From Streptomyces sp. NBC_01788 (GTDB lineage Bacteria; Actinomycetota; Actinomycetes; Streptomycetales; Streptomycetaceae): DNA of 64,000 nucleotides. Made by a program: the position numbers and the translations under genes. This document shows positions 1 to 64,000 of the stretch, piece by piece. Each line of letters starts with the position of its first letter. Position 1 is the first letter of the stretch. The notes beneath the pieces were generated by a model, which saw only the letters and a program-made list of their open reading frames with translations, did no database searches and was not told the origin of the DNA. The stretch is from assembly GCF_035917575.1 (NCBI RefSeq), contig NZ_CP109090.1, positions 2,542,001 to 2,606,000 on the forward strand, read 5' to 3'.

Positions 1-600
1 GACGTGCTCGCGGACGACGCCGGGAAGGATCTCGCCGAGGTGCTCGAGGAGCTCGACGCCGACCTGGCGCGGCAGGAGGCGGCGATCCGGGACCGCAGGG
101 CCCGGCTGCGCGCCCTGCTCGACGTCGGGGAACTGCCCGCCGAGGGGCCCGTCTCCCCCGAGCTGGCCGCCCTGTTCGCCACGGCGGGGGACGAGCTGAC
201 CGACTCCCCGGCGGCCGCCAAGGACCGTGAGGTCCTCGCCCTGCTGGAGACGGCCGCGGCACCCGCGGACTGGGAGCGGATGATGGGCGCCATGAGCGCA
301 GCCTTCGGCTCGCCTGAAGGGGCCGCGCGGGCGCGGGAGGCCTACGCGCTGCTGGACGCGCTCGCCGACGTGGACGCCGAGGCGAGTCCGCCCGATCCGC
401 GGATCGCGGAGGCGGCCCGCGTGATCGCCGGGTGCGTGCCCCGCGACATGCTGCCGCGGGAGGCCTGCGAGGTGCTGCCGGAGGGGGCGGGTCCCGACGA
501 GGGCCACGGGTTCCTGCGCGCCCTCTACGCGGACTTCGCCCCGGCCCAGGCCGAAGCGGTCCGGCAGGCCCTGCGCATTCTCTCGGAGGGACGGCGGTGA
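1..600 (+). CDS. MerR-family transcriptional regulator, C-terminal part (5' end outside window)
   Basis: The reading frame is open from the first base and ends at TGA 598-600; the DNA-binding N-terminus lies upstream of the window. The first visible residues, with an alternating Leu/Glu pattern and a RRARLRALL segment, fit the dimerisation coiled coil that follows the MerR winged helix. The remaining ~150 residues are acidic and helical, like the extra C-terminal domain of many Streptomyces MerR proteins. Its stop overlaps the GTG of the next gene (GTGA), so the two are probably translationally coupled. The ligand cannot be told from this part. The family call rests on the coiled-coil pattern alone, so it is moderately certain. 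Confidence 0.6.
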   Translation, partial: DVLADDAGKDLAEVLEELDADLARQEAAIRDRRARLRALLDVGELPAEGPVSPELAALFATAGDELTDSPAAAKDREVLALLETAAAPADWERMMGAMSAAFGSPEGAARAREAYALLDALADVDAEASPPDPRIAEAARVIAGCVPRDMLPREACEVLPEGAGPDEGHGFLRALYADFAPAQAEAVRQALRILSEGRR

Positions 601-1250
601 GGGCCGCGGCCCGGGCGGCGTTCCGCCTCGCCCGGCACGAGCTGCGGCTGCAGGCCGGCCTGGCCCTGTGGCTGAGGCGTCGCACCCACGGCACCGAGAA
701 CGGGCAGGCCTTCGGGTACGCCCGCGGTCAGGGCCCGGTCATGGCGGGGCTGGCGTTCGTCTGCGTGACCGAGACAGTGGCGATGTCCGTGCTGCTGCGG
801 AGCTGGCCCACCGTGCACGCAGCGGTGCTGCTCCTCGACGTGTACGCCGTCGTCCTCGTCGTGGCCCTGCACGCGGCCTCGGTGGTCCGGCCGCACGTGC
901 TGGACGCGGACCATCTGCGCATACGGCAGGCCGTCCACGTCGATCTGCGCGTTCCGCTGGACCGGATCGCTTCCGTGCGCCGCGAGACGCGCACCACGCA
1001 CGAACGGGCCGAGGGCGAGCTGAACCTGCCCGTCGGGTCCCAGACCTCCGTCACCCTCGAACTGGCCGCGCCCGTCGAGCACATCACCCTCCTCGGCAGG
1101 CGCAGGCGCGTGCGGCTCGTACGGTTCCACGCCGAGGACGCCGGTGCGCTCGTACGGGAGCTCACGCGGGCGACGACGGCGGCGGACGCGGGGCGGGGGC
1201 CCCTGGGCGGCACGCCGTACGCTGGCGCGGAGCGCTATCCGAAGGAGTAA
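597..1250 (+). CDS. Membrane protein of unknown function
   Basis: A 217-residue protein starting at the GTG that overlaps the stop of the MerR gene; this start removes a long unlikely upstream extension. After a basic N-terminus there are two hydrophobic segments (about residues 45-65 and 75-100), then a soluble C-terminal half rich in Arg and beta-prone stretches. The tail has a PH-like feel (VPLDRIASVRRETR, then repeated VTLEL / ITLLG strands), but no named family is recognised with confidence. It lies 5 bp upstream of yaaA, whose ribosome-binding site is inside its last codons, so the three genes look like one transcription unit. Confidence 0.65.
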   Translation: MRAAARAAFRLARHELRLQAGLALWLRRRTHGTENGQAFGYARGQGPVMAGLAFVCVTETVAMSVLLRSWPTVHAAVLLLDVYAVVLVVALHAASVVRPHVLDADHLRIRQAVHVDLRVPLDRIASVRRETRTTHERAEGELNLPVGSQTSVTLELAAPVEHITLLGRRRRVRLVRFHAEDAGALVRELTRATTAADAGRGPLGGTPYAGAERYPKE

Positions 1251-1255
1251 CCCCC

Positions 1256-2056
1256 GTGCTTGTGCTGCTGCCCCCGTCCGAAGGCAAGGCCGCCGCCGGC
1301 CGTGGCGCCCCTCTGAGGCCCGAGTCTCTGTCGCTGCCGGGGCTGGCCGCCGCCCGCGAGACGGTGCTGACGGAACTGGTCGAGCTGTGCGCCGGGGATG
1401 AGGACAAGGCCCGCGAGGTGCTCGGGCTGAGCGAGGGCCTGCGCGGCGAGGTCGCCAAGAACGCCGGGCTGCGCACGGCCGGGACGCGGCCCGCCGGGGA
1501 GATCTACACGGGGGTGCTCTACGACGCCCTGGACCTGGCCTCCCTCGACCCGTCGGCCAAGCGGCGCGCCGCGCGCTCGCTGCTGGTCTTCTCGGGGCTG
1601 TGGGGCGCGGTACGGGTGACCGACCGGATCCCGTCCTACCGCTGCTCGATGGGGGTGAAGCTGCCCGGCCTCGGCGCGCTGGCCGCGTACTGGCGCACGC
1701 CGATGGCCTCGGCGCTGCCCGAGGCGGCCGGTGACGGGCTGGTGCTTGACCTGCGGTCCTCGGCGTACGCGGCGGCGTGGAAGCCGAAGGGGGAGGTCGC
1801 GGACCGGACAGCGACCGTGCGGGTGCTGCACTCCCAGGTCGTGGACGGGGTGGAGAAGCGGTCCGTGGTCAGCCACTTCAACAAGGCCACCAAGGGCCGG
1901 ATCGTACGCGCCCTGCTGACCGGGGCGGCCGCTCCGAAGGACCCGGCGGGGCTGGTCGAGGCGCTGCGGGACCTCGGGTACGTGGTGGAGGCGGAGCCGC
2001 CGGCGAAGGCGGGGCGGCCGTGGTCGCTGGACGTGGTGGTGACGGAGATCCACTGA
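1256..2056 (+). CDS. yaaA: Peroxide stress protein YaaA (DUF328/UPF0246)
   Basis: This 266-residue protein has the landmarks of the YaaA family: LLPPSEGK at residues 4-11, VFSGLWG near 111-117 followed by IPSYR, and SHFNKATKGR in the last quarter. In E. coli YaaA limits intracellular iron and protects DNA during hydrogen peroxide stress, and the fold binds DNA; that role is known for the family, not shown here. The GTG start has a strong ribosome-binding site (GGAG) made from the 3' end of the preceding gene. Length is normal. The stop codon lies in a 16-bp sequence that is repeated twice more downstream. Confidence 0.93.
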   Translation: MLVLLPPSEGKAAAGRGAPLRPESLSLPGLAAARETVLTELVELCAGDEDKAREVLGLSEGLRGEVAKNAGLRTAGTRPAGEIYTGVLYDALDLASLDPSAKRRAARSLLVFSGLWGAVRVTDRIPSYRCSMGVKLPGLGALAAYWRTPMASALPEAAGDGLVLDLRSSAYAAAWKPKGEVADRTATVRVLHSQVVDGVEKRSVVSHFNKATKGRIVRALLTGAAAPKDPAGLVEALRDLGYVVEAEPPAKAGRPWSLDVVVTEIH

Positions 2057-2094
2057 CGTCGGGATCCACTGACGCCGGGATCCACTGACGCGGA
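2047..2094 (+). repeat. Three tandem 16-bp units over the yaaA stop codon
   Basis: The unit gatccactgacgNcgg occurs at 2047-2062, 2063-2078 and 2079-2094 with only one or two variable bases. The first copy contains the yaaA stop (TGA 2054-2056), so the gene end has been copied twice into the spacer before the convergent RNase H/phosphatase gene. Confidence 0.9.
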
Positions 2095-2138
2095 GGTCCC
2101 CTCGCGGGTGCCTCCGCCTGCCCGCGCGGCGGGGACGG

Positions 2139-3521
2139 TCAGCGCAGGTGGGACGTGTCGTTGAACAGGCGGACGCTCGCGTTGCCGTCCGCGTAGTACG
2201 CCACCGCCGACAGGGACGCCGCCGACAGCTCCATGCGGAACAGGGACTCCGGCGGGGCGCCGAGCGCCAGTTGGACGAACGTCTTGATCGGGGTGACGTG
2301 CGTGACGAGCAGCACCGTGCGGCCCGCGTGCGCGGCGACCAGCTTGTCCCTGGTGGCGGCGATCCGTACCGCGGTGGTCGCGAAACTCTCGCCGCCGCCG
2401 GTGGGCGCAGCCTCCGGGGAGGCCAGCCAGGCGTTCAGGTCGTCCGGGTAGCACTCGCTCACCTCGCCGAACGTGAGGCCCTCCCAGGCGCCGAAGTCGG
2501 TCTCGCGCAGCCCCTCCTCCACGGTCACGTCGAGGCCGAGGCGGGCGGCGACGATGCCGGCGGTCTCGCGGGTGCGGGCGAGCGGCGAGGACACGACGGC
2601 CTGGACGGTGCCGCGACGGGCGAGCGCCGCCGCGACCTTCTCGGCCTGCTCGCGGCCCACGCCGGACAGCGACGGATCGGTGCCGCCGCTGCCCGAGAAA
2701 CGCTTCTGCGGCGTCAGCGGCGTCTCCCCGTGCCGCAGCAGCACGAAGGTGGCGGGCGCGCCGAGATCGGCGGGCGCCCAGCCGGGTGAGGCCACGGCTC
2801 CCTCGGGCCCCGCGCCGGAAGCCGTCCGGCCACCCGTGGCGGTGGCACGCGCCGCCCGGACGTCGGCGCCCGCACCGGTGTCGGCGGACCCGCCCGAGGC
2901 GGACGAGGCACGGACCGTACGGTCACCCGCACCGGCATCGGCAGCACCGCCGGAGACGGGCGGGGCACCCTCCGCGCGGACGCCCGCGCCGGCAGCACCG
3001 CCAGGGGCAGGCGGAGCACCCGCCTCGCGGGTGGCCGGGCCGGGTTCAGCGGCCGGGGCGGCGCTCGGCCTGGCTCTGGTGTCCGGAGTCGGCGCGGCGG
3101 ACCACTGTTCGCCGCGGGCGCCCGCGTCCATCGCCTCGTTGGCCAGGCGGTCGGCGTGCTTGTTGCGCTCGCGCGGGATCCACTCGTAGGTGACCCGGTC
3201 GGCCGGGAACACCCGGCCCGCCGCCGTCGCGAGCGGCTTCAGATCGGGGTGCTTGATCTTCCAGCGGCCCGACATCTGCTCGATGACAAGCTTGGAGTCC
3301 ATGCGCACGTGCACGGCCGCCGTGGGGTCCAGCGCGTGCGCGGCGCGCAGTCCGGCCAGCAGGCCCCGGTACTCGGCCACGTTGTTCGTGGCCACGCCGA
3401 GGTACTCCGCGTGCTCCGCCAGGGTCTCGCCCGTCGCCGCGTCGAGCACCGCCGCCCCGTAGCCCGCGGGCCCCGGATTGCCCCGTGACCCGCCGTCGGC
3501 CTCGACGATGAACTCCCGCAC
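2139..3521 (-). CDS. Bifunctional RNase H / acid phosphatase (histidine phosphatase)
   Basis: Residues 1-135 form an RNase HI domain with all four acidic residues (D9, E50 in NNVAEYRG, D75 in RMDSKLV, D124 in NKHADRL); it would cut RNA in RNA-DNA hybrids. Residues ~258-460 form a histidine phosphatase with the phospho-accepting motif LLRHGE (H264) and a later VTHVTP histidine, like CobC/phosphoglycerate mutase enzymes. The same fusion is known in M. tuberculosis Rv2228c, where the second domain has acid phosphatase or alpha-ribazole phosphatase activity. The ~115-residue linker (141-255) is Ala/Gly-rich with imperfect repeats and is unusually long. It is last in a minus-strand operon after the zinc-ribbon and Nif3 genes, the same order as Rv2230c-Rv2228c. 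Confidence 0.95.
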   Translation of the reverse strand: MREFIVEADGGSRGNPGPAGYGAAVLDAATGETLAEHAEYLGVATNNVAEYRGLLAGLRAAHALDPTAAVHVRMDSKLVIEQMSGRWKIKHPDLKPLATAAGRVFPADRVTYEWIPRERNKHADRLANEAMDAGARGEQWSAAPTPDTRARPSAAPAAEPGPATREAGAPPAPGGAAGAGVRAEGAPPVSGGAADAGAGDRTVRASSASGGSADTGAGADVRAARATATGGRTASGAGPEGAVASPGWAPADLGAPATFVLLRHGETPLTPQKRFSGSGGTDPSLSGVGREQAEKVAAALARRGTVQAVVSSPLARTRETAGIVAARLGLDVTVEEGLRETDFGAWEGLTFGEVSECYPDDLNAWLASPEAAPTGGGESFATTAVRIAATRDKLVAAHAGRTVLLVTHVTPIKTFVQLALGAPPESLFRMELSAASLSAVAYYADGNASVRLFNDTSHLR

Positions 3522-3564
3522 GCCGCCTGCTCCTTACAAACCGGACTACGGACTACGACCCCGG

Positions 3565-4308
3565 CTACAGACCGGACTCGGCGGTGCGCACCAGGATGCG
3601 GCCGCAGTTCTCGCAGCGGACGACCGTGTCGGGGGCGGCCGCGCGGATCTCGCTCAGCTCGGTGATGGCGAGCTCCTGCCGGCAGCCCTGGCAGGTGCGC
3701 TGGTACAGCTTGGCCGCGCCGATGCCGCCCTGCTGCCCGCGCAGCTTGTCGTAGAGCTTCATCAGGTCCGCGGGCACGGCGGCGGCGATGACCTCGCGAT
3801 CCTTCGTCACGGAGGCCACCTCGCCGTCGATCTCCTCGAAGGCCGCGTCCCGGCGCGCGGTCGCGTCGTCGACCTTGGCCTGGACGGAGGCGACGCGCCC
3901 GGTCAGCTCGGTGACCCGCTCCTGCGCGGACTCGCGGCGCTCCATGACCTCCAGGACGACGTCCTCGAGGTCGCCCTGCCGCTTGGCGAGGGACACGATC
4001 TCGTGCTGGAGGTTCGACAGGTCCTTGGGCGAGGTGATCGCGCCGGAGTCGAGGCGCTGCTGGTCGCGGACGGCACGCTTGCGCACCTGGTCCACGTCCT
4101 GCTCGGCCTTGGTCTGCTCGCGGGCGCAGTCGCTCTCCTCGGTCTGCGCGGCCACCAGGAGGTCGCGCAGCTGCGCGAGGTCCCGGTTCAGCGACTCGAT
4201 CTCGGCGTGCTCGGGCAGCGACTTCCGCTTGTGTGCGAGCTGCTGGAGGCGGACGTCGAGGGCCTGGACGTCGAGGAGTCGGATCTGGTCGGCGGGCGCG
4301 GCGTTCAG
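3565..4308 (-). CDS. C4-type zinc ribbon coiled-coil protein, probable CTG start
   Basis: About 247 residues: a long heptad-rich antiparallel coiled coil (residues ~10-190) followed by a four-cysteine zinc ribbon near the C-terminus (CQGC ... CENC). This is the DUF164 family found beside Nif3 genes in actinobacteria; its role is not established, nucleic-acid binding being likely. The frame is open up to a TAG at 4327-4329 and holds no ATG, GTG or TTG before codon 52. The conserved N-terminus (NAAPADQIRLLDVQALD) begins directly after a CTG at 4306-4308 that overlaps the Nif3 stop as CTGA. I therefore call CTG as the start; the next possible start (GTG at 4153-4155) would remove a quarter of the coiled coil. 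Confidence 0.85.
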   Translation of the reverse strand: MNAAPADQIRLLDVQALDVRLQQLAHKRKSLPEHAEIESLNRDLAQLRDLLVAAQTEESDCAREQTKAEQDVDQVRKRAVRDQQRLDSGAITSPKDLSNLQHEIVSLAKRQGDLEDVVLEVMERRESAQERVTELTGRVASVQAKVDDATARRDAAFEEIDGEVASVTKDREVIAAAVPADLMKLYDKLRGQQGGIGAAKLYQRTCQGCRQELAITELSEIRAAAPDTVVRCENCGRILVRTAESGL

Positions 4309-5174
4309 TTGGGGGCTCCCAGGTCGCTAGAAGTGGCGGTGGTGGACGCCGCGTGGGCGGTCCAGGGGTCGGTGACCGTCGTGGAGACGTGGACGCGCAG
4401 GCCCCATCCGTGCCGGTCGGAGATCTCGTCGAGCTGGGCGGCGGCCAGCTCGCACCAGGGCCACTCGGTGGCCCAGTGCGCCGCGTCGAGCAGCGCGAGG
4501 GGACTGTGGGCGCGCTCCGCGATGAACTCGGAGGCCGGGTGATGGCGCAGGTCCGCGGTGAGGAAGGCGTCGACGCCCGCGGCCCGTACGTCGTCGAAGA
4601 GGCTGTCGCCCGAGCCGCCGCTGACGGCGACCGTGCGGACGACCGCCTCCGGGTCGCCGGCCACGCGGATGCCCTGCGCTGTCGCGGGCAGCCGCTCGGC
4701 GGCGCGGGCCGCGAGTTCGCGCACGGTCAGCGGATGGTCCAGCTCGCAGACCCGGCCGAGGCCCCGGCGGCCCTCCGGGTCGGTGGCGTCCGAAACCAGG
4801 GGGCGTACGACCCTGAGGTCGAGGGCGCCGGCCAGCGCGTCGGAGACGCCCGGGTCGGCGGTGTCCGCGTTGGTGTGGGCCACGTGCAGGGCGATGTCGT
4901 TCTTGATCAGGGTGTGCACCACACGGCCCTTGAAGGTGGAGGCCGCCACGGTCGTCGTACCGCGCAGGTAGAGCGGGTGGTGGGTGACCAGCAGGTCGGC
5001 GCCCAGCTTCACCGCCTCGTCGACGGTCTCCTGGACCGGGTCGACGGCGAACAGGACCCGGCCGACCTCCTGCTCGGGGTCGCCCACGACGGTGCCGACC
5101 GCGTCCCAGGACTCGGCCCGCTCGGCGGGCCACAGGTTCTCCAGCGCGGCGATGACTTCAGACAGACGGGGCAC
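4305..5174 (-). CDS. Nif3-like dinuclear metal center protein
   Basis: A 289-residue Nif3/YbgI (DUF34) protein. Metal-site motifs are present: THHPL (H65, H66), AHTNAD (H100, D104) and a C-terminal DAAHWATEWP segment that supplies the last His and Glu. Family members form hexameric toroids with a two-metal site; GTP cyclohydrolase-like or phosphodiesterase activity has been suggested but the substrate is unsettled. The ATG start sits just downstream of a 197-bp divergent intergenic region. It is the first gene of the operon Nif3 - zinc ribbon - RNase H/phosphatase, and overlaps the second by 4 bp. Length is shorter than YbgI proteins with an inserted domain, but normal for actinobacteria. Confidence 0.93.
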   Translation of the reverse strand: MPRLSEVIAALENLWPAERAESWDAVGTVVGDPEQEVGRVLFAVDPVQETVDEAVKLGADLLVTHHPLYLRGTTTVAASTFKGRVVHTLIKNDIALHVAHTNADTADPGVSDALAGALDLRVVRPLVSDATDPEGRRGLGRVCELDHPLTVRELAARAAERLPATAQGIRVAGDPEAVVRTVAVSGGSGDSLFDDVRAAGVDAFLTADLRHHPASEFIAERAHSPLALLDAAHWATEWPWCELAAAQLDEISDRHGWGLRVHVSTTVTDPWTAHAASTTATSSDLGAPN

Positions 5175-5371
5175 GGGTGCAAGGCTACCTGGGTGTTCGC
5201 CGCGGCTGAACCGGTGCCGTCGCCCCCGGCCGGACCGGGGCCGTCCAGCACATCGGTCGCGGTTTCCTCAGGCGAATCGTTTTTCGGCCACCCGTATGTG
5301 TGAAGCAGCCGCCCGCCGGTCCGTCCGGTGTGCGTAGGAAAACTACCGTCCTGGCAGGAGGTGACCGAACG

Positions 5372-7210
5372 ATGACAGCCTGCATTGTCGAGACTTCGGC
5401 GGCCGGTGAGAAGGCCGGTGAGAAGAAGGACGGGACCCCGTGGGCGGGCTGCACGATCACGGTGGACGGTGCCTACGCCGCCCGGCTCGCGGGCAGCGGC
5501 GACTCCCTGTACCCGGAGCGTTGGACACTGGACGGCCCCGAGCCGTACGCGGTGCCGCTGCCGGCCAACCAGCCCGAGGAGCCCGGCACGGAGGTGCTGC
5601 CGATGGACGACGGCCGGGTGCTGATCCGGCGGTTGGTGGACGGCCGGCACACCTTCTCACTGCTGTACCCGACCGGCCCGGGCACCGGTGAGCTGCCGCT
5701 CGGCGCCATCGAGTGCCCCGAGGGCACCGGGCTGCGGCTGCTGCCCCCGGCGCCCGGCGGCGAGCGGGCCTACGCGCTCGCCGTGGGCCAGCGGTCATCG
5801 GCGGTGTGGCTGGTGGTGGGCGGCGCCTTCGGGCCCGAGCACCTGGCCGAGGTGCCGGGCCGCTGCTCGGGCGGGGTCTGGCTGGACCGCGCCGGGCGGA
5901 TGCTGGCCCTGGACCGGGAGACGGGCGGGCGCACGAAGGCGGTCGTGGTGGACCTGGAGCGCGGCGGCGAGACGTCGCCTCTGCTCCAGATCGCGGCCGG
6001 AAGCGATGACCGGCTGCTGCTCGCCGACCTCGACAGCGGACTGCTGCTGATCCGCTCGGACGCGCCCTCGCCCGGGCGGCAGCGGCTGGGCTGGGGCGTG
6101 CTGGGCAGCACGCAGCCGGTCCGCTTCCCGGAGTGTCTGCGGCTGCCGGACTGCGTGGTGACGCCGTTCGCGATCCAGCCGGGGCAGGTGCTCACCCCCG
6201 AGCAGTGCGGGGTGGCGCTGCGGTGCGACGGCGCGTCCGGCAGTTGGGTGGCCGTGTGGCGGCCCGCCGAGCGTCAGGTACATCATCTTCCGGCACCCGA
6301 GGGCTGGCTGGCCGGGTCCGGCCTGTGGACCGACGACGGCGTACTCCGTCTCCCCTACGCCACGAGCACCGTGCCGTGCGGTGTGGCGCGGTGGACGTCT
6401 CCGACGAGTCAGTCGGCACCAACACCGCGACCGGAACCGGGGCCGGGGCCGGGGCCGACAGCGGAGCCGACGGCGGCGCGCATCCCGCTCCCCGCGCCAC
6501 CCGAGGCGCCGGACCGGGGCACGTCACCGGGACCGCGCCCCGGAACCGAACCCGGACCGCCCGCCATCCCCGAACCAGCCGTAGGCCCCGGTCAGCGGGC
6601 CGAGTTCGGCCCACCCGCCGTACCGGAGCTCCAGGTCCCACCCGGAACCGGACCGCACGCCGGCCCTGATGCGGAACGCCACGCCGGACTCGGAGCCGGA
6701 CACCACACCGGCCCCGGAGCCGCACCCCAGGCGGAACCCCACCTCACCCCCGGGGCCAGTCCCGGAGCCGGACCCGATACCGGACTCCACCTCACAACCG
6801 AGGCCGGGCCCGGCGCCAAGCCCCCCCTCGGGCCCGGGAGCGGGCCCGACGCCCCAGGCGAAGCCACCCCGCACCAGTGCCTCATCCCCAGAGCCAGAAC
6901 CCACGCCACCCTTGGAACCGGGCACCTCGTCCGTACCGAATCCGGCCCCTTCCCCGCCCCCGAAGCCGGCCCGCACGACCCCGCTCACCTCGGCCTGCGC
7001 CCCGGCCCGGACCACGGCCTGCACCCCGGCCCTCGCCCCGCCCCCGGCCTTGAAGACGGATCCGTATCCGCCCCCCACCCCATCTTCGACCCCACCTTCG
7101 GCCACTCCCCCGCCCCGGAATCCGGCCCTCCGGTCTCCTTCGTGCCCAGCCCCGCCCCCCGTCCCGTTCCCCTTCAACAGGCGCCCCTGGGACGGCTTGT
7201 AACGAACTAG
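5372..7210 (+). CDS. Beta-propeller-like hypothetical protein with long Gly/Pro-rich tail
   Basis: A 612-residue protein starting at the ATG with an excellent ribosome-binding site (AGGAGG, 9 bp upstream). Residues 1-345 have alternating short beta strands (for example VLIRRLVDGRHTFSLL, GGVWLDRAGRMLALDR, DDRLLLADLDSGLLLI) that suggest a WD40/propeller-type soluble domain; there is no signal peptide and no recognised motif. Residues ~350-612 are low complexity, rich in Gly, Pro, Ala and Thr, built on degenerate ccggagcc-like DNA units. In that part two plus-strand frames are both open with similar base bias, so the tail may be unselected or may contain an old frameshift. Function unknown. Confidence 0.7.
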   Translation: MTACIVETSAAGEKAGEKKDGTPWAGCTITVDGAYAARLAGSGDSLYPERWTLDGPEPYAVPLPANQPEEPGTEVLPMDDGRVLIRRLVDGRHTFSLLYPTGPGTGELPLGAIECPEGTGLRLLPPAPGGERAYALAVGQRSSAVWLVVGGAFGPEHLAEVPGRCSGGVWLDRAGRMLALDRETGGRTKAVVVDLERGGETSPLLQIAAGSDDRLLLADLDSGLLLIRSDAPSPGRQRLGWGVLGSTQPVRFPECLRLPDCVVTPFAIQPGQVLTPEQCGVALRCDGASGSWVAVWRPAERQVHHLPAPEGWLAGSGLWTDDGVLRLPYATSTVPCGVARWTSPTSQSAPTPRPEPGPGPGPTAEPTAARIPLPAPPEAPDRGTSPGPRPGTEPGPPAIPEPAVGPGQRAEFGPPAVPELQVPPGTGPHAGPDAERHAGLGAGHHTGPGAAPQAEPHLTPGASPGAGPDTGLHLTTEAGPGAKPPLGPGSGPDAPGEATPHQCLIPRARTHATLGTGHLVRTESGPFPAPEAGPHDPAHLGLRPGPDHGLHPGPRPAPGLEDGSVSAPHPIFDPTFGHSPAPESGPPVSFVPSPAPRPVPLQQAPLGRLVTN

Positions 7211-7271
7211 TGCCAACTAGTACCGGTTGGCGTGGTCGCCTGGGTACGACCCCAAGTACGCCGGTTAGAAT
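7205..7271 (+). promoter_or_regulatory. Probable promoter region of the 51-residue protein gene
   Basis: Two adjacent direct repeats of AACTAGTNCC (7205-7214 and 7215-7224) start within the stop codon of the previous gene. They are followed by a good -10 hexamer TAGAAT at 7266-7271, 48 bp before the next start codon. No clear -35 box was found at the matching distance. Confidence 0.35.
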
Positions 7272-7318
7272 CGCCGGGCTGTACGAAAGATCATTGTTGA
7301 CGGGGTGAATTTCTTCCG

Positions 7319-7474
7319 ATGAGCGACGCCAGCACGACCCAGCCGTCCGCCGCCGACGTCGAAGAGTCCGCGGCTCACGGCAAGCACCGGGGTCCGGTTT
7401 CGGTGGGCGACGGAGAGGCCGCACCCAGCGGCCGCCACCGCAGGCCTGCCGAGCAGAACGAATCGGCGGCCTGA
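7319..7474 (+). CDS. Small hydrophilic protein, 51 residues
   Basis: A short open frame starting at ATG 7319 and ending at TGA 7472-7474. The product is polar and rich in Ala, Glu, Ser and His/Arg (MSDASTTQPSAADVEESAAH, then GKHRGPVSVGDGEAA and a GRHRRPAEQNESAA end). It has no hydrophobic segment and no cysteine and looks disordered. Third codon positions are mostly G/C. It has a promoter-like -10 upstream and a strong hairpin immediately downstream, so it forms a complete transcription unit. I recall similar short proteins in Streptomyces but cannot name a family; function unknown. Confidence 0.65.
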   Translation: MSDASTTQPSAADVEESAAHGKHRGPVSVGDGEAAPSGRHRRPAEQNESAA

Positions 7475-7491
7475 CCGCACGTCGAACGCCG

Positions 7492-7526
7492 CGGCCCCGC
7501 CCGTCAGCAGACGGGCGGGGCCGTTT
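7492..7526. terminator. Strong bidirectional terminator
   Basis: A perfect 14-bp GC-rich stem (7492-7505 with 7510-7523) and an AGCA loop, followed by TTT. It lies between the 51-residue gene and the convergent MaoC gene, whose stop codon (7504-7506) is inside the stem. Confidence 0.85.
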
Positions 7527-8415
7527 CGCGCTCCGGGGCGTCGCAGGCGACCGTGCCGGTCAGCACCGGCGCGTCCTCCCGCTCGACGGCGCTCACCGCC
7601 ACCCGCACCCCGCCGTCCCGCCGCCACATGCGGACGCGCAGGGTCTCGCCCGGGTACACCACCCCGGCGAAGCGCGTGGACCAGGACCGTACGCGGGTCA
7701 CGTCACCGCCGAGCAGTGTGTCGACGACCGCCTTGAGGGTCATGCCGTAGGTGCACAGCCCGTGCAGGATGGGCCGGTCGAAGCCGACACGCTCGGCGAA
7801 CTCCGGGTCGGCGTGCAGCGGGTTGTAGTCGCCGCTGAGGCGGTAGAGAAGGGCCTGGTCCTCGCGGACCGTCCGTTCGACCGTGCGGTCCGGCTCACCG
7901 GCCGGCTCACCGCCCCGCTCGCCGGCCGTCGCCGCGGTGCGGGCGGAGGGCCCGCGGTCGCCGCCCCAGCCGCCCTCGCCCCGGACGAAGATCTCCGCGT
8001 CACCGGTCCACAGGGGGCCGTCCCCGTCGGAGACCTCCGTGCGCATGACCAGGACGGCCGCCGTGCCCTTGTCGTACACGGCGGCGATGCGGCTGGTGGC
8101 GGTCGCGGTGCCCGCCACGGGGAGGGGACGGTGCACGGTCAGCGACTGGCCGCCGTGCAGGACACGGGCGAGGTCGACGTCGACGCCGGGCATGGACAGT
8201 CCGCCGATGACACCGGGCGGGCCGCCGCCGGCGACGGTGGCGAAGCTCGGCAGGACGTGCAGCCGCGTCTCCAGGGTGTAACGCAGCTCGCCGGGGTCGG
8301 TGGCGGGCAGGCCCGCGCCGATGCCGAGGTGGTAGAGCAGGACGTCCCGGGGACTCCAGGAGATCTCACCGCTACGGGGTCCGGCCGCGAGGGCCTCGGC
8401 TGCGTCGATGGGCAT
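7504..8415 (-). CDS. MaoC-like double hot-dog enoyl-ACP/CoA hydratase
   Basis: A 303-residue protein made of two hot-dog halves. The N-terminal half (SPRDVLLYHLGIGAG) matches the degenerate MaoC half of 17beta-HSD4 or FAS1-type hydratases. The C-terminal half carries the hydratase signature YRLSGDYNPLHADPEFAERVGFDRPILHG with the expected Asp/His pair (D-x4-H) around residues 200-205. It would add water to 2-enoyl thioesters in fatty acid or polyhydroxyalkanoate metabolism, in the cytoplasm. The ATG start (8413-8415) follows a GGAAG-type site; longer upstream extensions run over the divergent ABC transporter gene and are rejected. An Arg/Glu/Gly-rich insert (about 150-185) separates the halves. 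Confidence 0.9.
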   Translation of the reverse strand: MPIDAAEALAAGPRSGEISWSPRDVLLYHLGIGAGLPATDPGELRYTLETRLHVLPSFATVAGGGPPGVIGGLSMPGVDVDLARVLHGGQSLTVHRPLPVAGTATATSRIAAVYDKGTAAVLVMRTEVSDGDGPLWTGDAEIFVRGEGGWGGDRGPSARTAATAGERGGEPAGEPDRTVERTVREDQALLYRLSGDYNPLHADPEFAERVGFDRPILHGLCTYGMTLKAVVDTLLGGDVTRVRSWSTRFAGVVYPGETLRVRMWRRDGGVRVAVSAVEREDAPVLTGTVACDAPERETAPPVC

Positions 8416-8563
8416 GGGCTTCCAGAATCTAGTCCAGCAGTCTTCGGCTGTGAAGGATCCTGGCGCCCAGCCGGACGCGCACACCGGAACCGCCGGCCGT
8501 GACATTTGTCCTGCCGGAGTCCGTACAAGCGCATCTGCCGTGCACGGCACGGGAGTTCGTAAC

Positions 8564-8599
8564 GTCGTAGACATGACACAGGTCGTAGACATGACACAG
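8564..8599 (+). repeat. Perfect 18-bp tandem duplication over a start codon
   Basis: The unit gtcgtagacatgacacag is present twice, at 8564-8581 and 8582-8599. Each copy contains an in-frame ATG (8573 and 8591), so the ABC transporter gene has two equivalent starts giving MTQVVDMTQT or MTQT. Confidence 0.95.
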
Positions 8600-9511
8600 A
8601 CGAAACGTGCCGTGTCCCTCACACGGGCGGTCAGGACCTTCGGCACCGTACGCGCGGTCGACGGCGTCGACCTCACCATCGAGCGGGGCGAGACGGTCGC
8701 CCTGCTCGGCCTCAACGGAGCCGGGAAGTCGACGGCGATCTCGCTGCTGCTCGGACTGCACGCACCCGACGAGGGCAGCGTCGAACTGTTCGGCGGGCCG
8801 CCCGAGCGGGCGGTGCGCGCCGGTCTGGTCGGGGCCATGCTCCAGGACGCGCGGGCGGTGCCCCGGGTCACCGTCCGCGAGCTGGTCACCTTCGTGGCCG
8901 GACGGTACCCGGCGCCGCTGTCCGTCGCGCGCGCCCTGGAGCTGGCCGGCATCCCCCACCTGGCCGGACGGCGGGTGGACCGGCTCTCCGGCGGCCAGAC
9001 CCAGCGGGTACGGTTCGCGGTCGCGGTGTCCGGCAACCCCGCGCTGCTGGTGCTGGACGAGCCGACGGCGGCCCTGGACGTGGAGGCGCGCCACGCCTTC
9101 TGGGACGCGATGGGTACCTACGCGCGCGGCGGTCGCACGGTGCTGTTCTCCACGCACTACCTGGAGGAGGCCGACACCCACGCCGACCGCATCCTCGTCC
9201 TGGACCACGGCCGGCTCGTCGCCGACGGCACCGGTGAGGAACTGCGGCGCGCGGCGGGCGGGGGCCTGGTCGCCTTCGACCTGGCCGGGCGGGGCACCGA
9301 GGGCCTGGAACTGCTGCCCGGCGTGCGGTCGCTCGAGGTGCGCGGGGACCGGGCGCGGCTGCGCACCGACGACCCGGACGCGACCGTGATCGCACTGGCC
9401 GAGCTGGGTGCCGTACGCGGCATTGAGGTCGCCCCGGCCTCGCTGGACGACGCCTTCCTGGCCCTGACGGGCGCGCGGGCGGCCACGGAACGCGAACGGG
9501 AGGCGGCGTGA
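8573..9511 (+). CDS. ABC transporter ATP-binding protein
   Basis: About 312 residues (306 if the second ATG at 8591 is used). Walker A GLNGAGKST near residue 45, ABC signature LSGGQTQRV near 138-146 and Walker B LLVLDEPTAALD near 158 are all intact, followed by the switch His in FSTHYLEEAD. The C-terminal ~90 residues are the extra domain found in drug or lipid exporters of the CcmA/DrrA type. With the ABC-2 permease downstream (overlap TGATG) it forms a two-component exporter powered by ATP. Neither ATG has a convincing ribosome-binding site, so the message may be leaderless. A two-component system follows directly and probably controls it; the substrate is unknown. Confidence 0.93.
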   Translation: MTQVVDMTQTKRAVSLTRAVRTFGTVRAVDGVDLTIERGETVALLGLNGAGKSTAISLLLGLHAPDEGSVELFGGPPERAVRAGLVGAMLQDARAVPRVTVRELVTFVAGRYPAPLSVARALELAGIPHLAGRRVDRLSGGQTQRVRFAVAVSGNPALLVLDEPTAALDVEARHAFWDAMGTYARGGRTVLFSTHYLEEADTHADRILVLDHGRLVADGTGEELRRAAGGGLVAFDLAGRGTEGLELLPGVRSLEVRGDRARLRTDDPDATVIALAELGAVRGIEVAPASLDDAFLALTGARAATEREREAA

Positions 9512-10239
9512 TGCGCGACATACTCGACTACCTGCGCCTCGAAGTGCGGCGCACCCTGCGCGACACGGGCTTCGTGATCGGCGGGATCGCGATGCCGGTG
9601 ATGATGTACCTGCTGTTCACCAACCTCGGCGACGGCGCCGACCGGGGCTGGCGAACCGCGTCCATGGTCGGCATGGCCGCCTACGGCGCGGTCGGCTCGG
9701 CCCTCAACACCGGCGGCGGGGTCGCCGAGGACCGTACGGTCGGCTGGCTGCGGCAACTCAGGGTGACCCCGATGACCCCGCGCCAGGTGGTCGCCGGGCG
9801 GGCGCTGACCGCCTCGGTGACCGTGCTGCCCGCGATCTGCGCGGTGCTCCTTGCGGGCGGTCTGATCAACGGCGTACGGCTGGCGGCGTGGCAGTGGGCG
9901 GCGACGGCGCTGCTGCTGTGGCTCGGCTCGGTCCCGTTCACACTGCTCGGACTGGGCAACGGCTACGGGCTCACCGCGCAGACCACCGGCGTGGTCAACA
10001 TGGTGTGCAACCTGGGACTCGCCGTGCTCGGCGGCCTGTGGTTCCCCGTCGAGCTGTTCCCGCACTGGATGGCCGCCCTGTCCACGTACACGCCCACGCA
10101 CGGGATCGCCGACCTCGGAGTCTCGGTCACGGAGGGCCACGTCCCGGCGGCGAGTGCCATCCTCGTACTGGCGGGCTGGCTGACGCTGTTCGGTTCGTAC
10201 GCTGTCCTGTCCTACCGCCGCCATGCCGGCAAGGTCTGA
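9511..10239 (+). CDS. ABC-2 type transporter permease
   Basis: A 242-residue integral membrane protein with six hydrophobic segments and the ABC-2 motif near residues 165-200 (VVNMVCNLGLAVLGGLWFPVELFPHWM). It pairs with the upstream ATP-binding protein; its start codon overlaps that gene's stop. The GTG three bases earlier is an equally possible start. Proteins of this size export antibiotics, lipids or peptides in actinobacteria. A histidine kinase gene begins 15 bp downstream with its own ribosome-binding site, so the four genes are likely one operon. Confidence 0.9.
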   Translation: MRDILDYLRLEVRRTLRDTGFVIGGIAMPVMMYLLFTNLGDGADRGWRTASMVGMAAYGAVGSALNTGGGVAEDRTVGWLRQLRVTPMTPRQVVAGRALTASVTVLPAICAVLLAGGLINGVRLAAWQWAATALLLWLGSVPFTLLGLGNGYGLTAQTTGVVNMVCNLGLAVLGGLWFPVELFPHWMAALSTYTPTHGIADLGVSVTEGHVPAASAILVLAGWLTLFGSYAVLSYRRHAGKV

Positions 10240-10254
10240 TCGGGGGAACGGAAC

Positions 10255-11478
10255 GTGAGCTGGTCACGCAGGAGCTCCTGCCGCACGGAGCAGGGCACGA
10301 GGTGCGAGGGCGGGCAGGAGCATCCGGGGCCGCCGCCCACCGGCTTCTCCCTGCTGCCCTGGCTGCTGATGGGAATGGGCGCCTATTCCAACCTCTTCCA
10401 GGGCAAGACCCCCAACCCGTGGATCGGCGGCCTGGGCCTGCTGGCCTTCAACTCGCTCTACATCTATGTGGTGTTCCGCGCCTTCGACCAGCGGACGCGG
10501 ACAGCCCGCTCCACCCGCCTCGCGCTGCTGCTGCTGTTCCTGGTGACGTGCGGACTGGCCATCGGATACGGCGGCACGTGGCTGCTGTTCCTGCCGCTGT
10601 TCGGCCTGGCCGCGGGCGCGTCCCTGCGCGGGCCGCTGCTCGGCCGGATCAGTGTGGGTCTCGGCCTGTTCGCGGGGGCCGTCGGCGGGCTGCGCGAGGG
10701 CTGGAACGGCATCAACGTCGGCTACGGCACGTTCCTGTCGACGGTCGTGACGGCGGTGATCCTCAGCCTGTCCGACGCCGTACGGGAACTGCGCGCCGCC
10801 CGTGAGGAGCTGGCCCGCCGCGCCGTGGAGGAGGAGCGGCTGCGCTTCTCCCGGGACCTGCACGACCTGCTCGGCCACACGCTGTCGGTGATCGTGGTGA
10901 AGTCGGAGGCGGCCCGGCGGCTGGCGCCCCGCGACATGGGGGCGGCGCTGACGCAGATCACCGACATCGAGTCCGTCGGACGGCAGGCGCTCACCGAGAT
11001 CCGCGAGGCGGTCACCGGCTACCGCGAGGGCGGCCTCGGCACGGAGCTGGACCGGGCCCGTTCGGCGCTGACCGCCGCCGGCATCGAGCCCGTGGTGCGC
11101 CGGTCGGGCCCGCCGCTGACGCCGGGCGCCGAGGCGCTGCTGGGCTGGGTGGTGCGCGAGGCGGTCACCAACGCCGTACGGCACAGCGGCGCGCGGCGCT
11201 GCGAGATCACCGTCACCGGCACGGCCGAGCGCGCCCGTCTGACGGTCACCGACGACGGGGACGGCACGTCGGCCGGACGGTCGGGGGATCCGGACCCGGT
11301 GGACCGGGTGGGCGGCACCGGTCTGCGGGGCCTGACCGAACGCCTCGCGGCGGCGGGCGGTTCGCTGCGGGCCGGTTCCTCGCCCCGCGGCGGCTTCACG
11401 GTGACCGCCGAAGTCCCTCTGGAGGCGGGAGAGACGGTGGAGAGCGGCGGTGCCCGGCTCGGCTCCTCGGTGAGGTGA
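10255..11478 (+). CDS. Sensor histidine kinase (DesK/NarX-type, HisKA_3)
   Basis: A 407-residue kinase. Residues ~35-165 hold four to five membrane segments; the HisKA_3 dimerisation domain follows, with the phospho-accepting His in SRDLHDLLGHTLSV (about residue 203). The ATPase domain has the N box REAVTNAVRHSG (~300) and G boxes DDGDG and GTGLRGLTERLAAAGG. It would autophosphorylate and transfer phosphate to the response regulator encoded 49 bp downstream. GTG start with GGGGGAACG as ribosome-binding site. The short membrane domain without a large outer loop suggests it senses membrane state or the linked ABC exporter, as in LiaS- or DesK-like systems; this is inference. Confidence 0.93.
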   Translation: MSWSRRSSCRTEQGTRCEGGQEHPGPPPTGFSLLPWLLMGMGAYSNLFQGKTPNPWIGGLGLLAFNSLYIYVVFRAFDQRTRTARSTRLALLLLFLVTCGLAIGYGGTWLLFLPLFGLAAGASLRGPLLGRISVGLGLFAGAVGGLREGWNGINVGYGTFLSTVVTAVILSLSDAVRELRAAREELARRAVEEERLRFSRDLHDLLGHTLSVIVVKSEAARRLAPRDMGAALTQITDIESVGRQALTEIREAVTGYREGGLGTELDRARSALTAAGIEPVVRRSGPPLTPGAEALLGWVVREAVTNAVRHSGARRCEITVTGTAERARLTVTDDGDGTSAGRSGDPDPVDRVGGTGLRGLTERLAAAGGSLRAGSSPRGGFTVTAEVPLEAGETVESGGARLGSSVR

Positions 11479-11527
11479 CCGGCCCACGCGCCCACGCCCG
11501 CGGTGCGCGAGTCAATACCCTTGGTCC

Positions 11528-12169
11528 ATGGACGACATGACCGGGGACGGCCGACCCGCCAAGTGCATCCGCCTCCTCCTCGCGGAGGACCAGCAGATGA
11601 TGCGCGGCGCGCTCGCCCTGCTGCTCGGCATGGAGGACGACATGGAGGTCGTCGCCCAGGTCTCGGCGGGCGACGCCGTCGTGGACGCCGCGCTGACCCA
11701 CCGCCCCGACGTGGCGCTGCTGGACATCGAACTGCCGGGGATGAGCGGCCTGGACGCCGCCGCCGAGCTGCGCGAGCGGGTTCCCGACTGCCGGGTGCTG
11801 ATCCTGACCACCTTCGGCCGGCCCGGTTATCTGCGCCGGGCCATGGAGGCCGGGGCCGGGGGCTTCCTGGTCAAGGACGGGCCCGTGGAGGAACTGGCGG
11901 CGGCGGTCCGCCGGGTGCTCGCCGGGGAGACGGTGGTCGACCCGGTGCTCGCCGCGGCCGCCCTCAGCGCCAGCCCCAGCCCGCTCACCGCCCGCGAGTG
12001 CGACGTGCTGAGGGCCTCCGCCGACGGGGCGACGGTCGCCGACGTCGCCGCGAAGCTGCACCTGTCGGAGTCCACCGTCCGCAACTACCTGTCCGCCGCG
12101 ATCGGCAAAACCGGCACCCGCAACCGCACGGAGGCCGTACGGGAGGCCCGTCGCCAGGGCTGGCTGTGA
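11528..12169 (+). CDS. LuxR/NarL-type response regulator
   Basis: A 213-residue regulator. The receiver domain has the acidic pair E20-D21, phospho-accepting D66 in VALLDIELPGMSG and the conserved Lys in FLVKDGP (~117). The C-terminal LuxR helix-turn-helix spans ~148-205 (LTARECDVLRASADGATVADVAAKL, then HLSESTVRNYLSAAI). It is partner to the histidine kinase upstream and probably acts on the ABC exporter operon. ATG 11528 is used; a second ATG (11537) four codons into the gene is a possible alternative. The spacer between kinase and regulator is 49 bp without a terminator. Confidence 0.94.
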   Translation: MDDMTGDGRPAKCIRLLLAEDQQMMRGALALLLGMEDDMEVVAQVSAGDAVVDAALTHRPDVALLDIELPGMSGLDAAAELRERVPDCRVLILTTFGRPGYLRRAMEAGAGGFLVKDGPVEELAAAVRRVLAGETVVDPVLAAAALSASPSPLTARECDVLRASADGATVADVAAKLHLSESTVRNYLSAAIGKTGTRNRTEAVREARRQGWL

Positions 12170-12269
12170 CCGCCGAGGGCAGCGACCGCCGGGACGGTCA
12201 CGGATCCCGCCACCAGGAACGACCGCCACCGCCGGACGGTGTGACCGCTGCGACGGTCACGACCCTGGC

Positions 12270-12349
12270 CGCCGGACGGCGCGACCGCCGGACGGCGCGA
12301 CCGCCGGACGACGCGACCGCCGGACGACGCGACCGCCGGACGACGCGAC
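12270..12349 (+). repeat. Five tandem 16-bp units
   Basis: cgccggacgRcgcgac is repeated five times without gaps (12270-12285, 12286-12301, 12302-12317, 12318-12333, 12334-12349); the first two copies have G and the last three A at the variable base. It fills the space between convergent genes (response regulator and methyltransferase). The ~246-bp spacer has no gene I can support. Confidence 0.93.
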
Positions 12350-12415
12350 CGCAGGCCGCCCGCGCGGCCCCCGCGCACCCTCACTCCCGCCGTCCGCAAG
12401 CGCGTTGACCGTTCG

Positions 12416-13225
12416 CTACGCCGCCCCCCGCCGGAACAGCCCCGCCCACAGGAACGTCTCCCCGAAGTGCGGTGAGTCCTCCGGCTGGTCTCGCATCCGG
12501 CGTAGTTCGACCTCCGTCAGGTCCGCGAAGATGCGCCGCAGCGAGTCGGGCGTGTAGGCGAGGCCGCCGTGCAGGCGTGAGGTGCGGTACAGCTCCGCGT
12601 CCGGCAGCTCGCAGCCCATGGCTCCGGCCGCGAAACAGGTCAGGGCCAGATGGCCGCCGGGGGCCAGGACCCGGTCGAGCAGAGCCAGGTGGCTGATCCG
12701 GCGGTGCGGCGGCAGATGGTGGAAGCAACCGGAGTCGTACACCAGGTCGTACGGGCCGGTGAGCGGCGATCCGGCGGACCCGAAGGCGTCCTGGCACAGG
12801 AACCGCACCCCGGCCCCTGTCCCCTCGCCCCCTGTCCCCTCGGCCCCCGTCTCCTCGACCCCCGTCTCCTCGACCCCCGTCTCGCCGAGTCCCATCTCCC
12901 GGGCCCGCTCCCTGGCCCAGGCGATGGCCTGCGGCGACAGGTCGACCGCGTCCACCGCGAAGCCCCGCTCGGCGAGGTACAGCGCGTTGCGTCCCGGCCC
13001 GCATCCGAGGTCCAGTGCCCGGCGCCCGCCGATCAGCCCCCGATCCAGCCACTCGACGAGGTTCTCGTCAGGTTTGTCCGCGAAGAACGGCACCGGCCGG
13101 TTCCGGTCCGCGTAGAACCCGTCCCACCAGCCGGCCGCGTCCCCGGTCCACCGGTCGGCGTCCGGCGCGAACAGCCCGTCCAGCAGCTCCAGTACGTCCT
13201 CGACCGTGCGAACGTCCCGCTCCAT
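12416..13225 (-). CDS. SAM-dependent methyltransferase with internal repeat insert
   Basis: A 269-residue class I methyltransferase of the UbiE/tellurite-methyltransferase type: motif I ALDLGCGPGRNALYLAERG (~75-93), the acidic SAM residue in VDAVDLS, and motif IV/post region YDLVYDSGCFHHLPPHRR. Between motif II and the next strand lies a low-complexity insert made of five-residue repeats (EETGV, EGTGG) coded by five 15-bp DNA units at 12813-12887, probably a surface loop. Start at ATG 13223-13225, preceded by GGAAGGGGG; a longer ATG start 12 codons upstream lacks such a site. Its substrate is not evident. Confidence 0.85.
   Translation of the reverse strand: MERDVRTVEDVLELLDGLFAPDADRWTGDAAGWWDGFYADRNRPVPFFADKPDENLVEWLDRGLIGGRRALDLGCGPGRNALYLAERGFAVDAVDLSPQAIAWARERAREMGLGETGVEETGVEETGAEGTGGEGTGAGVRFLCQDAFGSAGSPLTGPYDLVYDSGCFHHLPPHRRISHLALLDRVLAPGGHLALTCFAAGAMGCELPDAELYRTSRLHGGLAYTPDSLRRIFADLTEVELRRMRDQPEDSPHFGETFLWAGLFRRGAA
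12813..12887 (-). repeat. Five tandem 15-bp coding units inside the methyltransferase
   Basis: Five consecutive 15-bp units of the form NcccccgtctcctcgN (12813-12827 to 12873-12887) keep the reading frame and encode five-residue repeats in the methyltransferase. Copies 3 and 4 differ by one base. Confidence 0.85.
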
Positions 13226-13634
13226 ACGGCCCCCTTCCGTATCCGTGTCGAAGTGGGCCAAGTCTAGGGTTGATCACCATGAAAGCCCAGGTCAGCAGGG
13301 GTGAGAGGGGTTCTTCGGGACCGCTGTGCGGGCGGGTGCGGGACCATGGCGCGCACTGGAAGGACACGCCCCCGGCCCGGCACCAAACTCCGCCCACGCC
13401 CCCGCCCAGAACCGTGAGAAGGGCTTCCAGCGCCGGGCCGGCCCCGCTTTTTCCGCCTCCACTCCCCCGGCCCACCGCCCGTCTGACCGGCGTTCAGAAC
13501 CTCACGGAACGGTCAAGAATTCGTTAGTACGCCAAAGCATCGGAATAGTTGCCTCGGTCGACGGGGTTGACCCTGCGCTCGATCCGCACGGATGACCGCA
13601 CGCTCCACCTCTCACGGCCCGGAGGCCCCACTCG
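13226..13634. other. 409-bp divergent intergenic region
   Basis: Lies between the minus-strand methyltransferase and the plus-strand MFS gene and should hold both promoters. A weak promoter-like pair, TTCGTT and AATAGT, is seen around 13520-13550. An open frame at 13279-13527 (82 codons, Pro/Arg-rich) has no ribosome-binding site and no family resemblance and is not called. Nothing else is recognised. Confidence 0.4.
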
Positions 13635-15374
13635 ATGACGCTCACGACGACCGGACGGACCGAGCGGAGTGCGAGCGGGGCCGTCGTCCCGGTGCTCGCC
13701 TTCGCGGGGATCGTCGTCGCGGTGATGCAGACCCTGCTCGTCCCGGTCATCAAGGACCTGCCGCAACTCCTCGACACCTCGCCCAGCGACGCCACCTGGG
13801 TCCTGACCTCCACTCTCCTGTCCGGCGCGGTGGCCACGCCGATCATGGGCCGCCTCGGCGACCTGTACGGCAAGCGCCGCATGCTGATCGCCAGCCTCTC
13901 CGTGATGGTGGTCGGCGCGCTGGTCAGCGCGTTCACCTCGGCCCTGCTGCCCATGATCGCGGGCCGTACGCTCCAGGGCTTCGCGATGGGGGCGATCCCG
14001 CTCGGCATCGGCCTGATGCGGGACATGCTGCCGCGCGAGCGACTCGGCTCCGCCATGGCGCTGATGAGCTCCTCGATCGGCGTCGGCGGCGGACTCGCCC
14101 TGCCCGCCGCGGCCATGGTCGCCCAGCACGCCGACTGGCACACCCTCTTCTACGGCGCCGCCGGCCTCGGCGTCCTCTCCATCGGCCTCACCCTCCTCGT
14201 CGTACGGGAGTCCCCCGCGCGCGCCGAGGGCTCCTTCGACCTGCCGGGCGCGCTGGGCCTGGCCGGCGGCCTGGTCCTGCTCCTGCTGCCCGTCACGAAG
14301 GGCAGCGACTGGGGCTGGTCGTCGCCCACCACGCTCGGCCTGTTCGCCGCGGCCGTCGCCGTCCTGCTGCTGTGGGGCCTGATGGAGCTGCGCGTCGCGG
14401 CCCCGCTGGTCGACCTGCGCACCACCGCCCGCCGCGAGGTGCTGCTGACCAACCTCGCCTCGATCATGGTCGGCGTCAGCTTCTACGTCGTCTCCCTCGT
14501 CCTGCCCCAGCTGCTCCAGCTCCCCACCGCCACCGGCTACGGGCTCGGGCAGTCGATGGTGGTCGCCGGTCTGTGCGTGGCGCCGCTGGGCCTGACCATG
14601 ATGTTCACCGCGCCGGTCTACGCCCGCCTCTCCGCCCGCTACGGCCCGAAGCTCACCCTGATCATCGGCCTGCTGATCATCGCGGTCGGCTACGCCGCCG
14701 GCCTCGGCCTGATGAACGCGGCCTGGCAGACCGTCGTCGTCTCGGTGGTCCTGGGCGCCGGCATCGGACTGGCGTACTCCTCGCTGCCCGCGCTGATCGT
14801 CGGCGCGGTCCCGGCCTCCGAGACGGGCGCGGCCAACGGCCTCAACACCCTGATGCGGTCCATCGGCACCTCGGTGTCCAGCGCCGTGATCGGCATGGTG
14901 CTGGCCAACACCGCGCATCACACCGGCGGTCTCGCGGTCCCGTCCATGCACGGCTTCCGCGTGTCCTTCCTGATCGCCACGGCCGCCGTCGTCGTGGGCC
15001 TGGCGCTGGCCCTGTGCCTGCCCCGGCCGAACCTGTCGTCGGGGCCGCGACTGCGGGCGAGCAGCGAGGAGGACGCCAACCTGGCGCGGGCCGAGGCGGT
15101 CCTGCGCGGTTTCCGCGGCCGGGTCCTGGACGCGGGCGGCGCCCCGGTCGCCCGCGCCAAGGTCACGCTGATCGACCGCCGCGGCCGTCAGGCGGGCGCC
15201 ACGCTCTCCGCCGAGGACGGCAGTTACACCCTCGCGGTCCCGGCCCGGGGCCCGTACGTCCTGGCCGCCCGCGCCGCCGGGCACGGCCCGCTCGCCAGCG
15301 CGGCGAACCACACCGGCGAGGACCACCCGGTCGACCTGGATCTGCCCCTGCCGGGCGAGTCGGTCACCGCCTGA
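13635..15374 (+). CDS. MFS drug/H+ antiporter fused to a carboxypeptidase regulatory-like domain
   Basis: A 579-residue protein. Residues ~18-480 form a multi-spanning MFS transporter with the loop motif GRLGDLYGKRRML (motif A), similar to DHA2-type multidrug efflux pumps. After the last membrane helix and a charged linker (SSEEDANLARAEAVLRGF), residues ~495-575 form a small beta domain: GRVLDAGGAPVARAKVTLIDRRGRQAG, then EDGSYTLAVPARGPYVLAARAAGH. This is the carboxypeptidase regulatory-like (CarboxypepD_reg) pattern, usually found outside the cell or in the periplasm. Having it as a tail on an efflux pump is unusual. ATG start with GGAGG 10 bp upstream. The substrate is unknown. Confidence 0.9.
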   Translation: MTLTTTGRTERSASGAVVPVLAFAGIVVAVMQTLLVPVIKDLPQLLDTSPSDATWVLTSTLLSGAVATPIMGRLGDLYGKRRMLIASLSVMVVGALVSAFTSALLPMIAGRTLQGFAMGAIPLGIGLMRDMLPRERLGSAMALMSSSIGVGGGLALPAAAMVAQHADWHTLFYGAAGLGVLSIGLTLLVVRESPARAEGSFDLPGALGLAGGLVLLLLPVTKGSDWGWSSPTTLGLFAAAVAVLLLWGLMELRVAAPLVDLRTTARREVLLTNLASIMVGVSFYVVSLVLPQLLQLPTATGYGLGQSMVVAGLCVAPLGLTMMFTAPVYARLSARYGPKLTLIIGLLIIAVGYAAGLGLMNAAWQTVVVSVVLGAGIGLAYSSLPALIVGAVPASETGAANGLNTLMRSIGTSVSSAVIGMVLANTAHHTGGLAVPSMHGFRVSFLIATAAVVVGLALALCLPRPNLSSGPRLRASSEEDANLARAEAVLRGFRGRVLDAGGAPVARAKVTLIDRRGRQAGATLSAEDGSYTLAVPARGPYVLAARAAGHGPLASAANHTGEDHPVDLDLPLPGESVTA

Positions 15375-15546
15375 GACGAGACGCACGCCCGTGAGACGCA
15401 TCCCCGCACCCCCCGTCGCCCGCGCGGCCGGGGGTGCGGCAGCATGGCGGCCTGCAAGGACGCACGACCAGGACGACCGGCCAGGACGACCGACCGGGAC
15501 GCCCCACCAGGACGAGCGACCGAGACGACCGACCGGAAGGACCCCC

Positions 15547-16209
15547 ATGCCCGTGGCACCCGAACCCCCGATCCTCGCCGCGTTCGAGGCGGCGAAGGGG
15601 TTCATGCCCACCGACGAGGGGCTGGCGCTGTACGCGGCGGCCGTGACGGCCGGGCGGCTCGGGCTGCCGCTCCTCGAGGTCGGCACGTACTGCGGGCGCT
15701 CCACGATCCTGCTCGCCGACGCGGCCCGGCGGGCCGGGGTCACCGCGCTCACCGTGGACCACCACCGCGGCAGCGAGGAGCAGCAGCCCGGCTGGGAGTA
15801 CCACGACCCGGAGACGGTCGACCCCGAGATCGGGCTGATGGACACGCTCCCCACGTTCCGCAGGACCCTGCACCGGGCGGGCCTGGAGGACCACGTGGTG
15901 GCGCTCGTCGGCCGCTCGCCGCAGATCGCCGCCCTGTGGAACACCCCGCTCGGCCTGGTCTTCGTCGACGGCGGCCACACCGACGAGCACGCCGGCGCCG
16001 ACTACGAGGGGTGGGCGCCGCACCTGGCCGAGGGCGGGCTGCTGGTGATCCACGACGTGTTCCCGGATCCCGCGGACGAGTTCACCGGGCAGGCCCCGTA
16101 CCGCGTGTACCTCCGCGCCCTGGAGTCGGGCGGGTTCACCGAGGTGTCGGCGACCGGATCGCTGCGGGTCCTGCGGCGATCGGAAGCAGCCGCCCGCGAC
16201 CGCCGTTAG
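15547..16209 (+). CDS. Class I SAM-dependent methyltransferase (Methyltransf_24 type)
   Basis: A 220-residue protein with motif I LPLLEVGTYCGRSTILLADAARRAG (~37-62), an acidic strand VTALTVDHHRGSEEQQPGWEYHD and the post-I/IV strand LGLVFVDGGHTDEHAGADYEGWAPHL, which resembles cephalosporin hydroxylase/macrocin O-methyltransferase-like enzymes that keep DGxH metal-binding residues. It starts at ATG 15547 with GGAAGG upstream; the longer in-frame extension crosses a degenerate gacc-aggacg repeat (15465-15540) and is rejected. It is 10 bp upstream of the amidase gene. The acceptor substrate is not known. Confidence 0.85.
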   Translation: MPVAPEPPILAAFEAAKGFMPTDEGLALYAAAVTAGRLGLPLLEVGTYCGRSTILLADAARRAGVTALTVDHHRGSEEQQPGWEYHDPETVDPEIGLMDTLPTFRRTLHRAGLEDHVVALVGRSPQIAALWNTPLGLVFVDGGHTDEHAGADYEGWAPHLAEGGLLVIHDVFPDPADEFTGQAPYRVYLRALESGGFTEVSATGSLRVLRRSEAAARDRR

Positions 16210-16219
16210 AGTCGCAGAC

Positions 16220-17194
16220 GTGTCGTACCAAGGCCCCGACTTCGATGTCCCGCAGCCCGAGCGCCCCGGCCGCCTGCGCCGGGGGCTGCTGACCGTCTCC
16301 CTCGCGGCACTGGTGCCCGGCGCCCTGCTGGGCTGGCTGGTGTACGAGGCGGTGGGCGACCCCGGAGGCTCGGACGCGGCGGCCCCGCCGTCGGCGTCCG
16401 GCTCCGCCTCCCCCTCGGGGTCCGAGGGGCCGCTCCTGCCCTCGTACCCCGGACAGGACGACAAGGGGGGCGGCTCCTCCCCCACGCGGAAGCCCTCGGC
16501 GCCCGCCGCCTCCGGCCCGCTCAAGGGCAAGGTCGTGGTCGTCGACCCGGGCCACAACCCGGGCAACTTCCGGCACACCGCGGAGATCAACCGCCCGGTG
16601 GACATCGGCACCAACCGCAAGGAGTGCGACACCACCGGCACGTCCACGAACGCCGGTTACTCCGAGGCCCGGTTCACGCTGGACGTGGCCCACCGGCTGC
16701 GCGCGCTGCTCGAGGCGCAGGGCGCCACCGTGAAGCTGACCCACGACGGCGATGCACCGGCCTGGGGCCCGTGTGTCGACGAGCGCGCCCGGATCGGCAA
16801 CGACGCGCACGCGGACGCCGTCGTCTCGATCCACGCCGACGGCGCGGCGTCCGGCGACCGCGGCTTCCACGTCATCCTGCCTGGGACCGTGCACTCCGGC
16901 TCCGCCGACACCCGCCCGATCGTCTCCGCCTCCCGTGACCTGGGCGAGCGCATCGCGGGCAACTTCGTGCGGGTGACGGGCGAGGCGCCGTCCAACTACC
17001 TCGGCGGCGGCACCGGACTCGTCACACGGAAGGACCTGGGCGGCCTCAATCTGTCGACGGTTCCCAAGGTGTTCATCGAGTGCGGCAACATGCGCGACAG
17101 CAAGGACGCCGCCTCACTCACCAGCGGCGCCTGGCGGCAGAAGGCGGCCCAGGGAATCTCTGAGGGAATCGTGAGTTTCCTGCGCGGGTCGTGA
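16220..17194 (+). CDS. Membrane-anchored N-acetylmuramoyl-L-alanine amidase (Amidase_3)
   Basis: A 324-residue zinc amidase. Residues 1-22 are cytoplasmic, ~22-45 form a signal anchor (LLTVSLAALVPGALLGWLVY), 48-100 are a Ser/Pro/Gly-rich wall-spanning linker, and 103-322 the catalytic domain. Zinc ligands and catalytic Glu are visible: VVVDPGHNPGN (H112), GYSEARFTLDVAHRL (Glu), VSIHADGAA (His) and KVFIECGNMRD (Glu). It would cleave the amide bond between muramic acid and the stem peptide outside the membrane. GTG start at 16220. An insert with two cysteines (KECDTTGT ... GPCVDERA) is typical of actinobacterial members. Confidence 0.92.
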   Translation: MSYQGPDFDVPQPERPGRLRRGLLTVSLAALVPGALLGWLVYEAVGDPGGSDAAAPPSASGSASPSGSEGPLLPSYPGQDDKGGGSSPTRKPSAPAASGPLKGKVVVVDPGHNPGNFRHTAEINRPVDIGTNRKECDTTGTSTNAGYSEARFTLDVAHRLRALLEAQGATVKLTHDGDAPAWGPCVDERARIGNDAHADAVVSIHADGAASGDRGFHVILPGTVHSGSADTRPIVSASRDLGERIAGNFVRVTGEAPSNYLGGGTGLVTRKDLGGLNLSTVPKVFIECGNMRDSKDAASLTSGAWRQKAAQGISEGIVSFLRGS

Positions 17195-17225
17195 TCAGGG
17201 CCCTCATCCCGGCGGACATCGCGGC

Positions 17226-17252
17226 CGTACGGGCGATAGTGTCACCCGTACG
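17226..17252. promoter_or_regulatory. Inverted repeat upstream of the DUF5336-like gene
   Basis: CGTACGGG (17226-17233) and CCCGTACG (17245-17252) form perfect 8-bp arms around an 11-base centre containing GATAGT. It lies about 100 bp before the GTG start of the next gene and could be an operator or leader hairpin. Confidence 0.4.
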
Positions 17253-17349
17253 ATGAGGTGCCACCCCCGCGCTTTCGCACCCCTGCCCGACGGCGGGACG
17301 GTGACAGCGACGCCTCCACCGACGAGACGACGAACCAGAAGGACCTGAC

Positions 17350-18105
17350 GTGAATATCCGCTCCCTCACTCGGGGCGACGGCGTGGTGATCGGAGCAGCG
17401 GTGTTGCTGTTCATCGCGTCGTTCCTCCACACCGGCTCGGGCTACACCCTCAATGCCTGGGACAACCTCGGTCTGGGCTTCGGCGTCTACATGGGCGGGG
17501 TGATCGGCGCCGCGCTGATCGTCGTCAACCGGAGTCTGCCGCAGCCCCGCAAGGTGGCGGGCCTGGACCTGGGCGCGGTGGGAGTGGCGTTCACGGTCCT
17601 GGTGGCCTGGATCATGTTCTGGAGCCTGGTGAACGCCTACAGCGCGGGCTCCGGCCTGATCCTCGGCTTCATCGCGGCCCTCGTCCTGGCCGTCGGCGCC
17701 GTCGCCACCCCGCTGGTCCCGGCTCTCCAGGCCGCCCTGGTGGCCGCCCCCGGACCGGCCGCGCCGCAGCCCTACGGCGCGCAGCCGCAGAACGGGTACG
17801 GCTACCCGGGCGCGCAGCAGCCGTTCGGCGGTCAGCCGCAGCAGGGTCAGCCCCAGCAGGGCGGGCCGTTCGGCGGCCAGCCGCAGCAGAGCCCGCAGCC
17901 CGCGGCCGGCTTCTCGCCGTTCTGGTTCGCCGTGCCGGCGCCGCGTCCGCTGTTCGCGGAGGACGGCTCTCCCGCGCCGATCGCCGAACTGGCGCCGGGC
18001 GTGTGGTACCTGGCCGTGGAGCAGCGCGGTCCGGGCCTGCTGGCCGAGATGCAGGACGGCCGCCGCGGTGTCCTCCAGGACACCTCCAACATCCAGCGCG
18101 GCTGA
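17350..18105 (+). CDS. DUF5336-like membrane protein with Gln/Gly/Pro-rich region
   Basis: A 251-residue protein. Residues ~10-135 contain four membrane segments (VVIGAAVLLFIASFL, GLGFGVYMGGVIGAALIVV, GVAFTVLVAWIMFWSLV, ILGFIAALVLAVGAVATPL). Residues 136-195 are a proline/glutamine/glycine-rich stretch with QPQQG and PFGGQP repeats. The rest is a soluble tail. This architecture recalls the mycobacterial 34-kDa antigenic protein family (DUF5336). Function unknown; a role at the envelope is likely. GTG start with GAAGGACC upstream. A strong hairpin terminator lies 21 bp after the stop. Confidence 0.8.
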   Translation: MNIRSLTRGDGVVIGAAVLLFIASFLHTGSGYTLNAWDNLGLGFGVYMGGVIGAALIVVNRSLPQPRKVAGLDLGAVGVAFTVLVAWIMFWSLVNAYSAGSGLILGFIAALVLAVGAVATPLVPALQAALVAAPGPAAPQPYGAQPQNGYGYPGAQQPFGGQPQQGQPQQGGPFGGQPQQSPQPAAGFSPFWFAVPAPRPLFAEDGSPAPIAELAPGVWYLAVEQRGPGLLAEMQDGRRGVLQDTSNIQRG

Positions 18106-18125
18106 CCCGGCCCGCCGGACCAGCC

Positions 18126-18153
18126 GGCCCCTCGCCCTCACGGGCGGGGGGCC
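18126..18153. terminator. Bidirectional hairpin terminator
   Basis: A 12-bp GC stem (18126-18137 with 18142-18153, one T-G wobble) with a TCAC loop, placed between the convergent DUF5336-like gene and the secreted 187-residue protein gene. No T-run follows, as is common in Streptomyces. Confidence 0.7.
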
Positions 18154-18215
18154 GTTGCCGTGCCGCGCGCGAGGCCTGCCCCGGCAGGCCGTCGGTGAAC
18201 AGCGCGGGAAGGCTC

Positions 18216-18779
18216 CTAGGAGCCCTGGAGGAGCTGCCTGTGGGACGGGATCTGGTTGTGGACCGGCGCGCCCGCGCTGCTCCCGGCGCCCTTCACCTTG
18301 TTGATGACGTTGCTGTAGTCACCGACCGCCGAGGTGTCGCCGTGGCGCAGCTTGGCGGGCAGGCCCTTCAGGTCGTTGATGGCCGAGTTGATCGGGGCGA
18401 GCGCCTTGGACAGCAGGGGGTCGCCCTTGGCGTTGCGCACGGCGGCCCGCAGCCGGTTGTAGGTGAAGGCGCCCGCGAGGGCCGCCTTGACGAAGGTGCC
18501 CCTGCGGTGGGGGGCGCCCTTCTTGAACTTGCCCTGCTTGTACGGTTTCACGATCCACTCGTAGGTGGCCCCGGCCGCGAGCGCCGCGTTCGCCACGAAC
18601 CGCGTCTTGGCGAAGTGCTGCCTCTGCGCGGGTGTGGTGGGGCGGGGCGTGGCCGCCGCCACGGCGACCGTCGGACTGTGTTGCGGAGTGCTCTGGGCAC
18701 CCGCCCACCCGGTGGAACCGGCGAGCAGGGCGCAGCAGAGCGTCAGCGCCAGAGCGAGGCGCCGTATCGGTACGGGCAC
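18216..18779 (-). CDS. Secreted protein of unknown function
   Basis: 187 residues. A classic signal peptide (basic VPVPIRRLALALTLCCALLAGSTGWAGAQS, cleavage after AGA around residue 28) precedes a basic, Lys-rich mature part of about 160 residues with GAPHRRGTFVKAALAGAFTYNRL and SKALAPINSAINDLKGLPAKL segments. It has no cysteine in the mature part. The GTG at 18777-18779 is chosen because GGGAGGA lies just upstream; the ATG six codons earlier has no such site. It is divergent from the small membrane protein gene. No family is recognised with confidence. Confidence 0.75.
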   Translation of the reverse strand: MPVPIRRLALALTLCCALLAGSTGWAGAQSTPQHSPTVAVAAATPRPTTPAQRQHFAKTRFVANAALAAGATYEWIVKPYKQGKFKKGAPHRRGTFVKAALAGAFTYNRLRAAVRNAKGDPLLSKALAPINSAINDLKGLPAKLRHGDTSAVGDYSNVINKVKGAGSSAGAPVHNQIPSHRQLLQGS

Positions 18780-18928
18780 GGTGTCCTCCCGGAACATGTT
18801 GCTGCGGTGCTTAGGGGGTCCGTGTGATCCCGGGTGGCCGCGCCGAAACAGTGCACCGGAGGTACCCTCCGGGTCACTCCCCGTGTGCGGACCGGGTTTC
18901 CCGCGTGATTCCGGGGCAGACGCAGAGC

Positions 18929-19222
18929 ATGTCCCCTCGATATCGCACGGGTCCCAACTCCGCCGGTACGGTCATCGCGGTGGTCGCCGACGTCATGGCC
19001 GTCATCCTCGGACTGTGGATACTGATGTACCTGCTGGACGCCAACCGGGCCAACGAACTGGTCCGGTTCGTGCACGGCGCGGCCGACTGGCTGGCCGGCT
19101 GGTCCCGGGACCTCTTCACCTTCGACAGGCCCTGGGCCCGCGTGATCGCCGGCTACGGACTGGCCGCCGTGGTCTACCTCTTCGTCGGCCACGCCGTCGC
19201 CAACCGGATGCACCGGCACTGA
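18929..19222 (+). CDS. Small two-helix membrane protein
   Basis: 97 residues from ATG 18929, with two transmembrane helices: GTVIAVVADVMAVILGLWIL MYLL (about 15-37) and VIAGYGLAAVVYLFVGHAVA (about 70-90), separated by an amphipathic loop rich in Trp and Asp. I recognise the type as a conserved Streptomyces hypothetical membrane protein but not its function. The longer in-frame start (18824) would add 35 residues without coding character. It stands alone between a divergent secreted-protein gene and a convergent operon. Confidence 0.7.
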   Translation: MSPRYRTGPNSAGTVIAVVADVMAVILGLWILMYLLDANRANELVRFVHGAADWLAGWSRDLFTFDRPWARVIAGYGLAAVVYLFVGHAVANRMHRH

Positions 19223-19292
19223 CGACGGCGGACCGGGCCGACGGACTTGACGACGGCGGACCGGGCCGAGCCGGCACGCAGGCAGGACCGCG

Positions 19293-20366
19293 TCAGCCGC
19301 AGCAGTCCGTCTCCAGGCCGCGCGGCAGGCGGTCGCCCGCCGCGAAGACCGTGCAGGTGGCCTCGTGGCCGCCGAGCGCGGCCACGGCGAGGAGGAGGGA
19401 GCCGGCGGTCCACGTGGTCAGTTCGCGGGGCCACACGGCCTCGTCCTCGAAGACGTAGCCCGTCCAGTACAGGCCGGTGTCCGCGTCGCGCAGGTGCTGG
19501 ATGGACTGGAGCACGGACAGGGCGTGGTCGGACTCGCCCACCGCCCAGAGCGTCAGGGCGAGTTCGGCCGATTCCCCGCCCGTCACCCACGGGTTGGGGA
19601 CGACGCAGCGCACCCCGAGTCCGGGCACCACGAAGCGGTCCCAGCCCGCCGCGATGCGCGCCTTGGCCTCCGTGCCGGTCAACGCGCCGCCCAGTACCGG
19701 GTAGTACCAGTCCATGGAGTAGCGGTCCTTGTCGAGGAACCGCTCCGGGTGCGCGCGGATCGCGTGGCGGAGCGCGCCGACCGCCAACTCCCAGTCGGGT
19801 TGGGGTTCTTCACGCTGCTCGGCGATGGCCAGCGCGCAGCACAGCGCGTGGTGGACCGAGGAGCACCCGGTCAGCAGCGCGTCCGCGGTGTCCGTGCCGT
19901 CGTCCTCCCGCTTCCAGCCGATCTGCCCCCCGGGCTGCTGGAGGCGCAGCACGAACTCGATCGCGGCGTACACGACGGGCCACATGCGGTCCAGGAAGGT
20001 GTCGTCGCCGGTCGAGAGGTAGTGGTGCCAGACCCCTACGGCCGTGTAGGCGACGAAGTTGGTCTCCCGGCGGCGGTCGGTGACGTCGTCGTGCGCACCG
20101 TCCGCGTAGGCCGCGTACCAGGAGCCGTCGTCGAGCTGGTGGCGGGCGAGCCAGGCATAGGCGCGCTCGGCGGCCTCGTGCTCGCCGGCCGCGTCCAGGG
20201 CCATCGCCGCTTCGACGTGGTCCCACGGGTCGAGGTGGTGCCCGCGGAACCAGGGGATCGCCCCGTCCGGCCGCTGGGCGGCGAGTATGCCGCGTACGGT
20301 CGCGGCGGCCTGCCCGGCGGTGAGGACCCCGGGCAGGACGAGGTGTTCTGTCCGGGGAGTCGTCAC
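19293..20366 (-). CDS. Alpha/alpha toroid (prenyltransferase/glycosidase-like) protein
   Basis: 357 residues built of paired helices with repeated motifs (ILAAQRPDGAIPWF, LARHQLDDGSWYAAY, QPGGQIGWK) typical of the (alpha/alpha)6 barrel seen in squalene/prenyl cyclases and GH15-like glycosidases. Often annotated as prenyltransferase, but no DxDD or zinc ligands for those activities are seen; a carbohydrate-active role would fit its partners. It is the last gene of the operon glycosyltransferase - methyltransferase - toroid, with a GTGA overlap to the methyltransferase. It ends near two cysteines (LETDCCG). GTG start. Confidence 0.8.
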   Translation of the reverse strand: MTTPRTEHLVLPGVLTAGQAAATVRGILAAQRPDGAIPWFRGHHLDPWDHVEAAMALDAAGEHEAAERAYAWLARHQLDDGSWYAAYADGAHDDVTDRRRETNFVAYTAVGVWHHYLSTGDDTFLDRMWPVVYAAIEFVLRLQQPGGQIGWKREDDGTDTADALLTGCSSVHHALCCALAIAEQREEPQPDWELAVGALRHAIRAHPERFLDKDRYSMDWYYPVLGGALTGTEAKARIAAGWDRFVVPGLGVRCVVPNPWVTGGESAELALTLWAVGESDHALSVLQSIQHLRDADTGLYWTGYVFEDEAVWPRELTTWTAGSLLLAVAALGGHEATCTVFAAGDRLPRGLETDCCG

Positions 20367-21115
20367 GTGGCGGCCGCCTCGGCGCGGCCGGCCGTGGCGG
20401 GCAGGTGCGGCTTGGTCGCGTACGCCACGAAGCTCTTGCCGATGAGCGGGTTCAGCGCCTGCTCTGCCATCCGGGTGGCCAGCGGCTTCTTCATGATGTC
20501 CCAGACCAGCAGCTTGTGGTAGGCGCGCACCGGCAGGACCTGGTCGTTGTCGACGCCGAAGGCGCACTTCAGCCACCAGTACGGCGAGTGCAGCGCGTGC
20601 GCGTGGTGGGTGCCGTAGGGCTTGAGGCCCGCCTCGCGCATTCTGGCGAGGAGTTCGTGGGCCCGGTAGATGCGGATGTGGCCGCCCTCCACCTCGTGGT
20701 AGGCGTCGGACAGGGCCCAGCAGACCTTCTCGGGGCCGTAGCGCGGCACGGTGACCGCGATCCGCCCGCCGGGCCGGAGCACCCGGACCATCTCGGCGAG
20801 GACGCCCTTGTCGTCGGGGATGTGCTCCATCACCTCGGAGATGATGACGACGTCGAAGGAATCGTCGGGGAAGGGCAGCGCCAGCGCGTCGCCCTCCATG
20901 GCGGTCGCGGTCGCCCCTTCCGGCGCCTCCCCGGCCTCCTTCATCGCCGCGAACCACTTGGCGACCTCGCGGATCTCCTCGCCGTTGCGGTCCAGCGCCA
21001 CGACCCGGGCCCCGCGCCGGTAGCACTCGAACGCGTGCCGGCCGGCGCCGCAGCCGAGGTCCAGCACGCGGTCGCCCGGGGCGAGCGGGAACCGGGAGAA
21101 GTCGACGGTCAGCAC
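20363..21115 (-). CDS. Class I SAM-dependent methyltransferase
   Basis: 250 residues with motif I GDRVLDLGCGAGRHAFECYRRGARVVALD (~14-42), an acidic motif EGDALALPFPDDSFDVVIISEVMEHIPD (~75-102) and the strand VLRPGGRIAVTVP. This is the Methyltransf_11 type. GTG 21113-21115 is chosen as start; it overlaps the end of the glycosyltransferase gene by 7 bp. Close association with a glycosyltransferase suggests methylation of a sugar, polyketide or lipid-linked glycan, but the acceptor is unknown. Confidence 0.88.
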   Translation of the reverse strand: MLTVDFSRFPLAPGDRVLDLGCGAGRHAFECYRRGARVVALDRNGEEIREVAKWFAAMKEAGEAPEGATATAMEGDALALPFPDDSFDVVIISEVMEHIPDDKGVLAEMVRVLRPGGRIAVTVPRYGPEKVCWALSDAYHEVEGGHIRIYRAHELLARMREAGLKPYGTHHAHALHSPYWWLKCAFGVDNDQVLPVRAYHKLLVWDIMKKPLATRMAEQALNPLIGKSFVAYATKPHLPATAGRAEAAAT

Positions 21116-22527
21116 GTGGCCCTGCTTTCGCGGTTGAGTTCGGCGTCGGTCGTGGTGGGGCCGGTCCCCGCGGGGGCGGCGGCCGCTGCGGGGCTGTCCG
21201 CGCGGGAGCGGGCGAGGGCCTCGCGGTACCGGGCCACGGTCCCCTCGGCGGCGCGGGCCCAGGTGAAGTGCCGCAGGACCCGCTCGCGCCCGGCCCGGCC
21301 CAGCCGGAGACGCAGCTCCGGGTCTCCCAGCAGCCGGCCGAGCGCCACGGCCAGCGCCCCGGCGTCGCCCGGCGGCACCGCGAGGCACGTCTCGCCGTCG
21401 CGTCCCGCGACCTCGGGGACGGCGCCCCCGGTCGTGGCGACCAGCGGGGTGCCCGTGGCCATGGCCTCGGCGGCCGGCAGGGAGAAGCCCTCGTACAGCG
21501 ACGGCACGCAGGCGACCTCGGCGGAGCGGACCAGGTCGACCAGTTCGGCGTCCGAGATGCCCTTGACGAACTCGACGGCGTCTTCGAGGCCGTGGCGTGC
21601 GACGGCCTGCGCGACCGGGCCCCGCTCGGGCCGTTTGCCGACGACGACGAGGTGTGCGGCGGGGTGTTCGGTGCGCGCCTTCGCCAGCGCCTCGATGAGG
21701 AACACCAGCCCCTTGAGGGGCACGTCCGCGCTGGAGGTGGTCACGATCCGGCCGGGCACCTGCCGCACGGCCGGATCGGGTGAGAACAGGTCGGTGTCGG
21801 CGCCGATGTGCACGACGTGGACGCGGTCCTGGCGTACCCCGAGGTGGTCGACGATCTCCTGGCGGGAGGTGCCGGAGACGGTGAGCACGGAGGGCAGCCT
21901 GCGTGCGACGCGCTTCTGCATGCGGGTGAAGGCGTACCAGCGCCGCAGGGACCAGCGCCGCTGCCATCCCTCGGCGGCGTCCAGCTCCAACCGCCGGTCC
22001 ACGGTGATGGGGTGGTGGATGGTGGTGACCAGAGGCGCGCCGATGTTCCCCAACAGCCCGTATCCCAGGGTCTGGTTGTCGTGGACGATGTCGAACTCCC
22101 CGCGCCGGGTGCGCAGATGGCGGCGGGCGCGCAACGAGAAGGTCAGCGGCTCGGGGAAGCCGCCGGTCCACATGGTGGCGACCTCCAGCGCGTCGATCCA
22201 GTCGCGGTACTCGTCGCGCGCGGGGGTGCGGAAGGGGTCCGGCTGCCGGTAGAGGTCCAGGCTCGGCAGTTCGGTCAGCCGCAGCCGGCCGTCGTGGCCG
22301 TCGCCCGCGATGTCGGCGAGCGTGTCGAGGACGGGGTACGGCTGGGCGGCGATCACCTCGACCCGGTGGCCGAGGCGGGCCAGTTCGCGCGAGAGGTGGC
22401 GTACGTAGACGCCCTGGCCGCCGCAGAACGGGTTTCCCTTGTAGGTGAGGAGCGCTATGCCGAGCGGTCGCTCGCCGTCCGCGGCCAGGTCCGCCGGGGA
22501 CCCCGCCTGACTGGGCTCAGCGGTCAC
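21109..22527 (-). CDS. Glycosyltransferase family 4 (GT-B)
   Basis: 472 residues. The N-terminal half begins IALLTYKGNPFCGGQGVYVRHLSRELARLGHRVEVI, a typical nucleotide-sugar transferase strand-loop; the C-terminal half has the donor-site ladder IGADTDLF, VVGKRPERGP, and the EX7E motif PSLYEGFSLPAAEAMATGTPLVAT. It is first in a three-gene operon. The GTG at 22525-22527 has AGGGGG six bases upstream and is preferred over the ATG 12 codons earlier (22563), which has no ribosome-binding site. A KstR-type operator lies about 55 bp upstream, so the TetR protein encoded next door probably represses this operon. Confidence 0.88.
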   Translation of the reverse strand: MTAEPSQAGSPADLAADGERPLGIALLTYKGNPFCGGQGVYVRHLSRELARLGHRVEVIAAQPYPVLDTLADIAGDGHDGRLRLTELPSLDLYRQPDPFRTPARDEYRDWIDALEVATMWTGGFPEPLTFSLRARRHLRTRRGEFDIVHDNQTLGYGLLGNIGAPLVTTIHHPITVDRRLELDAAEGWQRRWSLRRWYAFTRMQKRVARRLPSVLTVSGTSRQEIVDHLGVRQDRVHVVHIGADTDLFSPDPAVRQVPGRIVTTSSADVPLKGLVFLIEALAKARTEHPAAHLVVVGKRPERGPVAQAVARHGLEDAVEFVKGISDAELVDLVRSAEVACVPSLYEGFSLPAAEAMATGTPLVATTGGAVPEVAGRDGETCLAVPPGDAGALAVALGRLLGDPELRLRLGRAGRERVLRHFTWARAAEGTVARYREALARSRADSPAAAAAPAGTGPTTTDAELNRESRATC

Positions 22528-22581
22528 TCCGGGCCCCCTTCTGGCTGCACTGTCCCGCGACATTACGCCGGGACGCTAATC

Positions 22582-22595
22582 TAGAACAAGTTTCA
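22582..22595. promoter_or_regulatory. KstR-type operator TnnAACnnGTTnnA
   Basis: The 14-bp sequence tagaacaagtttca matches the KstR consensus at every defined base. It lies in the divergent region between the glycosyltransferase operon and a TetR gene of KstR type, so it is positioned to control both. The consensus is from mycobacteria; the link to this protein is inferred. Confidence 0.65.
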
Positions 22596-22734
22596 GACTT
22601 GATCGTTCAGGAGGTTCCGAATCTACCGGCAGGTAGCCACGCGGTGAGCAGCGGATCGGGTGATTCGCGCCACGGCCCGCGCCATGCCCGCGGTCCGGCC
22701 CCCTGCCCCCACCGACCGTCACGGAACGGGACCC

Positions 22735-23358
22735 ATGCCTGCGCGAGCCAGCACCTCCCGGCCGGCCTCACCGCCCCTCACCGAGCGGCAGGAGGCCCGC
22801 CGCCGACGCATCCTGCGCGCGAGCGCCCAACTGGCCGCCCGGGGCGGCTTCGACGCCGTGCAGATGCGGGAGGTCGCGGAGTCCTCGCAGGTGGCGCTGG
22901 GCACGCTGTACCGGTACTTCCCGTCCAAGGTGCACCTGCTGGTCGCCACGATGCAGGACCAGTTGGAGCGGCTGCACGGCACGCTGCGCAAGAAGCCGCC
23001 GGCCGGGGAGAGCGCCGGTGAGCGGGTGGCGGAGACCCTGATGCGCGCCTTCGGCGCCCTCCAGCGCGATCCCCACCTCGCGGACGCGATGGTCCGCGCG
23101 CTGACCTTCGCGGACCGCAGCGTGAGCCCGGAGGTCGACCAGGTCTCCCGGCAGACCACGGCGATCATCCTGGACGCCATGGGACTTCGGGAGCCCACCG
23201 CCGAGCAGCTCTCGGCGATCCGCGTGATCGAGCACACCTGGCTGTCGGCCCTGATCACCTGGCTCTCGGGCCGCGCCTCCCTCGCCCAGGCGAAGACCGA
23301 CATAGAGACGGCGTGCCGGCTGATCGACCTGACCACGCCTGACGCGGGGCATGAATAG
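22735..23358 (+). CDS. TetR-family regulator, KstR-like
   Basis: 207 residues. The N-terminal helix-turn-helix (RRILRASAQLAARGGFDAVQMREVAESSQVALGTLYRYFPSK) is strikingly like that of KstR, which represses cholesterol and fatty-acid catabolism genes in mycobacteria in response to a CoA thioester. The ligand domain (about 75-200) is also of that type. ATG 22735 is used, with GGAACGGGA upstream; two longer starts (22660, 22684) add a Pro/Arg-rich leader of doubtful value. A KstR-type site lies 140 bp upstream. Its stop is only 7 bp from the 3' end of a TPP riboswitch on the opposite strand, so the gene may also face antisense transcription. Confidence 0.9.
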   Translation: MPARASTSRPASPPLTERQEARRRRILRASAQLAARGGFDAVQMREVAESSQVALGTLYRYFPSKVHLLVATMQDQLERLHGTLRKKPPAGESAGERVAETLMRAFGALQRDPHLADAMVRALTFADRSVSPEVDQVSRQTTAIILDAMGLREPTAEQLSAIRVIEHTWLSALITWLSGRASLAQAKTDIETACRLIDLTTPDAGHE

Positions 23359-23364
23359 AACCTA

Positions 23365-23492
23365 CGAGACGGGTTCCCTTCGCCGGTATTGCCCGGATCA
23401 GGTAATGGGGGTCGCCTTCGGGTCCGACTGCTACCTTCCGGCCTCTCAGCCCGACCGTCGACGTCGGCCCCAGCGGATGCCGTAGCGTCTCG
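23365..23492 (-). ncRNA. TPP riboswitch (THI element), minus strand, orphan
   Basis: On the minus strand the aptamer runs from 23492 down to 23365. It contains the conserved core GGGCTGAGAGG (complement of 23439-23451), the segment ACCTGATCC followed by GGGCAATACCGGCG and AAGGGAA (23375-23403), a stem GCCGAC/GTCGG next to CTGAGA, and closing arms CGAGACG (23486-23492) and CGTCTCG (23365-23371). These are the defining TPP-aptamer elements. No thiamine gene follows: transcription would enter the kstR-like gene in antisense. A possible promoter lies at 23546-23573. Confidence 0.85.
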
Positions 23493-23545
23493 CCAAAGTC
23501 GGCTACTCCGGTCGAACTCCCTCACTCGCCTCGTAGGCCATCTCC

Positions 23546-23573
23546 AGGATAAATCCGTACGCACCGGATGCAA
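23546..23573 (-). promoter_or_regulatory. Candidate promoter of the TPP-riboswitch transcript
   Basis: On the minus strand TTGCAT (complement of 23568-23573) and TATCCT (complement of 23546-23551) are 16 bp apart, a reasonable vegetative promoter about 45 bp upstream of the aptamer. Confidence 0.4.
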
Positions 23574-23654
23574 CCCCCCAATTCGAAGATTTTTCAGGTT
23601 CCTCGTGGGCCGGGCGGAGACCGGTTTCGGCCACCCCTCGGGGCCTTTTCGGTC

Positions 23655-23884
23655 GGCCGGTAGAGTGACCGGGTCGTCATCACACCCGTTCGGGGGGAAG
23701 CCGGTGGAAATCCGGCGCTGACCCGCAGCCGTGAACCGCCCGCGAGGGCGGCGAGCCGGAATGCCCCGGGCGGAATGTGACCGGCTCATGTGCTCGGCGG
23801 ATCCGCCGGCGCATCGCACCGTCGAGGTATACGGAGCCGAGCCGCCGGGGTGTCCCGTGCTGTCCGGCTCCCCACAGGGAGAGG
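23655..23884 (+). ncRNA. Cobalamin (B12) riboswitch with ribosome-binding-site hairpin
   Basis: Conserved elements in order: GGGGAAGCCGGTG, then AAATCCGGCGCTGACCCGC (the B12-box region, 23695-23728) and GCGAGCCGGAATGCC (23751-23765). Downstream a short hairpin CTCCC/GGGAG (23868-23872 with 23777+100, i.e. 23877-23881) covers the Shine-Dalgarno sequence GGGAG of the first gene, 12 bp before its ATG. Ligand binding would therefore reduce translation of the downstream uptake operon when B12 is plentiful. Confidence 0.93.
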
Positions 23885-23896
23885 CACCCGCCGATC

Positions 23897-25120
23897 ATGA
23901 ACTTCCGCCGCAGCGCCGCGGCCCTGGCCGCCGCCGTCGTGATCGGCAGCGCGGCCCCCGCCGTCGCTGACACGTCCGCCGCCCCGTCCTCGCCGGCCCT
24001 TCCGGCAGGGCTCTACGGCACGACCGACCCCCAGTACGACGGCGTGTGGCGGCAGTCCCTCGCGCTGCTCGCACAGCACACCGTGGGCGTGCGGCCCGCC
24101 GCCAAGGGCGTGGACTGGCTGGCCGGACAGCAGTGCGCCGACGGCTCCTTCGCGGCCTACCGCGCCGAGCCGGGCAAGGCCTGCGACGCCAAGGTGATGG
24201 TCGACACCAACAGCACCGCCGCCGCCGTGCAGGCCCTCGCCGCGCTCGGCGGCCACGACACGGCGGCCGGCAAGGCGGTGTCCTGGCTGAAGTCCGTGCA
24301 GAACAAGGACGGCGGCTGGGGATACATGCCCGGCGGGTCCAGCGACGCCAACTCGACCTCGGTCGTGATCGGCGCGCTCGCCGCGGCCGGACAGAAGCCG
24401 GAGAGCGTCGTCAAGGACGGCAAGTCCCCCTACGACGCCCTGCTCGCCTTCGCCCTGCCGTGCTCGGGTGACGGAGCCGGCGCCTTCGCCTTCCAGCCGA
24501 ACAAGAAGGGCAAGCTCGACGCCAACGCCGACGCCACGGCGGCCGCCGTCGTCGCCGCGCTCGGGCAGGGCCTGGCCCCCGAGGCCGGCGGCAAGGGCAA
24601 GGACGCGGGCGGCGCGGCCCGTTGCGAGGACTCCGGCAAGCCCAGCCCCGACCGGGCCGCGGCCAACGGCGCCTCGTACCTCGCGCAGGCCGTCGCCAAG
24701 GACGGTCACCTCACCTCCTCCTTCCCCGGCGCCACCGATCAGCCCGACTTCGGCAACACCGCCGACACGGTCGTCGCCTTCGCCGTGCAGGGCGGTTCCG
24801 CGCAGGCGCAGAAGCCGCTGAAGTGGCTGGAGAAGAACTCCGAGGCGTGGGCGAAGCAGAGCGGTCCCGCCGCCTACGCCCAGCTGGTCTTCGCGGCCCG
24901 CGCGGCCGGCACCGACCCGCGTGACTTCGGCGGTGTCGACCTGATCCAGCGGCTCAACGCCACCGGACCGGCTCCCCAGGCCGCCGAGGGCAAGGACGCC
25001 ACGGACTCCGCGAAGAGCGGCTCCCCCTTCGGCCTCTGGTGGACCATCGGCGTCTTCGCCGTCGCGGGCGTCGGCATCGGGTTCCTGCTGAGCGGCCGGA
25101 AGAAGAAGGGGCAGTTGTGA
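23897..25120 (+). CDS. Secreted, membrane-anchored alpha-toroid protein; probable cobalamin-capture protein
   Basis: 407 residues: signal peptide 1-25 (MNFRRSAAALAAAVVIGSAA, cleavage near VAD), an alpha/alpha barrel ~40-360 with prenyltransferase-type repeats (VDWLAGQQCADGSFAAY, VSWLKSVQNKDGGWGYMPGG, ASYLAQAVAKDGHL, LKWLEKNSEAWAKQ), a short linker, and a C-terminal membrane helix followed by Arg/Lys (LWWTIGVFAVAGVGIGFLLSGRKKKGQL). The animal B12 binders transcobalamin and intrinsic factor share this alpha6-alpha6 barrel. It is the first gene behind the cobalamin riboswitch and overlaps the next gene (GTGA). Two cysteine pairs could form disulfides. The B12-binding role is inferred from fold and riboswitch; no catalytic motif is seen. 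Confidence 0.82.
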   Translation: MNFRRSAAALAAAVVIGSAAPAVADTSAAPSSPALPAGLYGTTDPQYDGVWRQSLALLAQHTVGVRPAAKGVDWLAGQQCADGSFAAYRAEPGKACDAKVMVDTNSTAAAVQALAALGGHDTAAGKAVSWLKSVQNKDGGWGYMPGGSSDANSTSVVIGALAAAGQKPESVVKDGKSPYDALLAFALPCSGDGAGAFAFQPNKKGKLDANADATAAAVVAALGQGLAPEAGGKGKDAGGAARCEDSGKPSPDRAAANGASYLAQAVAKDGHLTSSFPGATDQPDFGNTADTVVAFAVQGGSAQAQKPLKWLEKNSEAWAKQSGPAAYAQLVFAARAAGTDPRDFGGVDLIQRLNATGPAPQAAEGKDATDSAKSGSPFGLWWTIGVFAVAGVGIGFLLSGRKKKGQL

Positions 25121-25758
25121 CCCGCCGGCTCCGGGCGCTGTGCGCACCGCTGCTCGCCGCCGCGCTCCTGCTGGTGGCCGGCGCCGGCCAGGCCCAGGCC
25201 ACCGGCTACCGGTACTGGTCCTTCTGGGACCGCGACGGCGGGAAGTGGGTGTACGCCACCGAGGGCCCGTCGACGGCGCGTCCCTCCGACGGTGACGTGC
25301 AGGGCCTGCGCTTCGCGGTGAGCGAGGACTCCCAGGACGCGAGCAAGCCGCGCGGGACGGCCGACTTCGCGGCCATCTGCGCGAAGACGCCCGCCGAGAA
25401 GGGCAGCAAGCGGGTGGCACTCGTCCTCGACTTCGGCGTCCAGGCGGACGCCCCGGCGGGCGAGACCCCGCCGGCGCCGCGCACGGAGTGCGCCCGGGTG
25501 CCGTCCGACGCGACCACCGCCGAGGCCCTGGCGGCCGTCGCGAAACCGCTGCGGTACGACACCAACGCCCTGCTGTGCGCCATCGCCGGCTACCCGCGGA
25601 AGGGCTGCGGCGAGCAGGTGGCGGCCGGCAAGACGGAGCAGCCTGCCAAGGACGAGCCGCACGCGGGCCCCTCGGTGGGCCTCCTCGCGGGCGGTGCCGT
25701 GGTGGTCGTACTGGCCGCGGCAGGCATCTGGCAGGCGCGGCGGCGCAGGGATGCGTGA
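25117..25758 (+). CDS. Secreted membrane-anchored protein of the B12-riboswitch operon
   Basis: 213 residues: signal peptide 1-28 (VTRRLRALCAPLLAAALLLVAGAGQAQA), a ~150-residue extracellular domain starting GYRYWSFWDRDGGKWVYATEGP, and a C-terminal membrane helix (VGLLAGGAVVVVLAAAGIW) with a basic tail QARRRRDA. Several conserved Trp/Tyr residues and three cysteines (AICAKT, TECARV, LLCAIAGYPRKGCG) suggest a compact ligand-binding domain. The family (SCO2324-like in Streptomyces, as I recall it) has no assigned role. Overlapping both neighbours, it very probably works with the toroid protein at the cell surface in cobalamin uptake. Confidence 0.8.
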   Translation: MTRRLRALCAPLLAAALLLVAGAGQAQATGYRYWSFWDRDGGKWVYATEGPSTARPSDGDVQGLRFAVSEDSQDASKPRGTADFAAICAKTPAEKGSKRVALVLDFGVQADAPAGETPPAPRTECARVPSDATTAEALAAVAKPLRYDTNALLCAIAGYPRKGCGEQVAAGKTEQPAKDEPHAGPSVGLLAGGAVVVVLAAAGIWQARRRRDA

Positions 25759-26887
25759 CGCCGTGCGGAGCCGCGGACGGGCGGGCCGCGCCGGCGGCGC
25801 ACCCGCCCGCGGCTCCGCCGGTGTCCACGCGGGCGCCTGGTGGCTGTGGGCCCTGGCCCTGGGCACCGCGGCCACCCGCACCACCAATCCCCTGCTGCTC
25901 GGCCTGCTGCTGGCGGTCTCCGGCTACGTCGTCGTGAGCTGCCGCCCCGACACGCCCTCCGCGCGGTCCTACACCGCCTTCGTCAGGCTCGCCCTCGCCG
26001 TCCTCGTCATCCGCCTGGTCTTCGCCGTCGTGCTCGGCTCGCCCATCCCCGGCTCGCACGTGCTCGTCTCCCTGCCCGAAGTCCCGCTGCCGCACTGGGC
26101 GCAGGGCATCCGCCTGGGCGGCCGGGTCACGGCCGAGGCGGTCGTCTTCGCCCTGTACGACGGGCTGAAGCTGGCCACGCTGCTGGTGTGCGTCGGCGCG
26201 GCGAACGCCCTCGCCGCGCCCGCCCGGCTGCTCAAGTCCCTGCCCGGCGCCCTGTACGAGACCGGGGTCGCCGTCGTCGTCGCGCTCACCTTCGCCCCGC
26301 ACCTGGTCGCCGACGGCCGGCGCCTGCGGGCCGCGCGCCGGCTGCGGGGCCGTCCCGACCGGGGCGTCCGCGGCCTGGTGCAGGTCGGACTGCCGGTCCT
26401 TGAGGGCGCGTTGGAGCGTTCCGTCGCGCTCGCCGCCGCGATGGACGCCCGCGGCTACGGCCGTGCGGCCGAGGTCGCGCCCGCGGTCCGCCGCACCACC
26501 GCCGTGCTCACGCTCGGCGGTCTGCTCGGCGTCTGCGCCGGGACGTACGGGCTGCTCACCGCCGAGGGCGGCACCTACGGACTGCCGGTGCTGCTCACCG
26601 GGGTCGCCGCCGCCCTGGCCGGACTGTGGCTCGGCGGGCGCCGCTCCCCGCGCACCCGCTACCGCCCGGACTCCTGGAACGCGCGCTCCTGCCTGGTCGC
26701 CGGGTCGGGCGCGCTGGTCGCGGCCCTGCTGGCGCTCGCCGCCGCCCGCGACCCCCAGGCCCTGCACCCGGGCGTGGTCCCGCTCGTCGCGCCCACTCTT
26801 CCCCTGTGGCCCGCCGCCGCCGTACTCCTCGGTCTGGCCCCCGCGTTCGCCGCACCCGCGAGTCCCGCCCCCAAGGAGCCGTCGTGA
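25751..26887 (+). CDS. ECF transporter T component (EcfT/CbiQ family)
   Basis: 378 residues. After a basic N-terminus there are about five to seven membrane helices. The coupling segment between them shows the EcfT hallmark AMDARGYGR (about 232-240), preceded by the basic RAARRLRGRPDRG loop; the two short Ala-Arg-Gly signatures contact the ATPases. The ATG start overlaps the previous stop by 8 bp. The C-terminal extension adds extra helices (LVAALLALAAARDPQ, WPAAAVLLGLAPAFA). It is the energy-coupling membrane part of the importer with the ATPase and S component that follow. Confidence 0.9.
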   Translation: MRDAVRSRGRAGRAGGAPARGSAGVHAGAWWLWALALGTAATRTTNPLLLGLLLAVSGYVVVSCRPDTPSARSYTAFVRLALAVLVIRLVFAVVLGSPIPGSHVLVSLPEVPLPHWAQGIRLGGRVTAEAVVFALYDGLKLATLLVCVGAANALAAPARLLKSLPGALYETGVAVVVALTFAPHLVADGRRLRAARRLRGRPDRGVRGLVQVGLPVLEGALERSVALAAAMDARGYGRAAEVAPAVRRTTAVLTLGGLLGVCAGTYGLLTAEGGTYGLPVLLTGVAAALAGLWLGGRRSPRTRYRPDSWNARSCLVAGSGALVAALLALAAARDPQALHPGVVPLVAPTLPLWPAAAVLLGLAPAFAAPASPAPKEPS

Positions 26888-28581
26888 TCCGCTTCGAGGA
26901 TGTCTCCGTCACCTACGACGGGGCGGTGGAACCCACCGTCCGCGGCGTCGACTTCGAGGTGCCCGAGGGTGAACTCGTCCTCCTCGTCGGCCCGTCGGGC
27001 GTCGGGAAGTCCACCGTGCTGGGCGCGGTCAGCGGACTGGTGCCGCACTTCACCGGCGGCACCCTGCGCGGCCGGGTCACCGTGGCCGGCCGGGACACCC
27101 GCACCCACAAGCCGCGCGAACTCGCCGACGTCGTCGGCACCGTCGGGCAGGACCCGCTGTCGCACTTCGTCACGGACACCGTGGAGGACGAACTCGCCTA
27201 CGGCATGGAGTCGCTGGGCCTGGCCCCGGACGTGATGCGGCGGCGCGTGGAGGAGACCCTGGACCTGCTGGGCCTGGCCGGCCTGCGCGACCGCGCCATC
27301 GCCACCCTGTCCGGCGGCCAGCAGCAGCGGGTCGCGATCGGCTCGGTCCTCACCCCGCACCCGAAGGTCCTCGTCCTGGACGAGCCGACCTCGGCGCTCG
27401 ACCCGGCCGCCGCCGAGGAGGTCCTCGCCGTCCTCCAGCGGCTCGTGCACGACCTCGGCACGACGGTCCTCATGGCCGAGCACCGCCTGGAGCGGGTCGT
27501 CCAGTACGCCGACCAGGTCGTCCTGCTGCCCGCCCCGGGCGCCGCCCCGCTGCTCGGGCCCCCCGCGGACGTCATGGCCGTCTCCCCGGTGTATCCGCCG
27601 GTGGTGGACCTGGGCCGCCTCGCGGGCTGGTCCCCGCTGCCGCTCACCGTCCGCGACGCCCGCCGCCGGGCCACGGACCTGCGGCAGCGGCTGGACGGCC
27701 GGGAGCCCGCACGCCCCGGGACGGCACCGGATACGAGCCTCCCGGCCCCCGCGCCCCGTTCGGAGCCCCGTCCGGCGCCCCGGTGGCGGCTGCGCCGCGC
27801 CCCCGCCGCCGAGCCCGTCCCGGCGGGCGCGCCCGTGGCCGAGGTCCACTCCCTCGGCGTCCGGCGCGCGGGTGTCCAGGCCCTGCGGAACGTCGACCTG
27901 TCCTTCGCACCCGGCGAGACCGTCGCCCTCATGGGCCGCAACGGCGCCGGGAAGTCCACGCTGCTCGGCTCGCTCGTCGGCCTGGTCCAGCCGTCCGCCG
28001 GGCGGGTCCGGGTCGGCGGCGCCGTCCCGCACCGCACCACGCCCCGCGAACTGGTGCGCCGGGTCGGGCTCGTCCCGCAGGAGCCGCGCGACCTGCTGTA
28101 CGCCGACACGGTCGCCGCCGAGTGCGCGGCCGCCGACCAGGACGCGCAGGCCGCGCCCGGCACCTGCCGCGACCTGGTCCGCGAGCTGCTGCCCGGCGTC
28201 GGCGACGACACCCACCCCCGCGACCTGTCGGAGGGCCAGCGCCTCGCGCTCGCGCTCGCCGTCGTGCTCGCCGCCCGCCCGCCCCTGCTGCTGCTCGACG
28301 AGCCGACCCGCGGCCTCGACTACGGCGCCAAGACCCGTCTGGTCGCCCTGCTGCGCGCGCTCGCCGCCGAGGGACACGCCATCGTGCTCGCCACGCACGA
28401 CGTCGAACTGGCCGCCGAACTCGCCCACCGGGTCGTGCTGCTCGCCGAGGGCGAGGTGATCGCCGACGGTCCGACGGCCGAAGTGGTGGTGTCCTCACCC
28501 TCCTTCGCCCCGCAGGTCACCAAGATCCTCGCCCCGCAGCGGTGGCTCACCGCCACCCAGGTCCGCGAGGCGCTGGCATGA
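26884..28581 (+). CDS. ECF transporter double ATPase (A-A' fusion)
   Basis: 565 residues with two ABC ATPase domains. Domain 1: Walker A GPSGVGKST (36-44), signature LSGGQQQRV (142-150), Walker B VLVLDEPTSALDP (162-174), switch His in MAEHRLE. Domain 2 (from ~320): Walker A GRNGAGKST, signature LSEGQRLAL, Walker B LLLLDEPTRGLD, switch His ATHDVELA. A Pro/Arg/Ala-rich linker (~265-320) joins them. A single fused protein replaces the separate EcfA and EcfA' found in firmicutes. GTG start, GTGA overlap with the T component, ATGA overlap with the S component. Confidence 0.95.
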   Translation: MIRFEDVSVTYDGAVEPTVRGVDFEVPEGELVLLVGPSGVGKSTVLGAVSGLVPHFTGGTLRGRVTVAGRDTRTHKPRELADVVGTVGQDPLSHFVTDTVEDELAYGMESLGLAPDVMRRRVEETLDLLGLAGLRDRAIATLSGGQQQRVAIGSVLTPHPKVLVLDEPTSALDPAAAEEVLAVLQRLVHDLGTTVLMAEHRLERVVQYADQVVLLPAPGAAPLLGPPADVMAVSPVYPPVVDLGRLAGWSPLPLTVRDARRRATDLRQRLDGREPARPGTAPDTSLPAPAPRSEPRPAPRWRLRRAPAAEPVPAGAPVAEVHSLGVRRAGVQALRNVDLSFAPGETVALMGRNGAGKSTLLGSLVGLVQPSAGRVRVGGAVPHRTTPRELVRRVGLVPQEPRDLLYADTVAAECAAADQDAQAAPGTCRDLVRELLPGVGDDTHPRDLSEGQRLALALAVVLAARPPLLLLDEPTRGLDYGAKTRLVALLRALAAEGHAIVLATHDVELAAELAHRVVLLAEGEVIADGPTAEVVVSSPSFAPQVTKILAPQRWLTATQVREALA

Positions 28582-29465
28582 CGGCCCGCCCCGCCGACGC
28601 GAAGACCCGTCCCGCCGAGGAGAAGGTACGCCCGGCCGGCGCGAAGCCCCGTCCCCGGGTGCGGCCCGTCCGTCTCGGCCCCCGGTCCCTCGCCGCGCTC
28701 GCCCTGGTCAGCGCGGTCGGTGTGGCCGCGTTCGGCTGGCCGTTCCTCGCCCCGCCCGCCTCACAGCTCAGCGCGCACGCGCAGGACGCGCCCTGGCTGT
28801 TCGCGGGTCTGCTCGTGCTGCTCGTCGCCGTCGTCACCGCGACGATCTCGGAGTCCGGCCTCGGCCCGAAGGCCGTCGCCATGCTCGGCGTGCTGGCCGC
28901 GACCGGGGCCGCGCTGCGCCCGATCGGCGCCGGGACGGCCGGAATCGAGCCCATGTTCTTCCTCATGGTGCTGAGCGGGCGGGTGCTCGGGCCGGGCTTC
29001 GGGTTCGTCCTCGGCTCGGTGACGATGTTCGCCTCCGCGCTGCTCACCGGCGGGGTGGGCCCGTGGATGCCGTTCCAGATGCTCGCCATGGGCTGGTTCA
29101 CCATGGGCGCGGGGCTGCTGCCGGGCCCGGACCGGCTGCGCGGACGCGCGGAACTGCTGCTGCTCGCGCTCTACGGCTTTCTGGCCGCCTTCGCCTACGG
29201 CACCGTCATGAACCTCGCGGGCTGGCCCTTCATGGGCACCCTCGCCTCCTCCATCGCCTTCGACCCGCACGCGGACATCGCCGCCAACCTGGCCCGGTTC
29301 GTGGCGTACTGCCTGGCCACCTCGCTCGGCTGGGACCTGGGCCGGGCCTCGGTCACCGTGGTCCTGACCCTCGTACTCGGCCACGCCGTCCTGCGGGCGC
29401 TGCGCCGGGCCACCCGCCGGGCCGCCTTCGAGGCCCCGGTCACCTTCGACGCACCCTCGCCGTGA
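28578..29465 (+). CDS. ECF transporter S component, probable cobalamin-specific
   Basis: 295 residues: a Lys/Arg/Pro/Ala-rich cytoplasmic N-terminus (~35 residues) followed by about six membrane helices. The central segment GFVLGSVTMFASALLTGGVGPWMPFQMLAMGWFTMGAGLLPG is characteristic of ECF substrate-binding proteins; this subgroup (CbrT-like) was assigned to cobalamin on the basis of B12 riboswitches. The ATG overlaps the end of the ATPase gene. It ends the five-gene operon. Substrate assignment comes from the riboswitch and context; the sequence alone would fit other vitamins. Confidence 0.88.
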   Translation: MTARPADAKTRPAEEKVRPAGAKPRPRVRPVRLGPRSLAALALVSAVGVAAFGWPFLAPPASQLSAHAQDAPWLFAGLLVLLVAVVTATISESGLGPKAVAMLGVLAATGAALRPIGAGTAGIEPMFFLMVLSGRVLGPGFGFVLGSVTMFASALLTGGVGPWMPFQMLAMGWFTMGAGLLPGPDRLRGRAELLLLALYGFLAAFAYGTVMNLAGWPFMGTLASSIAFDPHADIAANLARFVAYCLATSLGWDLGRASVTVVLTLVLGHAVLRALRRATRRAAFEAPVTFDAPSP

Positions 29466-29784
29466 CACGCCCGGCGGGACCGCCCGCATGAGCTGGGTCG
29501 CCCACGAGTCCGGGCCGTTGCCCGCCCGGTCTGGCACATACGCGCGTTCACGGCCCTGACCTGCGCGTTGAGAGCTCGCTCACACCCATACGGAGCACCG
29601 TAAAAGCGGCGGAAACCAGCAAAAGGGGGTGTTTGCGGGCGGAGTTCCCGCCTGCTTTTCTGTACGGCGTCGCCAGGCTCCGCCCCGCCCGCACCGGGCG
29701 GGCTGAGCCGAGGGCACGCCCCGCCCCACACTCCGTGGTGCGCGGCAGCCCGCGATTCCCTGTCCCCGACGTGAGAGGTGATCC
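29466..29784 (+). other. 319-bp intergenic region with structured sequence
   Basis: Contains no supported gene. AAAAGC-GGCGG (about 29602-29612) can pair with CCGCC-T-GCTTTT (29649-29660), enclosing smaller hairpins (GCAAA/TTTGC and GCGGG/CCCGC) and followed by CTGT; this could terminate the ECF operon. The following stretch to 29770 is GC-rich and could be the leader of the transglycosylase gene. I looked for a c-di-AMP (ydaO) aptamer, common before such genes, and did not find its conserved core. Confidence 0.45.
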
Positions 29785-30204
29785 ATGACCGTCTCCGCCC
29801 TCCGCGCCACCGCCACCCCGACGAAGGCCCTCACCACCACCGCCGTGGCCGCCGCCACCGCCGCCGCCCTGGCCCTCACCTCGGCCCCCGCCCACGCGGC
29901 CCCGCGGCACTCCGCCGCCTACGCCAAGGCGGCCGCGCGCCAGATGATCCCGGATGCCGCGCAGTTCCACGCGTTCAGCAAGATCGTCCAGCGGGAGAGC
30001 GGCTGGAACCCGCGCGCCACCAACGCCGCCTCCGGTGCCTACGGCCTGGTTCAGGCGCTGCCCGCGTCCAAGATGTCCTCGGCGGGCGCCGACTGGCGGA
30101 CCAACCCCAAGACGCAGATCAAGTGGGGCCTGAAGTACATGAAGTCCCGCTACGGCAGCCCGGCCGGCGCCTGGAAGTTCTGGCGGGCCCACGGCTGGTA
30201 CTGA
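29785..30204 (+). CDS. Small secreted lytic transglycosylase-like protein
   Basis: 139 residues. Residues 1-~40 form a signal peptide ending APAHAA. The mature part is an SLT/lysozyme-like domain: FHAFSKIVQRESGWNPRATNAASGAYGLVQALPASKMSSAG, with catalytic Glu in QRESGW and the GAYGLVQ motif, ending in a YGSPAGAWKFWRAHGWY segment common to actinobacterial muramidases. It would act on peptidoglycan outside the cell. ATG start with GAGAGGTGAT upstream. Related to the catalytic parts of resuscitation or spore-germination lysozymes; here no binding domain is attached. Confidence 0.9.
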   Translation: MTVSALRATATPTKALTTTAVAAATAAALALTSAPAHAAPRHSAAYAKAAARQMIPDAAQFHAFSKIVQRESGWNPRATNAASGAYGLVQALPASKMSSAGADWRTNPKTQIKWGLKYMKSRYGSPAGAWKFWRAHGWY

Positions 30205-30319
30205 GCCGGCCCCGAGCCGTCTCACGGCACCCATGGAGGGGGCGGCCCCCGATCCCCCGGGCCGCCGCCTCCGCCGTGTCCGGCCGCAACCTCCCCCTCC
30301 GTTCTGCTTTCCTGACCCC

Positions 30320-31003
30320 ATGACGACGGACCCGCCCCCGGACGCCCCCGAGGCACGCGGGCTGCGCCTGGTGGCGGTGCTCCTGGGGCTGACCGTGGTC
30401 AGCGGACTGATCGACGCGGTCAGCTACCTCGGGCTCGGGCACGTCTTCACCGCCAACATGACCGGCAACGTGGTCGTGCTCGGCTTCGCCGCCGCCGGGG
30501 CACCGGGCTTCTCCGTGCCGCACACCGCCACCTCTCTGGTGTGCTTCCTGGTGGGCGCCGCGGTCGGCGGCCGGGTCGCCGTGCGCTACGGCACCGGCTC
30601 GCGCCGCACCTGGGCCAGGGTGACCCTCGCCGCCGAGGCCGTACTGGTCGCGGCGTCGGCCGTGGTGGCCTTCACGGCGCCGGGCACGGAGGCCATGGTG
30701 TACTCCGTCATCGCCCTGACCGCCTTCGCGATGGGCCTGCGCAACGCGACGGTCATCAAGCTGAACGTGCCCGACCTGACGACCACCGTCCTGACCAGGA
30801 CCCTGACGGGTCTCGCCGCCGACTCCAAGGCCGGCGGCGGCACGGGCCGCCGCTCCCCGCGCCGCACGGCCTCCGTGATCGCGATGCTGGCCGGCGCCGT
30901 CCTCGGCGCCTGGCTCGTCGTCCACCACGACCTGGGCATCCCCCTGCTGATCGCGGCGGCCATGGCGGGCATCCTGGCCGCGGTGACGTCGGGACGCGAA
31001 TGA
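30320..31003 (+). CDS. DUF1275 (YoaK-like) membrane protein
   Basis: 227 residues with six predicted helices. The family landmarks are present: VVSGLIDAVSYLGLGHVFTANMTGNVVVLGFA (residues ~22-53), CFLVGAAVGGRVA, and ALTAFAMGLRNATVIKLNVPDLTTTVLTRTLTGLAADS. DUF1275 proteins are found in many bacteria; the function is unsettled (possible permease). ATG 30320 is the only start with the conserved N-terminus; the upstream in-frame extension is rejected. It stands alone between the transglycosylase and the PH-domain gene. Confidence 0.9.
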   Translation: MTTDPPPDAPEARGLRLVAVLLGLTVVSGLIDAVSYLGLGHVFTANMTGNVVVLGFAAAGAPGFSVPHTATSLVCFLVGAAVGGRVAVRYGTGSRRTWARVTLAAEAVLVAASAVVAFTAPGTEAMVYSVIALTAFAMGLRNATVIKLNVPDLTTTVLTRTLTGLAADSKAGGGTGRRSPRRTASVIAMLAGAVLGAWLVVHHDLGIPLLIAAAMAGILAAVTSGRE

Positions 31004-31065
31004 CGCCCCGCCTCCGGTGGGAGGGGCCGTACTCACAAGGCACTTGATGTGCCAGGATGCCGCCC

Positions 31066-31599
31066 ATGGTGAACGTGCACCGTCATCTGGCCGATGACGA
31101 GGAACTGATACATGCGACCCGCCAGCACTGGACGCAGATGGTGGGCGAGTTCGTCGTGCTCGTCCTCGTCTGGGCCGTGGCGGGCGCGCTGGCGTGGGTG
31201 ATTCCGTCCGACAAGGACTGGGGCACCGTCGTCCGTTACGTGGTGCTGGGCGTGGCGGTGGTCATCTCCGTCTGGTTCTGGCTGCGGCCGCTGCTGATCT
31301 GGCGCAGCACCGTCTACATCGTCACGACGAAGCGGGTCTCCGTGCGCACCGGCTTCCTGACGAAGACCGGGCACAGCATCCCGCTGGCCCGCGTCAACGA
31401 CGTCGAGTTCCGCGCCACGCTGTGGGAGCGCATCCTGCGCGAAGGGACGCTGACCGTCCAGTCGGCCTCGGAGCACGGGATGCTGGAACTGAAGCACGTC
31501 TCGGACCCGGAGGGCCTCCAGGGCCTGATCTACGAGGCCGTGGAGAACGAGCAGCGCAGCCACCAGTGGAACGGGCAGGTACCGCCGGTCGCCGGCTGA
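31066..31599 (+). CDS. Membrane protein with bacterial PH domain (DUF304)
   Basis: 177 residues: two membrane helices (VGEFVVLVLVWAVAGALAWVI and VVRYVVLGVAVVISVWFWLRPLL) then a bPH_2 domain, RSTVYIVTTKRVSVRTGFLTKTGHSIPLARVNDVEFRATLWERILREGTLTVQS (~82-136). Such proteins are common in actinobacteria and their role is unclear. ATG 31066 has AGGA nine bases upstream; ATG 31057 is an alternative. Its stop lies inside a hairpin shared with the convergent DUF397 gene. Confidence 0.9.
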   Translation: MVNVHRHLADDEELIHATRQHWTQMVGEFVVLVLVWAVAGALAWVIPSDKDWGTVVRYVVLGVAVVISVWFWLRPLLIWRSTVYIVTTKRVSVRTGFLTKTGHSIPLARVNDVEFRATLWERILREGTLTVQSASEHGMLELKHVSDPEGLQGLIYEAVENEQRSHQWNGQVPPVAG

Positions 31600-31611
31600 C
31601 GATCAGCCGGC
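31591..31611. terminator. Hairpin containing both stop codons of convergent genes
   Basis: GCCGGCTGA (31591-31599) and TCAGCCGGC (31603-31611) form a perfect 9-bp stem with a CGA loop. The TGA of the PH-domain gene and the TGA of the DUF397 gene are the facing ends of the stem. Confidence 0.75.
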
Positions 31612-31881
31612 GTCCGCAGCCGCCCACGACACGAAGTCGGTGAAGGCGGCAGGCGCGAGGGTGAGCACCGGCCCGGCGGGAGTCTTGGAGTCCCGTACGG
31701 CCACGGTGGCCTCCGGCGTTTCGGCGATTTCGAGGCAGTTGCCGCCCTGGTCGCCGCTGTACGACGACTTGCGCCAGGCCAGGGCGCCGAGCGGCGCACA
31801 TTCGACGCAGGATCCGCCCTGGTCGCCGCTGTAGCTGGACTTACGCCACTGGATCTTCGTCGGCACCACGTTGCTCCCCAT
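31603..31881 (-). CDS. DUF397 protein with duplicated core motif
   Basis: 92 residues. The DUF397 signature appears twice: WRKSSYSGDQGGSCVECAPL at residues 12-31 and WRKSSYSGDQGGNCLEIAET at 36-55, followed by the usual VAVRDSKTPAGPVLTLAPAAFTDFVSW end. DUF397 proteins (including BldB-like proteins) are partners of XRE-DUF5753 regulators in Streptomyces; some such pairs behave like toxin-antitoxin modules. The start codon overlaps the regulator gene by 41 bp, so they are translated from one message. Normal members have one copy of the motif in ~60-70 residues. Confidence 0.93.
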   Translation of the reverse strand: MGSNVVPTKIQWRKSSYSGDQGGSCVECAPLGALAWRKSSYSGDQGGNCLEIAETPEATVAVRDSKTPAGPVLTLAPAAFTDFVSWAAADAG

Positions 31882-32689
31882 AACGCTCCTCCATCACGTG
31901 CCGGATCAGCTCCGCCGAATCCCTGAGCGAAAGCGCGGCGGCCTGGAGGTGATCGTAACGGAGCGAACAGTCCGTGACGGTTTCCGGATTGGCGCTCGGA
32001 TGCCCGCTGCCGTAGCCCTCCGTATAGACGATGTCGGGGTCTCCGGCGAAGTGGAAGACGTCGAACGAGCCTTGAAGTCCCGCGTGCACACCGGCCGAGA
32101 ACGGCAGCACCTGGATGTTGACGCGCGGGTTGGTTTCGAAGGTCAGCAGGCGGGCCAGTTGACCCCGCATCGTCTCCCGGCTACCGATCTCCTGGCACAG
32201 CACGGTCTCGCTGAGCACGGACCAGAAGACCGGAGGCTCGCTCTTCTCGAAGATGCGCTGGCGAGCCAGCCGTACGGCGGTGCGGTCATCGATGTCGACC
32301 ACATGCATCGCACTGAGGACGGCACGCGCGTACGCCTTGGTCTGCAACAGACCGTGCACCAGGTGGGTGTGGAAAGTGTGGATCTTGACTGCTCGCGCCT
32401 CCAGCTCCGCCACCTGCTGAAACCACGCCGGAAGCTGGCTGCGCATCACCAACGCGACCAGCCTGGACAGCAGTCCGTCCGTGCCCAGCGCCGCGTCCAC
32501 CCGTTCGCTGAACTCCGGCGTCGGCAGCTTCCGCGCCGTCTCGACCTGTCCAACCAGCGAGCCGGTGTAGTTGATGATGTCGCCCAGCTGCCGTTGCGTC
32601 AGACCGGCGGCCTCCCGGAGCCGGCGCAACTCGAAGCCGTAGTAGTCGAGCGGCGAGGCTCCCGGGTCGAGGACATTGACGTTGGTCAC
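31841..32689 (-). CDS. XRE-family regulator with DUF5753 (Scr1/WhiJ-like)
   Basis: 282 residues. The N-terminal XRE helix-turn-helix spans ~18-70 (RRLREAAGLTQRQLGDIINYTGSLVGQVETARKLP). The remaining ~190 residues are the DUF5753 domain (WFQQVAELEARAVKIHTFHTHLVHGLLQTKAYARAVL, FWSVLSETVLCQEIGSRETM). Regulators of this type (WhiJ, AbaA-associated) affect sporulation and antibiotic production, and together with a DUF397 protein they repress their own region. GTG start with AAAGGGGTC upstream. It is divergent from the ATP-binding protein gene, giving the classic three-gene arrangement. Confidence 0.94.
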   Translation of the reverse strand: MTNVNVLDPGASPLDYYGFELRRLREAAGLTQRQLGDIINYTGSLVGQVETARKLPTPEFSERVDAALGTDGLLSRLVALVMRSQLPAWFQQVAELEARAVKIHTFHTHLVHGLLQTKAYARAVLSAMHVVDIDDRTAVRLARQRIFEKSEPPVFWSVLSETVLCQEIGSRETMRGQLARLLTFETNPRVNIQVLPFSAGVHAGLQGSFDVFHFAGDPDIVYTEGYGSGHPSANPETVTDCSLRYDHLQAAALSLRDSAELIRHVMEERYGEQRGADEDPVA

Positions 32690-32754
32690 GCATGACCCCT
32701 TTCACGCGACGCCCCACAGGCGGACCCGTTGTGTTCAGGCGGTAGCCCAGCGTA

Positions 32755-33213
32755 GTGACAGCAGGTCAGTCTCGTACCGTGAACGACTACTTTCCCTCCG
32801 TCCTGGCGGGACCCCGTCCCGACCAGTACCGCATGTGCCTCACCCTCGGTGAGCACTCCGCTCGGCACATCCGCCGTATCGTCCGTTCCTGCCTGGGTGA
32901 TTGGGGCCTGGCCGGGCTCACCGACGCGGTGGAGCTGGCGGTGACCGAGCTGGTCGCCAACGTCGTACGGCATGTCCCGGACCGGCGCTGCACGCTGCTG
33001 GTGCTGCGGCAGACGGACGGGGTCCGTGTGGAGGTGACGGACGGGTCGCCGCAACTGCCCGCCGTGCCCTTGGACTTGTCGCCGGAGGCGGAGGGCGGAC
33101 GGGGACTGCTGCTGGTCGACGCGGTGACCGACAGGTGGGGCGTGGAGCCGCGCGCAGGGGCCGGAAAGACCGTGTGGTTCGAGTGCGTGGGCGCTGGGAC
33201 ACTCCCGCCGTGA
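32755..33213 (+). CDS. Anti-sigma-factor-like ATP-binding protein (HATPase_c_2)
   Basis: 152 residues. A GHKL ATPase fold with N box ELAVTELVANVVRHV (~60-74) and G boxes VEVTDGSPQLP and GRGLLLVDAVTDRWG. It lacks a phospho-accepting histidine domain, as in RsbW/SpoIIAB-type kinases. Members of this group are the third partner of the XRE/DUF397 clusters in Streptomyces. GTG 32755 is given as start; GTG 32779 (VNDYFPSVLAGP) matches the conserved N-terminus better and is a possible true start. The divergent spacer of 65 bp must carry both promoters. Confidence 0.9.
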   Translation: MTAGQSRTVNDYFPSVLAGPRPDQYRMCLTLGEHSARHIRRIVRSCLGDWGLAGLTDAVELAVTELVANVVRHVPDRRCTLLVLRQTDGVRVEVTDGSPQLPAVPLDLSPEAEGGRGLLLVDAVTDRWGVEPRAGAGKTVWFECVGAGTLPP

Positions 33214-33219
33214 GGAGCT

Positions 33220-33618
33220 TCACCGGGTCCGCCCGGGCAGGGCTCGGCAGGCGACCAGGGCGCACACCGCCGCCAGCGGCAGCTCCGCGCAGAAGGCCAT
33301 CGCCAGGGCGGCTGCCGCCTCGCCCGCCGAGGCCGTGGTCGTGTCGAACCAGGCGTCCGCCACCAGCAGCGTCGCGGTCCCCGCGGCGGTGACGCAGCGG
33401 CGGGCGTCCGCCCGGGCCAGGAGCAGCCCCGTCACCACCAGCCCCAGTGACTCCAGCGCGTCCAGCCCCACCCACGCCGTGCTCCACCGCACCGGCCCGG
33501 AACCGCCGGGCAGGCACCCCGCCAGCACCAGCAGCCACGGGAGCAGCGCCAGGCCGGCCACCACCAGGGCCGCGCTCGCCCACCGCTGCCGCCGGCCGGA
33601 CCTGATCGCCGACCACAA
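33220..33618 (-). CDS. Small membrane protein, possibly 5'-truncated
   Basis: 132 residues from a TTG start, with four hydrophobic segments (ASAALVVAGLALLPWLLVLAGCLP, LDALESLGLVVTGLLLA, CVTAAGTATLLVADAWF, AAALAMAFCAELPLAAVCALVA) and the conserved-looking stretch WVGLDALESLGL ... LLVADAWFDTTT. I recognise this as a common Streptomyces four-helix hypothetical protein. Its first ten codons are the exact antisense of response-regulator coding sequence (33599-33618), so the natural N-terminus has probably been replaced by a deletion junction. It may be non-functional. Confidence 0.6.
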   Translation of the reverse strand: MWSAIRSGRRQRWASAALVVAGLALLPWLLVLAGCLPGGSGPVRWSTAWVGLDALESLGLVVTGLLLARADARRCVTAAGTATLLVADAWFDTTTASAGEAAAALAMAFCAELPLAAVCALVACRALPGRTR

Positions 33619-33967
33619 CCGGGGGATCGGCTACCTGCTCAAGGAGCGGGTCTCCGACGTCGAGGAGTTCGTCGCGGCGCTGCGCCGGGTGGCTGCCGGG
33701 GGCACCGCGCTCGACCCGGAGGTGGTCTCCCAGCTTCTGCTGCGCCGCCGCAGCGACCCGCTCGACCGGCTCACGCCCAGGGAGCGCGAGGTCCTCGGTC
33801 TGATGGCGGAGGGTCGATCCAACGCGGGTATCGCCGAGGCCCTGGTGGTCGGGGACAGCGCGGTGGCCAAGCACATCAACAGCATCTTCACCAAGCTCGA
33901 CCTGTCCCCGGCCGACGGCGACCACCGCCGGGTGCTGGCGGTACTGCGCTTCCTGGCCTCGGCGTGA
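33599..33967 (+). pseudogene. 5'-truncated LuxR-type response regulator
   Basis: From about 33599 the frame reads DLIADHNRGIGYLLKERVSDVEEFVAALRRVAAGG, the end of a receiver domain, then LTPREREVLGLMAEGRSNAGIAEALVV and DSAVAKHINSIFTKL, a complete LuxR helix-turn-helix. The first ~85 residues, with the phospho-accepting Asp, are missing: upstream the frame continues only as antisense of the small membrane protein gene. No proper start codon or ribosome-binding site precedes it. The likely origin is a deletion that removed the 5' ends of two divergent genes together with their promoters. The remaining DNA-binding part ends normally at TGA. Confidence 0.75.
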
Positions 33968-33977
33968 GCGGCCGCCC

Positions 33978-35912
33978 TCAGCCCAGCTTCCGGCAGTAGA
34001 GGGCGTCCGGGGTCCGGCTGGATCCCAGCCGGCCCGTGTAGGCGATTCCGGCCAGGTACTCGTCGTTCGCGCACTGTCCCTTGTAGTGGCCGTAGGCGAA
34101 GTCGCCGCCCTGGGGGGACGTGCCCCTGTTGTCGCTCCGGTCGAACCAGACGGTCCGGCCGCTCGTGCCGAGTGCTCCGGCCGGGGCCGCGGTGCACAGG
34201 GCGGCGGAGACGGCGGCGCCGCGGACGCTGTAGCCGGTGAGGAACTGGCCGTCGGCGCACTGGAGTTTGGTGTAGCCACTGGCCCAGTCCTGGCCCGGGG
34301 CGACATGGCGCTCGTCGACGACGACCTCGTGGGCGCCGGCCGGGTTCGCCAGGGGGCCGGTGGACACGTCCGCGCACAGGCCGCGGTTGCCGGTGTGGCT
34401 GAGGCCGAGGAGGCGCTGCCCGTCGGGGCAGACCGCCTTGCGGGCGCCGGGGTTCCAGTCGGGCAGGGCCCGCATCCGCCGGGAGGCGACGAAGTCGCCG
34501 TGGTCGGGGCTGAGCATCGACCAGTCGGCCACGGGGGCGACGGGGCCGGTGCGTCCCTGGGCCCGGACGAGCCGGGTCCAGGCGCCGGCCCGCCAGTCGT
34601 CGCCGTCGTAGACGCCCATGCGGTGGCCGGCCGAGTCCCAGTGCAGCAGGGCCCAGCCGTTGCCCTTGCGGTTCTCGTGCCAGCCGACGAGTGGCCAGTA
34701 CGCGAAGTCGGCGTCGGTGCGGATGAGGTCGTCGACGAAGTTCTCGAACCAGGCACGCGGTGCGGCGCCGGTCTCCTCGCGGCCGCCGACGCCGAACTCG
34801 CTGATCCAGACCGGGGCCGTGAAGTGCTGGTCCTGCTCGGCGGCCACGTAGAGCGCCTGGCGGTTCACCACGTCGGTCAGTTCGGCGGGGCCGAGGTCGC
34901 GGTAGCGGGGGTCACTGGTCTCGCCGAGCCCGGTGGCGCCGCTGTGGTTCGGGCCCGTGTAGTCGTAGAAGTGGGCCGAGTAGACGAGCTTGCCGGAGTC
35001 GACGAGTGTGTGGGAGAGGCGGCGTACGGGTTCCAGGGTGGGGCGCCCGTGCGCGAAGCCGTCGACGGGGATGCCGGTCCAGTTGATGCCCTCGACGATG
35101 ATCAGCAGGTCGGGGTCGGCCTCCGTGAGGATGCGGTCGGCGACGTGCTGCGAGGCGGCGAACCAGTCGTGGTCGTCGCCGAGGCCCCAGTTGGGGTCGT
35201 CCCAGACGCTGCGGCGCACCTCGTTGTAGAGGTCGGCGCCGACGACGCGTTTGTTGTCCTGGTAGCGGCGGGCCATGAACAGCCAGTCGTTCTCCCAGGC
35301 CCCGGTGGACCGGCTCGCGTTCCAGCGTTCGTTTCCGTCGACTCCACAGCACCAACGCGTCGTGTTGGTGTGGTTGTTGAGGATCACGGCGAGTCCGGCG
35401 TCGGTGAGTCCGCGCACCACCGCGTCGTACACCTGAAGCGGTGTCCTTCCGCGCAGCGAGGGGTTGGCGGCGACGGCGCGGTCCGTGACGGGTCGGTCGT
35501 CGTGGATCATCTCGTTGGAGAAGGGCAGCCGGATGCTGTTGATCCCGATCTCCCGGAAGCCGGAGACGATCTCGGCCACGGGGGCCCGGTCCAGGCCCAG
35601 CGGGACGCGGTCGGAGTTCTCGCCCGCGTGGTGGTTGGCGTCGTCCTCGGTGCTCCCGGAGCCGTTCCATGTGCCGCTGGCCCCGTGCCAGTTGCCCGAC
35701 CGCAGCTTGAACCGGTTCCCGTTCGCGTCGACGATCCAGCGGCCCCGCGTGCTGAGCGGCGGCGTCCAGTCCGCGGCGGTTGCGGAGGCCGCCGCAGCCT
35801 CGGCGCCGACCTCCTTCCCCACGGCGGCCGCGGGAGCGACGGGCGCCAGGGGCGCCAGGGGCGCCAGCAGGAGCACGGCGGTCAGGCCGGCCCGGCCCAG
35901 GAATCGACGCAT
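33978..35912 (-). CDS. Secreted glycoside hydrolase family 5-like enzyme with cysteine-rich C-terminal repeats
   Basis: 644 residues. A signal peptide (residues 1-30, with an APLAPLAPVAPAA stretch) precedes a GH5 (beta/alpha)8 domain: RSGNWHGASGTW, INSIRLPFSNEMI, acid/base Glu in ADLYNEVR (~229) and nucleophile Glu in APVWISEFGVGG (~371). It would hydrolyse a beta-glucan or related polysaccharide outside the cell. The last ~170 residues form three modules of one pattern (CPDGQRLLGLSHTGNRGLC, CADGQFLTGYSVRGAAVSAALC, CANDEYLAGIAYTGRLGSSRTPDALYC), likely a disulfide-linked binding region. ATG start. It is the only gene of this kind in the window and is transcribed in the same direction as the GT87-PAP2 gene. 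Confidence 0.9.
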   Translation of the reverse strand: MRRFLGRAGLTAVLLLAPLAPLAPVAPAAAVGKEVGAEAAAASATAADWTPPLSTRGRWIVDANGNRFKLRSGNWHGASGTWNGSGSTEDDANHHAGENSDRVPLGLDRAPVAEIVSGFREIGINSIRLPFSNEMIHDDRPVTDRAVAANPSLRGRTPLQVYDAVVRGLTDAGLAVILNNHTNTTRWCCGVDGNERWNASRSTGAWENDWLFMARRYQDNKRVVGADLYNEVRRSVWDDPNWGLGDDHDWFAASQHVADRILTEADPDLLIIVEGINWTGIPVDGFAHGRPTLEPVRRLSHTLVDSGKLVYSAHFYDYTGPNHSGATGLGETSDPRYRDLGPAELTDVVNRQALYVAAEQDQHFTAPVWISEFGVGGREETGAAPRAWFENFVDDLIRTDADFAYWPLVGWHENRKGNGWALLHWDSAGHRMGVYDGDDWRAGAWTRLVRAQGRTGPVAPVADWSMLSPDHGDFVASRRMRALPDWNPGARKAVCPDGQRLLGLSHTGNRGLCADVSTGPLANPAGAHEVVVDERHVAPGQDWASGYTKLQCADGQFLTGYSVRGAAVSAALCTAAPAGALGTSGRTVWFDRSDNRGTSPQGGDFAYGHYKGQCANDEYLAGIAYTGRLGSSRTPDALYCRKLG

Positions 35913-36003
35913 GGTTGACCGTCCCGAGTGACCGTGGCTGTCATGTATGCGTCAGCATGGTGGACGTTCCGGCATCAGTCCAGACCTGCCCGCCGAACCC
36001 GGG

Positions 36004-38037
36004 TCAGCGGGTGGCGAGTTCGGGTGCCGGTTGCCTCTCCGGTGCGGCGGGCTCGGCGGCCGCGCGCGGGCCGGACAGCAGGTACGTCAGCCCGAAGCCC
36101 GCGCCGACGACGATCGCGCCGCCCACCGCGTCCAGCACCCAGTGGTTACCGGTGGCGACGATGGCCGAGACCGTGAAGAGGGGGTGGAGGAGGCCCAGGG
36201 CCTTCATCCACCACTTCGGGGCGACGACCGCGATGACCACGCCGCACCACAGCGACCAGCCGAAGTGCAGGGACGGCATCGCCGCGTACTGGTTGGTCAG
36301 GGCCGTCAGGGTGCCGTAGTCCGGCTGGGAGAAGTCCTGGACGCCGTGGACCGTGTCGATGATGCCGAGGTCCGGCATCAGGCGGGGCGGGGCCAGGGGG
36401 TAGAGCCAGAAGCCGACGAGGGCGAGGAGCGTGGCGAAGCCGAGGGCCGCACGGGCCCAGCGGTAGTCGACCGGGCGGCGCCAGTACAGGACGCCGAGGA
36501 CCGTCAGCGGGACGACGAAGTGGAAGGACTCGTAGTAGAAGTCGAAGAAGTTCCGCAGCCAGTCGATCTTCACCACGGCGTGGTTGACCGCGTGCTCGAT
36601 GTCGATGTGCAGGAAGCGCTCGATGGAGAGGATCTCGTCGCCGTGCCGCTCGGCGCGGGACCGGCCGCCGGAGATGGTGCCGCCGGTCGCGGCGAGGCGG
36701 ACCTGCTGGTAGGCGGCGTAGGTGACGCGTATGAGGAGCAGTTCGAGGAGCAGGTTCGGGCGGCTGAGGACCCGGCGCAGGAAGGGCAGCAGGGGGACCC
36801 GCCGGAAGCGGGCCGGGACCGGCGGCGCGTACTGCGTGGGGACGGGCGAGGCGTAGTGCTCCGAGGCGCGGGCCAGGAACGGCACGGCCGTCGCGGTGGC
36901 GAGGGCGGCCAGCAGGACGATGTTGTCCCGCAGTGGGTACAGGACCGCCATGTGCGGCAGCATCATCGTCGCCGGCAGGGTCATGACGAGGATGACGGCG
37001 ACCGGCCAGACGTACCGGTCCGAGGCGCGGCGGCCGACCCGGCCGACGACCGCGAGCAGCACCCACAGGAGCTGGTGCTGCCAGGTGGTGGGCGACACCG
37101 CTATCGCCGCGCAGCCGGTGATCGCGACGGCGAGCAGGAGCTGGCCGTCGCGGGCGTAGCGCACGGCCCGGCGCAGGCCGAGCACGGCGACCGCCGCGCC
37201 CAGCAGCAGGAACAGGCCCACCTCCAGCGGGCCGGTCAGGCCGAGCCGGAGCAGGGCGCCGTGCAGGGACTGGTTGGCGAGGGCGTCGGCGCGGCCGCCG
37301 AGACCCACGCCCGCCATGTGGTGCACCCAGTAGGTGTGGGAGTCGTGCGCCATCGCGGCCCAGGCGAGCGCGGTGCACGCGGCGAACGTGACGGCGGTGG
37401 AGACGGCGGCCTGCCGGCGCCGGGTGAACCACAGCAGGGGCGCGAAGAGGAGCACCGCGGGCTGGAGCGCGGCCGCGAGGCCGATCAGCGCGCCGCCGGC
37501 CCGCTGTCCGCGTACGACGAAGCAGCCGAGCAGGACGAGCAGGACCGGGATGATGCTGGTCTGGCCGAGCCAGAGCGTGTTGCGCACCGGCAGCGACAGC
37601 ATGAGCAGGCTGATCGCGACGGGTGCGGCCAGCAGGGAGGTGCGGCGGCCGACGGGCTCGGGCAGGGCGCGGGCGGCGATCAGCCCGAGGGCGGCCACGA
37701 GCAGCAGCGTGCCGAAGGTCCATCCCCAGCCGAGGGCCTGCTCGGCGGCCCTGGTCAGCGGCTTGAGCACCAGACCGCCGAAGGGGGTGCCGGTGAACTG
37801 CGTCGACTCGTACAGCGACCCCTTGACGTGCAGGACGCCGTTCGGTCCGGCCCAGGTCTCCAGGTCGGTGAGCCGGCTGCCGCGCGGGGTGGTGAGGACG
37901 GCGGCCACCTGCCGTATCGCGAGGATCGCGGCGATCAGCCACAGACCCAGGCGGGTCGCGTGCAGGCGCGCCGTGGCCGGGTCCGCCGCCGCTCCGAACG
38001 CCGCCGCCGGTCCCCCACCGTGCTCCGCATTCGCCAC
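36004..38037 (-). CDS. Bifunctional GT87-type mannosyltransferase / PAP2 phosphatase fusion
   Basis: 677 residues. Residues ~25-400 form a multi-helix GT-C glycosyltransferase (GT87, like mycobacterial PimE), with the loop LTDLETWAGPNGVLHVKGSLYESTQFTGTPFGGL carrying an acidic residue near the first helix. Residues ~440-650 form a PAP2 domain of the inositol phosphorylceramide synthase (AUR1) type, with YESFHFVVPLTVLG, MPSLHFGWSLW and GNHWVLDAVGG providing the catalytic histidines. The two halves suggest stepwise building of a phosphoinositol- or polyprenol-linked mannolipid at the membrane. ATG start at 38037. Confidence 0.9.
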   Translation of the reverse strand: MANAEHGGGPAAAFGAAADPATARLHATRLGLWLIAAILAIRQVAAVLTTPRGSRLTDLETWAGPNGVLHVKGSLYESTQFTGTPFGGLVLKPLTRAAEQALGWGWTFGTLLLVAALGLIAARALPEPVGRRTSLLAAPVAISLLMLSLPVRNTLWLGQTSIIPVLLVLLGCFVVRGQRAGGALIGLAAALQPAVLLFAPLLWFTRRRQAAVSTAVTFAACTALAWAAMAHDSHTYWVHHMAGVGLGGRADALANQSLHGALLRLGLTGPLEVGLFLLLGAAVAVLGLRRAVRYARDGQLLLAVAITGCAAIAVSPTTWQHQLLWVLLAVVGRVGRRASDRYVWPVAVILVMTLPATMMLPHMAVLYPLRDNIVLLAALATATAVPFLARASEHYASPVPTQYAPPVPARFRRVPLLPFLRRVLSRPNLLLELLLIRVTYAAYQQVRLAATGGTISGGRSRAERHGDEILSIERFLHIDIEHAVNHAVVKIDWLRNFFDFYYESFHFVVPLTVLGVLYWRRPVDYRWARAALGFATLLALVGFWLYPLAPPRLMPDLGIIDTVHGVQDFSQPDYGTLTALTNQYAAMPSLHFGWSLWCGVVIAVVAPKWWMKALGLLHPLFTVSAIVATGNHWVLDAVGGAIVVGAGFGLTYLLSGPRAAAEPAAPERQPAPELATR

Positions 38038-38452
38038 GCCCCCTCGGCCTCCCGCCCGTACGTCCCGCGCTCTTCCCGCGCCGGGAACTCCTTCTCGCCG
38101 TCTCCGAGAGGCTCGCGCCTCCCCCGGAGAGGGACGCGGCTACCCCCGATTCACCTGTCGTCCGCTCGCCTTTTGTCAGGATGACGATAGTCCGCGGGGG
38201 GTTCGGTTCCCCCGGCCGGGCGCGACAAGGATCACAGTGCGGAGCGGCCGATCACGGTCCGTGCGGGGACCAAGTGCCTGGACAGCCCGCATTTAGGTGC
38301 ACTATGCACCGACGCGCGTACGGTGCGTAACGGACATCAACAGCCGTATGGTCGATTTTCGGCCTGCCCAGGTGGGCTGCATCCGGCCCCCGCGTCAGCG
38401 CCGCCGCACGGGCCGGGTCCCTGTCCCCGTCGAAAGGCAGGCGAGCGAAGCC
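38038..38452 (+). other. 415-bp divergent intergenic region
   Basis: Separates the GT87-PAP2 gene (minus) and the MFS gene (plus). Contains a perfect palindrome at 38296-38310 (listed separately). ATG codons at 38297 and 38350 are in frame with the MFS gene but precede a non-hydrophobic Arg-rich stretch; I do not treat that stretch as coding. Nothing else is recognised. Confidence 0.45.
38296..38310. promoter_or_regulatory. Palindromic operator candidate
   Basis: GGTGCA-CTA-TGCACC is a perfect inverted repeat with a three-base centre, 143 bp before the MFS start codon. It is preceded by ATTTA. Confidence 0.4.
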
Positions 38453-39814
38453 TTGTCAGCTGTCACCGTCACCGCACCCCGGCCCGTCTCTCTCACCAAG
38501 AGCCGCCACACCACCGTCACCGACCCGGTACTCGTCCGGCGCGCTGTGAGGGCCGCCGCGCTGGGCAACGCCATGGAGTGGTTCGACTTCGGTGTCTACA
38601 GCTACATCGCGGTGACGCTGGGCAAGGTCTTCTTCCCCTCAGGCAACCCGACGACGCAGTTGCTCTCCACGTTCGGCGCCTTCGCCGCGGCCTTCCTGGT
38701 CCGCCCGCTCGGCGGCATGGTCTTCGGCCCACTGGGCGACCGCATCGGCCGCCAGAAGGTGCTGGCCTTCACCATGATCATGATGGCCGTGGGCACCTTC
38801 GCCATCGGCCTGATCCCCTCCTACGCGACGATCGGCGTCGGGGCGCCGCTGCTGCTGCTCGCGGCCCGGCTGGTGCAGGGCTTCTCCACCGGCGGCGAGT
38901 ACGCGGGGGCGTCCACCTTCATCGCCGAGTTCGCCCCGGACAAGCGGCGCGGCTTCCTCGGGAGTTGGCTGGAGTTCGGCACCCTGGCCGGTTACATCGG
39001 CGGCGCGGGCCTGGTCACCCTGATGACGGCCCTGCTGTCCTCGGACCAGATGACCTCCTGGGGCTGGCGGATCCCGTTCCTGATCGCGGGCCCCATGGGC
39101 ATCATCGGCCTCTATCTGCGGATGCGCCTGGAGGAGACCCCGGCGTTCGCGGCGGAGGCCGAGAAGTGCGAGTCACGCCCGAAGGTGCCGCTGCGCGAGA
39201 TGATCGCCGGCCAGTGGAAGGCGCTGCTGCTGTGCGTGGGCCTGGTGCTGGTCTTCAACGTCACCGACTACATGCTGCTGTCGTACATGCCGAGCTATCT
39301 GACCAGCGTGCTCAAGTACGACGAGACGCACGGACTGCTCGTCGTCCTCTGCGTGATGGCCCTGATGATGATCGTCCAGCCGTTCGCGGGAGCGCTGACC
39401 GACCGCGTCGGACGCCGCCCGGTGATCGCCGCCGGCTGCGCGGGCTTCCTGTTCCTGTCGGTCCCGGCGCTGCTGCTGATCCGCCAGGGAAGCCTGGCGG
39501 CGGTCGGCCTCGGCATGGCCGCCCTGGGCCTGCTCCTGGTCTGCTTCACGGCCGCGATGCCGTCCGCCCTGCCGGCGCTGTTCCCGACCCGGGTCCGCTA
39601 CGGCTCGCTGTCGATCGGCTTCAACATCTCCGTCTCACTGTTCGGCGGGACGACCCCGCTGGTGGTCACCGCCCTGATCGGCGCGACCGGCGACCTGATG
39701 ATGCCCGCCTACTACATGATGGCGGCCTCGCTGATCGGCGGCGCGGCGGTCTGGTTCATGGCGGAGTCGGCGGGCCGTCCGCTGCCGGGCTCGGCGCCGT
39801 CGGTGGAGGCGTGA
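38453..39814 (+). CDS. MFS transporter, metabolite:H+ symporter (MHS/ProP-like)
   Basis: About 453 residues with 12 membrane helices. MHS family landmarks: GNAMEWFDFGVYSYIAVTLGKVFFP (residues ~40-64), loop GPLGDRIGRQKVL, and RLVQGFSTGGEYAGASTFIAEFAPDKRRGF. It resembles ProP and related osmolyte, citrate or shikimate symporters. I choose TTG 38453 because AAGGCAGG lies upstream and the product then has normal length; earlier in-frame ATGs (38297, 38350) would add 35-52 Arg-rich residues. A palindromic site lies upstream. Substrate not predicted beyond small organic osmolyte or acid. Confidence 0.88.
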   Translation: MSAVTVTAPRPVSLTKSRHTTVTDPVLVRRAVRAAALGNAMEWFDFGVYSYIAVTLGKVFFPSGNPTTQLLSTFGAFAAAFLVRPLGGMVFGPLGDRIGRQKVLAFTMIMMAVGTFAIGLIPSYATIGVGAPLLLLAARLVQGFSTGGEYAGASTFIAEFAPDKRRGFLGSWLEFGTLAGYIGGAGLVTLMTALLSSDQMTSWGWRIPFLIAGPMGIIGLYLRMRLEETPAFAAEAEKCESRPKVPLREMIAGQWKALLLCVGLVLVFNVTDYMLLSYMPSYLTSVLKYDETHGLLVVLCVMALMMIVQPFAGALTDRVGRRPVIAAGCAGFLFLSVPALLLIRQGSLAAVGLGMAALGLLLVCFTAAMPSALPALFPTRVRYGSLSIGFNISVSLFGGTTPLVVTALIGATGDLMMPAYYMMAASLIGGAAVWFMAESAGRPLPGSAPSVEA

Positions 39815-39877
39815 ACGCCCTGCCCGTCATTGCCTGACAGCGCCTCCGCACCCGGCTATATTCGTTAGCGCAGCTAC

Positions 39878-39890
39878 TTAGAGAATCTAA
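39878..39890. promoter_or_regulatory. Palindromic operator candidate upstream of O-methyltransferase
   Basis: TTAGA-GAA-TCTAA is a perfect inverted repeat 24 bp before the O-methyltransferase start, in a short AT-rich island (TATATT at 39858-39863 could be a -10 box). The palindrome lies just downstream of that box, a good place for a repressor. Confidence 0.5.
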
Positions 39891-39914
39891 CTAGACATAC
39901 GAAAGGCCTGGTTC

Positions 39915-40586
39915 ATGAGCCACTCGCAGCTGTGGGACGACGTGGACGACTACTTCACCACTCTGCTGTCCCCGGAGGACGAAACCCTTCAGGCCACGGT
40001 GCGTGACAGCGACGCGGAGGGCCTGCCGCACATCAACGTCACCGCGAACCAGGGCAAGCTGCTGCACCTCCTCGCCCAGGTCCAGGGCGCCCGCGCCATC
40101 CTGGAGATCGGCACGCTCGGCGGCTACAGCACCATCTGGCTGGCCCGCGCGCTGCCCGCCGACGGACGGCTGATCTCCCTTGAGTACGACCCCCGCCACG
40201 CCGACGTGGCCCGCCGCAACATCGCGCGCGCCGGCCTGGACCGGGTCGCCGAGGTGCGGGTGGGTCCCGCCCTGGAGTCGCTGCCCCAGCTCGCCGACGA
40301 GAACCCGCCGCCCTTCGACCTGGTCTTCGTCGACGCCGACAAGGCCAACAACCGGCACTACGTGGAGTGGGCCCTGCGCCTGACCCGCACCGGCAGCCTG
40401 ATCGTCCTGGACAACGTCGTACGCGGCGGCCACGTCACCGACCCCACCAGCACCGACCCGAGCGTGCTCGGCACCCGCGCCGCCCTCGAACTCATCGCCG
40501 AGCACCCCAGGCTGGACGGCACGGCGATCCAGACGGTCGGCAGCAAGGGCCACGACGGCTTCGCGCTGGCGCGGGTGCTGGAGTAG
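39915..40586 (+). CDS. O-methyltransferase (family 3, CCoAOMT-like)
   Basis: 223 residues. Motif I ILEIGTLGGYSTIWLARALPADGRLISLEYDPRHADVARRNI (~60-100), metal-binding strand FDLVFVDADKANNRHYVEWALRLTRTGSLIVLDNVVRGG with the D-N ligands of cation-dependent O-methyltransferases. It would methylate a catechol-type hydroxyl. ATG start with GAAAGG nine bases upstream. Probably a single-gene unit: palindromic operator upstream and GC-rich hairpin sequence (40587-40620) downstream. Length is normal for the family. Substrate unknown; relatives act on small phenolics or on secondary metabolites. Confidence 0.92.
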   Translation: MSHSQLWDDVDDYFTTLLSPEDETLQATVRDSDAEGLPHINVTANQGKLLHLLAQVQGARAILEIGTLGGYSTIWLARALPADGRLISLEYDPRHADVARRNIARAGLDRVAEVRVGPALESLPQLADENPPPFDLVFVDADKANNRHYVEWALRLTRTGSLIVLDNVVRGGHVTDPTSTDPSVLGTRAALELIAEHPRLDGTAIQTVGSKGHDGFALARVLE

Positions 40587-40637
40587 CGGGAGCGAACGGC
40601 CGGGGCCGCCGCTCCGCCGCCGTCACCCGGGCGGTGC

Positions 40638-41030
40638 TCATACCTCGTGGAAGAACCCGACGTTGACGCTGCGCGGACTCGTGCGGTCCTGCACGACGAT
40701 CTCGCCGGAGCCGCCCCGGGGCAGCGCGACGGTCCCGCCGTAGGCGAGCGGCTGGGTGGACTCACCGAGGGTCAGCCGGACCTCGGAGGAGGGGTCCGGC
40801 TGGGAGCCGCGCAGCCAGGTGACCTGCCAGGTCCCGTCGGCCGCGCACTGGAACTCCAGATGGACGCGGGATACGAACAGCCAGTCGTCGGGCGTCACCA
40901 GGCGGCAGACGGCCGGGTCCCGGCCCACCCGCAGCGCGGCGCCCGGCTCGCTGGGAGCGTCGGCCATGAGCATCCCGGCCGTGGCACCCGCATCCGTCCC
41001 GGAGACGGAGGCCATGGTCAGTTCGAGCAC
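40638..41030 (-). CDS. FHA-domain-like protein
   Basis: 130 residues. The segment ALRVGRDPAVCRLVTPDDWLFVSRVHLEFQCAADGTWQVTWLRGSQP has the FHA pattern (GR...SR.H.....W.V..L.S....), with the phosphothreonine-binding Arg (GRD) and SR-H residues kept. It would bind Thr-phosphorylated partners of a Ser/Thr kinase. The N in the usual final xN motif is replaced by GSQP, so binding may be altered. Start GTG 41028-41030 with AGGGAG seven bases upstream; longer readings run across other genes. The C-terminal RTSPRSVNVGFFHEV is conserved-looking. Confidence 0.75.
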   Translation of the reverse strand: MLELTMASVSGTDAGATAGMLMADAPSEPGAALRVGRDPAVCRLVTPDDWLFVSRVHLEFQCAADGTWQVTWLRGSQPDPSSEVRLTLGESTQPLAYGGTVALPRGGSGEIVVQDRTSPRSVNVGFFHEV

Positions 41031-41130
41031 GTCGGTTCTCCCTGTGGCGTCTTTCGCGCGGTGGCCGGATTGCCTGACCGCCGCCGAATGATAAAACGCC
41101 AGGCGGGGCCACGTCCGGCACAATGGGCCC

Positions 41131-41535
41131 ATGACCGAGCGAAAGCCACCCGGTGTTCCGTTCGAGTCCTGGGTCGACAAGCAGATCCGTGACGCGCAGC
41201 GGCGCGGCGAGTTCGACCGCTTGCCGGGCGCGGGCGAGCCGCTGCCGGACGACATGACGTACGACGAGCTGTGGTGGGTCAAGCGGAAGATGGCCCGCGA
41301 GGGCCTGTCCTGCCTGCCACCGACGCTCGCGCTGCGCAAGCAGGCCGAGGACGCGCTCGCGGCGGCGCTCGCGGCCCCCTCGGAGCGGATCGTCCGTGCC
41401 GTCATCGCGGACATCAACACCAAGATCCTCGACATGATGCTGAAGCCGCCGCCGGGCCCGCCGCTGGGCCTGAAGCGGTACGACGTCGAGGAGGTCGTCC
41501 AGGAGTGGCGGACGCGGCGCGCGGCGGCCGAGTAG
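41131..41535 (+). CDS. DUF1992 (DnaJ-subfamily C28-like) protein
   Basis: 134 residues. The DUF1992 signature is clear: VDKQIRDAQRRGEFDRLPGAGEPLPDD at residues 15-41, then a helical region WWVKRKMAREGLSCLPPTLALRKQAEDAL and a C-terminal YDVEEVVQEWRTRRAAAE. This family is found next to or within J-domain proteins in eukaryotes; bacterial members are small and uncharacterised. ATG start. It stands alone, with 100 bp upstream shared with the divergent FHA gene. Highly charged and likely cytosolic. Confidence 0.93.
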   Translation: MTERKPPGVPFESWVDKQIRDAQRRGEFDRLPGAGEPLPDDMTYDELWWVKRKMAREGLSCLPPTLALRKQAEDALAAALAAPSERIVRAVIADINTKILDMMLKPPPGPPLGLKRYDVEEVVQEWRTRRAAAE

Positions 41536-41549
41536 ACCCTGACGGCGAA

Positions 41550-41603
41550 GTGGGCCCGAACGGCCGGGTGGGCCCGGACGGCCGAGTGGGCCCGAGCGGC
41601 CGA
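41550..41603 (+). repeat. Three tandem 18-bp units
   Basis: gtgggcccgNNcggccgN is present three times at 41550-41567, 41568-41585 and 41586-41603 in the spacer after the DUF1992 gene. No gene is supported in the 125-bp spacer. Confidence 0.9.
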
Positions 41604-41660
41604 GTTCTCCGTCCGGTGCGTGCTTAACCGGTTGCGCCCGCCCCCCACCGCGTCCCCACA

Positions 41661-42161
41661 ATGTCGGTCGTGACCTGGACCATCGCCCCGGAACCCGTCG
41701 ACTCCCCCGCGGCCGCCGCACTGTGGCGCGCGTACTACACGGAGGTCAGCGACCGCTGGTACCTGCTGCACGAGGGACACCGCACCGACCCCGCCGAGCT
41801 GGAACGGGAGATCGCCGCCCACGCGGGCGCAGAACTCTCCCCGCCCACCGGCCAGTTGATCCTCGCACGGTACGACGGCAGCCCGGCCGGCACCGCGGGC
41901 GTACGGCTGCTGGACGCGGAACGGGCCGAACTCACCCGGGTGTTCCTGCGCCAGGAGGTGCGTGGCAGAGGCGGCGCCGCCCTCCTGGTCACCGCCGCCG
42001 AGGACGCCGCCCGCGCGCTGGGCGCACGCCGAATGATCCTCGACACCCGCAGCGACCTCGCGGAGGCCCGCGCCCTGTACACCCGGCTCGGCTACACGGA
42101 GACCGCCCCACACAACGAGGACCCGTACGCGGAGCACTGGTTCGCCAAGTCCCTCGCCTGA
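41661..42161 (+). CDS. GNAT-family N-acetyltransferase
   Basis: 166 residues. The acetyl-CoA-binding motif A is QEVRGRGGAALLVTAAEDAARALGARRMILDTRSDLAEARALYTRLGYTE (~95-145), with the R-G-R-G-G loop and a typical LYTRLGY motif B end. It would acetylate an amine, perhaps a small molecule such as an amino acid or aminoglycoside; the acceptor is unknown. ATG 41661 is used. It converges on the DHA2 pump gene, whose stop is four bases away, so they probably share terminator function. Confidence 0.88.
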   Translation: MSVVTWTIAPEPVDSPAAAALWRAYYTEVSDRWYLLHEGHRTDPAELEREIAAHAGAELSPPTGQLILARYDGSPAGTAGVRLLDAERAELTRVFLRQEVRGRGGAALLVTAAEDAARALGARRMILDTRSDLAEARALYTRLGYTETAPHNEDPYAEHWFAKSLA

Positions 42162-42164
42162 GGC

Positions 42165-44492
<2,328 letters not shown>

Positions 44493-44618
44493 TCATCGGT
44501 GTGTCCGGTTATGGCCTGTTGAGTCCTCCCGGACGCCGCCATTCCGGGGGCCCTTGGGGGAGAAGGTGTGTGGAGGATCTGCATAATCCTTGGAGTTCGT
44601 ACGGGAGGGGACCGACGC

Positions 44619-46235
44619 GTGGAAGAGCGGAAGGGGCATGCCTGCCCCGAGTGCGGGGTGCCCCGGGGCTTGGACAACACCCCGTCATGCGCCTGCGGAA
44701 GCCGGGCGGCCGACGCTCTCCGCAACACCCGGACGGCCGAGGCCGCGGCGGCGGAGGACTTCAATCCACTACGGATACGGCCGTACGTGGACATCGGGGA
44801 GCCACCGGCACCGAAGGGCACGGCCGCGGACGTCCTGACAGGGGTTACTCCGGCGGGGGGCGGTACTTCGCCGGACGCTTCGGCGGGGGGCGATGCTTCG
44901 GCCGAGGGCGGCGCCTCGGCGAGGGGCGCCGGGCATGGCGGGGTCACCGGAGCCGCCGGGGTCGCTGAATCCCCTGGTGCCGCTGGAGCCGCCGCAACCG
45001 CAGGAACAGCCGGAGCCGCTGAGGCAGCCGGGGCCACCGGAGACAACGTAGACAGCAGGGCCGCCCAAGCGCTCGCAGCCACCAGGCCCGCCGAAGCCGA
45101 CGGGACCTCCGGGGCCACCGAAGGCACCATGACCTCCGGAGCCGCCGGTACGGCCGGCGCCGCCGGGGCCGCCGGGCAGGAGCCGCAGCCCTCCTCCCCC
45201 AACACCGACTCCACGATGGTGCTGCGCGCCCTCCCCGCTGAGGCCGCGTCGGCACGAGGGGCCGCTCCCGCTGATGCGCGGACGGCACAGAAGGGCGACC
45301 CCACCGGGTCCGCTCCGGGCCGGCAGGACACTTCGGCTCAGCCCTCGACGGGACAACAGGGCACCCCCGCGGAGTCCACGATGGCGCTACGCGCCATCCC
45401 CGCACAGCCGCCGGCCCGCACCACCCCACCCGCGACCGGCCTGTTCGCACCGCCGCCGGGTGAACCGAGCGCGGCCGACGTGAGCATGTTCGACACGGCG
45501 ACGGCGGAGGACCGGGCTGCCACATGGAACTCGGCCGCCGGCGCTGAGGGCTCCGGAGACCCAGCGGGCCGGCCGGGCCGGGCGGGCACCCGCCATGGTG
45601 GCCGGCGCACCCGCCCCGCCGTCGTGGTCGCCGCAGGCGCGGCCGTGGTCACCGTCGTGGCGGGGGCGGGGTTCGCGAGCGGGCTGTTCTCCTACGAGTC
45701 ACCGGAACGGGACCACGCCTCCCGTCAGGTACGGGAGAGCGTCCCGGACGCGTGGGTGGAGACGCCCACGGCGTCCGCGTCGACGTCCACCGTGCCGTCG
45801 TACACGCCTTCCGTCGCCGCGTCGACGGGCGAGTCGCCGCCGCCCGGCGCGGACGTCTCGCCGTCCGCGTCCGCCTCGGCGCCGGGGACGGCGGAGCCGT
45901 CGCCGTCCGGACCGGAGGCGGAGAACGCTCCCGCCCCGGGTCCGGAGTCGGCCGGGCCGACGGAGACGGCGACGACCTTGCGCGAAAGCGCCCCGGCGGC
46001 CCCGGCCCCGGCCCCGGTGCTGCGCCGCGGCGACCAGGGCGCCGGTGTGACCGAACTCCAGCTACGACTGGGCCAGTTGTTCCTGTTCCCGGGGAAGGCC
46101 GACGGTTTCTTCGGCCACAGGCTCGAGAAGTCCGTACGCACGTACCAGTGGACCCGCGGCATCAGCGGCGACGACCCCGGGGTGTACGGACCGGCGACGA
46201 GGGCGCGCCTGGAGTCGGAGACGAAGGCGCCCTGA
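44619..46235 (+). CDS. Membrane-anchored peptidoglycan-binding protein with N-terminal zinc ribbon
   Basis: 538 residues. The start VEERKGHACPECGVPRGLDNTPSCACGSRAADAL contains a CPxC..CxC zinc ribbon. Residues ~60-350 are Ala/Gly/Thr-rich low complexity (GAAGAAATAGTAGAAEAAGATG); a membrane helix lies around 335-360 (AVVVAAGAAVVTVVAGAGFASGLF); an external Ser/Pro-rich linker follows; the C-terminal 75 residues form a PG_binding_1 domain (LRRGDQGAGVTELQLRLGQL ... VYGPATRARLE). It would span the membrane, zinc ribbon inside and wall-binding outside. GTG 44619 with GGAGGGG upstream; the longer frame is rejected. It is divergent from the pump gene. Confidence 0.85.
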   Translation: MEERKGHACPECGVPRGLDNTPSCACGSRAADALRNTRTAEAAAAEDFNPLRIRPYVDIGEPPAPKGTAADVLTGVTPAGGGTSPDASAGGDASAEGGASARGAGHGGVTGAAGVAESPGAAGAAATAGTAGAAEAAGATGDNVDSRAAQALAATRPAEADGTSGATEGTMTSGAAGTAGAAGAAGQEPQPSSPNTDSTMVLRALPAEAASARGAAPADARTAQKGDPTGSAPGRQDTSAQPSTGQQGTPAESTMALRAIPAQPPARTTPPATGLFAPPPGEPSAADVSMFDTATAEDRAATWNSAAGAEGSGDPAGRPGRAGTRHGGRRTRPAVVVAAGAAVVTVVAGAGFASGLFSYESPERDHASRQVRESVPDAWVETPTASASTSTVPSYTPSVAASTGESPPPGADVSPSASASAPGTAEPSPSGPEAENAPAPGPESAGPTETATTLRESAPAAPAPAPVLRRGDQGAGVTELQLRLGQLFLFPGKADGFFGHRLEKSVRTYQWTRGISGDDPGVYGPATRARLESETKAP

Positions 46236-46263
46236 CCCAAGGTGCGTCCCGGCGCCGCCACCA

Positions 46264-46923
46264 CTAGGCGACGTGCAGCCGGACGCCCCCGTCGTCGAGG
46301 GCCTCGACCCGCACCTGGGTCAGGTCCCGCACGACGGCGTCCGGCCGGTGGAACCCGGCACGAGGACCGACACCGATCACCCGCATGCCCGCGGCGCGGC
46401 CGGCCGCGATCCCGGCTCCGGAGTCCTCGAAAACCACGCAGTCGGCGGGCGCGACTCCCAGTTCGGCGGCGCCCTTGAGGAAGCCCTCGGGGTCCGGCTT
46501 GCTCGCCCCGACGGACTCGGCGGTGACGCGGACGTCGGGCAGGGACAGGCCCGCGGCGGCCATCCGGGCCGTGGAGAGGGCCACGTCGGCGGAGGTGACG
46601 AGGGCATGCGGCACGCCCCGCAGCCCCGCGAGGAACTCCGCCGCCCCGGGGATCGGGATCACGCCGTCCATGTCCGAGGTCTCCTCGGCGAGCATGCGCG
46701 CGTTCTCGGCGAGGTTCCGCTCCACGGGCCGGTCCGGCAGCAGCAGCGCCATCGAGGCGTGCCCCTGACGACCGTGGACGACCTTCATCACCTCGTCGCC
46801 GTCCAGCCCGTGCCGGTCGGCCCAGCGACGCCAGATCCGCTCGACGACGGCGTCGGAATTGACGAGGGTGCCGTCCATGTCCAGCAGGAGGGCGCGGGCG
46901 GTGAACACGGCGGTGGCCGTCAT
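46264..46923 (-). CDS. HAD-family sugar phosphatase
   Basis: 219 residues. HAD motifs: ALLLDMDGTLVNSD (I, nucleophile Asp ~14), HALVTSADVAL (II), SKPDPEGFLKGAAELGVAP (III Lys) and CVVFEDSGAGIAAGRAAGM (IV). A helical cap domain lies between I and II. It resembles YfbT/YniC or glycerol-3-phosphatase enzymes that act on small sugar phosphates. ATG 46921-46923 with GGAG upstream; a longer ATG start (47046) has no coding character. Upstream are two hairpins; one (46948-46969) would be in the leader of this gene. Confidence 0.92.
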   Translation of the reverse strand: MTATAVFTARALLLDMDGTLVNSDAVVERIWRRWADRHGLDGDEVMKVVHGRQGHASMALLLPDRPVERNLAENARMLAEETSDMDGVIPIPGAAEFLAGLRGVPHALVTSADVALSTARMAAAGLSLPDVRVTAESVGASKPDPEGFLKGAAELGVAPADCVVFEDSGAGIAAGRAAGMRVIGVGPRAGFHRPDAVVRDLTQVRVEALDDGGVRLHVA

Positions 46924-46947
46924 CGGCAAACTCCAAGACACGCGAAG

Positions 46948-46969
46948 GGGGGCGTGGGAGCACGCCCCC
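46948..46969. other. Perfect 9-bp hairpin in the HAD phosphatase leader
   Basis: GGGGGCGTG (46948-46956) and CACGCCCCC (46961-46969) pair around a GGAG loop, about 25 bp upstream of the HAD start. No T-run follows on either strand, so it is not an obvious intrinsic terminator; an operator or RNA element are alternatives. Confidence 0.5.
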
Positions 46970-46970
46970 G

Positions 46971-47033
46971 AAGAAACAAGGCGGCCCCGTCCACCGGTCA
47001 GGGAAAGAGGACGGGAGCCACTTTGTTTCTCCA
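46971..47033 (-). terminator. Terminator-like hairpin after the TMEM165 gene
   Basis: AGAAACAAGGC and GGCCCCGTCC on one side can pair with GGACGGGAGCC and TTTGTTTCT on the other; read on the minus strand the GC stem is followed by TTGTTTCTT. It lies between the TMEM165-like gene and the HAD gene, both on the minus strand. Confidence 0.6.
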
Positions 47034-47165
47034 CGGTACAAAACATCCCGGCATCCCGCCACCACGCCTCCGACGCGGAGCGGGGCCGAAGCCCCAGAGC
47101 CGGGGCCCCTCACCCCAGCGGGACGGGCGGATGGAGGGGCGAAGCCGGCGCGCGGCCCCAATGGC

Positions 47166-47744
47166 TCACGCCACCGCCTCCCACAGGCCCCACACGCCCA
47201 ACCCCACCATCAGCAACGCCGCCACCTTGGTGATCAAGGCAAGTGGCACCCTCCGCATCAACGCCTTGCCCCCCACGATCCCCAGGCCCGCCACCGCCCA
47301 CAGCGCCAGCACCGCCCCCACTCCGACCGACAGCGGATCGTCGTAACGAGCCGCGAGGTTCGCCGTCATGATCTGCGTGAGGTCACCGAACTCCGCGACC
47401 AGGATCAGCATGAATCCCGTCCCCGCGACCTTCCAGAAGGACTGGTCCTCGGGCCGCCGGACCTCCTCCTCGCCGTCCCCCTTCTTCAGCAGCAGCATGG
47501 CCGCGCCGCCGAGGAACAGCACACCCGTCAGCGCGTGCACGATCCGCTGCGGCAGCAGTGTCAGCACGCTGCCGGCCGCCACGGCCAGCACCACGTGCAG
47601 CAGAAACGCGGCGGCGACACCGGCGAAGACGTACGAGGCCCGGTAGCGCGTACCGAGGACGAGCCCCGCGAGTGCCGTCTTGTCCGGCAGCTCCGCGAGG
47701 AAGACGACGCCGAAGACGAGCGCCAGGACGCTGAAGGTGATCAC
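47166..47744 (-). CDS. TMEM165/GDT1 (UPF0016) family cation exporter, probably Mn2+
   Basis: 192 residues, six helices arranged as two related halves, each with the family motif E-x-G/P-D-(K/R)-T: AELPDKTALAGLVLG (residues ~17-31) and AEFGDLTQIMTANLA (~113-127). GDT1/TMEM165 and MneA proteins move Mn2+ (or Ca2+) out of the cytosol. The second motif has Leu for the usual Lys/Ser (GDLTQ). The 5' leader carries a yybP-ykoY manganese riboswitch, which supports Mn2+ as substrate. ATG start at 47744. Single-gene unit ended by a hairpin. Confidence 0.93.
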   Translation of the reverse strand: MITFSVLALVFGVVFLAELPDKTALAGLVLGTRYRASYVFAGVAAAFLLHVVLAVAAGSVLTLLPQRIVHALTGVLFLGGAAMLLLKKGDGEEEVRRPEDQSFWKVAGTGFMLILVAEFGDLTQIMTANLAARYDDPLSVGVGAVLALWAVAGLGIVGGKALMRRVPLALITKVAALLMVGLGVWGLWEAVA

Positions 47745-47849
47745 TGTTCCTCAATCGGTCGGGGCCACCCCGCCGAGAGTGCTGTGACTGATGCGACAAG
47801 ACGCCTCGGCAGGGCAGCACACGGGTTCACCCCTGCCGTACGGCACGGG

Positions 47850-47972
47850 CGTGCACTGCTCACCGAAGGTCTCGCTGGCCGGCCTCGCTCACGAGGCCCG
47901 CCTCCGGGCGCCGGCTCAGCAGAGCTGAGCAGTATGTCGACGGTCCGGCGAAGAGCTACTCCCCTTCCGCGT
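47850..47972 (-). ncRNA. yybP-ykoY manganese riboswitch
   Basis: On the minus strand the leader begins GGAAGGGGAGTAGCTCTTCG (complement of 47951-47970), continues with GGACCGTCGACATACTGC, a GC-rich variable stem, and GGCCAGCGAGACCTTCGGTG (complement of 47860-47880). GGGGAGTAG, GTCGACATACT and GCGAGACCTTCGG are the conserved elements of the family in actinobacteria. A -10 box TACGAT (complement of 47978-47983) sits immediately upstream. Mn2+ would switch on the TMEM165-like exporter. Confidence 0.88.
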
Positions 47973-48054
47973 CACCCATCGTACGCGACCGCCCCCGCGC
48001 CCCGGCCTGCACCGAGATCCACATCACAGCGGACAGCAAGTCCCGTCACACCCC

Positions 48055-48083
48055 TTGCTGTGTCATGCACGTGTCACTAACTT
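48055..48083 (+). promoter_or_regulatory. Vegetative-type promoter of the secreted nuclease
   Basis: TTGCTG (48055-48060) and TAACTT (48078-48083) are separated by exactly 17 bp, giving a transcript start about 90 bp before the nuclease ATG. Confidence 0.6.
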
Positions 48084-48178
48084 CTCACCGCACACTCACC
48101 CGCTCGCAACACTGCGCGGCGAGCATTCCCTCGCCCCCCTGCTCGAACCCAACGCCCCTCACCCCCAAGGGAGTCAGC

Positions 48179-48832
48179 ATGTCCCGCAGGTTCAAGCTCT
48201 ACGCGCGTCAACGGCTCAGCATAGTCGCGGCGATCACCGGACTCATAGCCTCCATAGGCCTGTTGAACGGCCCGACCGCCTCCGCGGCTCTCCCCACCCC
48301 CGTCAGCGCGGCCACCGCCCGCACCTACCTCGCCTCGCTCACCGTCGCGACACCGAACCACACCGGCTACGACCGCGCCCTCTTCCCGCACTGGATCACC
48401 ATCAGCGGCAAGTGCGACACCCGCGAGACGGTCCTCCAGCGGGACGGATCGAACGTCGTCACCGACGCCAACTGCGCTGCCGTCAGCGGCAGCTGGAAGT
48501 CGGCGTACGACGGCGTCACCTTCACCGTCTCCTCCAGCCTGGACATCGACCACATGGTGCCGCTCTCCGAGGCCTGGGACTCCGGCGCGAGCAAGTGGAC
48601 CACCGCCCAGCGCCAGGCGTTCGCCAACGACCTGACCCGCCCCCAGCTGATCGCGGTGTCGGCCAGCTCCAACCGGTCCAAGGGCGACAAGGACCCGGCG
48701 CAGTGGATGCCGACCCAGACGTCCTACCACTGCACCTACGTCCGCGCCTGGGTGCAGGTGAAGTACTACTACAACCTCTCCGTCGACACGGCCGAGAAGA
48801 CCGCGCTCCAGAACTACCTCGCCGCCTGCTGA
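48179..48832 (+). CDS. Secreted HNH nuclease (DUF1524 family)
   Basis: 217 residues. A signal peptide of about 35 residues (LSIVAAITGLIASIGLLNGPTASAA, cleavage ASA-A) precedes the nuclease domain. The HNH core is SLDIDHMVPLSEAWDSGASKW with the metal/catalytic His (DIDHMVPL), an Asn in SASSNRSKGDKDPAQWMP, and a final YVRAWVQVKYYYNLSVD. Two cysteine pairs are likely (GKCDT/ANCAA; YHCTY/LAAC at the end). It degrades DNA or RNA outside the cell; Streptomyces nucleases of this family serve nutrient scavenging or colony development. ATG with AAGGGAG upstream. Confidence 0.92.
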   Translation: MSRRFKLYARQRLSIVAAITGLIASIGLLNGPTASAALPTPVSAATARTYLASLTVATPNHTGYDRALFPHWITISGKCDTRETVLQRDGSNVVTDANCAAVSGSWKSAYDGVTFTVSSSLDIDHMVPLSEAWDSGASKWTTAQRQAFANDLTRPQLIAVSASSNRSKGDKDPAQWMPTQTSYHCTYVRAWVQVKYYYNLSVDTAEKTALQNYLAAC

Positions 48833-48924
48833 CCCTCGGCTCTCCCCACCCGCCTCCGTCGCCGCGCACTGCGCTCGGCGGCGGAGGCCGTCCGAAACCA
48901 ACCCCCCAACCACATACACCCCCA

Positions 48925-48969
48925 GTGAAACTTCTGTCACACTTCCGGCGTACGCTGTATAGGTTTCAC
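48925..48969. promoter_or_regulatory. Inverted repeat around the DedA promoter
   Basis: GTGAAAC (48925-48931) and GTTTCAC (48963-48969) are perfect arms 31 bp apart. Between them lie TTCTGTCACAC and TGTATA (a -10-like sequence at 48956-48961). The dedA GTG is about 80 bp downstream, so the arms flank the likely promoter. Confidence 0.45.
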
Positions 48970-49044
48970 AGGCCGCTCCTTGCCGCTCCCGCGCGACACC
49001 GCGGCACGGTCCGCGGTTCACGGGGGTGACGGGGGGAGTTCTCG

Positions 49045-49680
49045 GTGCTGGAGAGTGTGGCGAGGGTGGGGGCACTCACCGGCACTCCATGGATCTACGT
49101 CATAGTGGCCGCGTCCGTACTGCTGGACGTGTTCCTGCCGGTCCTGCCCAGCGGCGTGCTGATAGTGACGGCCGCCACGGCGGCGGCCGCGGGCACGGGT
49201 GCGGCGACCGGTCACGTCCCGCAGAACGTGCCCGACATCCTGGCCCTGACCCTCTGCGCGGCGACGGCGTCCGTACTGGGTGACCTCGTCGCCTACCGTC
49301 TGGCCCGGCACGGCGGTGAGCGCCTGGACCGCGCGATCTCCCGCTCCCGGCGGCTGAGCCGGGCACAGGAACGACTCGGCACGGCCCTGTCCCGGGGCGG
49401 CGGCGCACTGGTGGTCCTCGCCCGCTTCGCCCCGGCCGGCCGCTCGGTGGTCTCCTTCAGCGCCGGCGCCGCACACCGCCGGGTACGGGAGTTCCTGCCC
49501 TGGTCGGCGCTGGCCGGCCTGTCCTGGGCGACCTACAGCGTGGCCCTCGGCTACTTCGGCACCCGCTGGCTCGGCGCAGCCTGGCTCGCGACCTGCGTAT
49601 CGGTGGCGGCACTCTTCGCGGCGGGCGCGGGAGCGGTCTACCTGATGCGCCGCGCCCCGAAGCCGGCCGAAGCGCCGTAA
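49045..49680 (+). CDS. DedA family membrane protein
   Basis: 211 residues. Two half-length re-entrant segments and helices of the SNARE-associated/DedA type: VLLDVFLPVLPSGVLIVTAATA (~24-45), GDLVAYRLARHGGERLDRAI, and the family motif RFAPAGRSVVSFSAGAAHRRVREFLPWSALAGLSWATYSVALGYFGTRW (~127-175). DedA proteins are lipid (undecaprenyl phosphate) flippases in several bacteria; others handle phosphatidylethanolamine or proton balance. GTG start with GGGGGAG upstream. Length is normal for the family. Confidence 0.9.
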   Translation: MLESVARVGALTGTPWIYVIVAASVLLDVFLPVLPSGVLIVTAATAAAAGTGAATGHVPQNVPDILALTLCAATASVLGDLVAYRLARHGGERLDRAISRSRRLSRAQERLGTALSRGGGALVVLARFAPAGRSVVSFSAGAAHRRVREFLPWSALAGLSWATYSVALGYFGTRWLGAAWLATCVSVAALFAAGAGAVYLMRRAPKPAEAP

Positions 49681-49732
49681 AAGAGGCCCCCACCGCCACG
49701 GATCCGCAGCCGCCCCCGGCCACCCCGGCCCG

Positions 49733-49963
49733 TCACTCGGCCCCACGCGCCATCCGCCCCCGCACCTCCAGGCCCGCCAGCAACTCCTCCGTGGCCTGCG
49801 CGATCGCGTCGACCGCCCGATCGAAGACCTCCTGGTTGTGCGCGGCCGGGGCCCGGAACCCCGAGACCTTCCGCACGAACTGCAACGCGGCCGCCCGGAC
49901 CTCCTCCTCGGTCGCCTCCTCGGGCAACGCGGGCGGGCGCAATGTCTTGATACTCCGGCACAT
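49733..49963 (-). CDS. DUF2277 protein
   Basis: 76 residues with the DUF2277 signature MCRSIKTLRPPALPEEATEEEVRAAALQFVRKVSGFRAPA at the N-terminus (C-x-S/N-I-K... and R-K-x-S-G). The second half is a single amphipathic helix. Function unknown; the conserved Cys at position 2 could bind metal or an iron-sulfur cofactor. ATG 49961-49963 is used; the longer open frame upstream lacks coding character. It is divergent from the next gene. Confidence 0.9.
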   Translation of the reverse strand: MCRSIKTLRPPALPEEATEEEVRAAALQFVRKVSGFRAPAAHNQEVFDRAVDAIAQATEELLAGLEVRGRMARGAE

Positions 49964-50089
49964 GCCCCCAGTGTCAGCACGCCCCGCGCGCACCGCGCAA
50001 GCGCCCCGGCGCCCCCGAGGCGACCTCGAACGCATGAACCCACCCGATGCACTCGCGCCCCAAATTCGAACAGGCGTAGCATTGCAACC

Positions 50090-50437
50090 GTGGGTACGCG
50101 CTACGACTTTCCGAGTGACCTCCTCGCCGGTCAGGAGGAGCTGCACCAGGTCCGGGCCGAGCTGGCCGCCCTGCTCAAGCGGCTGCCCTGGTCGGTCGAG
50201 CCGCTGGACGGGTTCAGCGACGACGGCGGCTGGCGCAAGGTGGAGCGCCCGGCCTCACCGGGCTGGACGCCCGACGAACAGGCCGCGGTCGAAAAGCTCC
50301 GCCGCCGCGAGCACGAACTCGCGGTGTTCGTCAGCACCCACCGCTACTGGTCGGACCTGCCCGGCCCGGACGGCGTCACCGCCCGAAGCCACCTGAAACA
50401 CACCCACGAGCCCCCGGACAACGAGGACGAGGCCTAG
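50090..50437 (+). CDS. Conserved hypothetical protein, 115 residues
   Basis: Starts at GTG 50090 (VGTRYDFPSDLLAGQEELHQVRAELAALLKRLPWSVEPLDGF). It is hydrophilic, with Trp residues in LPWSVE, GGWRKVERP, SPGWTP and HRYWSDLP, and a long central helix (TPDEQAAVEKLRRREHELAVFV). I know it as a widespread Streptomyces protein without a named domain. There is no ribosome-binding site, so the message may be leaderless. It converges on the tRNA-Val gene, sharing a terminator hairpin. Confidence 0.75.
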   Translation: MGTRYDFPSDLLAGQEELHQVRAELAALLKRLPWSVEPLDGFSDDGGWRKVERPASPGWTPDEQAAVEKLRRREHELAVFVSTHRYWSDLPGPDGVTARSHLKHTHEPPDNEDEA

Positions 50438-50454
50438 CGAAGCGCAAAAGACAA

Positions 50455-50494
50455 GGACCCAGGTCTCCGGGTTTCAACCCGCCGACCTGGGCCC
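50455..50494. terminator. Terminator hairpin of tRNA-Val, bidirectional
   Basis: GGACCCAGGTC (50455-50465) pairs with GACCTGGGCCC (50484-50494), with an inner CGGGT/ACCCG stem. On the minus strand the stem is followed by CTTGTCTTTTG, a good T-tract for the tRNA transcript. Confidence 0.8.
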
Positions 50495-50511
50495 TGTTCA
50501 TCTGCAACTGG

Positions 50512-50583
<72 letters not shown>

Positions 50584-50652
50584 GGGACCAGCCGACAGCC
50601 TACATTGTCCCGGGCGCCCTCCTCCAAATCCGTGACGCGGACAGACAGGAGG

Positions 50653-52326
50653 TCAGCCATATTCCTGAAGACTGGGCGGGAGTACGTCCTGTCGCCAAGA
50701 CGTAGGCCCAGCCGCGTGCCCCGAGCGGTGTTGAGCACGCTGGTCGCCCGCTTTCGCTCCGCGTCCCGGCGGCACGGATCGTGTCCGTGGTCCAGGAAGG
50801 CGGGGGCGGGTCTCCTCACGCCCCCGAGTCTCCGGTCCGGCCTGGACGGTCCGATGCCCCGCACGATCTCTCCGGTCGTGCGGGGGCGGTGCTGTCCGTC
50901 GCCGGATCGGATGCCCGAGCGCGCGCCGTCCGATCGCCACGGCTGCCGCGTCGTGGCGCGTCACCTCACGAGTTGCAGTCGTCAGCGGCCGCCGCCAGTG
51001 CTGGGCACCCCATCGTGAGGTGTAGGCCGGGTCGACCGCGACGACGCCGACATTCCACTCGGCCGCCATCAGCACCAGCCGCGCCTTCAACTTGGCAGTG
51101 GGGAAGCGGGAGATGAGGCGACGGAACGACTTGTTGCGACCGTGCCTCTCGCGTGTGCTGCCGTCGGTGAAGTCGAGGTCCTCGATGGCGATCGAGGAGA
51201 CTCCGGTACGCCGGGTGTGGTGCAGCAGCCGAGTCAGCGCGTGCCGGATCTGAGCGTCCCGGTGCTGGGCGCTGCCCGACAGGTCGTAGAAGAACCGCCG
51301 GGGCGCGCCGACCGGGTTGCCATGCACGTCGAGGCGCCAGGCGGCGAGATGGTCGTCGTTCATGTCCACCGCGACGACGCCGCGAGCCAGCGCTGCCCGC
51401 AGTGGCACCGCCGGTGCCACTGCGCGCTGCCAGGAGGCAGTCACATACCAGCGGCCGCGCAGAACGTCGTGGTGGATGCGGTAGGCCACTGCCCGGTCCG
51501 CGACGATCCGGTCCCGCCACTCCCCGGCCCGATGGGTGAACGCCACAGTCGCGTCGAGCACGTACCGGCCGTGCGGAGAGTTCGCCAGGTGGGCCAGGCC
51601 GGCCGGGAGTCTGATCGAGAGTTCTCCGGATCCGGTGACGCGGATGGTCTCGTTGCCGCAGCGTTTGCCGGACTCCCCGTCCGCGGCGAGGAACATCCGG
51701 GCGGTCCGCCATCGCTCCTGCCACGCGTGCCGGCTCAGCCCTGCCTCGTCCAGATGGTGCCGGAGGCGAGCGAGCCTCTTGCCACCGCGCACCACATGCA
51801 CCCGGCCGGCCGCCCAGTCCGCCCGCAGAGCGGTGAGCCGGTCCTGGAGAACACGCAGACGGCGGGACTTGGCATGCCACTCCGATCGGGTCACACAGCC
51901 CCGCGTCGTCCCGGCCCGCTTGTCGGCCTTGGCGCCCAGCGGGCGGGCCAGTCTGGCCTCAGTCCGTGTGATCTCCCCCCGCAGCCACGCCATCTCGGCG
52001 GCCTGGCCGCGCCGCGCCAGCGCCCACTGGTCGTGGGTCGCCTTGGTGATGCTTCCCGTCCAGCGCGCCGACGAGGACTCGGTCAGCTCCCTCTTCCGCA
52101 GCGCCCAGGAGGCGGCATCGTGGCCCGGACCCTGACGGGACCGCGTCTCGAGATCCCGCGACGCCAGGGAGCCGAGAAACATGCCCGTCTCGGTCAGCAC
52201 CGAGGCGTCCGCCGACGACACCCGCAGCCGTGTCCGGATCGCCACGCCGGCCGGCCCGGATACGACGTACGACGGCGTCACCTTCCGCAGTCCGTCCACC
52301 CCGCCCCCACTGACACCGAAGCCCAC
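50653..52326 (-). CDS. TnpB-like RuvC nuclease (IS200/IS605 OrfB type), solitary
   Basis: 557 residues. An N-terminal helical, Arg-rich region (~60-260) precedes a RuvC fold with all three acidic residues: GVVAVDMNDDHLAAW (RuvC-I, ~317), SIAIEDLDF (II, ~380) and TRHDAAAVAIGRRALGH (III, ~455). The Cys4 zinc finger that normally precedes RuvC-III is absent (DPAYTSRWGAQHWRRPL). No TnpA gene and no element ends were found. TnpB proteins are RNA-guided DNA nucleases of transposons and ancestors of Cas12. The C-terminus is a long Arg/Pro-rich tail. It ends 69 bp from the 5' end of tRNA-Val. GTG start uncertain within ~16 codons. Confidence 0.85.
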   Translation of the reverse strand: MGFGVSGGGVDGLRKVTPSYVVSGPAGVAIRTRLRVSSADASVLTETGMFLGSLASRDLETRSRQGPGHDAASWALRKRELTESSSARWTGSITKATHDQWALARRGQAAEMAWLRGEITRTEARLARPLGAKADKRAGTTRGCVTRSEWHAKSRRLRVLQDRLTALRADWAAGRVHVVRGGKRLARLRHHLDEAGLSRHAWQERWRTARMFLAADGESGKRCGNETIRVTGSGELSIRLPAGLAHLANSPHGRYVLDATVAFTHRAGEWRDRIVADRAVAYRIHHDVLRGRWYVTASWQRAVAPAVPLRAALARGVVAVDMNDDHLAAWRLDVHGNPVGAPRRFFYDLSGSAQHRDAQIRHALTRLLHHTRRTGVSSIAIEDLDFTDGSTRERHGRNKSFRRLISRFPTAKLKARLVLMAAEWNVGVVAVDPAYTSRWGAQHWRRPLTTATREVTRHDAAAVAIGRRALGHPIRRRTAPPPHDRRDRAGHRTVQAGPETRGREETRPRLPGPRTRSVPPGRGAKAGDQRAQHRSGHAAGPTSWRQDVLPPSLQEYG

Positions 52327-52433
52327 TCTGTCTCATTCAACGAGCACCGATCGCAAAAATCACCCTGTTCGAGGCGAGAACTCCTGTCCCCTCCGGAGAT
52401 CCGTACTCCTCGCGAAACGGGACGCGACGGAGG

Positions 52434-52445
52434 GGGGCTAGCCCC
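52434..52445. other. GC palindrome upstream of the lipoprotein gene
   Basis: GGGGCTAGCCCC is a perfect 12-bp palindrome, flanked by further G and C runs, in the 222-bp spacer between the TnpB-like gene and the DUF4097 lipoprotein gene. It could be an operator or remnant of an element end. The rest of the spacer holds no gene. Confidence 0.4.
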
Positions 52446-52548
52446 ACCCCCCGTCCGGTAGCGCGCCGGATTCTCCGGGGCGGGGGTTCTTTCTACGATC
52501 TCCTCAGAGCCGTTCGGGTTCGTCGTCCGTCATCAGGGGGAGACCGTC

Positions 52549-53319
52549 ATGTCCCGTTCCATACCCGCCCGTGTCGCCGCGGCCGCCGGTGCCGTCGTCG
52601 TGCTCGTCGCCACGGCCACGGCCTGCGGGGGCTCCGTCGAGGACGACAGCAGTCCCGAGCGGCGCTCGTTCGCCCTGCGCGGAGACACCCTGACCGTGGA
52701 CTCGGACGACTCGGCGCTGGAGATCGTCTCCGGCGGTCAGGCGAAGGCGGGGGCCGTGGAGGTGAGCCGCTGGTTCAGCGGGTCCGTGCTGATCGGGGAC
52801 GATCCGAGGGTGACCTGGTCCATGAAGGACGACCGCCTGGTGCTGCGGCTGAAGTGCTCGGGGTTCGTCGCCGACTGCTCGGCCAAGCACCGGATCGAGG
52901 TCCCGCGCGGGATCGCCGTGAAGGTCGAGGACCGTGACGGCAGTGTGCGGGCGCGCGGGTTCGAGGACGCCCTGAGCATCCGTTCCGGCGACGGCTCCGT
53001 GCACGTCACCGACTCCACCGGGCCCCTGGAGCTGCGCTCCGGCGACGGGTCCGTACGGGCGGAGGTCTCCTCGCTCCGGGTACGGGCCACCACCGGCGAC
53101 GGCGAGGTCCACCTGGAGCTGGGCGCCGTACCGGACCTGGTGGACACCAGGTCCGGTGACGGCTCCGTCAGCATCACGCTGCCGCACGCGACGTACCGGG
53201 TGACGACGAAGACCGGCGACGGCTCGGTGCACGTCTCCGTGCCCCGGGACGACGCCGGCTCCCACGTGGTGTCCGCGACCACCGGCGACGGTGGGATCAC
53301 AGTTCGTACGGCTGACTGA
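52549..53319 (+). CDS. DUF4097 beta-strand-repeat lipoprotein
   Basis: 256 residues. Signal peptide with lipobox VATATACGG (Cys ~25). The mature part is a right-handed beta-helix type array: repeated SGDGSV(H/R)V and TGDGxVxV units (RSGDGSVHVTDSTGPLELRSGDGSV, TGDGEVHLE, RSGDGSVSI, TGDGSVHVSV, TGDGGITVRT), as in DUF4097 adhesin-like proteins. It would be anchored to the outer face of the membrane. Two cysteines (LKCSGFVADC) may form a disulfide. ATG start with GGGGGAG upstream. Function unknown. Confidence 0.92.
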   Translation: MSRSIPARVAAAAGAVVVLVATATACGGSVEDDSSPERRSFALRGDTLTVDSDDSALEIVSGGQAKAGAVEVSRWFSGSVLIGDDPRVTWSMKDDRLVLRLKCSGFVADCSAKHRIEVPRGIAVKVEDRDGSVRARGFEDALSIRSGDGSVHVTDSTGPLELRSGDGSVRAEVSSLRVRATTGDGEVHLELGAVPDLVDTRSGDGSVSITLPHATYRVTTKTGDGSVHVSVPRDDAGSHVVSATTGDGGITVRTAD

Positions 53320-53374
53320 CCGGCCCGTGTGTTCGTCCTGCGCAGATGGAAGAATGAACACCATGCAGGGCGAA

Positions 53375-53402
53375 GAGCACGGGAGAGGGATTTGAACCCT
53401 CC
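53375..53402 (-). other. tRNA T-arm-like hairpin
   Basis: On the minus strand GGGGGAGGG-TTCAAAT-CCCTCTCCC forms a 9-bp stem with a perfect T-loop sequence, resembling the 3' part of a tRNA. Upstream AGAGC could pair with downstream GCTCT to close a ~100-nt structure, but no anticodon arm or full acceptor stem is seen, so it is not called a tRNA. Confidence 0.4.
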
Positions 53403-53529
53403 CCCAGCCGAAGCAAGGGGATTCCTGGCTCAAGCAGCTCATTCGCTCGGCGAACGAAGGAGTCCGACGCTCTCAGCACCAGCCGGGACGGAACCTGCCC
53501 GGTTGCCTGTTAGGACAAAGGAGTTGCGC

Positions 53530-54912
53530 GTGCTTGGCTCTCGCAACGCACGGCAGTCAGCATACCGAGCCGCGCGGGGCTATTCCTCCCCTTTGGGCGA
53601 AACCTCATTCTCGGTCGTGCTGATGCTTCCCCTGCTGGCCGCGCTCGCGCTGCCGGCCGCCTTCGCGGGCGGCGGCACCCGGCGCTGGTTCGGCGGGCGG
53701 GCCGAGACCCAGCGTGCCGAGGCGCAGGCCGCCAAGGACGCCGCCGCGGCCGCCTTCTACGAGCTGGACACCGCCCAGCGCGATCTGCGGATCTCGATCG
53801 AGACGATCACGGCGGTCGACGACTCCCCGGACGCCCGGCGCGCGGTCGGCGAGTTCGAGGCGCTCGGCCGGCGCATCGACGAGGTCAGTCAGCGTTACAT
53901 CCAGGCCGTCGACGCCCAGGACCTGGACCGGGACGATCTGGAGGCCTCCGTCGCCTCCCGGGCGCGTGTCGATCTGACCGCGGCCAAGGACGAACTGCTG
54001 GGCGTCAAGAGGGAGCTGGACCGTTTCGGCAGTGGTCTCGGGCCGCTGCTCGGCAAGGCCGAGACCCAACTGGCCCGGGTCGCACCCGGGGTGGAGCGCG
54101 CCCGGCAGGCCCTGAGCGCCGCCGCCGGCGCGCTGGACGACGCCCGCGGGTCCGGGCTCGGGGCGGATGACCTGGCCGCCCGGCTCGCCGCGCTCTCCCC
54201 CGAGCTGACGAGGCTCAACCAGGGCGCGGGACAGCACGGTGTGCAGCCGACGCTGGAGCGCGCCGAGCGGGTGGCGCGGGAGGCGGAGGCGATCCGGGCG
54301 GAGGCGGTGCGGCTGCCGGAGCAGGCCGCCGAGATCGATCACCGGCTGGTGTCGCTGCGCACCCGGGCGCAGGCGCTGGGCACGCGCGCCGGTCAGGTGG
54401 AGCCGGTGCTCAGCGAGCTGCGGCGGCGGTTCACCGTCGCCTGCTGGCAGGACCTTCAGCAGGTGCCGGAGCAGGCCGCCGGGAGCGTGCGGGAGGCGGA
54501 GGCGAAGCTCCGGGAGGCGCGGGCCGCGCGGGACGCCCAGCGCTGGCCGGACGCGACGGCGCTGCTGTCGACGGTGCGGGCGTTGCTGAACACCACGGAC
54601 GAGGCGGTGTCGGCCGCCGGGGAGCGGCTGCGGCGGCTGAACGAGGTGCAGAAGGATCCGCAGGCGGAGATCGAGCGGACCCGGTTCGCGATCCGGGACG
54701 CGCAGCGGCTGGCCATGTCGGGCCGTACGACGCCGGATCCGCGGCACGCCGGGCCGCTGGACGACTCGGTGGGCCGGCTGGAGCGGGCGGTGGCGACGCT
54801 GGAGGGCCGTCATCCCGACTACTGGCACTTCCTGACGGAGACCGAGGCGGTGCGGCAGACGGTGGCCTCGGTGGTGACCCGGATCCGCGAGGAGCGGGGA
54901 GCCGGCCGCTGA
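53530..54912 (+). CDS. Long coiled-coil protein with N-terminal membrane segment
   Basis: 460 residues from GTG 53530, chosen for its ribosome-binding site AAAGGAG seven bases upstream. Residues ~32-50 are hydrophobic (SVVLMLPLLAALALPAAFAGG), then GTRRWFGGRAETQRAEAQAAKDAAAAAFYELDTAQRDL begins nearly 400 residues of alternating Ala/Glu/Arg/Leu helices. No catalytic motif is seen. It may be a membrane-anchored scaffold; similar Streptomyces proteins are annotated hypothetical. The last codons and stop lie in an 18-bp hairpin. It is 210 bp after the lipoprotein gene and probably not co-transcribed. Confidence 0.85.
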   Translation: MLGSRNARQSAYRAARGYSSPLGETSFSVVLMLPLLAALALPAAFAGGGTRRWFGGRAETQRAEAQAAKDAAAAAFYELDTAQRDLRISIETITAVDDSPDARRAVGEFEALGRRIDEVSQRYIQAVDAQDLDRDDLEASVASRARVDLTAAKDELLGVKRELDRFGSGLGPLLGKAETQLARVAPGVERARQALSAAAGALDDARGSGLGADDLAARLAALSPELTRLNQGAGQHGVQPTLERAERVAREAEAIRAEAVRLPEQAAEIDHRLVSLRTRAQALGTRAGQVEPVLSELRRRFTVACWQDLQQVPEQAAGSVREAEAKLREARAARDAQRWPDATALLSTVRALLNTTDEAVSAAGERLRRLNEVQKDPQAEIERTRFAIRDAQRLAMSGRTTPDPRHAGPLDDSVGRLERAVATLEGRHPDYWHFLTETEAVRQTVASVVTRIREERGAGR

Positions 54913-54930
54913 CGGCCCGCTCCCCGCTCC
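54891..54930. terminator. Long GC hairpin over the coiled-coil gene's stop
   Basis: GGAGCGGGGAGCCGGCCG (54891-54908) pairs with 54913-54930 except for one C-C mismatch; the loop CTGA contains the stop codon region. It would terminate both the coiled-coil gene and the convergent Amidase_6 gene. Confidence 0.75.
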
Positions 54931-54943
54931 CGGGATTCACCGA

Positions 54944-56248
54944 TCAGGTGCGGTAGGCGTAGTAGTACGCGTCCGGGTAGGAGGCGATGATGCTCGCCAC
55001 CGACCTGTTGTAGGTGTTGGTGGAGTGGTACGACAGATACGGCACGCCCTGCGCGGTGCGCGACGTGACGATCATGGTGTGGTCCTTGGACCCGTCCCGG
55101 TTGAAGTCCATCTGGAGCACGTCGCCGACGTCCATCTGGTAGACGTTGGCGAGGCTGGTGACCCGCTTGGAGGACAGGGCGTACCAGGAGAACTCGTTGA
55201 CGCCGACGAACGAGTCCGACTGGATCTCGGCGTTGCCGAACCACTTGTGGAAGTCGTACGTGTAGCCGGGTTCGTGCTTCCAGCCGCCCGCCTTGAGGGA
55301 CTGGCTGACGAAGTTGGTGCAGTCGCCGCCGGCCCCCGCCCCGTTGAAGTCGGGGTACTCGGGGTTGTAGTTGTTCCAGTACTTCGTCGCGTACGCCGCC
55401 ATGGCCTTGTAGTCGTAGGCCCCGCCGGTGAGGTTCTTCGCTGCGGCGGGCGGGTTCGCGGTGATGGCCGCGCGGGGTGCCGCGGGCGGGTTGCCGTCGG
55501 CGGCGACGCTCGGGGCCGTGGTGGAGGGCGCCGGGGCCGCGGTGGTCGGGGCCGGGGTCGCCGGCGCCGTGGTGGGCGGCTTGGTCGACGCCTTCGCGGT
55601 CGGAGCCGGGGTCGACGGCTTCGCGGTGGGCGGCGTGACGACGGACGGTTCGGCGATCTGGTTGACGGCGACGCCGTCGTCCGTGTCGCGGATGCCGGTG
55701 AGCTGCCAGTTGCCCTTCTGGTCCGCCTTGAACGTCAGTTCGTGGCGGGCCTGGAAGCCGGTGGTCTTCGGCTCGTTGCCGCGGACCTTCCGGTACGTCA
55801 GGGTCGTGGTCTCGGTGACGGCGACCTTGGCGTCGCGGCCCTGCACCCGGGTGGCGTCCAGCGACACGCTGGTCTTGCCGGCGCTGTACTTCTCGCCCAG
55901 CTTCGCGAGCCGTGCCTTGCGGCCGCGCAGTTGGTCCAGGGCGGAGCTCTCCTGGCGCGACTGCGTGCCGGACAGGCGGACCTTGCCGGAGAAGCCGGAG
56001 GTCTTCCGGTGGTGGCGGCCCTTGCTGCCCGCGCCGTCGTCCACCAGGGCCTGGGTGCGGTCGGTGAAGACCGCGTCGGCCAGCTTCTGGAAGGTGGCCT
56101 TGGTGGCCGCGTCCACCGTCGGGTCGTTGGTGACGGCCGCGCCCGCGCTCCAGTTGGGCACCAGCGCGACGCCGGCGACCACGGAGGCGGCCGCCGCCGA
56201 GATTATGGTGGCGCGACGCCGCTTACGGCTAAGTTTCCTTGATTTCAA
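54944..56248 (-). CDS. Secreted Amidase_6 (NlpC/P60-like) protein
   Basis: 434 residues from a TTG start (56246-56248), supported by AGAGGGGAA seven bases upstream. Basic signal peptide (KRRRATIISAAAASVVAGVALVPNWSAGA), an N-terminal domain to ~200 (YRKVRGNEPKTTGFQARHELTFKADQKGNWQLTGIRD), a Thr/Pro/Ala-rich linker (~205-270), then the Amidase_6 domain: YDYKAMAAYATKYWNNYNPEYPDFNGAGAGGDCTNFVSQSL (catalytic Cys in GGDCTNFVSQ) and DHTMIVTSRTAQGVPYLSYHSTNTYNRS (His). It is a probable cell-wall peptidase. Its neighbour is a polysaccharide deacetylase-like gene on the same strand. Confidence 0.9.
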   Translation of the reverse strand: MKSRKLSRKRRRATIISAAAASVVAGVALVPNWSAGAAVTNDPTVDAATKATFQKLADAVFTDRTQALVDDGAGSKGRHHRKTSGFSGKVRLSGTQSRQESSALDQLRGRKARLAKLGEKYSAGKTSVSLDATRVQGRDAKVAVTETTTLTYRKVRGNEPKTTGFQARHELTFKADQKGNWQLTGIRDTDDGVAVNQIAEPSVVTPPTAKPSTPAPTAKASTKPPTTAPATPAPTTAAPAPSTTAPSVAADGNPPAAPRAAITANPPAAAKNLTGGAYDYKAMAAYATKYWNNYNPEYPDFNGAGAGGDCTNFVSQSLKAGGWKHEPGYTYDFHKWFGNAEIQSDSFVGVNEFSWYALSSKRVTSLANVYQMDVGDVLQMDFNRDGSKDHTMIVTSRTAQGVPYLSYHSTNTYNRSVASIIASYPDAYYYAYRT

Positions 56249-56356
56249 TGGTGTTCCCCTCTATGCCGGTAGACCTACCGGGCGACGGCATCTTCGCATG
56301 CGGTGTGGAGAGGCTGTGTAGCGGGGGCCACAAGCGGAACTCTCCCGTCACGCGGT

Positions 56357-57661
56357 TCAGTTGACCACGGACGACCAGTCGGGCGACTGGGCCGGGTCCA
56401 GGGAGCGCAGCCGCTGCAGCGTTTCCGGTTTCTGCACGTCCAGCCAGTCGGCGAGCTCCCGGAACGACACGCACTTGACGTCCTTCTTGACGCAGGTGTT
56501 CTTGACGACCTGGTCGATGGCCTTCATGTAGATGCCGCCGTTCCAGTCCTCGAAGTGGTTGCCGATGAACAGGGGCGCCCGGCTGCCGTAGTAGACGCGG
56601 TTGAATCCCGCCATGTAGGCGTCGACGGTCTGCTGCTCCCACTGCGGGAAGTTGGCCGGATTGCCCTGGGTCTCGCCGTCGGACTGGTTGTAGAGGAAGT
56701 TGAAGTCCATCGACAGGCCCTGGTACTTGCCGTCCTCGTACGGGAGCATCTGGAGCGGGAAGTCCCAGATGCCGTCCTTCTTCGCCGGCCAGATCTGGAA
56801 GTCGCCGGGCGAGCTGGCGTCGTAGCGCCAGCCGTAGTCCTTGATGGCCTTCAGCAGGTTGGGCTGTCCCTCCAGGCAGGGCGCGCGTCCGCCGGTGATC
56901 TCCTTGCGGAAGTCGAAGGGCAGCGGCGGAAGGTCGGTGAGGCCGGAGTTGGTCTTCCACTTCTCCGCGAAGTCGTAGAACTGGTCGATCTCGCTCTTCC
57001 ACTCCTCGACGCTCCAGTCGCCGCCGCCCTTCGCGCCGCAGAAGTGGCCGTTGAAGTGGGTGCCGATCTCGTTGCCCTCCTCGTAGGCCTTGCTGAGCTG
57101 CTCCACGGTGGTGCGGATGTGGTCGACGGTGGCGTAGTCGATGGCGGCGGACCCCGGCGAGTGCTGCGGCGGGTGGTAGATGTCCTTCTTGGCCTTGGGC
57201 AGCAGGTAGATGCCCGTGAGGAAGAAGGTCATGTGGGCGTCGTACTCCTTGGCCAGCTCCCGGTAGTGCGAGAACAGGTGGTCGTCGCCCTCCAGGCCGC
57301 CGTCCCAGGAGAAGACCACGAACTGCGGCGGCTTCTCGCCGGGTTCGAGCGGCTTCGGCTTCCACTCGGCCTTCTGCGGGCCGGTGTAGGAGGTGGAGCC
57401 GTCACCGAGCACCCGCACCTTGCCGTCCCACTCGGGCTCCGCGGCCGCGCCGGACGGCGAACCGGCTTTCTTGGGGCCGCGCCCGGCCTCTTCGCCCTTG
57501 GACCCGGCGGACGCGGTCGGCGCGGTCGAGTCGGCACGGGTGAGCGTCAGAAAGCCCGCCACCACGGAGGCGACCACCAGCAGGGCGGCCAGGGTCAGGA
57601 ACTCGGGACGGGTGGTGCGGCGAGGTGCACGTGCCTTGCGCCGACGGCCGTTTGACTTCAT
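56357..57661 (-). CDS. Polysaccharide deacetylase-like secreted protein
   Basis: 434 residues. Basic start (MKSNGRRRKARAPRRTTRPEF), a signal anchor (LTLAALLVVASVVAGFLTL), a Ser/Gly linker, then a NodB-like barrel from ~105: QFVVFSWDGGLEGDDHLFSHYREL, YDAHMTFFLTGIYLLP, GNEIGTHFNGHFCG. The metal triad is kept (Asp of WDGG, two His of HFNGH), but the first Asp of the canonical TFDDG motif is replaced by Trp, so catalysis may differ. A long helical insert with EEWKSEIDQFYDFAEKWKTN follows. It is about 110 bp upstream of the Amidase_6 gene on the same strand. Confidence 0.88.
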   Translation of the reverse strand: MKSNGRRRKARAPRRTTRPEFLTLAALLVVASVVAGFLTLTRADSTAPTASAGSKGEEAGRGPKKAGSPSGAAAEPEWDGKVRVLGDGSTSYTGPQKAEWKPKPLEPGEKPPQFVVFSWDGGLEGDDHLFSHYRELAKEYDAHMTFFLTGIYLLPKAKKDIYHPPQHSPGSAAIDYATVDHIRTTVEQLSKAYEEGNEIGTHFNGHFCGAKGGGDWSVEEWKSEIDQFYDFAEKWKTNSGLTDLPPLPFDFRKEITGGRAPCLEGQPNLLKAIKDYGWRYDASSPGDFQIWPAKKDGIWDFPLQMLPYEDGKYQGLSMDFNFLYNQSDGETQGNPANFPQWEQQTVDAYMAGFNRVYYGSRAPLFIGNHFEDWNGGIYMKAIDQVVKNTCVKKDVKCVSFRELADWLDVQKPETLQRLRSLDPAQSPDWSSVVN

Positions 57662-57719
57662 GTGGGGGGCTCAATCTGCGAGGGGGGTGGTGGGAGCGGG
57701 TGCGGCCGGGCCGCCGGGC

Positions 57720-60191
57720 TCAGACGGGTGGGTTCACGGCACCCGCCCAGATCCCGTAGGGAACGCTGTCGGCCCGGGTGCCGGCGACTCCTTCCAGTGG
57801 CAGCGGTTCGAGACTCTTGGCCAGATCCATGCGGTAGACGACGACCGCCGTGGACACCGACTTGACGGTGCCCACGTACCAGGCGGCGGTGTCGTCCTCG
57901 GTGGCGCCGGCCTTGCCTGCCACCGAGGCCGTGGCCGCCTCCCCCGCCGTGCCGGACGCCGGCCCCGTGCCCGCGGCCGGGTGGGCGGTGCGGAAGGACT
58001 CGCCGAGCGCCTCGGTGACCGCCTCGGCCACGTCCCGGCCGACCGCGCGCTTCGCGGCCGGGGTGTCCAGCCGGACGGAGGAGCCGTTGCGGGTGATCCG
58101 CCGCACCGAGTACGGCTCGGTGTGCGTGCCCTTGGCGGCGAAGGTGGCGTAGCCGCCGGCCATCCGGATCGCGCTCGGGGTGGAGCTGCCGAGGGACAGC
58201 GCGGGCACCTGCGGGCCCATGCTGGCGGGCAGCAGTCCGGCCGCCTGGGCGGTCTGCTTGACCTTGTCCAGGCCGGTGTCCATGCCGAGTTGCATGAAGG
58301 GCGTGTTCACGGAGTTCGCGAGCGCCTGGTGCAGGCTGATCCGCCCCCAGGACTTCCGGTCGTCGTTGTGGGCGGACACCTTCTTACCGCTGCGGTCCCA
58401 GTAGGGGCCCTCGGGGGTGGTGACGGGCACGTCGTCGTCGCCGTCGTAAAGGGTCTGCGGGGTGACCTGCTCCCTGGGTTCGTCGCGCTGCTTGATGACG
58501 CCGTGTTCGAGTCCGGCCGCGTAGACGAACGGCAGGAAGGCCGAACCGGCCGGGACGGTGGTGGCGTTGGACTCGTTGTAGCCCTGGGTGCGGTGGTCGG
58601 GGCCGCCGTAGACGGCGAGGATGCGGCCGTCGGCGGCCACGGAGGCGGCACCGTAGTGCACGGTCTTCGCCGGGCCCGGGGTGGTCTTGCCCGCGTTCTT
58701 GCGGGCCTTGGTGACCTCGTCGGTCAGGGCGCCTTCCCGCTTGCGGTCGAAGGTGGTGTAGATCTGGTAGCCGCCCAGGTCGAAATCCTGGTCGGTGATG
58801 TGCGCGGCCTTCTTGGCGTACTGCGAGGCCAGTTCGACCAGGTAGTCGGTCTGCTGGCCGGTGTCGTAGAGCGGGTTGCGCTTGAGCGGCTCGGGGAACG
58901 TGCGGAACGTGGCGCGTTCGGCCTTCGACAGCTTGCCGATCTTGACCATGCGGTCGAGGGTCCAGGTCCAGCGCTCCACGGCACGGCGGTGGTTGGCCTC
59001 GTTCAGGGTGGGATCGTAGAGCCCGGCGCCCTTGAGCAGGGAGGCGAGGAAGGCGGCCTCGCTGGCGTTGAGGTCGCCGACGTCCTTGCCGTAGTAGGCC
59101 TGGGCGGCGCGCTGGATGCCGTAGGTGCCGCGGCCGAACCAGCTCGTGTTGAGGTAGCCCTCGAGGATCTTGTCCTTGCTCATCTGGTTGTCGAGCTTGA
59201 GCGAGATCATCGCCTCGGTGAACTTACGGCTGACGGACTGGTCCTGGGAGAGGTAGACGTTCTTGACGTACTGCTGGGTGATGGTGGAGCCGCCCTGGGT
59301 GTCGCCCTTGCCGACGGTGCGCCACACGGCCCGGCCGAGGCCGGTGAAGGAGATGCCGGGGTCGCTGTAGAAGCTCTCGTTCTCGGCCGCGAGGACGGCC
59401 CAGCGCACGTCCTCGGGTATGTCCTTCAGCGGCATCGCCTGGCGCTGCACCCAGCCGGTACGGGCCATGGGGGTGCCGTCGGACCAGAAGTAGACGTTGT
59501 CCTGCTGGGTGGCGTAGGTGTTCAGGTTCTGCGGGATGTCGGTCGCGGCGTAGGCGATGGCCAGCAGGAAGGCGCTCAGGCCCATGGCCGCGACGGTGGC
59601 GCCGGCCCATTGTCTCCAGGAGGGGAGCCAGCGGCGCCAGCCGGTGCGGCCGGGGCGCGGGTAGACGGGTTTGAGTCTGCGGGCGTACGGCGCGGCCACC
59701 GCGACGAGGGGGGCGAGGCGCCGGGTCAGGGCCGGGGGAATCGCGGGGCGGGTGCGCGTGCGCGGCTTGCGGCGGTCGGCGCGCCGCCGGGGCGGGCCGT
59801 CGGACGGTTCGGACGGGCCGGACCCATCGGGCTGGTCGGACTGCTCCGACGTGTCGGAGGGGTCGGACGGGTCCGGGGGCGTGGGCTGGAAGGCGCGCAA
59901 CTGCATCGTCTCGTGCGGTTGCGCGCTCGTATGCCGCTCGCGAAGGCTGTCGACCTTCAGCTGCATCGTCTCGTGCGGTTGCGCGCTCGTATGCCGCTCG
60001 CGGAGGCTGTCGACCTTCAGCTGCATGGTCTCGTCCGCCCGGCGCAGGTCGTCGACCTTGAGCTGGATCGTTTCCTCCGCACGCACCGGCCGGTCGGTCT
60101 TCGACTGCTCCGGCTGTCCGGCCTCGACGCTGCGCCCGTCGGACCGGCGGCCTTCCTCCGGAAGACCTTCCCCCCGCCCTGCCTCCGTCAC
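57720..60191 (-). CDS. Class A penicillin-binding protein with altered transpeptidase motifs
   Basis: 823 residues. The cytoplasmic N-terminus has repeats of (E/D)ETMQLKVDSLRERHTSAQPH; then a Pro/Asp/Ser linker and one membrane helix (ATVAAMGLSAFLLAIAYAA). The GT51 domain is intact (WAVLAAENESFYSDPG with catalytic Glu, then GGSTITQQYVKN, SRKFTEAMISLKLD, EGYLNTSWFGRGTYGI). In the transpeptidase domain the SxxK motif reads SAFL (AGSAFLPFVYAAGLE) and KTG reads KAG (GKAGATEDDTAAWYVG), while SVN is kept. It should polymerise glycan; crosslinking is doubtful. GTG 60189-60191 with GGAGGAGG upstream is preferred over the ATG/GTG 31 codons earlier. Confidence 0.9.
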   Translation of the reverse strand: MTEAGRGEGLPEEGRRSDGRSVEAGQPEQSKTDRPVRAEETIQLKVDDLRRADETMQLKVDSLRERHTSAQPHETMQLKVDSLRERHTSAQPHETMQLRAFQPTPPDPSDPSDTSEQSDQPDGSGPSEPSDGPPRRRADRRKPRTRTRPAIPPALTRRLAPLVAVAAPYARRLKPVYPRPGRTGWRRWLPSWRQWAGATVAAMGLSAFLLAIAYAATDIPQNLNTYATQQDNVYFWSDGTPMARTGWVQRQAMPLKDIPEDVRWAVLAAENESFYSDPGISFTGLGRAVWRTVGKGDTQGGSTITQQYVKNVYLSQDQSVSRKFTEAMISLKLDNQMSKDKILEGYLNTSWFGRGTYGIQRAAQAYYGKDVGDLNASEAAFLASLLKGAGLYDPTLNEANHRRAVERWTWTLDRMVKIGKLSKAERATFRTFPEPLKRNPLYDTGQQTDYLVELASQYAKKAAHITDQDFDLGGYQIYTTFDRKREGALTDEVTKARKNAGKTTPGPAKTVHYGAASVAADGRILAVYGGPDHRTQGYNESNATTVPAGSAFLPFVYAAGLEHGVIKQRDEPREQVTPQTLYDGDDDVPVTTPEGPYWDRSGKKVSAHNDDRKSWGRISLHQALANSVNTPFMQLGMDTGLDKVKQTAQAAGLLPASMGPQVPALSLGSSTPSAIRMAGGYATFAAKGTHTEPYSVRRITRNGSSVRLDTPAAKRAVGRDVAEAVTEALGESFRTAHPAAGTGPASGTAGEAATASVAGKAGATEDDTAAWYVGTVKSVSTAVVVYRMDLAKSLEPLPLEGVAGTRADSVPYGIWAGAVNPPV
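59901..60020 (-). repeat. Near-perfect 60-bp tandem duplication inside the PBP gene
   Basis: 59901-59960 and 59961-60020 differ at one base. The unit encodes the 20 residues around ETMQLKVDSLRERHTSAQPH and adds one more copy of a motif that occurs four times in the PBP tail. Confidence 0.97.
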
Positions 60192-60411
60192 AACTGTGTC
60201 CTCCTCCGCACTTTCGTGGTGCTCGCGCGGGTCGACACCTTCACCGCAACTGCGGCTGCTCTCCCCTTTGTTCGCAGCCACCACGCGGCCCTCGCGGCGC
60301 TACAAAATTATCAGCCGTCTTTTCCAGTTCTCCGCACAAGAACTGGACAGAAACCAAGACATAAGAAACACGGAGGGCTGTGTGTCCGGTCACGCCCGTT
60401 AATCTGGGCGC

Positions 60412-60633
60412 ATGCCTCGCTACGAGTACCGCTGCCGGAGCTGCGGCGACACCTTCGAACTGAGTCGTCCCATGGCGGAGTCGTCCGCCCCGGCCAGCTG
60501 CCCCGCCGGGCACGACGACACGGTCAAGCTGCTGTCCACGGTCGCGGTGGGCGGCTCCGCGGCCGCCCCGGCACCCGCGCCGCGGTCCGGCTCGGGCGGC
60601 GGCGGGTGCTGCGGCGGAGGCTGCTGCGGCTGA
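60412..60633 (+). CDS. FmdB-family zinc ribbon protein
   Basis: 73 residues. MPRYEYRCRSCGDTFELSRPM gives the first CxxC half; the second half is CPAGHDDTVKLLSTVAV (Cys-x3-His), as in many actinobacterial FmdB proteins. A Gly/Ala/Pro linker is followed by a cysteine-rich end GGGGCCGGGCCG with four further Cys. FmdB proteins are named after a regulator of formamidase; their role in Streptomyces is unknown. ATG start. It is divergent from the PBP gene. Confidence 0.93.
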   Translation: MPRYEYRCRSCGDTFELSRPMAESSAPASCPAGHDDTVKLLSTVAVGGSAAAPAPAPRSGSGGGGCCGGGCCG

Positions 60634-60704
60634 CGCACCACCAACCGGCTGACAGCCCATCCGGCTGACGACCAGCCGGCTGACATCGACGGCGGCTCGC
60701 GCCC

Positions 60705-61517
60705 CTAACGGGGTGCCCGGGCCGCCTTGAGGAACTCCCGCACGATCCGCTCCCCGGCGAGCACTCCGCGCTCGGGCAGTGCGGCGATGCCGGGTGCCGT
60801 CCAGCCGGAGTCGGCCAGTTCACCGTGTCCGGGCCGCCAGCCGCGGTCCACGGCGTGCAGCAGGTCGGCGTCCAGCAGCGAGTCGCCGGCGCCGAGGACG
60901 AGGTCGGCGCCGGTGCGGCGGGCGACCTCGCGGACGGCGGCGCTCTTGGTCAGTGGCTTGGGGACGGCGTAGAGCTTGCGGCCCTGCAGGGAGACCGTCC
61001 AGCCGCGCCCGGCCGCCCAGGCGGTCAGTTCCTTCACCCAGTCGTCGGGCAGGAGTTCGCGCTCCACCACGAGGTAGGCGAACAGGTCCTCGGCCACGCG
61101 CTGCTTGCGCACCCAGACGGGGTCGGCGGTGCGCAGCAGATGCTCCTGGACCTCCGCGAGCGACGCGCACTCGTCGGCCAGCCGCGTGGTCACCCGCCGG
61201 TGCCAGTCGCCGTCCGAGACGCCGTCCACCAGCAGGTGGCCGCCGTTGGCGCAGACGGCGTACGTCGGTGCCGGGCCGGGCAGGTTGATGCGCAGGTACT
61301 GCTTGCGGGTGCGGGTCGTGGCGGGCACGAACACCGCCGAGTCGGCGAGATCGGTGAGCAGCCCGGCTGCCGTCTCGGTCAGGTACGACAGCGGCTTGCT
61401 CTCGTGCACCTCCACGCACAGCAGCCGCGGGGCCCGCGCGTCCGGCATGGTGAGCGCCAGGGCGGCGGCGGAGTAGATGAGCGTACGGTCGAGATCGCTC
61501 GCCACGAGGACCGGCAT
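60705..61517 (-). CDS. HAD-superfamily hydrolase, Ter/StiP-associated
   Basis: 270 residues. HAD motif I LVASDLDRTLIYSAAALAL (nucleophile Asp ~8), motif II PATTRTRKQYLRI, motif III Lys in TKSAAVREVARRTGADL and motif IV GAGDSLLDADLL. The large cap of the COG0561 type lies between. Its ATG overlaps the stop of the phosphoribosyltransferase-StiP gene (TGATG). In Ter-type gene clusters (Anantharaman, Iyer and Aravind) such HAD proteins appear with PRTase, StiP and ATP-grasp genes and are thought to help make a nucleoside-like metabolite; that role is a prediction. Confidence 0.88.
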   Translation of the reverse strand: MPVLVASDLDRTLIYSAAALALTMPDARAPRLLCVEVHESKPLSYLTETAAGLLTDLADSAVFVPATTRTRKQYLRINLPGPAPTYAVCANGGHLLVDGVSDGDWHRRVTTRLADECASLAEVQEHLLRTADPVWVRKQRVAEDLFAYLVVERELLPDDWVKELTAWAAGRGWTVSLQGRKLYAVPKPLTKSAAVREVARRTGADLVLGAGDSLLDADLLHAVDRGWRPGHGELADSGWTAPGIAALPERGVLAGERIVREFLKAARAPR

Positions 61518-64000
61518 CAGCGGGTCACCGTCCTGCCGTCGGCGCCGGTCGCCCCGCGCGTGTACCGGGGGTGGATCAAACCCACGCAGCTGTAGGGAAG
61601 TTCGTCGACCTCCTCGACCGGGACGCCGCGCTGCCCGGCGAGCAGCCGCACATGGTCCAGGTCGGCGCCGGCTCCGGCCCGCGCCAGGATCCTCCAGGGC
61701 ACCCGGCGCAGCAGTACCCGGGTGGTCTCCCCGACGCCGGGCTTGACCAGGTTCACGTCGTGGATGCCGTACTCCTCGCTGATGCGCTCGACCGCCGCCC
61801 AGCCCTCCCAGGTGGGGGCGCGGTCGGTGGTCAGCAGTTCCTTGGCGGCGACGTCGACGCCGTCGGCGACCTCGTGGAAGCACTGGGAGACGGCGTCGAG
61901 GAAGCCGTTCGAGACGTCGGCGCCGGCCAGTTCACGGTAGAACTTCGCGCCGTGGAAGTCGTGCCGGCCGACCAGGTCGGCGCGCAGCACGGTCCGTGAG
62001 ATCAGGCCGGAGACGGTGGAGTTGAGGCAGGCGGAGGGTATGAGGAAGTCCTCCCGGGTGCCGTACGTCCGCACGCACGAGCCGGGGTCGGCGAGCACGG
62101 CGATCTCCGGGTCGAAGCCGGTGATCCCTTCGCGCTCCTCGAACTCCTTGATCGCCTGGGCCAGTTCGCGGGTGATGGCGCCCTTCCCGGTCCAGCCGTC
62201 GACGAAGACGACGTCGCGGGGGTCGTGGCGGGCGGCGAGCCAGCGCAGCGCGTTGGTGTCGATGCCGCGGCCGCGCACGATCGACACGGCGTAGTGCGGC
62301 AGGTCCCGGCCGTGCCGGAACCGGGCCCAGCGCCGCATCAGTACGCCGACGGGGGTACCGGCGCGGGCGAGCGAGACGAGCACGGGGCCGGCGCCGGGGG
62401 TCTCGTCCGTCCCGGCCGGGCTCTTCCGGCGCAGGGGGACTTCGGCGAGGATCGTCTCGGTGACCACGCCGACGGCCCGGGCGATGCGCGCGGCGGAGGC
62501 CGTCAGGGCCGTGTGGAACAGCTCCTGGTACTGCTCGCTGGGCTGGTACTCCACCGGCAGCGACTCGGCGTAGTGCGCGCCGCCGCTCTGGATGGCCTCC
62601 TCGCGCTCCTCCGTCGGCGCCTCCAGCGTCACGTCCGAGAGGTCCTGGAGCAGCCAGCCGACCTCGTCCGGCGCGTACGAGGAGAAGGCGGGGCCGCGGA
62701 GGGGCTCGGGCAGCATCGGGGACCTTTCGGGGGCGTGCGGGGGCACGGGGAGGTACGAGGGCACGACCGCGAACAGGACGTGCGGGGTGTGCTCCGCGAG
62801 CCGGGCCAGCAGGCCGTCGGGCGCGTGCAGTTCGGGGGTGTCGGCAGCGGAGTCGACGACGGCGACCACGGCGTCGAAGCCGCCGCCGGCGACGTTGTAG
62901 GCGTAGCGCTCGCCGGGGCCGTCGGCCGGGTCGTCGTGGGCGGGGAAGACCAGCCGGGTGCGGATCGCGTATCCGGGGTCGTCGACGGCCAGTACGGGCG
63001 AGCGGGTGGTGGTGGAGTACCGCACCTCGGCCTCCACGACCTGCTCCAGCTCCCGCGCCAGCCGCAGTGGCGCGTACATCAGTTCCTCGCAGCCGAGCAC
63101 CAGTACCTGCCGCGCGTCCCGCGGCAGCGCTTCGGCGATCCGTGCGGCCATGGCGGGCAGTGCCCGCTCAAGCCGCTCCCGATGCGCCGGCGTGAACCCG
63201 TGCCGCCCGCCGTCCGGCACCCTTCGCGGCCACCGCAGCTCGACCCGCCGCACCCGCCCGGCCGGCCAATGCCGCTGACCGCCCGGCACCTCACCGGGCC
63301 CGCGCTCCGGCACGGCGGACCCGTCCGCCCCCTCCGAGGCGTCGGACGCGACCGGGTGCGGCGTGCGCTGCTCGGTCTGCTGAGCCCGTTCGTGCTCGGC
63401 GACGAGGGCTTGGCCTCTCTCCAGGACGTCCGCCGGGAGGCGCAGTGTGCCGGAGGCCGTGGTGATCAGGGAGACCTGGGTGTCCATCCGGTCGGCGAAC
63501 TGCCGTAGGCGGTCCACGTCGGCGGGGGCCCGCATGTCGATCAGGGCGACCACGACGTAGCGCTTTCGCGGGTGGCGGGTGTGGAGGGCGCGGATGGTGT
63601 TCAGGACCGTGTTGCCGGTGGAGAACTCGTCGTCCACCAGGACCAGCGGGCCGTCGGAGGCCAGCAGGACGGGGTCCTCGGGCAGCAGGAGGTGGGAGGT
63701 GGCGTGCGAGTGGGACTCCTCGAAGCCGCCGGCGGGGTCGATGCCGGGCACCGGGCGGCGCGTGGAGTGCAGGTACGGCGCGGCGCCCAGGCCGTCCGCG
63801 ACCGCGTGCCCGAGGCCCGTGGCGGTCTCCGCGTAGCCCAGGACGACCGCCCGGTCGGACTGGTCGGTGCCCAGCAGGTTCCGGACCCGGCGGCCCAGGG
63901 CGAACCCGTGGCCGTACACGACCGAGGGCGACTGCGGCACGTGCTTGCCGAGCACGTTGGACACGAGCAGGTGCGCCCGCTTGGGGTTGCGGCGCAGCGC
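61517..64000 (-). CDS. Phosphoribosyltransferase - TRSP - StiP-like fusion protein (5' end outside window)
   Basis: The frame runs to the window edge (RRNPKRAHLLVSNVLGKHVPQ before the first possible internal GTG), so the start lies beyond 64000; about 827 residues are visible. Part 1 has a PRTase site GPLVLVDDEFSTGNTVLNTIRALHTRHPRKRYVVVALID. A middle domain resembles TRSP (VLVLGCEELMYAPLRLARELE). Part 3 is the StiP type: HYAESLPVEYQPSEQYQELFHTAL, VLVSLARAGTPVGVLMRRW, VFVDGWTGKGAITREL, FLIPSACLNSTVSGLISRT, FHGAKFYRELAG and C-terminal ELPYSCVGLIHPRYTRG. StiP was named as a cysteine-protease-like family in Ter clusters. In other bacteria these parts are separate genes. Confidence 0.88.
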   Translation of the reverse strand, partial: ALRRNPKRAHLLVSNVLGKHVPQSPSVVYGHGFALGRRVRNLLGTDQSDRAVVLGYAETATGLGHAVADGLGAAPYLHSTRRPVPGIDPAGGFEESHSHATSHLLLPEDPVLLASDGPLVLVDDEFSTGNTVLNTIRALHTRHPRKRYVVVALIDMRAPADVDRLRQFADRMDTQVSLITTASGTLRLPADVLERGQALVAEHERAQQTEQRTPHPVASDASEGADGSAVPERGPGEVPGGQRHWPAGRVRRVELRWPRRVPDGGRHGFTPAHRERLERALPAMAARIAEALPRDARQVLVLGCEELMYAPLRLARELEQVVEAEVRYSTTTRSPVLAVDDPGYAIRTRLVFPAHDDPADGPGERYAYNVAGGGFDAVVAVVDSAADTPELHAPDGLLARLAEHTPHVLFAVVPSYLPVPPHAPERSPMLPEPLRGPAFSSYAPDEVGWLLQDLSDVTLEAPTEEREEAIQSGGAHYAESLPVEYQPSEQYQELFHTALTASAARIARAVGVVTETILAEVPLRRKSPAGTDETPGAGPVLVSLARAGTPVGVLMRRWARFRHGRDLPHYAVSIVRGRGIDTNALRWLAARHDPRDVVFVDGWTGKGAITRELAQAIKEFEEREGITGFDPEIAVLADPGSCVRTYGTREDFLIPSACLNSTVSGLISRTVLRADLVGRHDFHGAKFYRELAGADVSNGFLDAVSQCFHEVADGVDVAAKELLTTDRAPTWEGWAAVERISEEYGIHDVNLVKPGVGETTRVLLRRVPWRILARAGAGADLDHVRLLAGQRGVPVEEVDELPYSCVGLIHPRYTRGATGADGRTVTR

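Follow-up and report, generated by a model that had tools for sequence, protein, structure and literature searches.

In animal transcobalamin, B12 is sandwiched between an alpha/alpha barrel and a beta-grasp domain (PMC1796856). Assembly of the alpha and beta domains depends on cobalamin, and the human beta domain has been crystallised alone both with cobalamin and with cobinamide (PMC5599065). Bacterial SLBB/DUF4430 proteins are secreted beta-grasp proteins, often found with toroids and in CbiO/CbiQ operons, and Burroughs et al. proposed in 2007 that surface beta-grasp/toroid proteins encoded beside CbiO/CbiQ scavenge B12 (PMC1796856). Surface capture of B12, as the initial annotation of the locus described here envisaged it, had thus already been proposed in print. 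In Lactobacillus delbrueckii, ECF-CbrT (6FNP) carries out ATP-driven cobalamin uptake, and import of both cobalamin and cobinamide by CbrT has been demonstrated; its ECF module is predicted to be common to eight S components, and no extracellular partner is described in the passages of PMC5997447 drawn on here.

The operon under study lies in a 64,000-nucleotide stretch of DNA (the window) and consists of a riboswitch leader and five genes, the starts of which were taken from the sequence.

About 23655-23896, plus strand: riboswitch leader
23694..23766, plus strand: cobalamin riboswitch aptamer core (RF00174, 40.1 bits, E 1.1e-06, gathering score 31.5)
23897..25120, plus strand: toroid of the SCO2321 family, secreted, C-terminally anchored (NF053823, 607 bits)
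25117..25758, plus strand: partner of the SCO2322 family with GPS-CTERM, secreted, C-terminally anchored, GTG start (NF040672, 236.8 bits)
About 25751..26887, plus strand: ECF T component, CbiQ family (PF02361, 26.6 bits, cut-off 25)
26884..28581, plus strand: fused ECF A-A' ATPase (ABC_tran, 191 bits, two stretches)
28578..29465, plus strand: CbrT-like ECF S component (PF12822, ECF_trnsprt, 32.4 bits, cut-off 30.7)

As in animal transcobalamin and intrinsic factor, an alpha/alpha barrel and a beta-grasp domain are found together outside the cell. Unlike in the animal protein, the toroid and the beta-grasp domain are encoded by two genes (23897-25120 and 25117-25758) and are separately anchored. 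Both proteins appear to be permuted, the toroid is optional and nearer to bacterial terpene cyclases, and the pair is coupled to an ECF transporter. The SLBB/DUF4430 systems (PMC1796856) differ from this locus, where the SCO2322 family is permuted and the pair is split between two proteins; the main text of that report has no word beginning with permut, circular or Streptomyces. The S component is homologous to that of L. delbrueckii, whereas the A and A' ATPases are here fused and encoded in the same operon. By score, the window proteins are members of the NCBIfam families SCO2321, SCO2322 and GPS-CTERM, names that carry no function. As judged from sequence, the new part is the split, permuted form of the predicted B12 beta-grasp/toroid pair.

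The reading of the locus as five genes with overlapping ends headed by a cobalamin riboswitch is borne out by the RF00174 match above its gathering score and by the overlapping coordinates. The source genome has five RF00174 matches, four above the cut-off, and the operon riboswitch is one of them. The hairpin proposed to cover the first ribosome-binding site was upheld in part: the site is partially paired in the window (mean unpaired probability 0.44), but conservation of the small hairpin was not apparent by eye across 10 leaders. In these leaders, two of which are the window's own, the unpaired probability of the site ranged from 0.11 to 0.57; leaders were extracted from 9 of the 30 Streptomyces loci.

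To compare the arrangement across genomes, 40 SCO2322 genomes were hand-picked for spread among 138 above the cut-off, none of them Streptomyces. A same-strand riboswitch was present no more than 1.9 kb upstream of the SCO2322 gene in 37 of the 40, with 16 matches above the gathering score and 21 at 22 to 31 bits; in the other three (G252, G114 and G331) no riboswitch match was recorded on the partner's contig. The distances were counted from 42 riboswitch matches, further matches on other contigs or far off having been left out beforehand. The recurrence in 37 of 40 genomes argues that the arrangement is not due to chance. A riboswitch was also found upstream in 19 of 20 loci whose partner has the canonical order of halves (see below). 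Frequent separation of these genes from B12 riboswitches, which the initial annotation had named as grounds for abandoning its model, is therefore not what was observed.

The T component adjoins the SCO2322 partner in 33 of the 40 loci; a hand count from the listing of named loci gives 75 of 80. The toroid adjoins the partner in only 20 of the 40 genomes, where it sits between riboswitch and partner, and a genome-wide search of the other 20 did not find it in 18. Its absence from half of the 40 loci rules it out as the main B12 receptor in general, and the route proposed initially, with the surface toroid acting first, is unlikely to be a general one. Each of the 30 Streptomyces loci has the toroid beside the partner and T.

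The remaining three genes encode an ECF importer, as the initial annotation held: the matches are to CbiQ, to ABC_tran in two stretches and to PF12822, and the S component is CbrT-like. The A-A' protein scores 293-298 bits in two stretches against the ECF_ATPase models, under the models' own cut-offs of 315-330. A profile of 18 S proteins searched against the PDB retrieved 6FNP chain A (E 4.1e-18) as the sole match up to E 10. By sequence, the S component is a homologue of CbrT and the predicted B12 component of the transporter. Neither CbiM nor CbiN was named in the family scans of the five operon genes.

Both surface proteins begin with a signal-like stretch and carry at the C-terminus a hydrophobic stretch with basic residues after it, in agreement with their earlier description as secreted and anchored. 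The structural model of the partner (pLDDT 88.8, with a helix at 187-212) has three strands, then two strands, a helix and two short strands. This does not follow the beta-grasp order (strands 1-2, helix, hairpin, strands 3-5), and the domain is circularly permuted relative to it. The partner had been considered as a new fold since neither Foldseek nor VIA-align returned a convincing match among the families listed, but the permutation of the chain accounts for that result.

The permutation was followed in natural proteins. The NCBIfam SCO2322 model matched one protein (G516) in swapped order (61-140, then 5-61). When the SCO2322 profile was aligned with natural canonical-order proteins, the score was 151 over 101 columns with halves swapped and 93 over 47 unswapped; in one comparison the swapped profile matched the canonical-order relatives with E 1e-26. 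A rotation scan peaked at the linker. The swapped score of 157 dropped to at most 86 when the N-half was shuffled (100 trials) and to at most 97.6 when the C-half was shuffled (100 trials). The 20 canonical-order loci comprise 17 of 18 sub-cut-off genomes of one search (G491 omitted) and 3 of 23 of another, and the ten relatives scanned all fall under the SCO2322 family cut-off. As these loci were selected by a weak match to the partner, mostly to its N-half, the evidence from the C-half and from its position is more independent. A separate C-half match (>9 bits) lies immediately before the N-half in 5 of the 20, and the order in the others is based on profile alignment.

The canonical-order relatives also tie the partner to DUF4430. 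They matched the DUF4430 profile with a score of 40.7 (probability 89, 107 columns), against at most 20.6 in 500 column shuffles, 8.8 when reversed and 24.8 with halves swapped. In the direct SCO2322-DUF4430 profile test, the C-half was strong (0 of 300 shuffles as good) and the N-half only fair (1 of 300 using the initial DUF4430 set, 18 of 300 using a deeper one); it is the canonical-order relatives that settle the question. In a weak test of single proteins against the DUF4430 HMM, 110 swapped partners had a mean of 5.8 bits, compared with 4.1 for native and 4.2 for N-half-shuffled partners, and E fell below 0.01 in 2 of 110 swapped partners and 4 of 550 shuffles. The DUF4430 Pfam model (PF14478) had no match in the window partner or in ten canonical-order relatives, and DUF4430 was absent among the 25 of 28 families listed for 41 relatives. 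Against the PDB, the DUF4430 profile found 3u7z, a putative metal-binding protein, best (E 0.0046) and Transcobalamin-2 second (E 0.5), so the DUF4430-transcobalamin link comes mainly from PMC1796856; one single DUF4430 protein had no PDB match. Canonical DUF4430 genes of other Actinomycetota lie in operons of this type (T, A-A', S, toroid), with the toroid present in 10 of 20 DUF4430-type loci; neighbours in these and the canonical-order loci were counted by eye from listings. On these comparisons, the partner shares ancestry with the transcobalamin/DUF4430-type beta-grasp superfamily (SLBB, transcobalamin clade), and its residues 29-168 are a circularly permuted domain of this type.

The toroid shares its alpha/alpha barrel fold with the transcobalamin alpha domain. 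Its model has a pLDDT of 85, with low confidence at both ends. Its halves are colinear in 20 of 20 cases beside SCO2322 and swapped in 15 of 17 beside canonical-order partners; thus it too is apparently permuted. By sequence and by fold its top relatives are terpene cyclases, and human transcobalamin (2bb5) ranks only 31st in Foldseek (E 8.2e-4), so neither ranking upholds a specifically transcobalamin-like toroid. The connection to transcobalamin made by the initial annotation stands, but it comes chiefly via the permuted beta-grasp partner and not via the toroid. D-x-D-D is the catalytic motif of squalene-hopene/class II terpene cyclases. A toroid relative in a DUF4430-type operon (L108) has D-P-D-D.

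Taken together, the operon quite probably encodes a B12-repressed importer of B12 (cobamide) with a split transcobalamin-like receptor. Since the toroid is optional, core binding of B12 probably falls to the beta-grasp partner, with the toroid closing over it as in transcobalamin; binding by the isolated beta domain (PMC5599065) fits a partner able to act without a toroid. When B12 is scarce, the riboswitch would permit expression of the operon, and the anchored partner would capture B12 on the outer side of the membrane. In loci that have a toroid, it would close over the partner, so that B12 is sandwiched between the barrel mouth and the beta-grasp domain. From the pair, B12 would move on to the S component of CbrT type, and the ECF module would use ATP to turn this component over. 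The minimal system would be partner plus ECF, the toroid being an add-on expected to raise affinity or selectivity.

A more specific form of this mechanism is proposed tentatively: one lineage permuted both receptor subunits but left the transporter unchanged in this respect, the beta-grasp protein binds B12 first, the toroid closes only on bound B12, and the two, once closed, dock on the CbrT-like S component. If so, the contacts of the two proteins with one another and with the membrane would have a fixed geometry, and moving the anchoring end of one would have forced the same change in the other. If the two proteins do form a pair, its natural double circular permutation, alongside unpermuted relatives encoded by sister operons, would offer a rare opportunity to study how complexes withstand the rewiring of their chains. 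The split receptor would give the SCO2321 and SCO2322 families a testable role and mechanism. It would also make concrete a shared ancestry of transcobalamin in animals and B12 receptors in bacteria, the domains fused in animals being here separate and anchored.

It is unlikely that the ECF transporter imports B12 alone and that the secreted pair has another, linked task, for instance holding B12 at the wall, remodelling or stripping the upper ligand or sorting cobamides. CbrT does function in L. delbrueckii without such partners (PMC5997447), and toroid and partner lie behind a riboswitch with no adjoining T/A genes in 4 of the 40 loci (L047, L052, L054 and L065); against this, the partner adjoins T genes in 33, and its type of beta-grasp domain binds B12 in transcobalamin (PMC5599065).

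B12 itself is preferred as the substrate of the importer. B12 riboswitches also regulate uptake of cobalt and of precursors, and import of a precursor of B12, or of some other compound of cobalt, would fit the binding of cobinamide by CbrT (PMC5997447) and by the transcobalamin beta domain (PMC5599065), as well as the presence of Streptomyces species among listed cobamide producers (PMC8123684). The relation of the S component to CbrT, and family scans in which CbiM and CbiN were not named, make such a substrate improbable. That the toroid is a terpene cyclase-type enzyme and a chance neighbour of the importer is very improbable, since the window toroid lacks D-x-D-D (by eye on the sequence), appears secreted and anchored, and recurs between riboswitch and partner (20 of 40 genomes), beside partner and T (all 30 Streptomyces loci) and in half of the DUF4430-type loci.

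A cobalamin riboswitch followed by five same-strand genes with overlapping ends forms the operon in the window, with these features:
23694-23766 (+), cobalamin riboswitch (RF00174, 40.1 bits)
23897-25120 (+), toroid gene (NCBIfam SCO2321 family, 607 bits)
25117-25758 (+), partner gene, GTG start, ending in a GPS-CTERM tail (NCBIfam SCO2322 family, 236.8 bits)
25666-25749 (+), GPS-CTERM match in the partner tail (31.5 bits, cut-off 28)
about 25751-26887 (+), CbiQ-like ECF T gene (family scan)
26884-28581 (+), fused A-A' gene
28578-29465 (+), S gene, passing Pfam ECF_trnsprt

The NCBIfam names SCO2321 and SCO2322 carry no function, and SCO2322 is already covered by Pfam PF28005 (protein table). 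RF00174 has five matches in the single-contig 8.27 Mb genome, four of them above cut-off. In predicted folds the first gene has a partly paired ribosome-binding site (mean unpaired probability 0.44; ten leaders, including two from the window itself, span 0.11 to 0.57), and translational control would be plausible. By eye, a TetR-like regulator gene (22660-23358, +) lies just 5' of the riboswitch leader. Another toroid-like (prenyltransferase-type) frame was noticed by eye at 19293-22563 (-), beside methyltransferase-like and glycosyltransferase-like genes, with no B12 connection as far as seen.

A profile of 18 S proteins of these operons, six from operons of the DUF4430 type, was searched against the PDB. 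The sole match up to E 10 was 6FNP chain A (E 4.1e-18), the deposited structure of ECF-CbrT from L. delbrueckii. Rodionov et al. 2009 (cited in PMC5997447) predicted CbrT to be a B12 component, import of cobalamin and cobinamide has been shown for ECF-CbrT (PMC5997447), and CbrUVT is named among B12 transporters in a gut-genome survey and a review (PMC6593275, PMC8123684). The transporter of the window operon is thus, judged by sequence, probably for B12.

Profile comparisons indicate that the partner is a circular permutant, the decisive support being relatives with the two halves of the domain naturally in the opposite (canonical) order. AlphaFold models the domain of the partner with confidence (92 to 98 in blocks across residues 31-170). 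Strands 28-40, 43-46 and 61-69 make up a first block, and strands 97-105 and 122-129, helix 134-141 and short strands 145-147 and 153-156 a second. Read from the second block, it has the element order of the transcobalamin C-terminal domain, strand-strand-helix-hairpin-strand-strand-strand (PMC1796856, PMC1949818). Sequential fold searches with the model gave no convincing match. A single protein of genome G516 matched positions 61-140 of the curated SCO2322 model and then directly 5-61; ten relatives scanned with this model all matched at E 2e-5 or better, three of them in two stretches. Twenty canonical-order loci were assembled. The search yielding G516 supplied 17 of them (it had 18 genomes below cut-off) and the class survey 3 (out of 23 below cut-off). 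A same-strand riboswitch lies 394 to 2092 bases upstream in 19 of these (10/19 above gathering score), 18/20 stretches have T and A-A' matches (L220 has them on the opposite strand), 17/20 have a toroid, and in 5/20 a separate C-half match directly precedes the N-half. With the 20 relatives kept in their natural order, their profile aligned to SCO2322 over 47 columns (score 93), and to the half-swapped SCO2322 with a score of 151 across 101 columns (E 1e-26, one comparison). Rotation of SCO2322 through cut points gave a broad peak with its top within the linker between the halves. Against a swapped score of 157, shuffling the N-half columns gave at most 86 and the C-half columns at most 97.6 (100 trials each).

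The same type of comparison groups the partner with beta-grasp domains of the transcobalamin type. Canonical-order relatives matched the DUF4430-domain profile over 107 columns (score 40.7, probability 89), against at most 20.6 in 500 column shuffles, 8.8 for the reversed profile, at most 20.1 for five unrelated profiles and 24.8 with the halves of the relatives swapped. The direct SCO2322-DUF4430 comparison was weaker for the N-half, with 1/300 shuffles reaching its score in one run and 18/300 in another. The operon context of DUF4430 agrees with this placement. Canonical DUF4430 genes occur in 26 of 149 genomes of Actinomycetota; counted from the listings, 17 of 20 fetched loci have a B12 riboswitch on the stretch (12 above gathering score), 14 have T, 15 A-A' (above 290 bits) and 10 the toroid. 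One locus (L108) carries the full set: the riboswitch, a secreted beta-propeller, a DUF4430 protein that begins with a signal-like stretch, T, A-A', S and a toroid with a hydrophobic tail. SCO2322 exceeds its cut-off in only one of the 26 genomes, a Streptomyces, and one more (G429) has a canonical-order relative.

Two side observations concern these loci. The secreted beta-propeller of L108 is PQQ-like (PF13360), and its gene is the first after the riboswitch (3574-6255, +). At L124 (Streptomyces genome G035) a canonical DUF4430 gene follows a low-scoring B12 riboswitch (27.1 bits), and an SCO2322 gene is present in the genome too.

The toroid, too, looks permuted by its profile matches. Each of the 20 toroids beside SCO2322 in a 40-genome set gave a single colinear match to the toroid profile, and those beside canonical-order partners matched its C-terminal part first and then about 30-300 in 15/17, the order being ambiguous in two (L216, L220). 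The profile scored 402 when swapped (270 columns) and 280 when not (171 columns), and a rotation scan peaked at the same boundary. As the toroid consists of repeats, a register shift by two repeats is hard to separate from circular permutation, and the case is weaker than for the partner.

Of 393 genomes surveyed in the class, 161 have SCO2322 at E 0.001, and in 138 it scores above cut-off. In 40 non-Streptomyces genomes picked for spread, a same-strand riboswitch lies 160 to 1825 bases upstream of the partner in 37 (16 matches above gathering score, 21 at 22 to 31 bits): at 160-293 bases in 17 loci, with no toroid gene in between, and at 1139-1825 bases in 20, with one in between. The partner adjoins T in 33/40 loci and the toroid in 20/40. 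When whole genomes were searched with the SCO2321 model, 6/6 positive controls were recovered; of the 20 genomes lacking an adjacent toroid, 18 gave no match and two only weak ones. Toroid, partner and T occur together in all 30 Streptomyces loci examined. Among 80 named loci, 75 have T after the partner (counted from the listing); of the other five, the stretch ends within 360 bases past the partner in three and leaves 893 bases in one, and L194 is a full stretch with no T after the partner. At L047, L052, L054 and L065 riboswitch, toroid and partner stand with T or A genes absent next door; on contig C14 of the L047 genome (G352), another riboswitch match (30.9 bits) precedes a second SCO2322 gene. 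At L206 and L208 a canonical-order partner closely follows the riboswitch and the stretch gives no toroid match; the toroid seems optional in this branch too.

The operon combines B12-type regulation, a CbrT-like ECF transporter and a pair of surface proteins, one for each fold type of transcobalamin. We infer an order in which the partner would bind B12 first, the toroid would close over it and the S component would then take it. A constant partner with an optional toroid fits this order. So do the findings that the isolated human transcobalamin beta domain crystallised with cobalamin, and also with cobinamide, and that the alpha and beta parts need cobalamin to join (PMC5599065). Tight B12 binding by CbrT alone (PMC5997447) counts against it.

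Burroughs et al. 2007 (PMC1796856) already proposed scavenging of B12 or its precursors by bacterial beta-grasp proteins of the transcobalamin type, which often come with toroids and share operons with CbiO and CbiQ genes. The main text of that paper has no word starting with permut, circular or Streptomyces, and in the passages found in a later beta-grasp survey (PMC1949818) the E1 UFD domain is the only one for which circular permutation comes up. Literature searches, with preprints and most subscription journals outside their scope, returned nothing on SCO2322, on GPS-CTERM or on transcobalamin-like, bacteria, cobalamin and ECF combined, and only transdermal delivery for SCO2321 and SCO2323 to SCO2325. 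Among the six papers returned for DUF4430, B12 binders appear by title only in PMC4350170 (gnathostomes). The SCO2322 operon is a variant of the type proposed in 2007, apparently new in a search without a pairing of circular permutation and transcobalamin.

A simple hydrophobicity rule found a C-terminal membrane segment in 37/41 partner sequences, and one of the four others has a lipoprotein-like signal. These four (L042, L044, L062, L073) come from genomes of one family (f21) of 1.3 to 2.2 Mb; the three non-lipoprotein partners seem either to be soluble or to rely on the signal stretch for attachment. In another genome of this family (L058) the anchor is kept.
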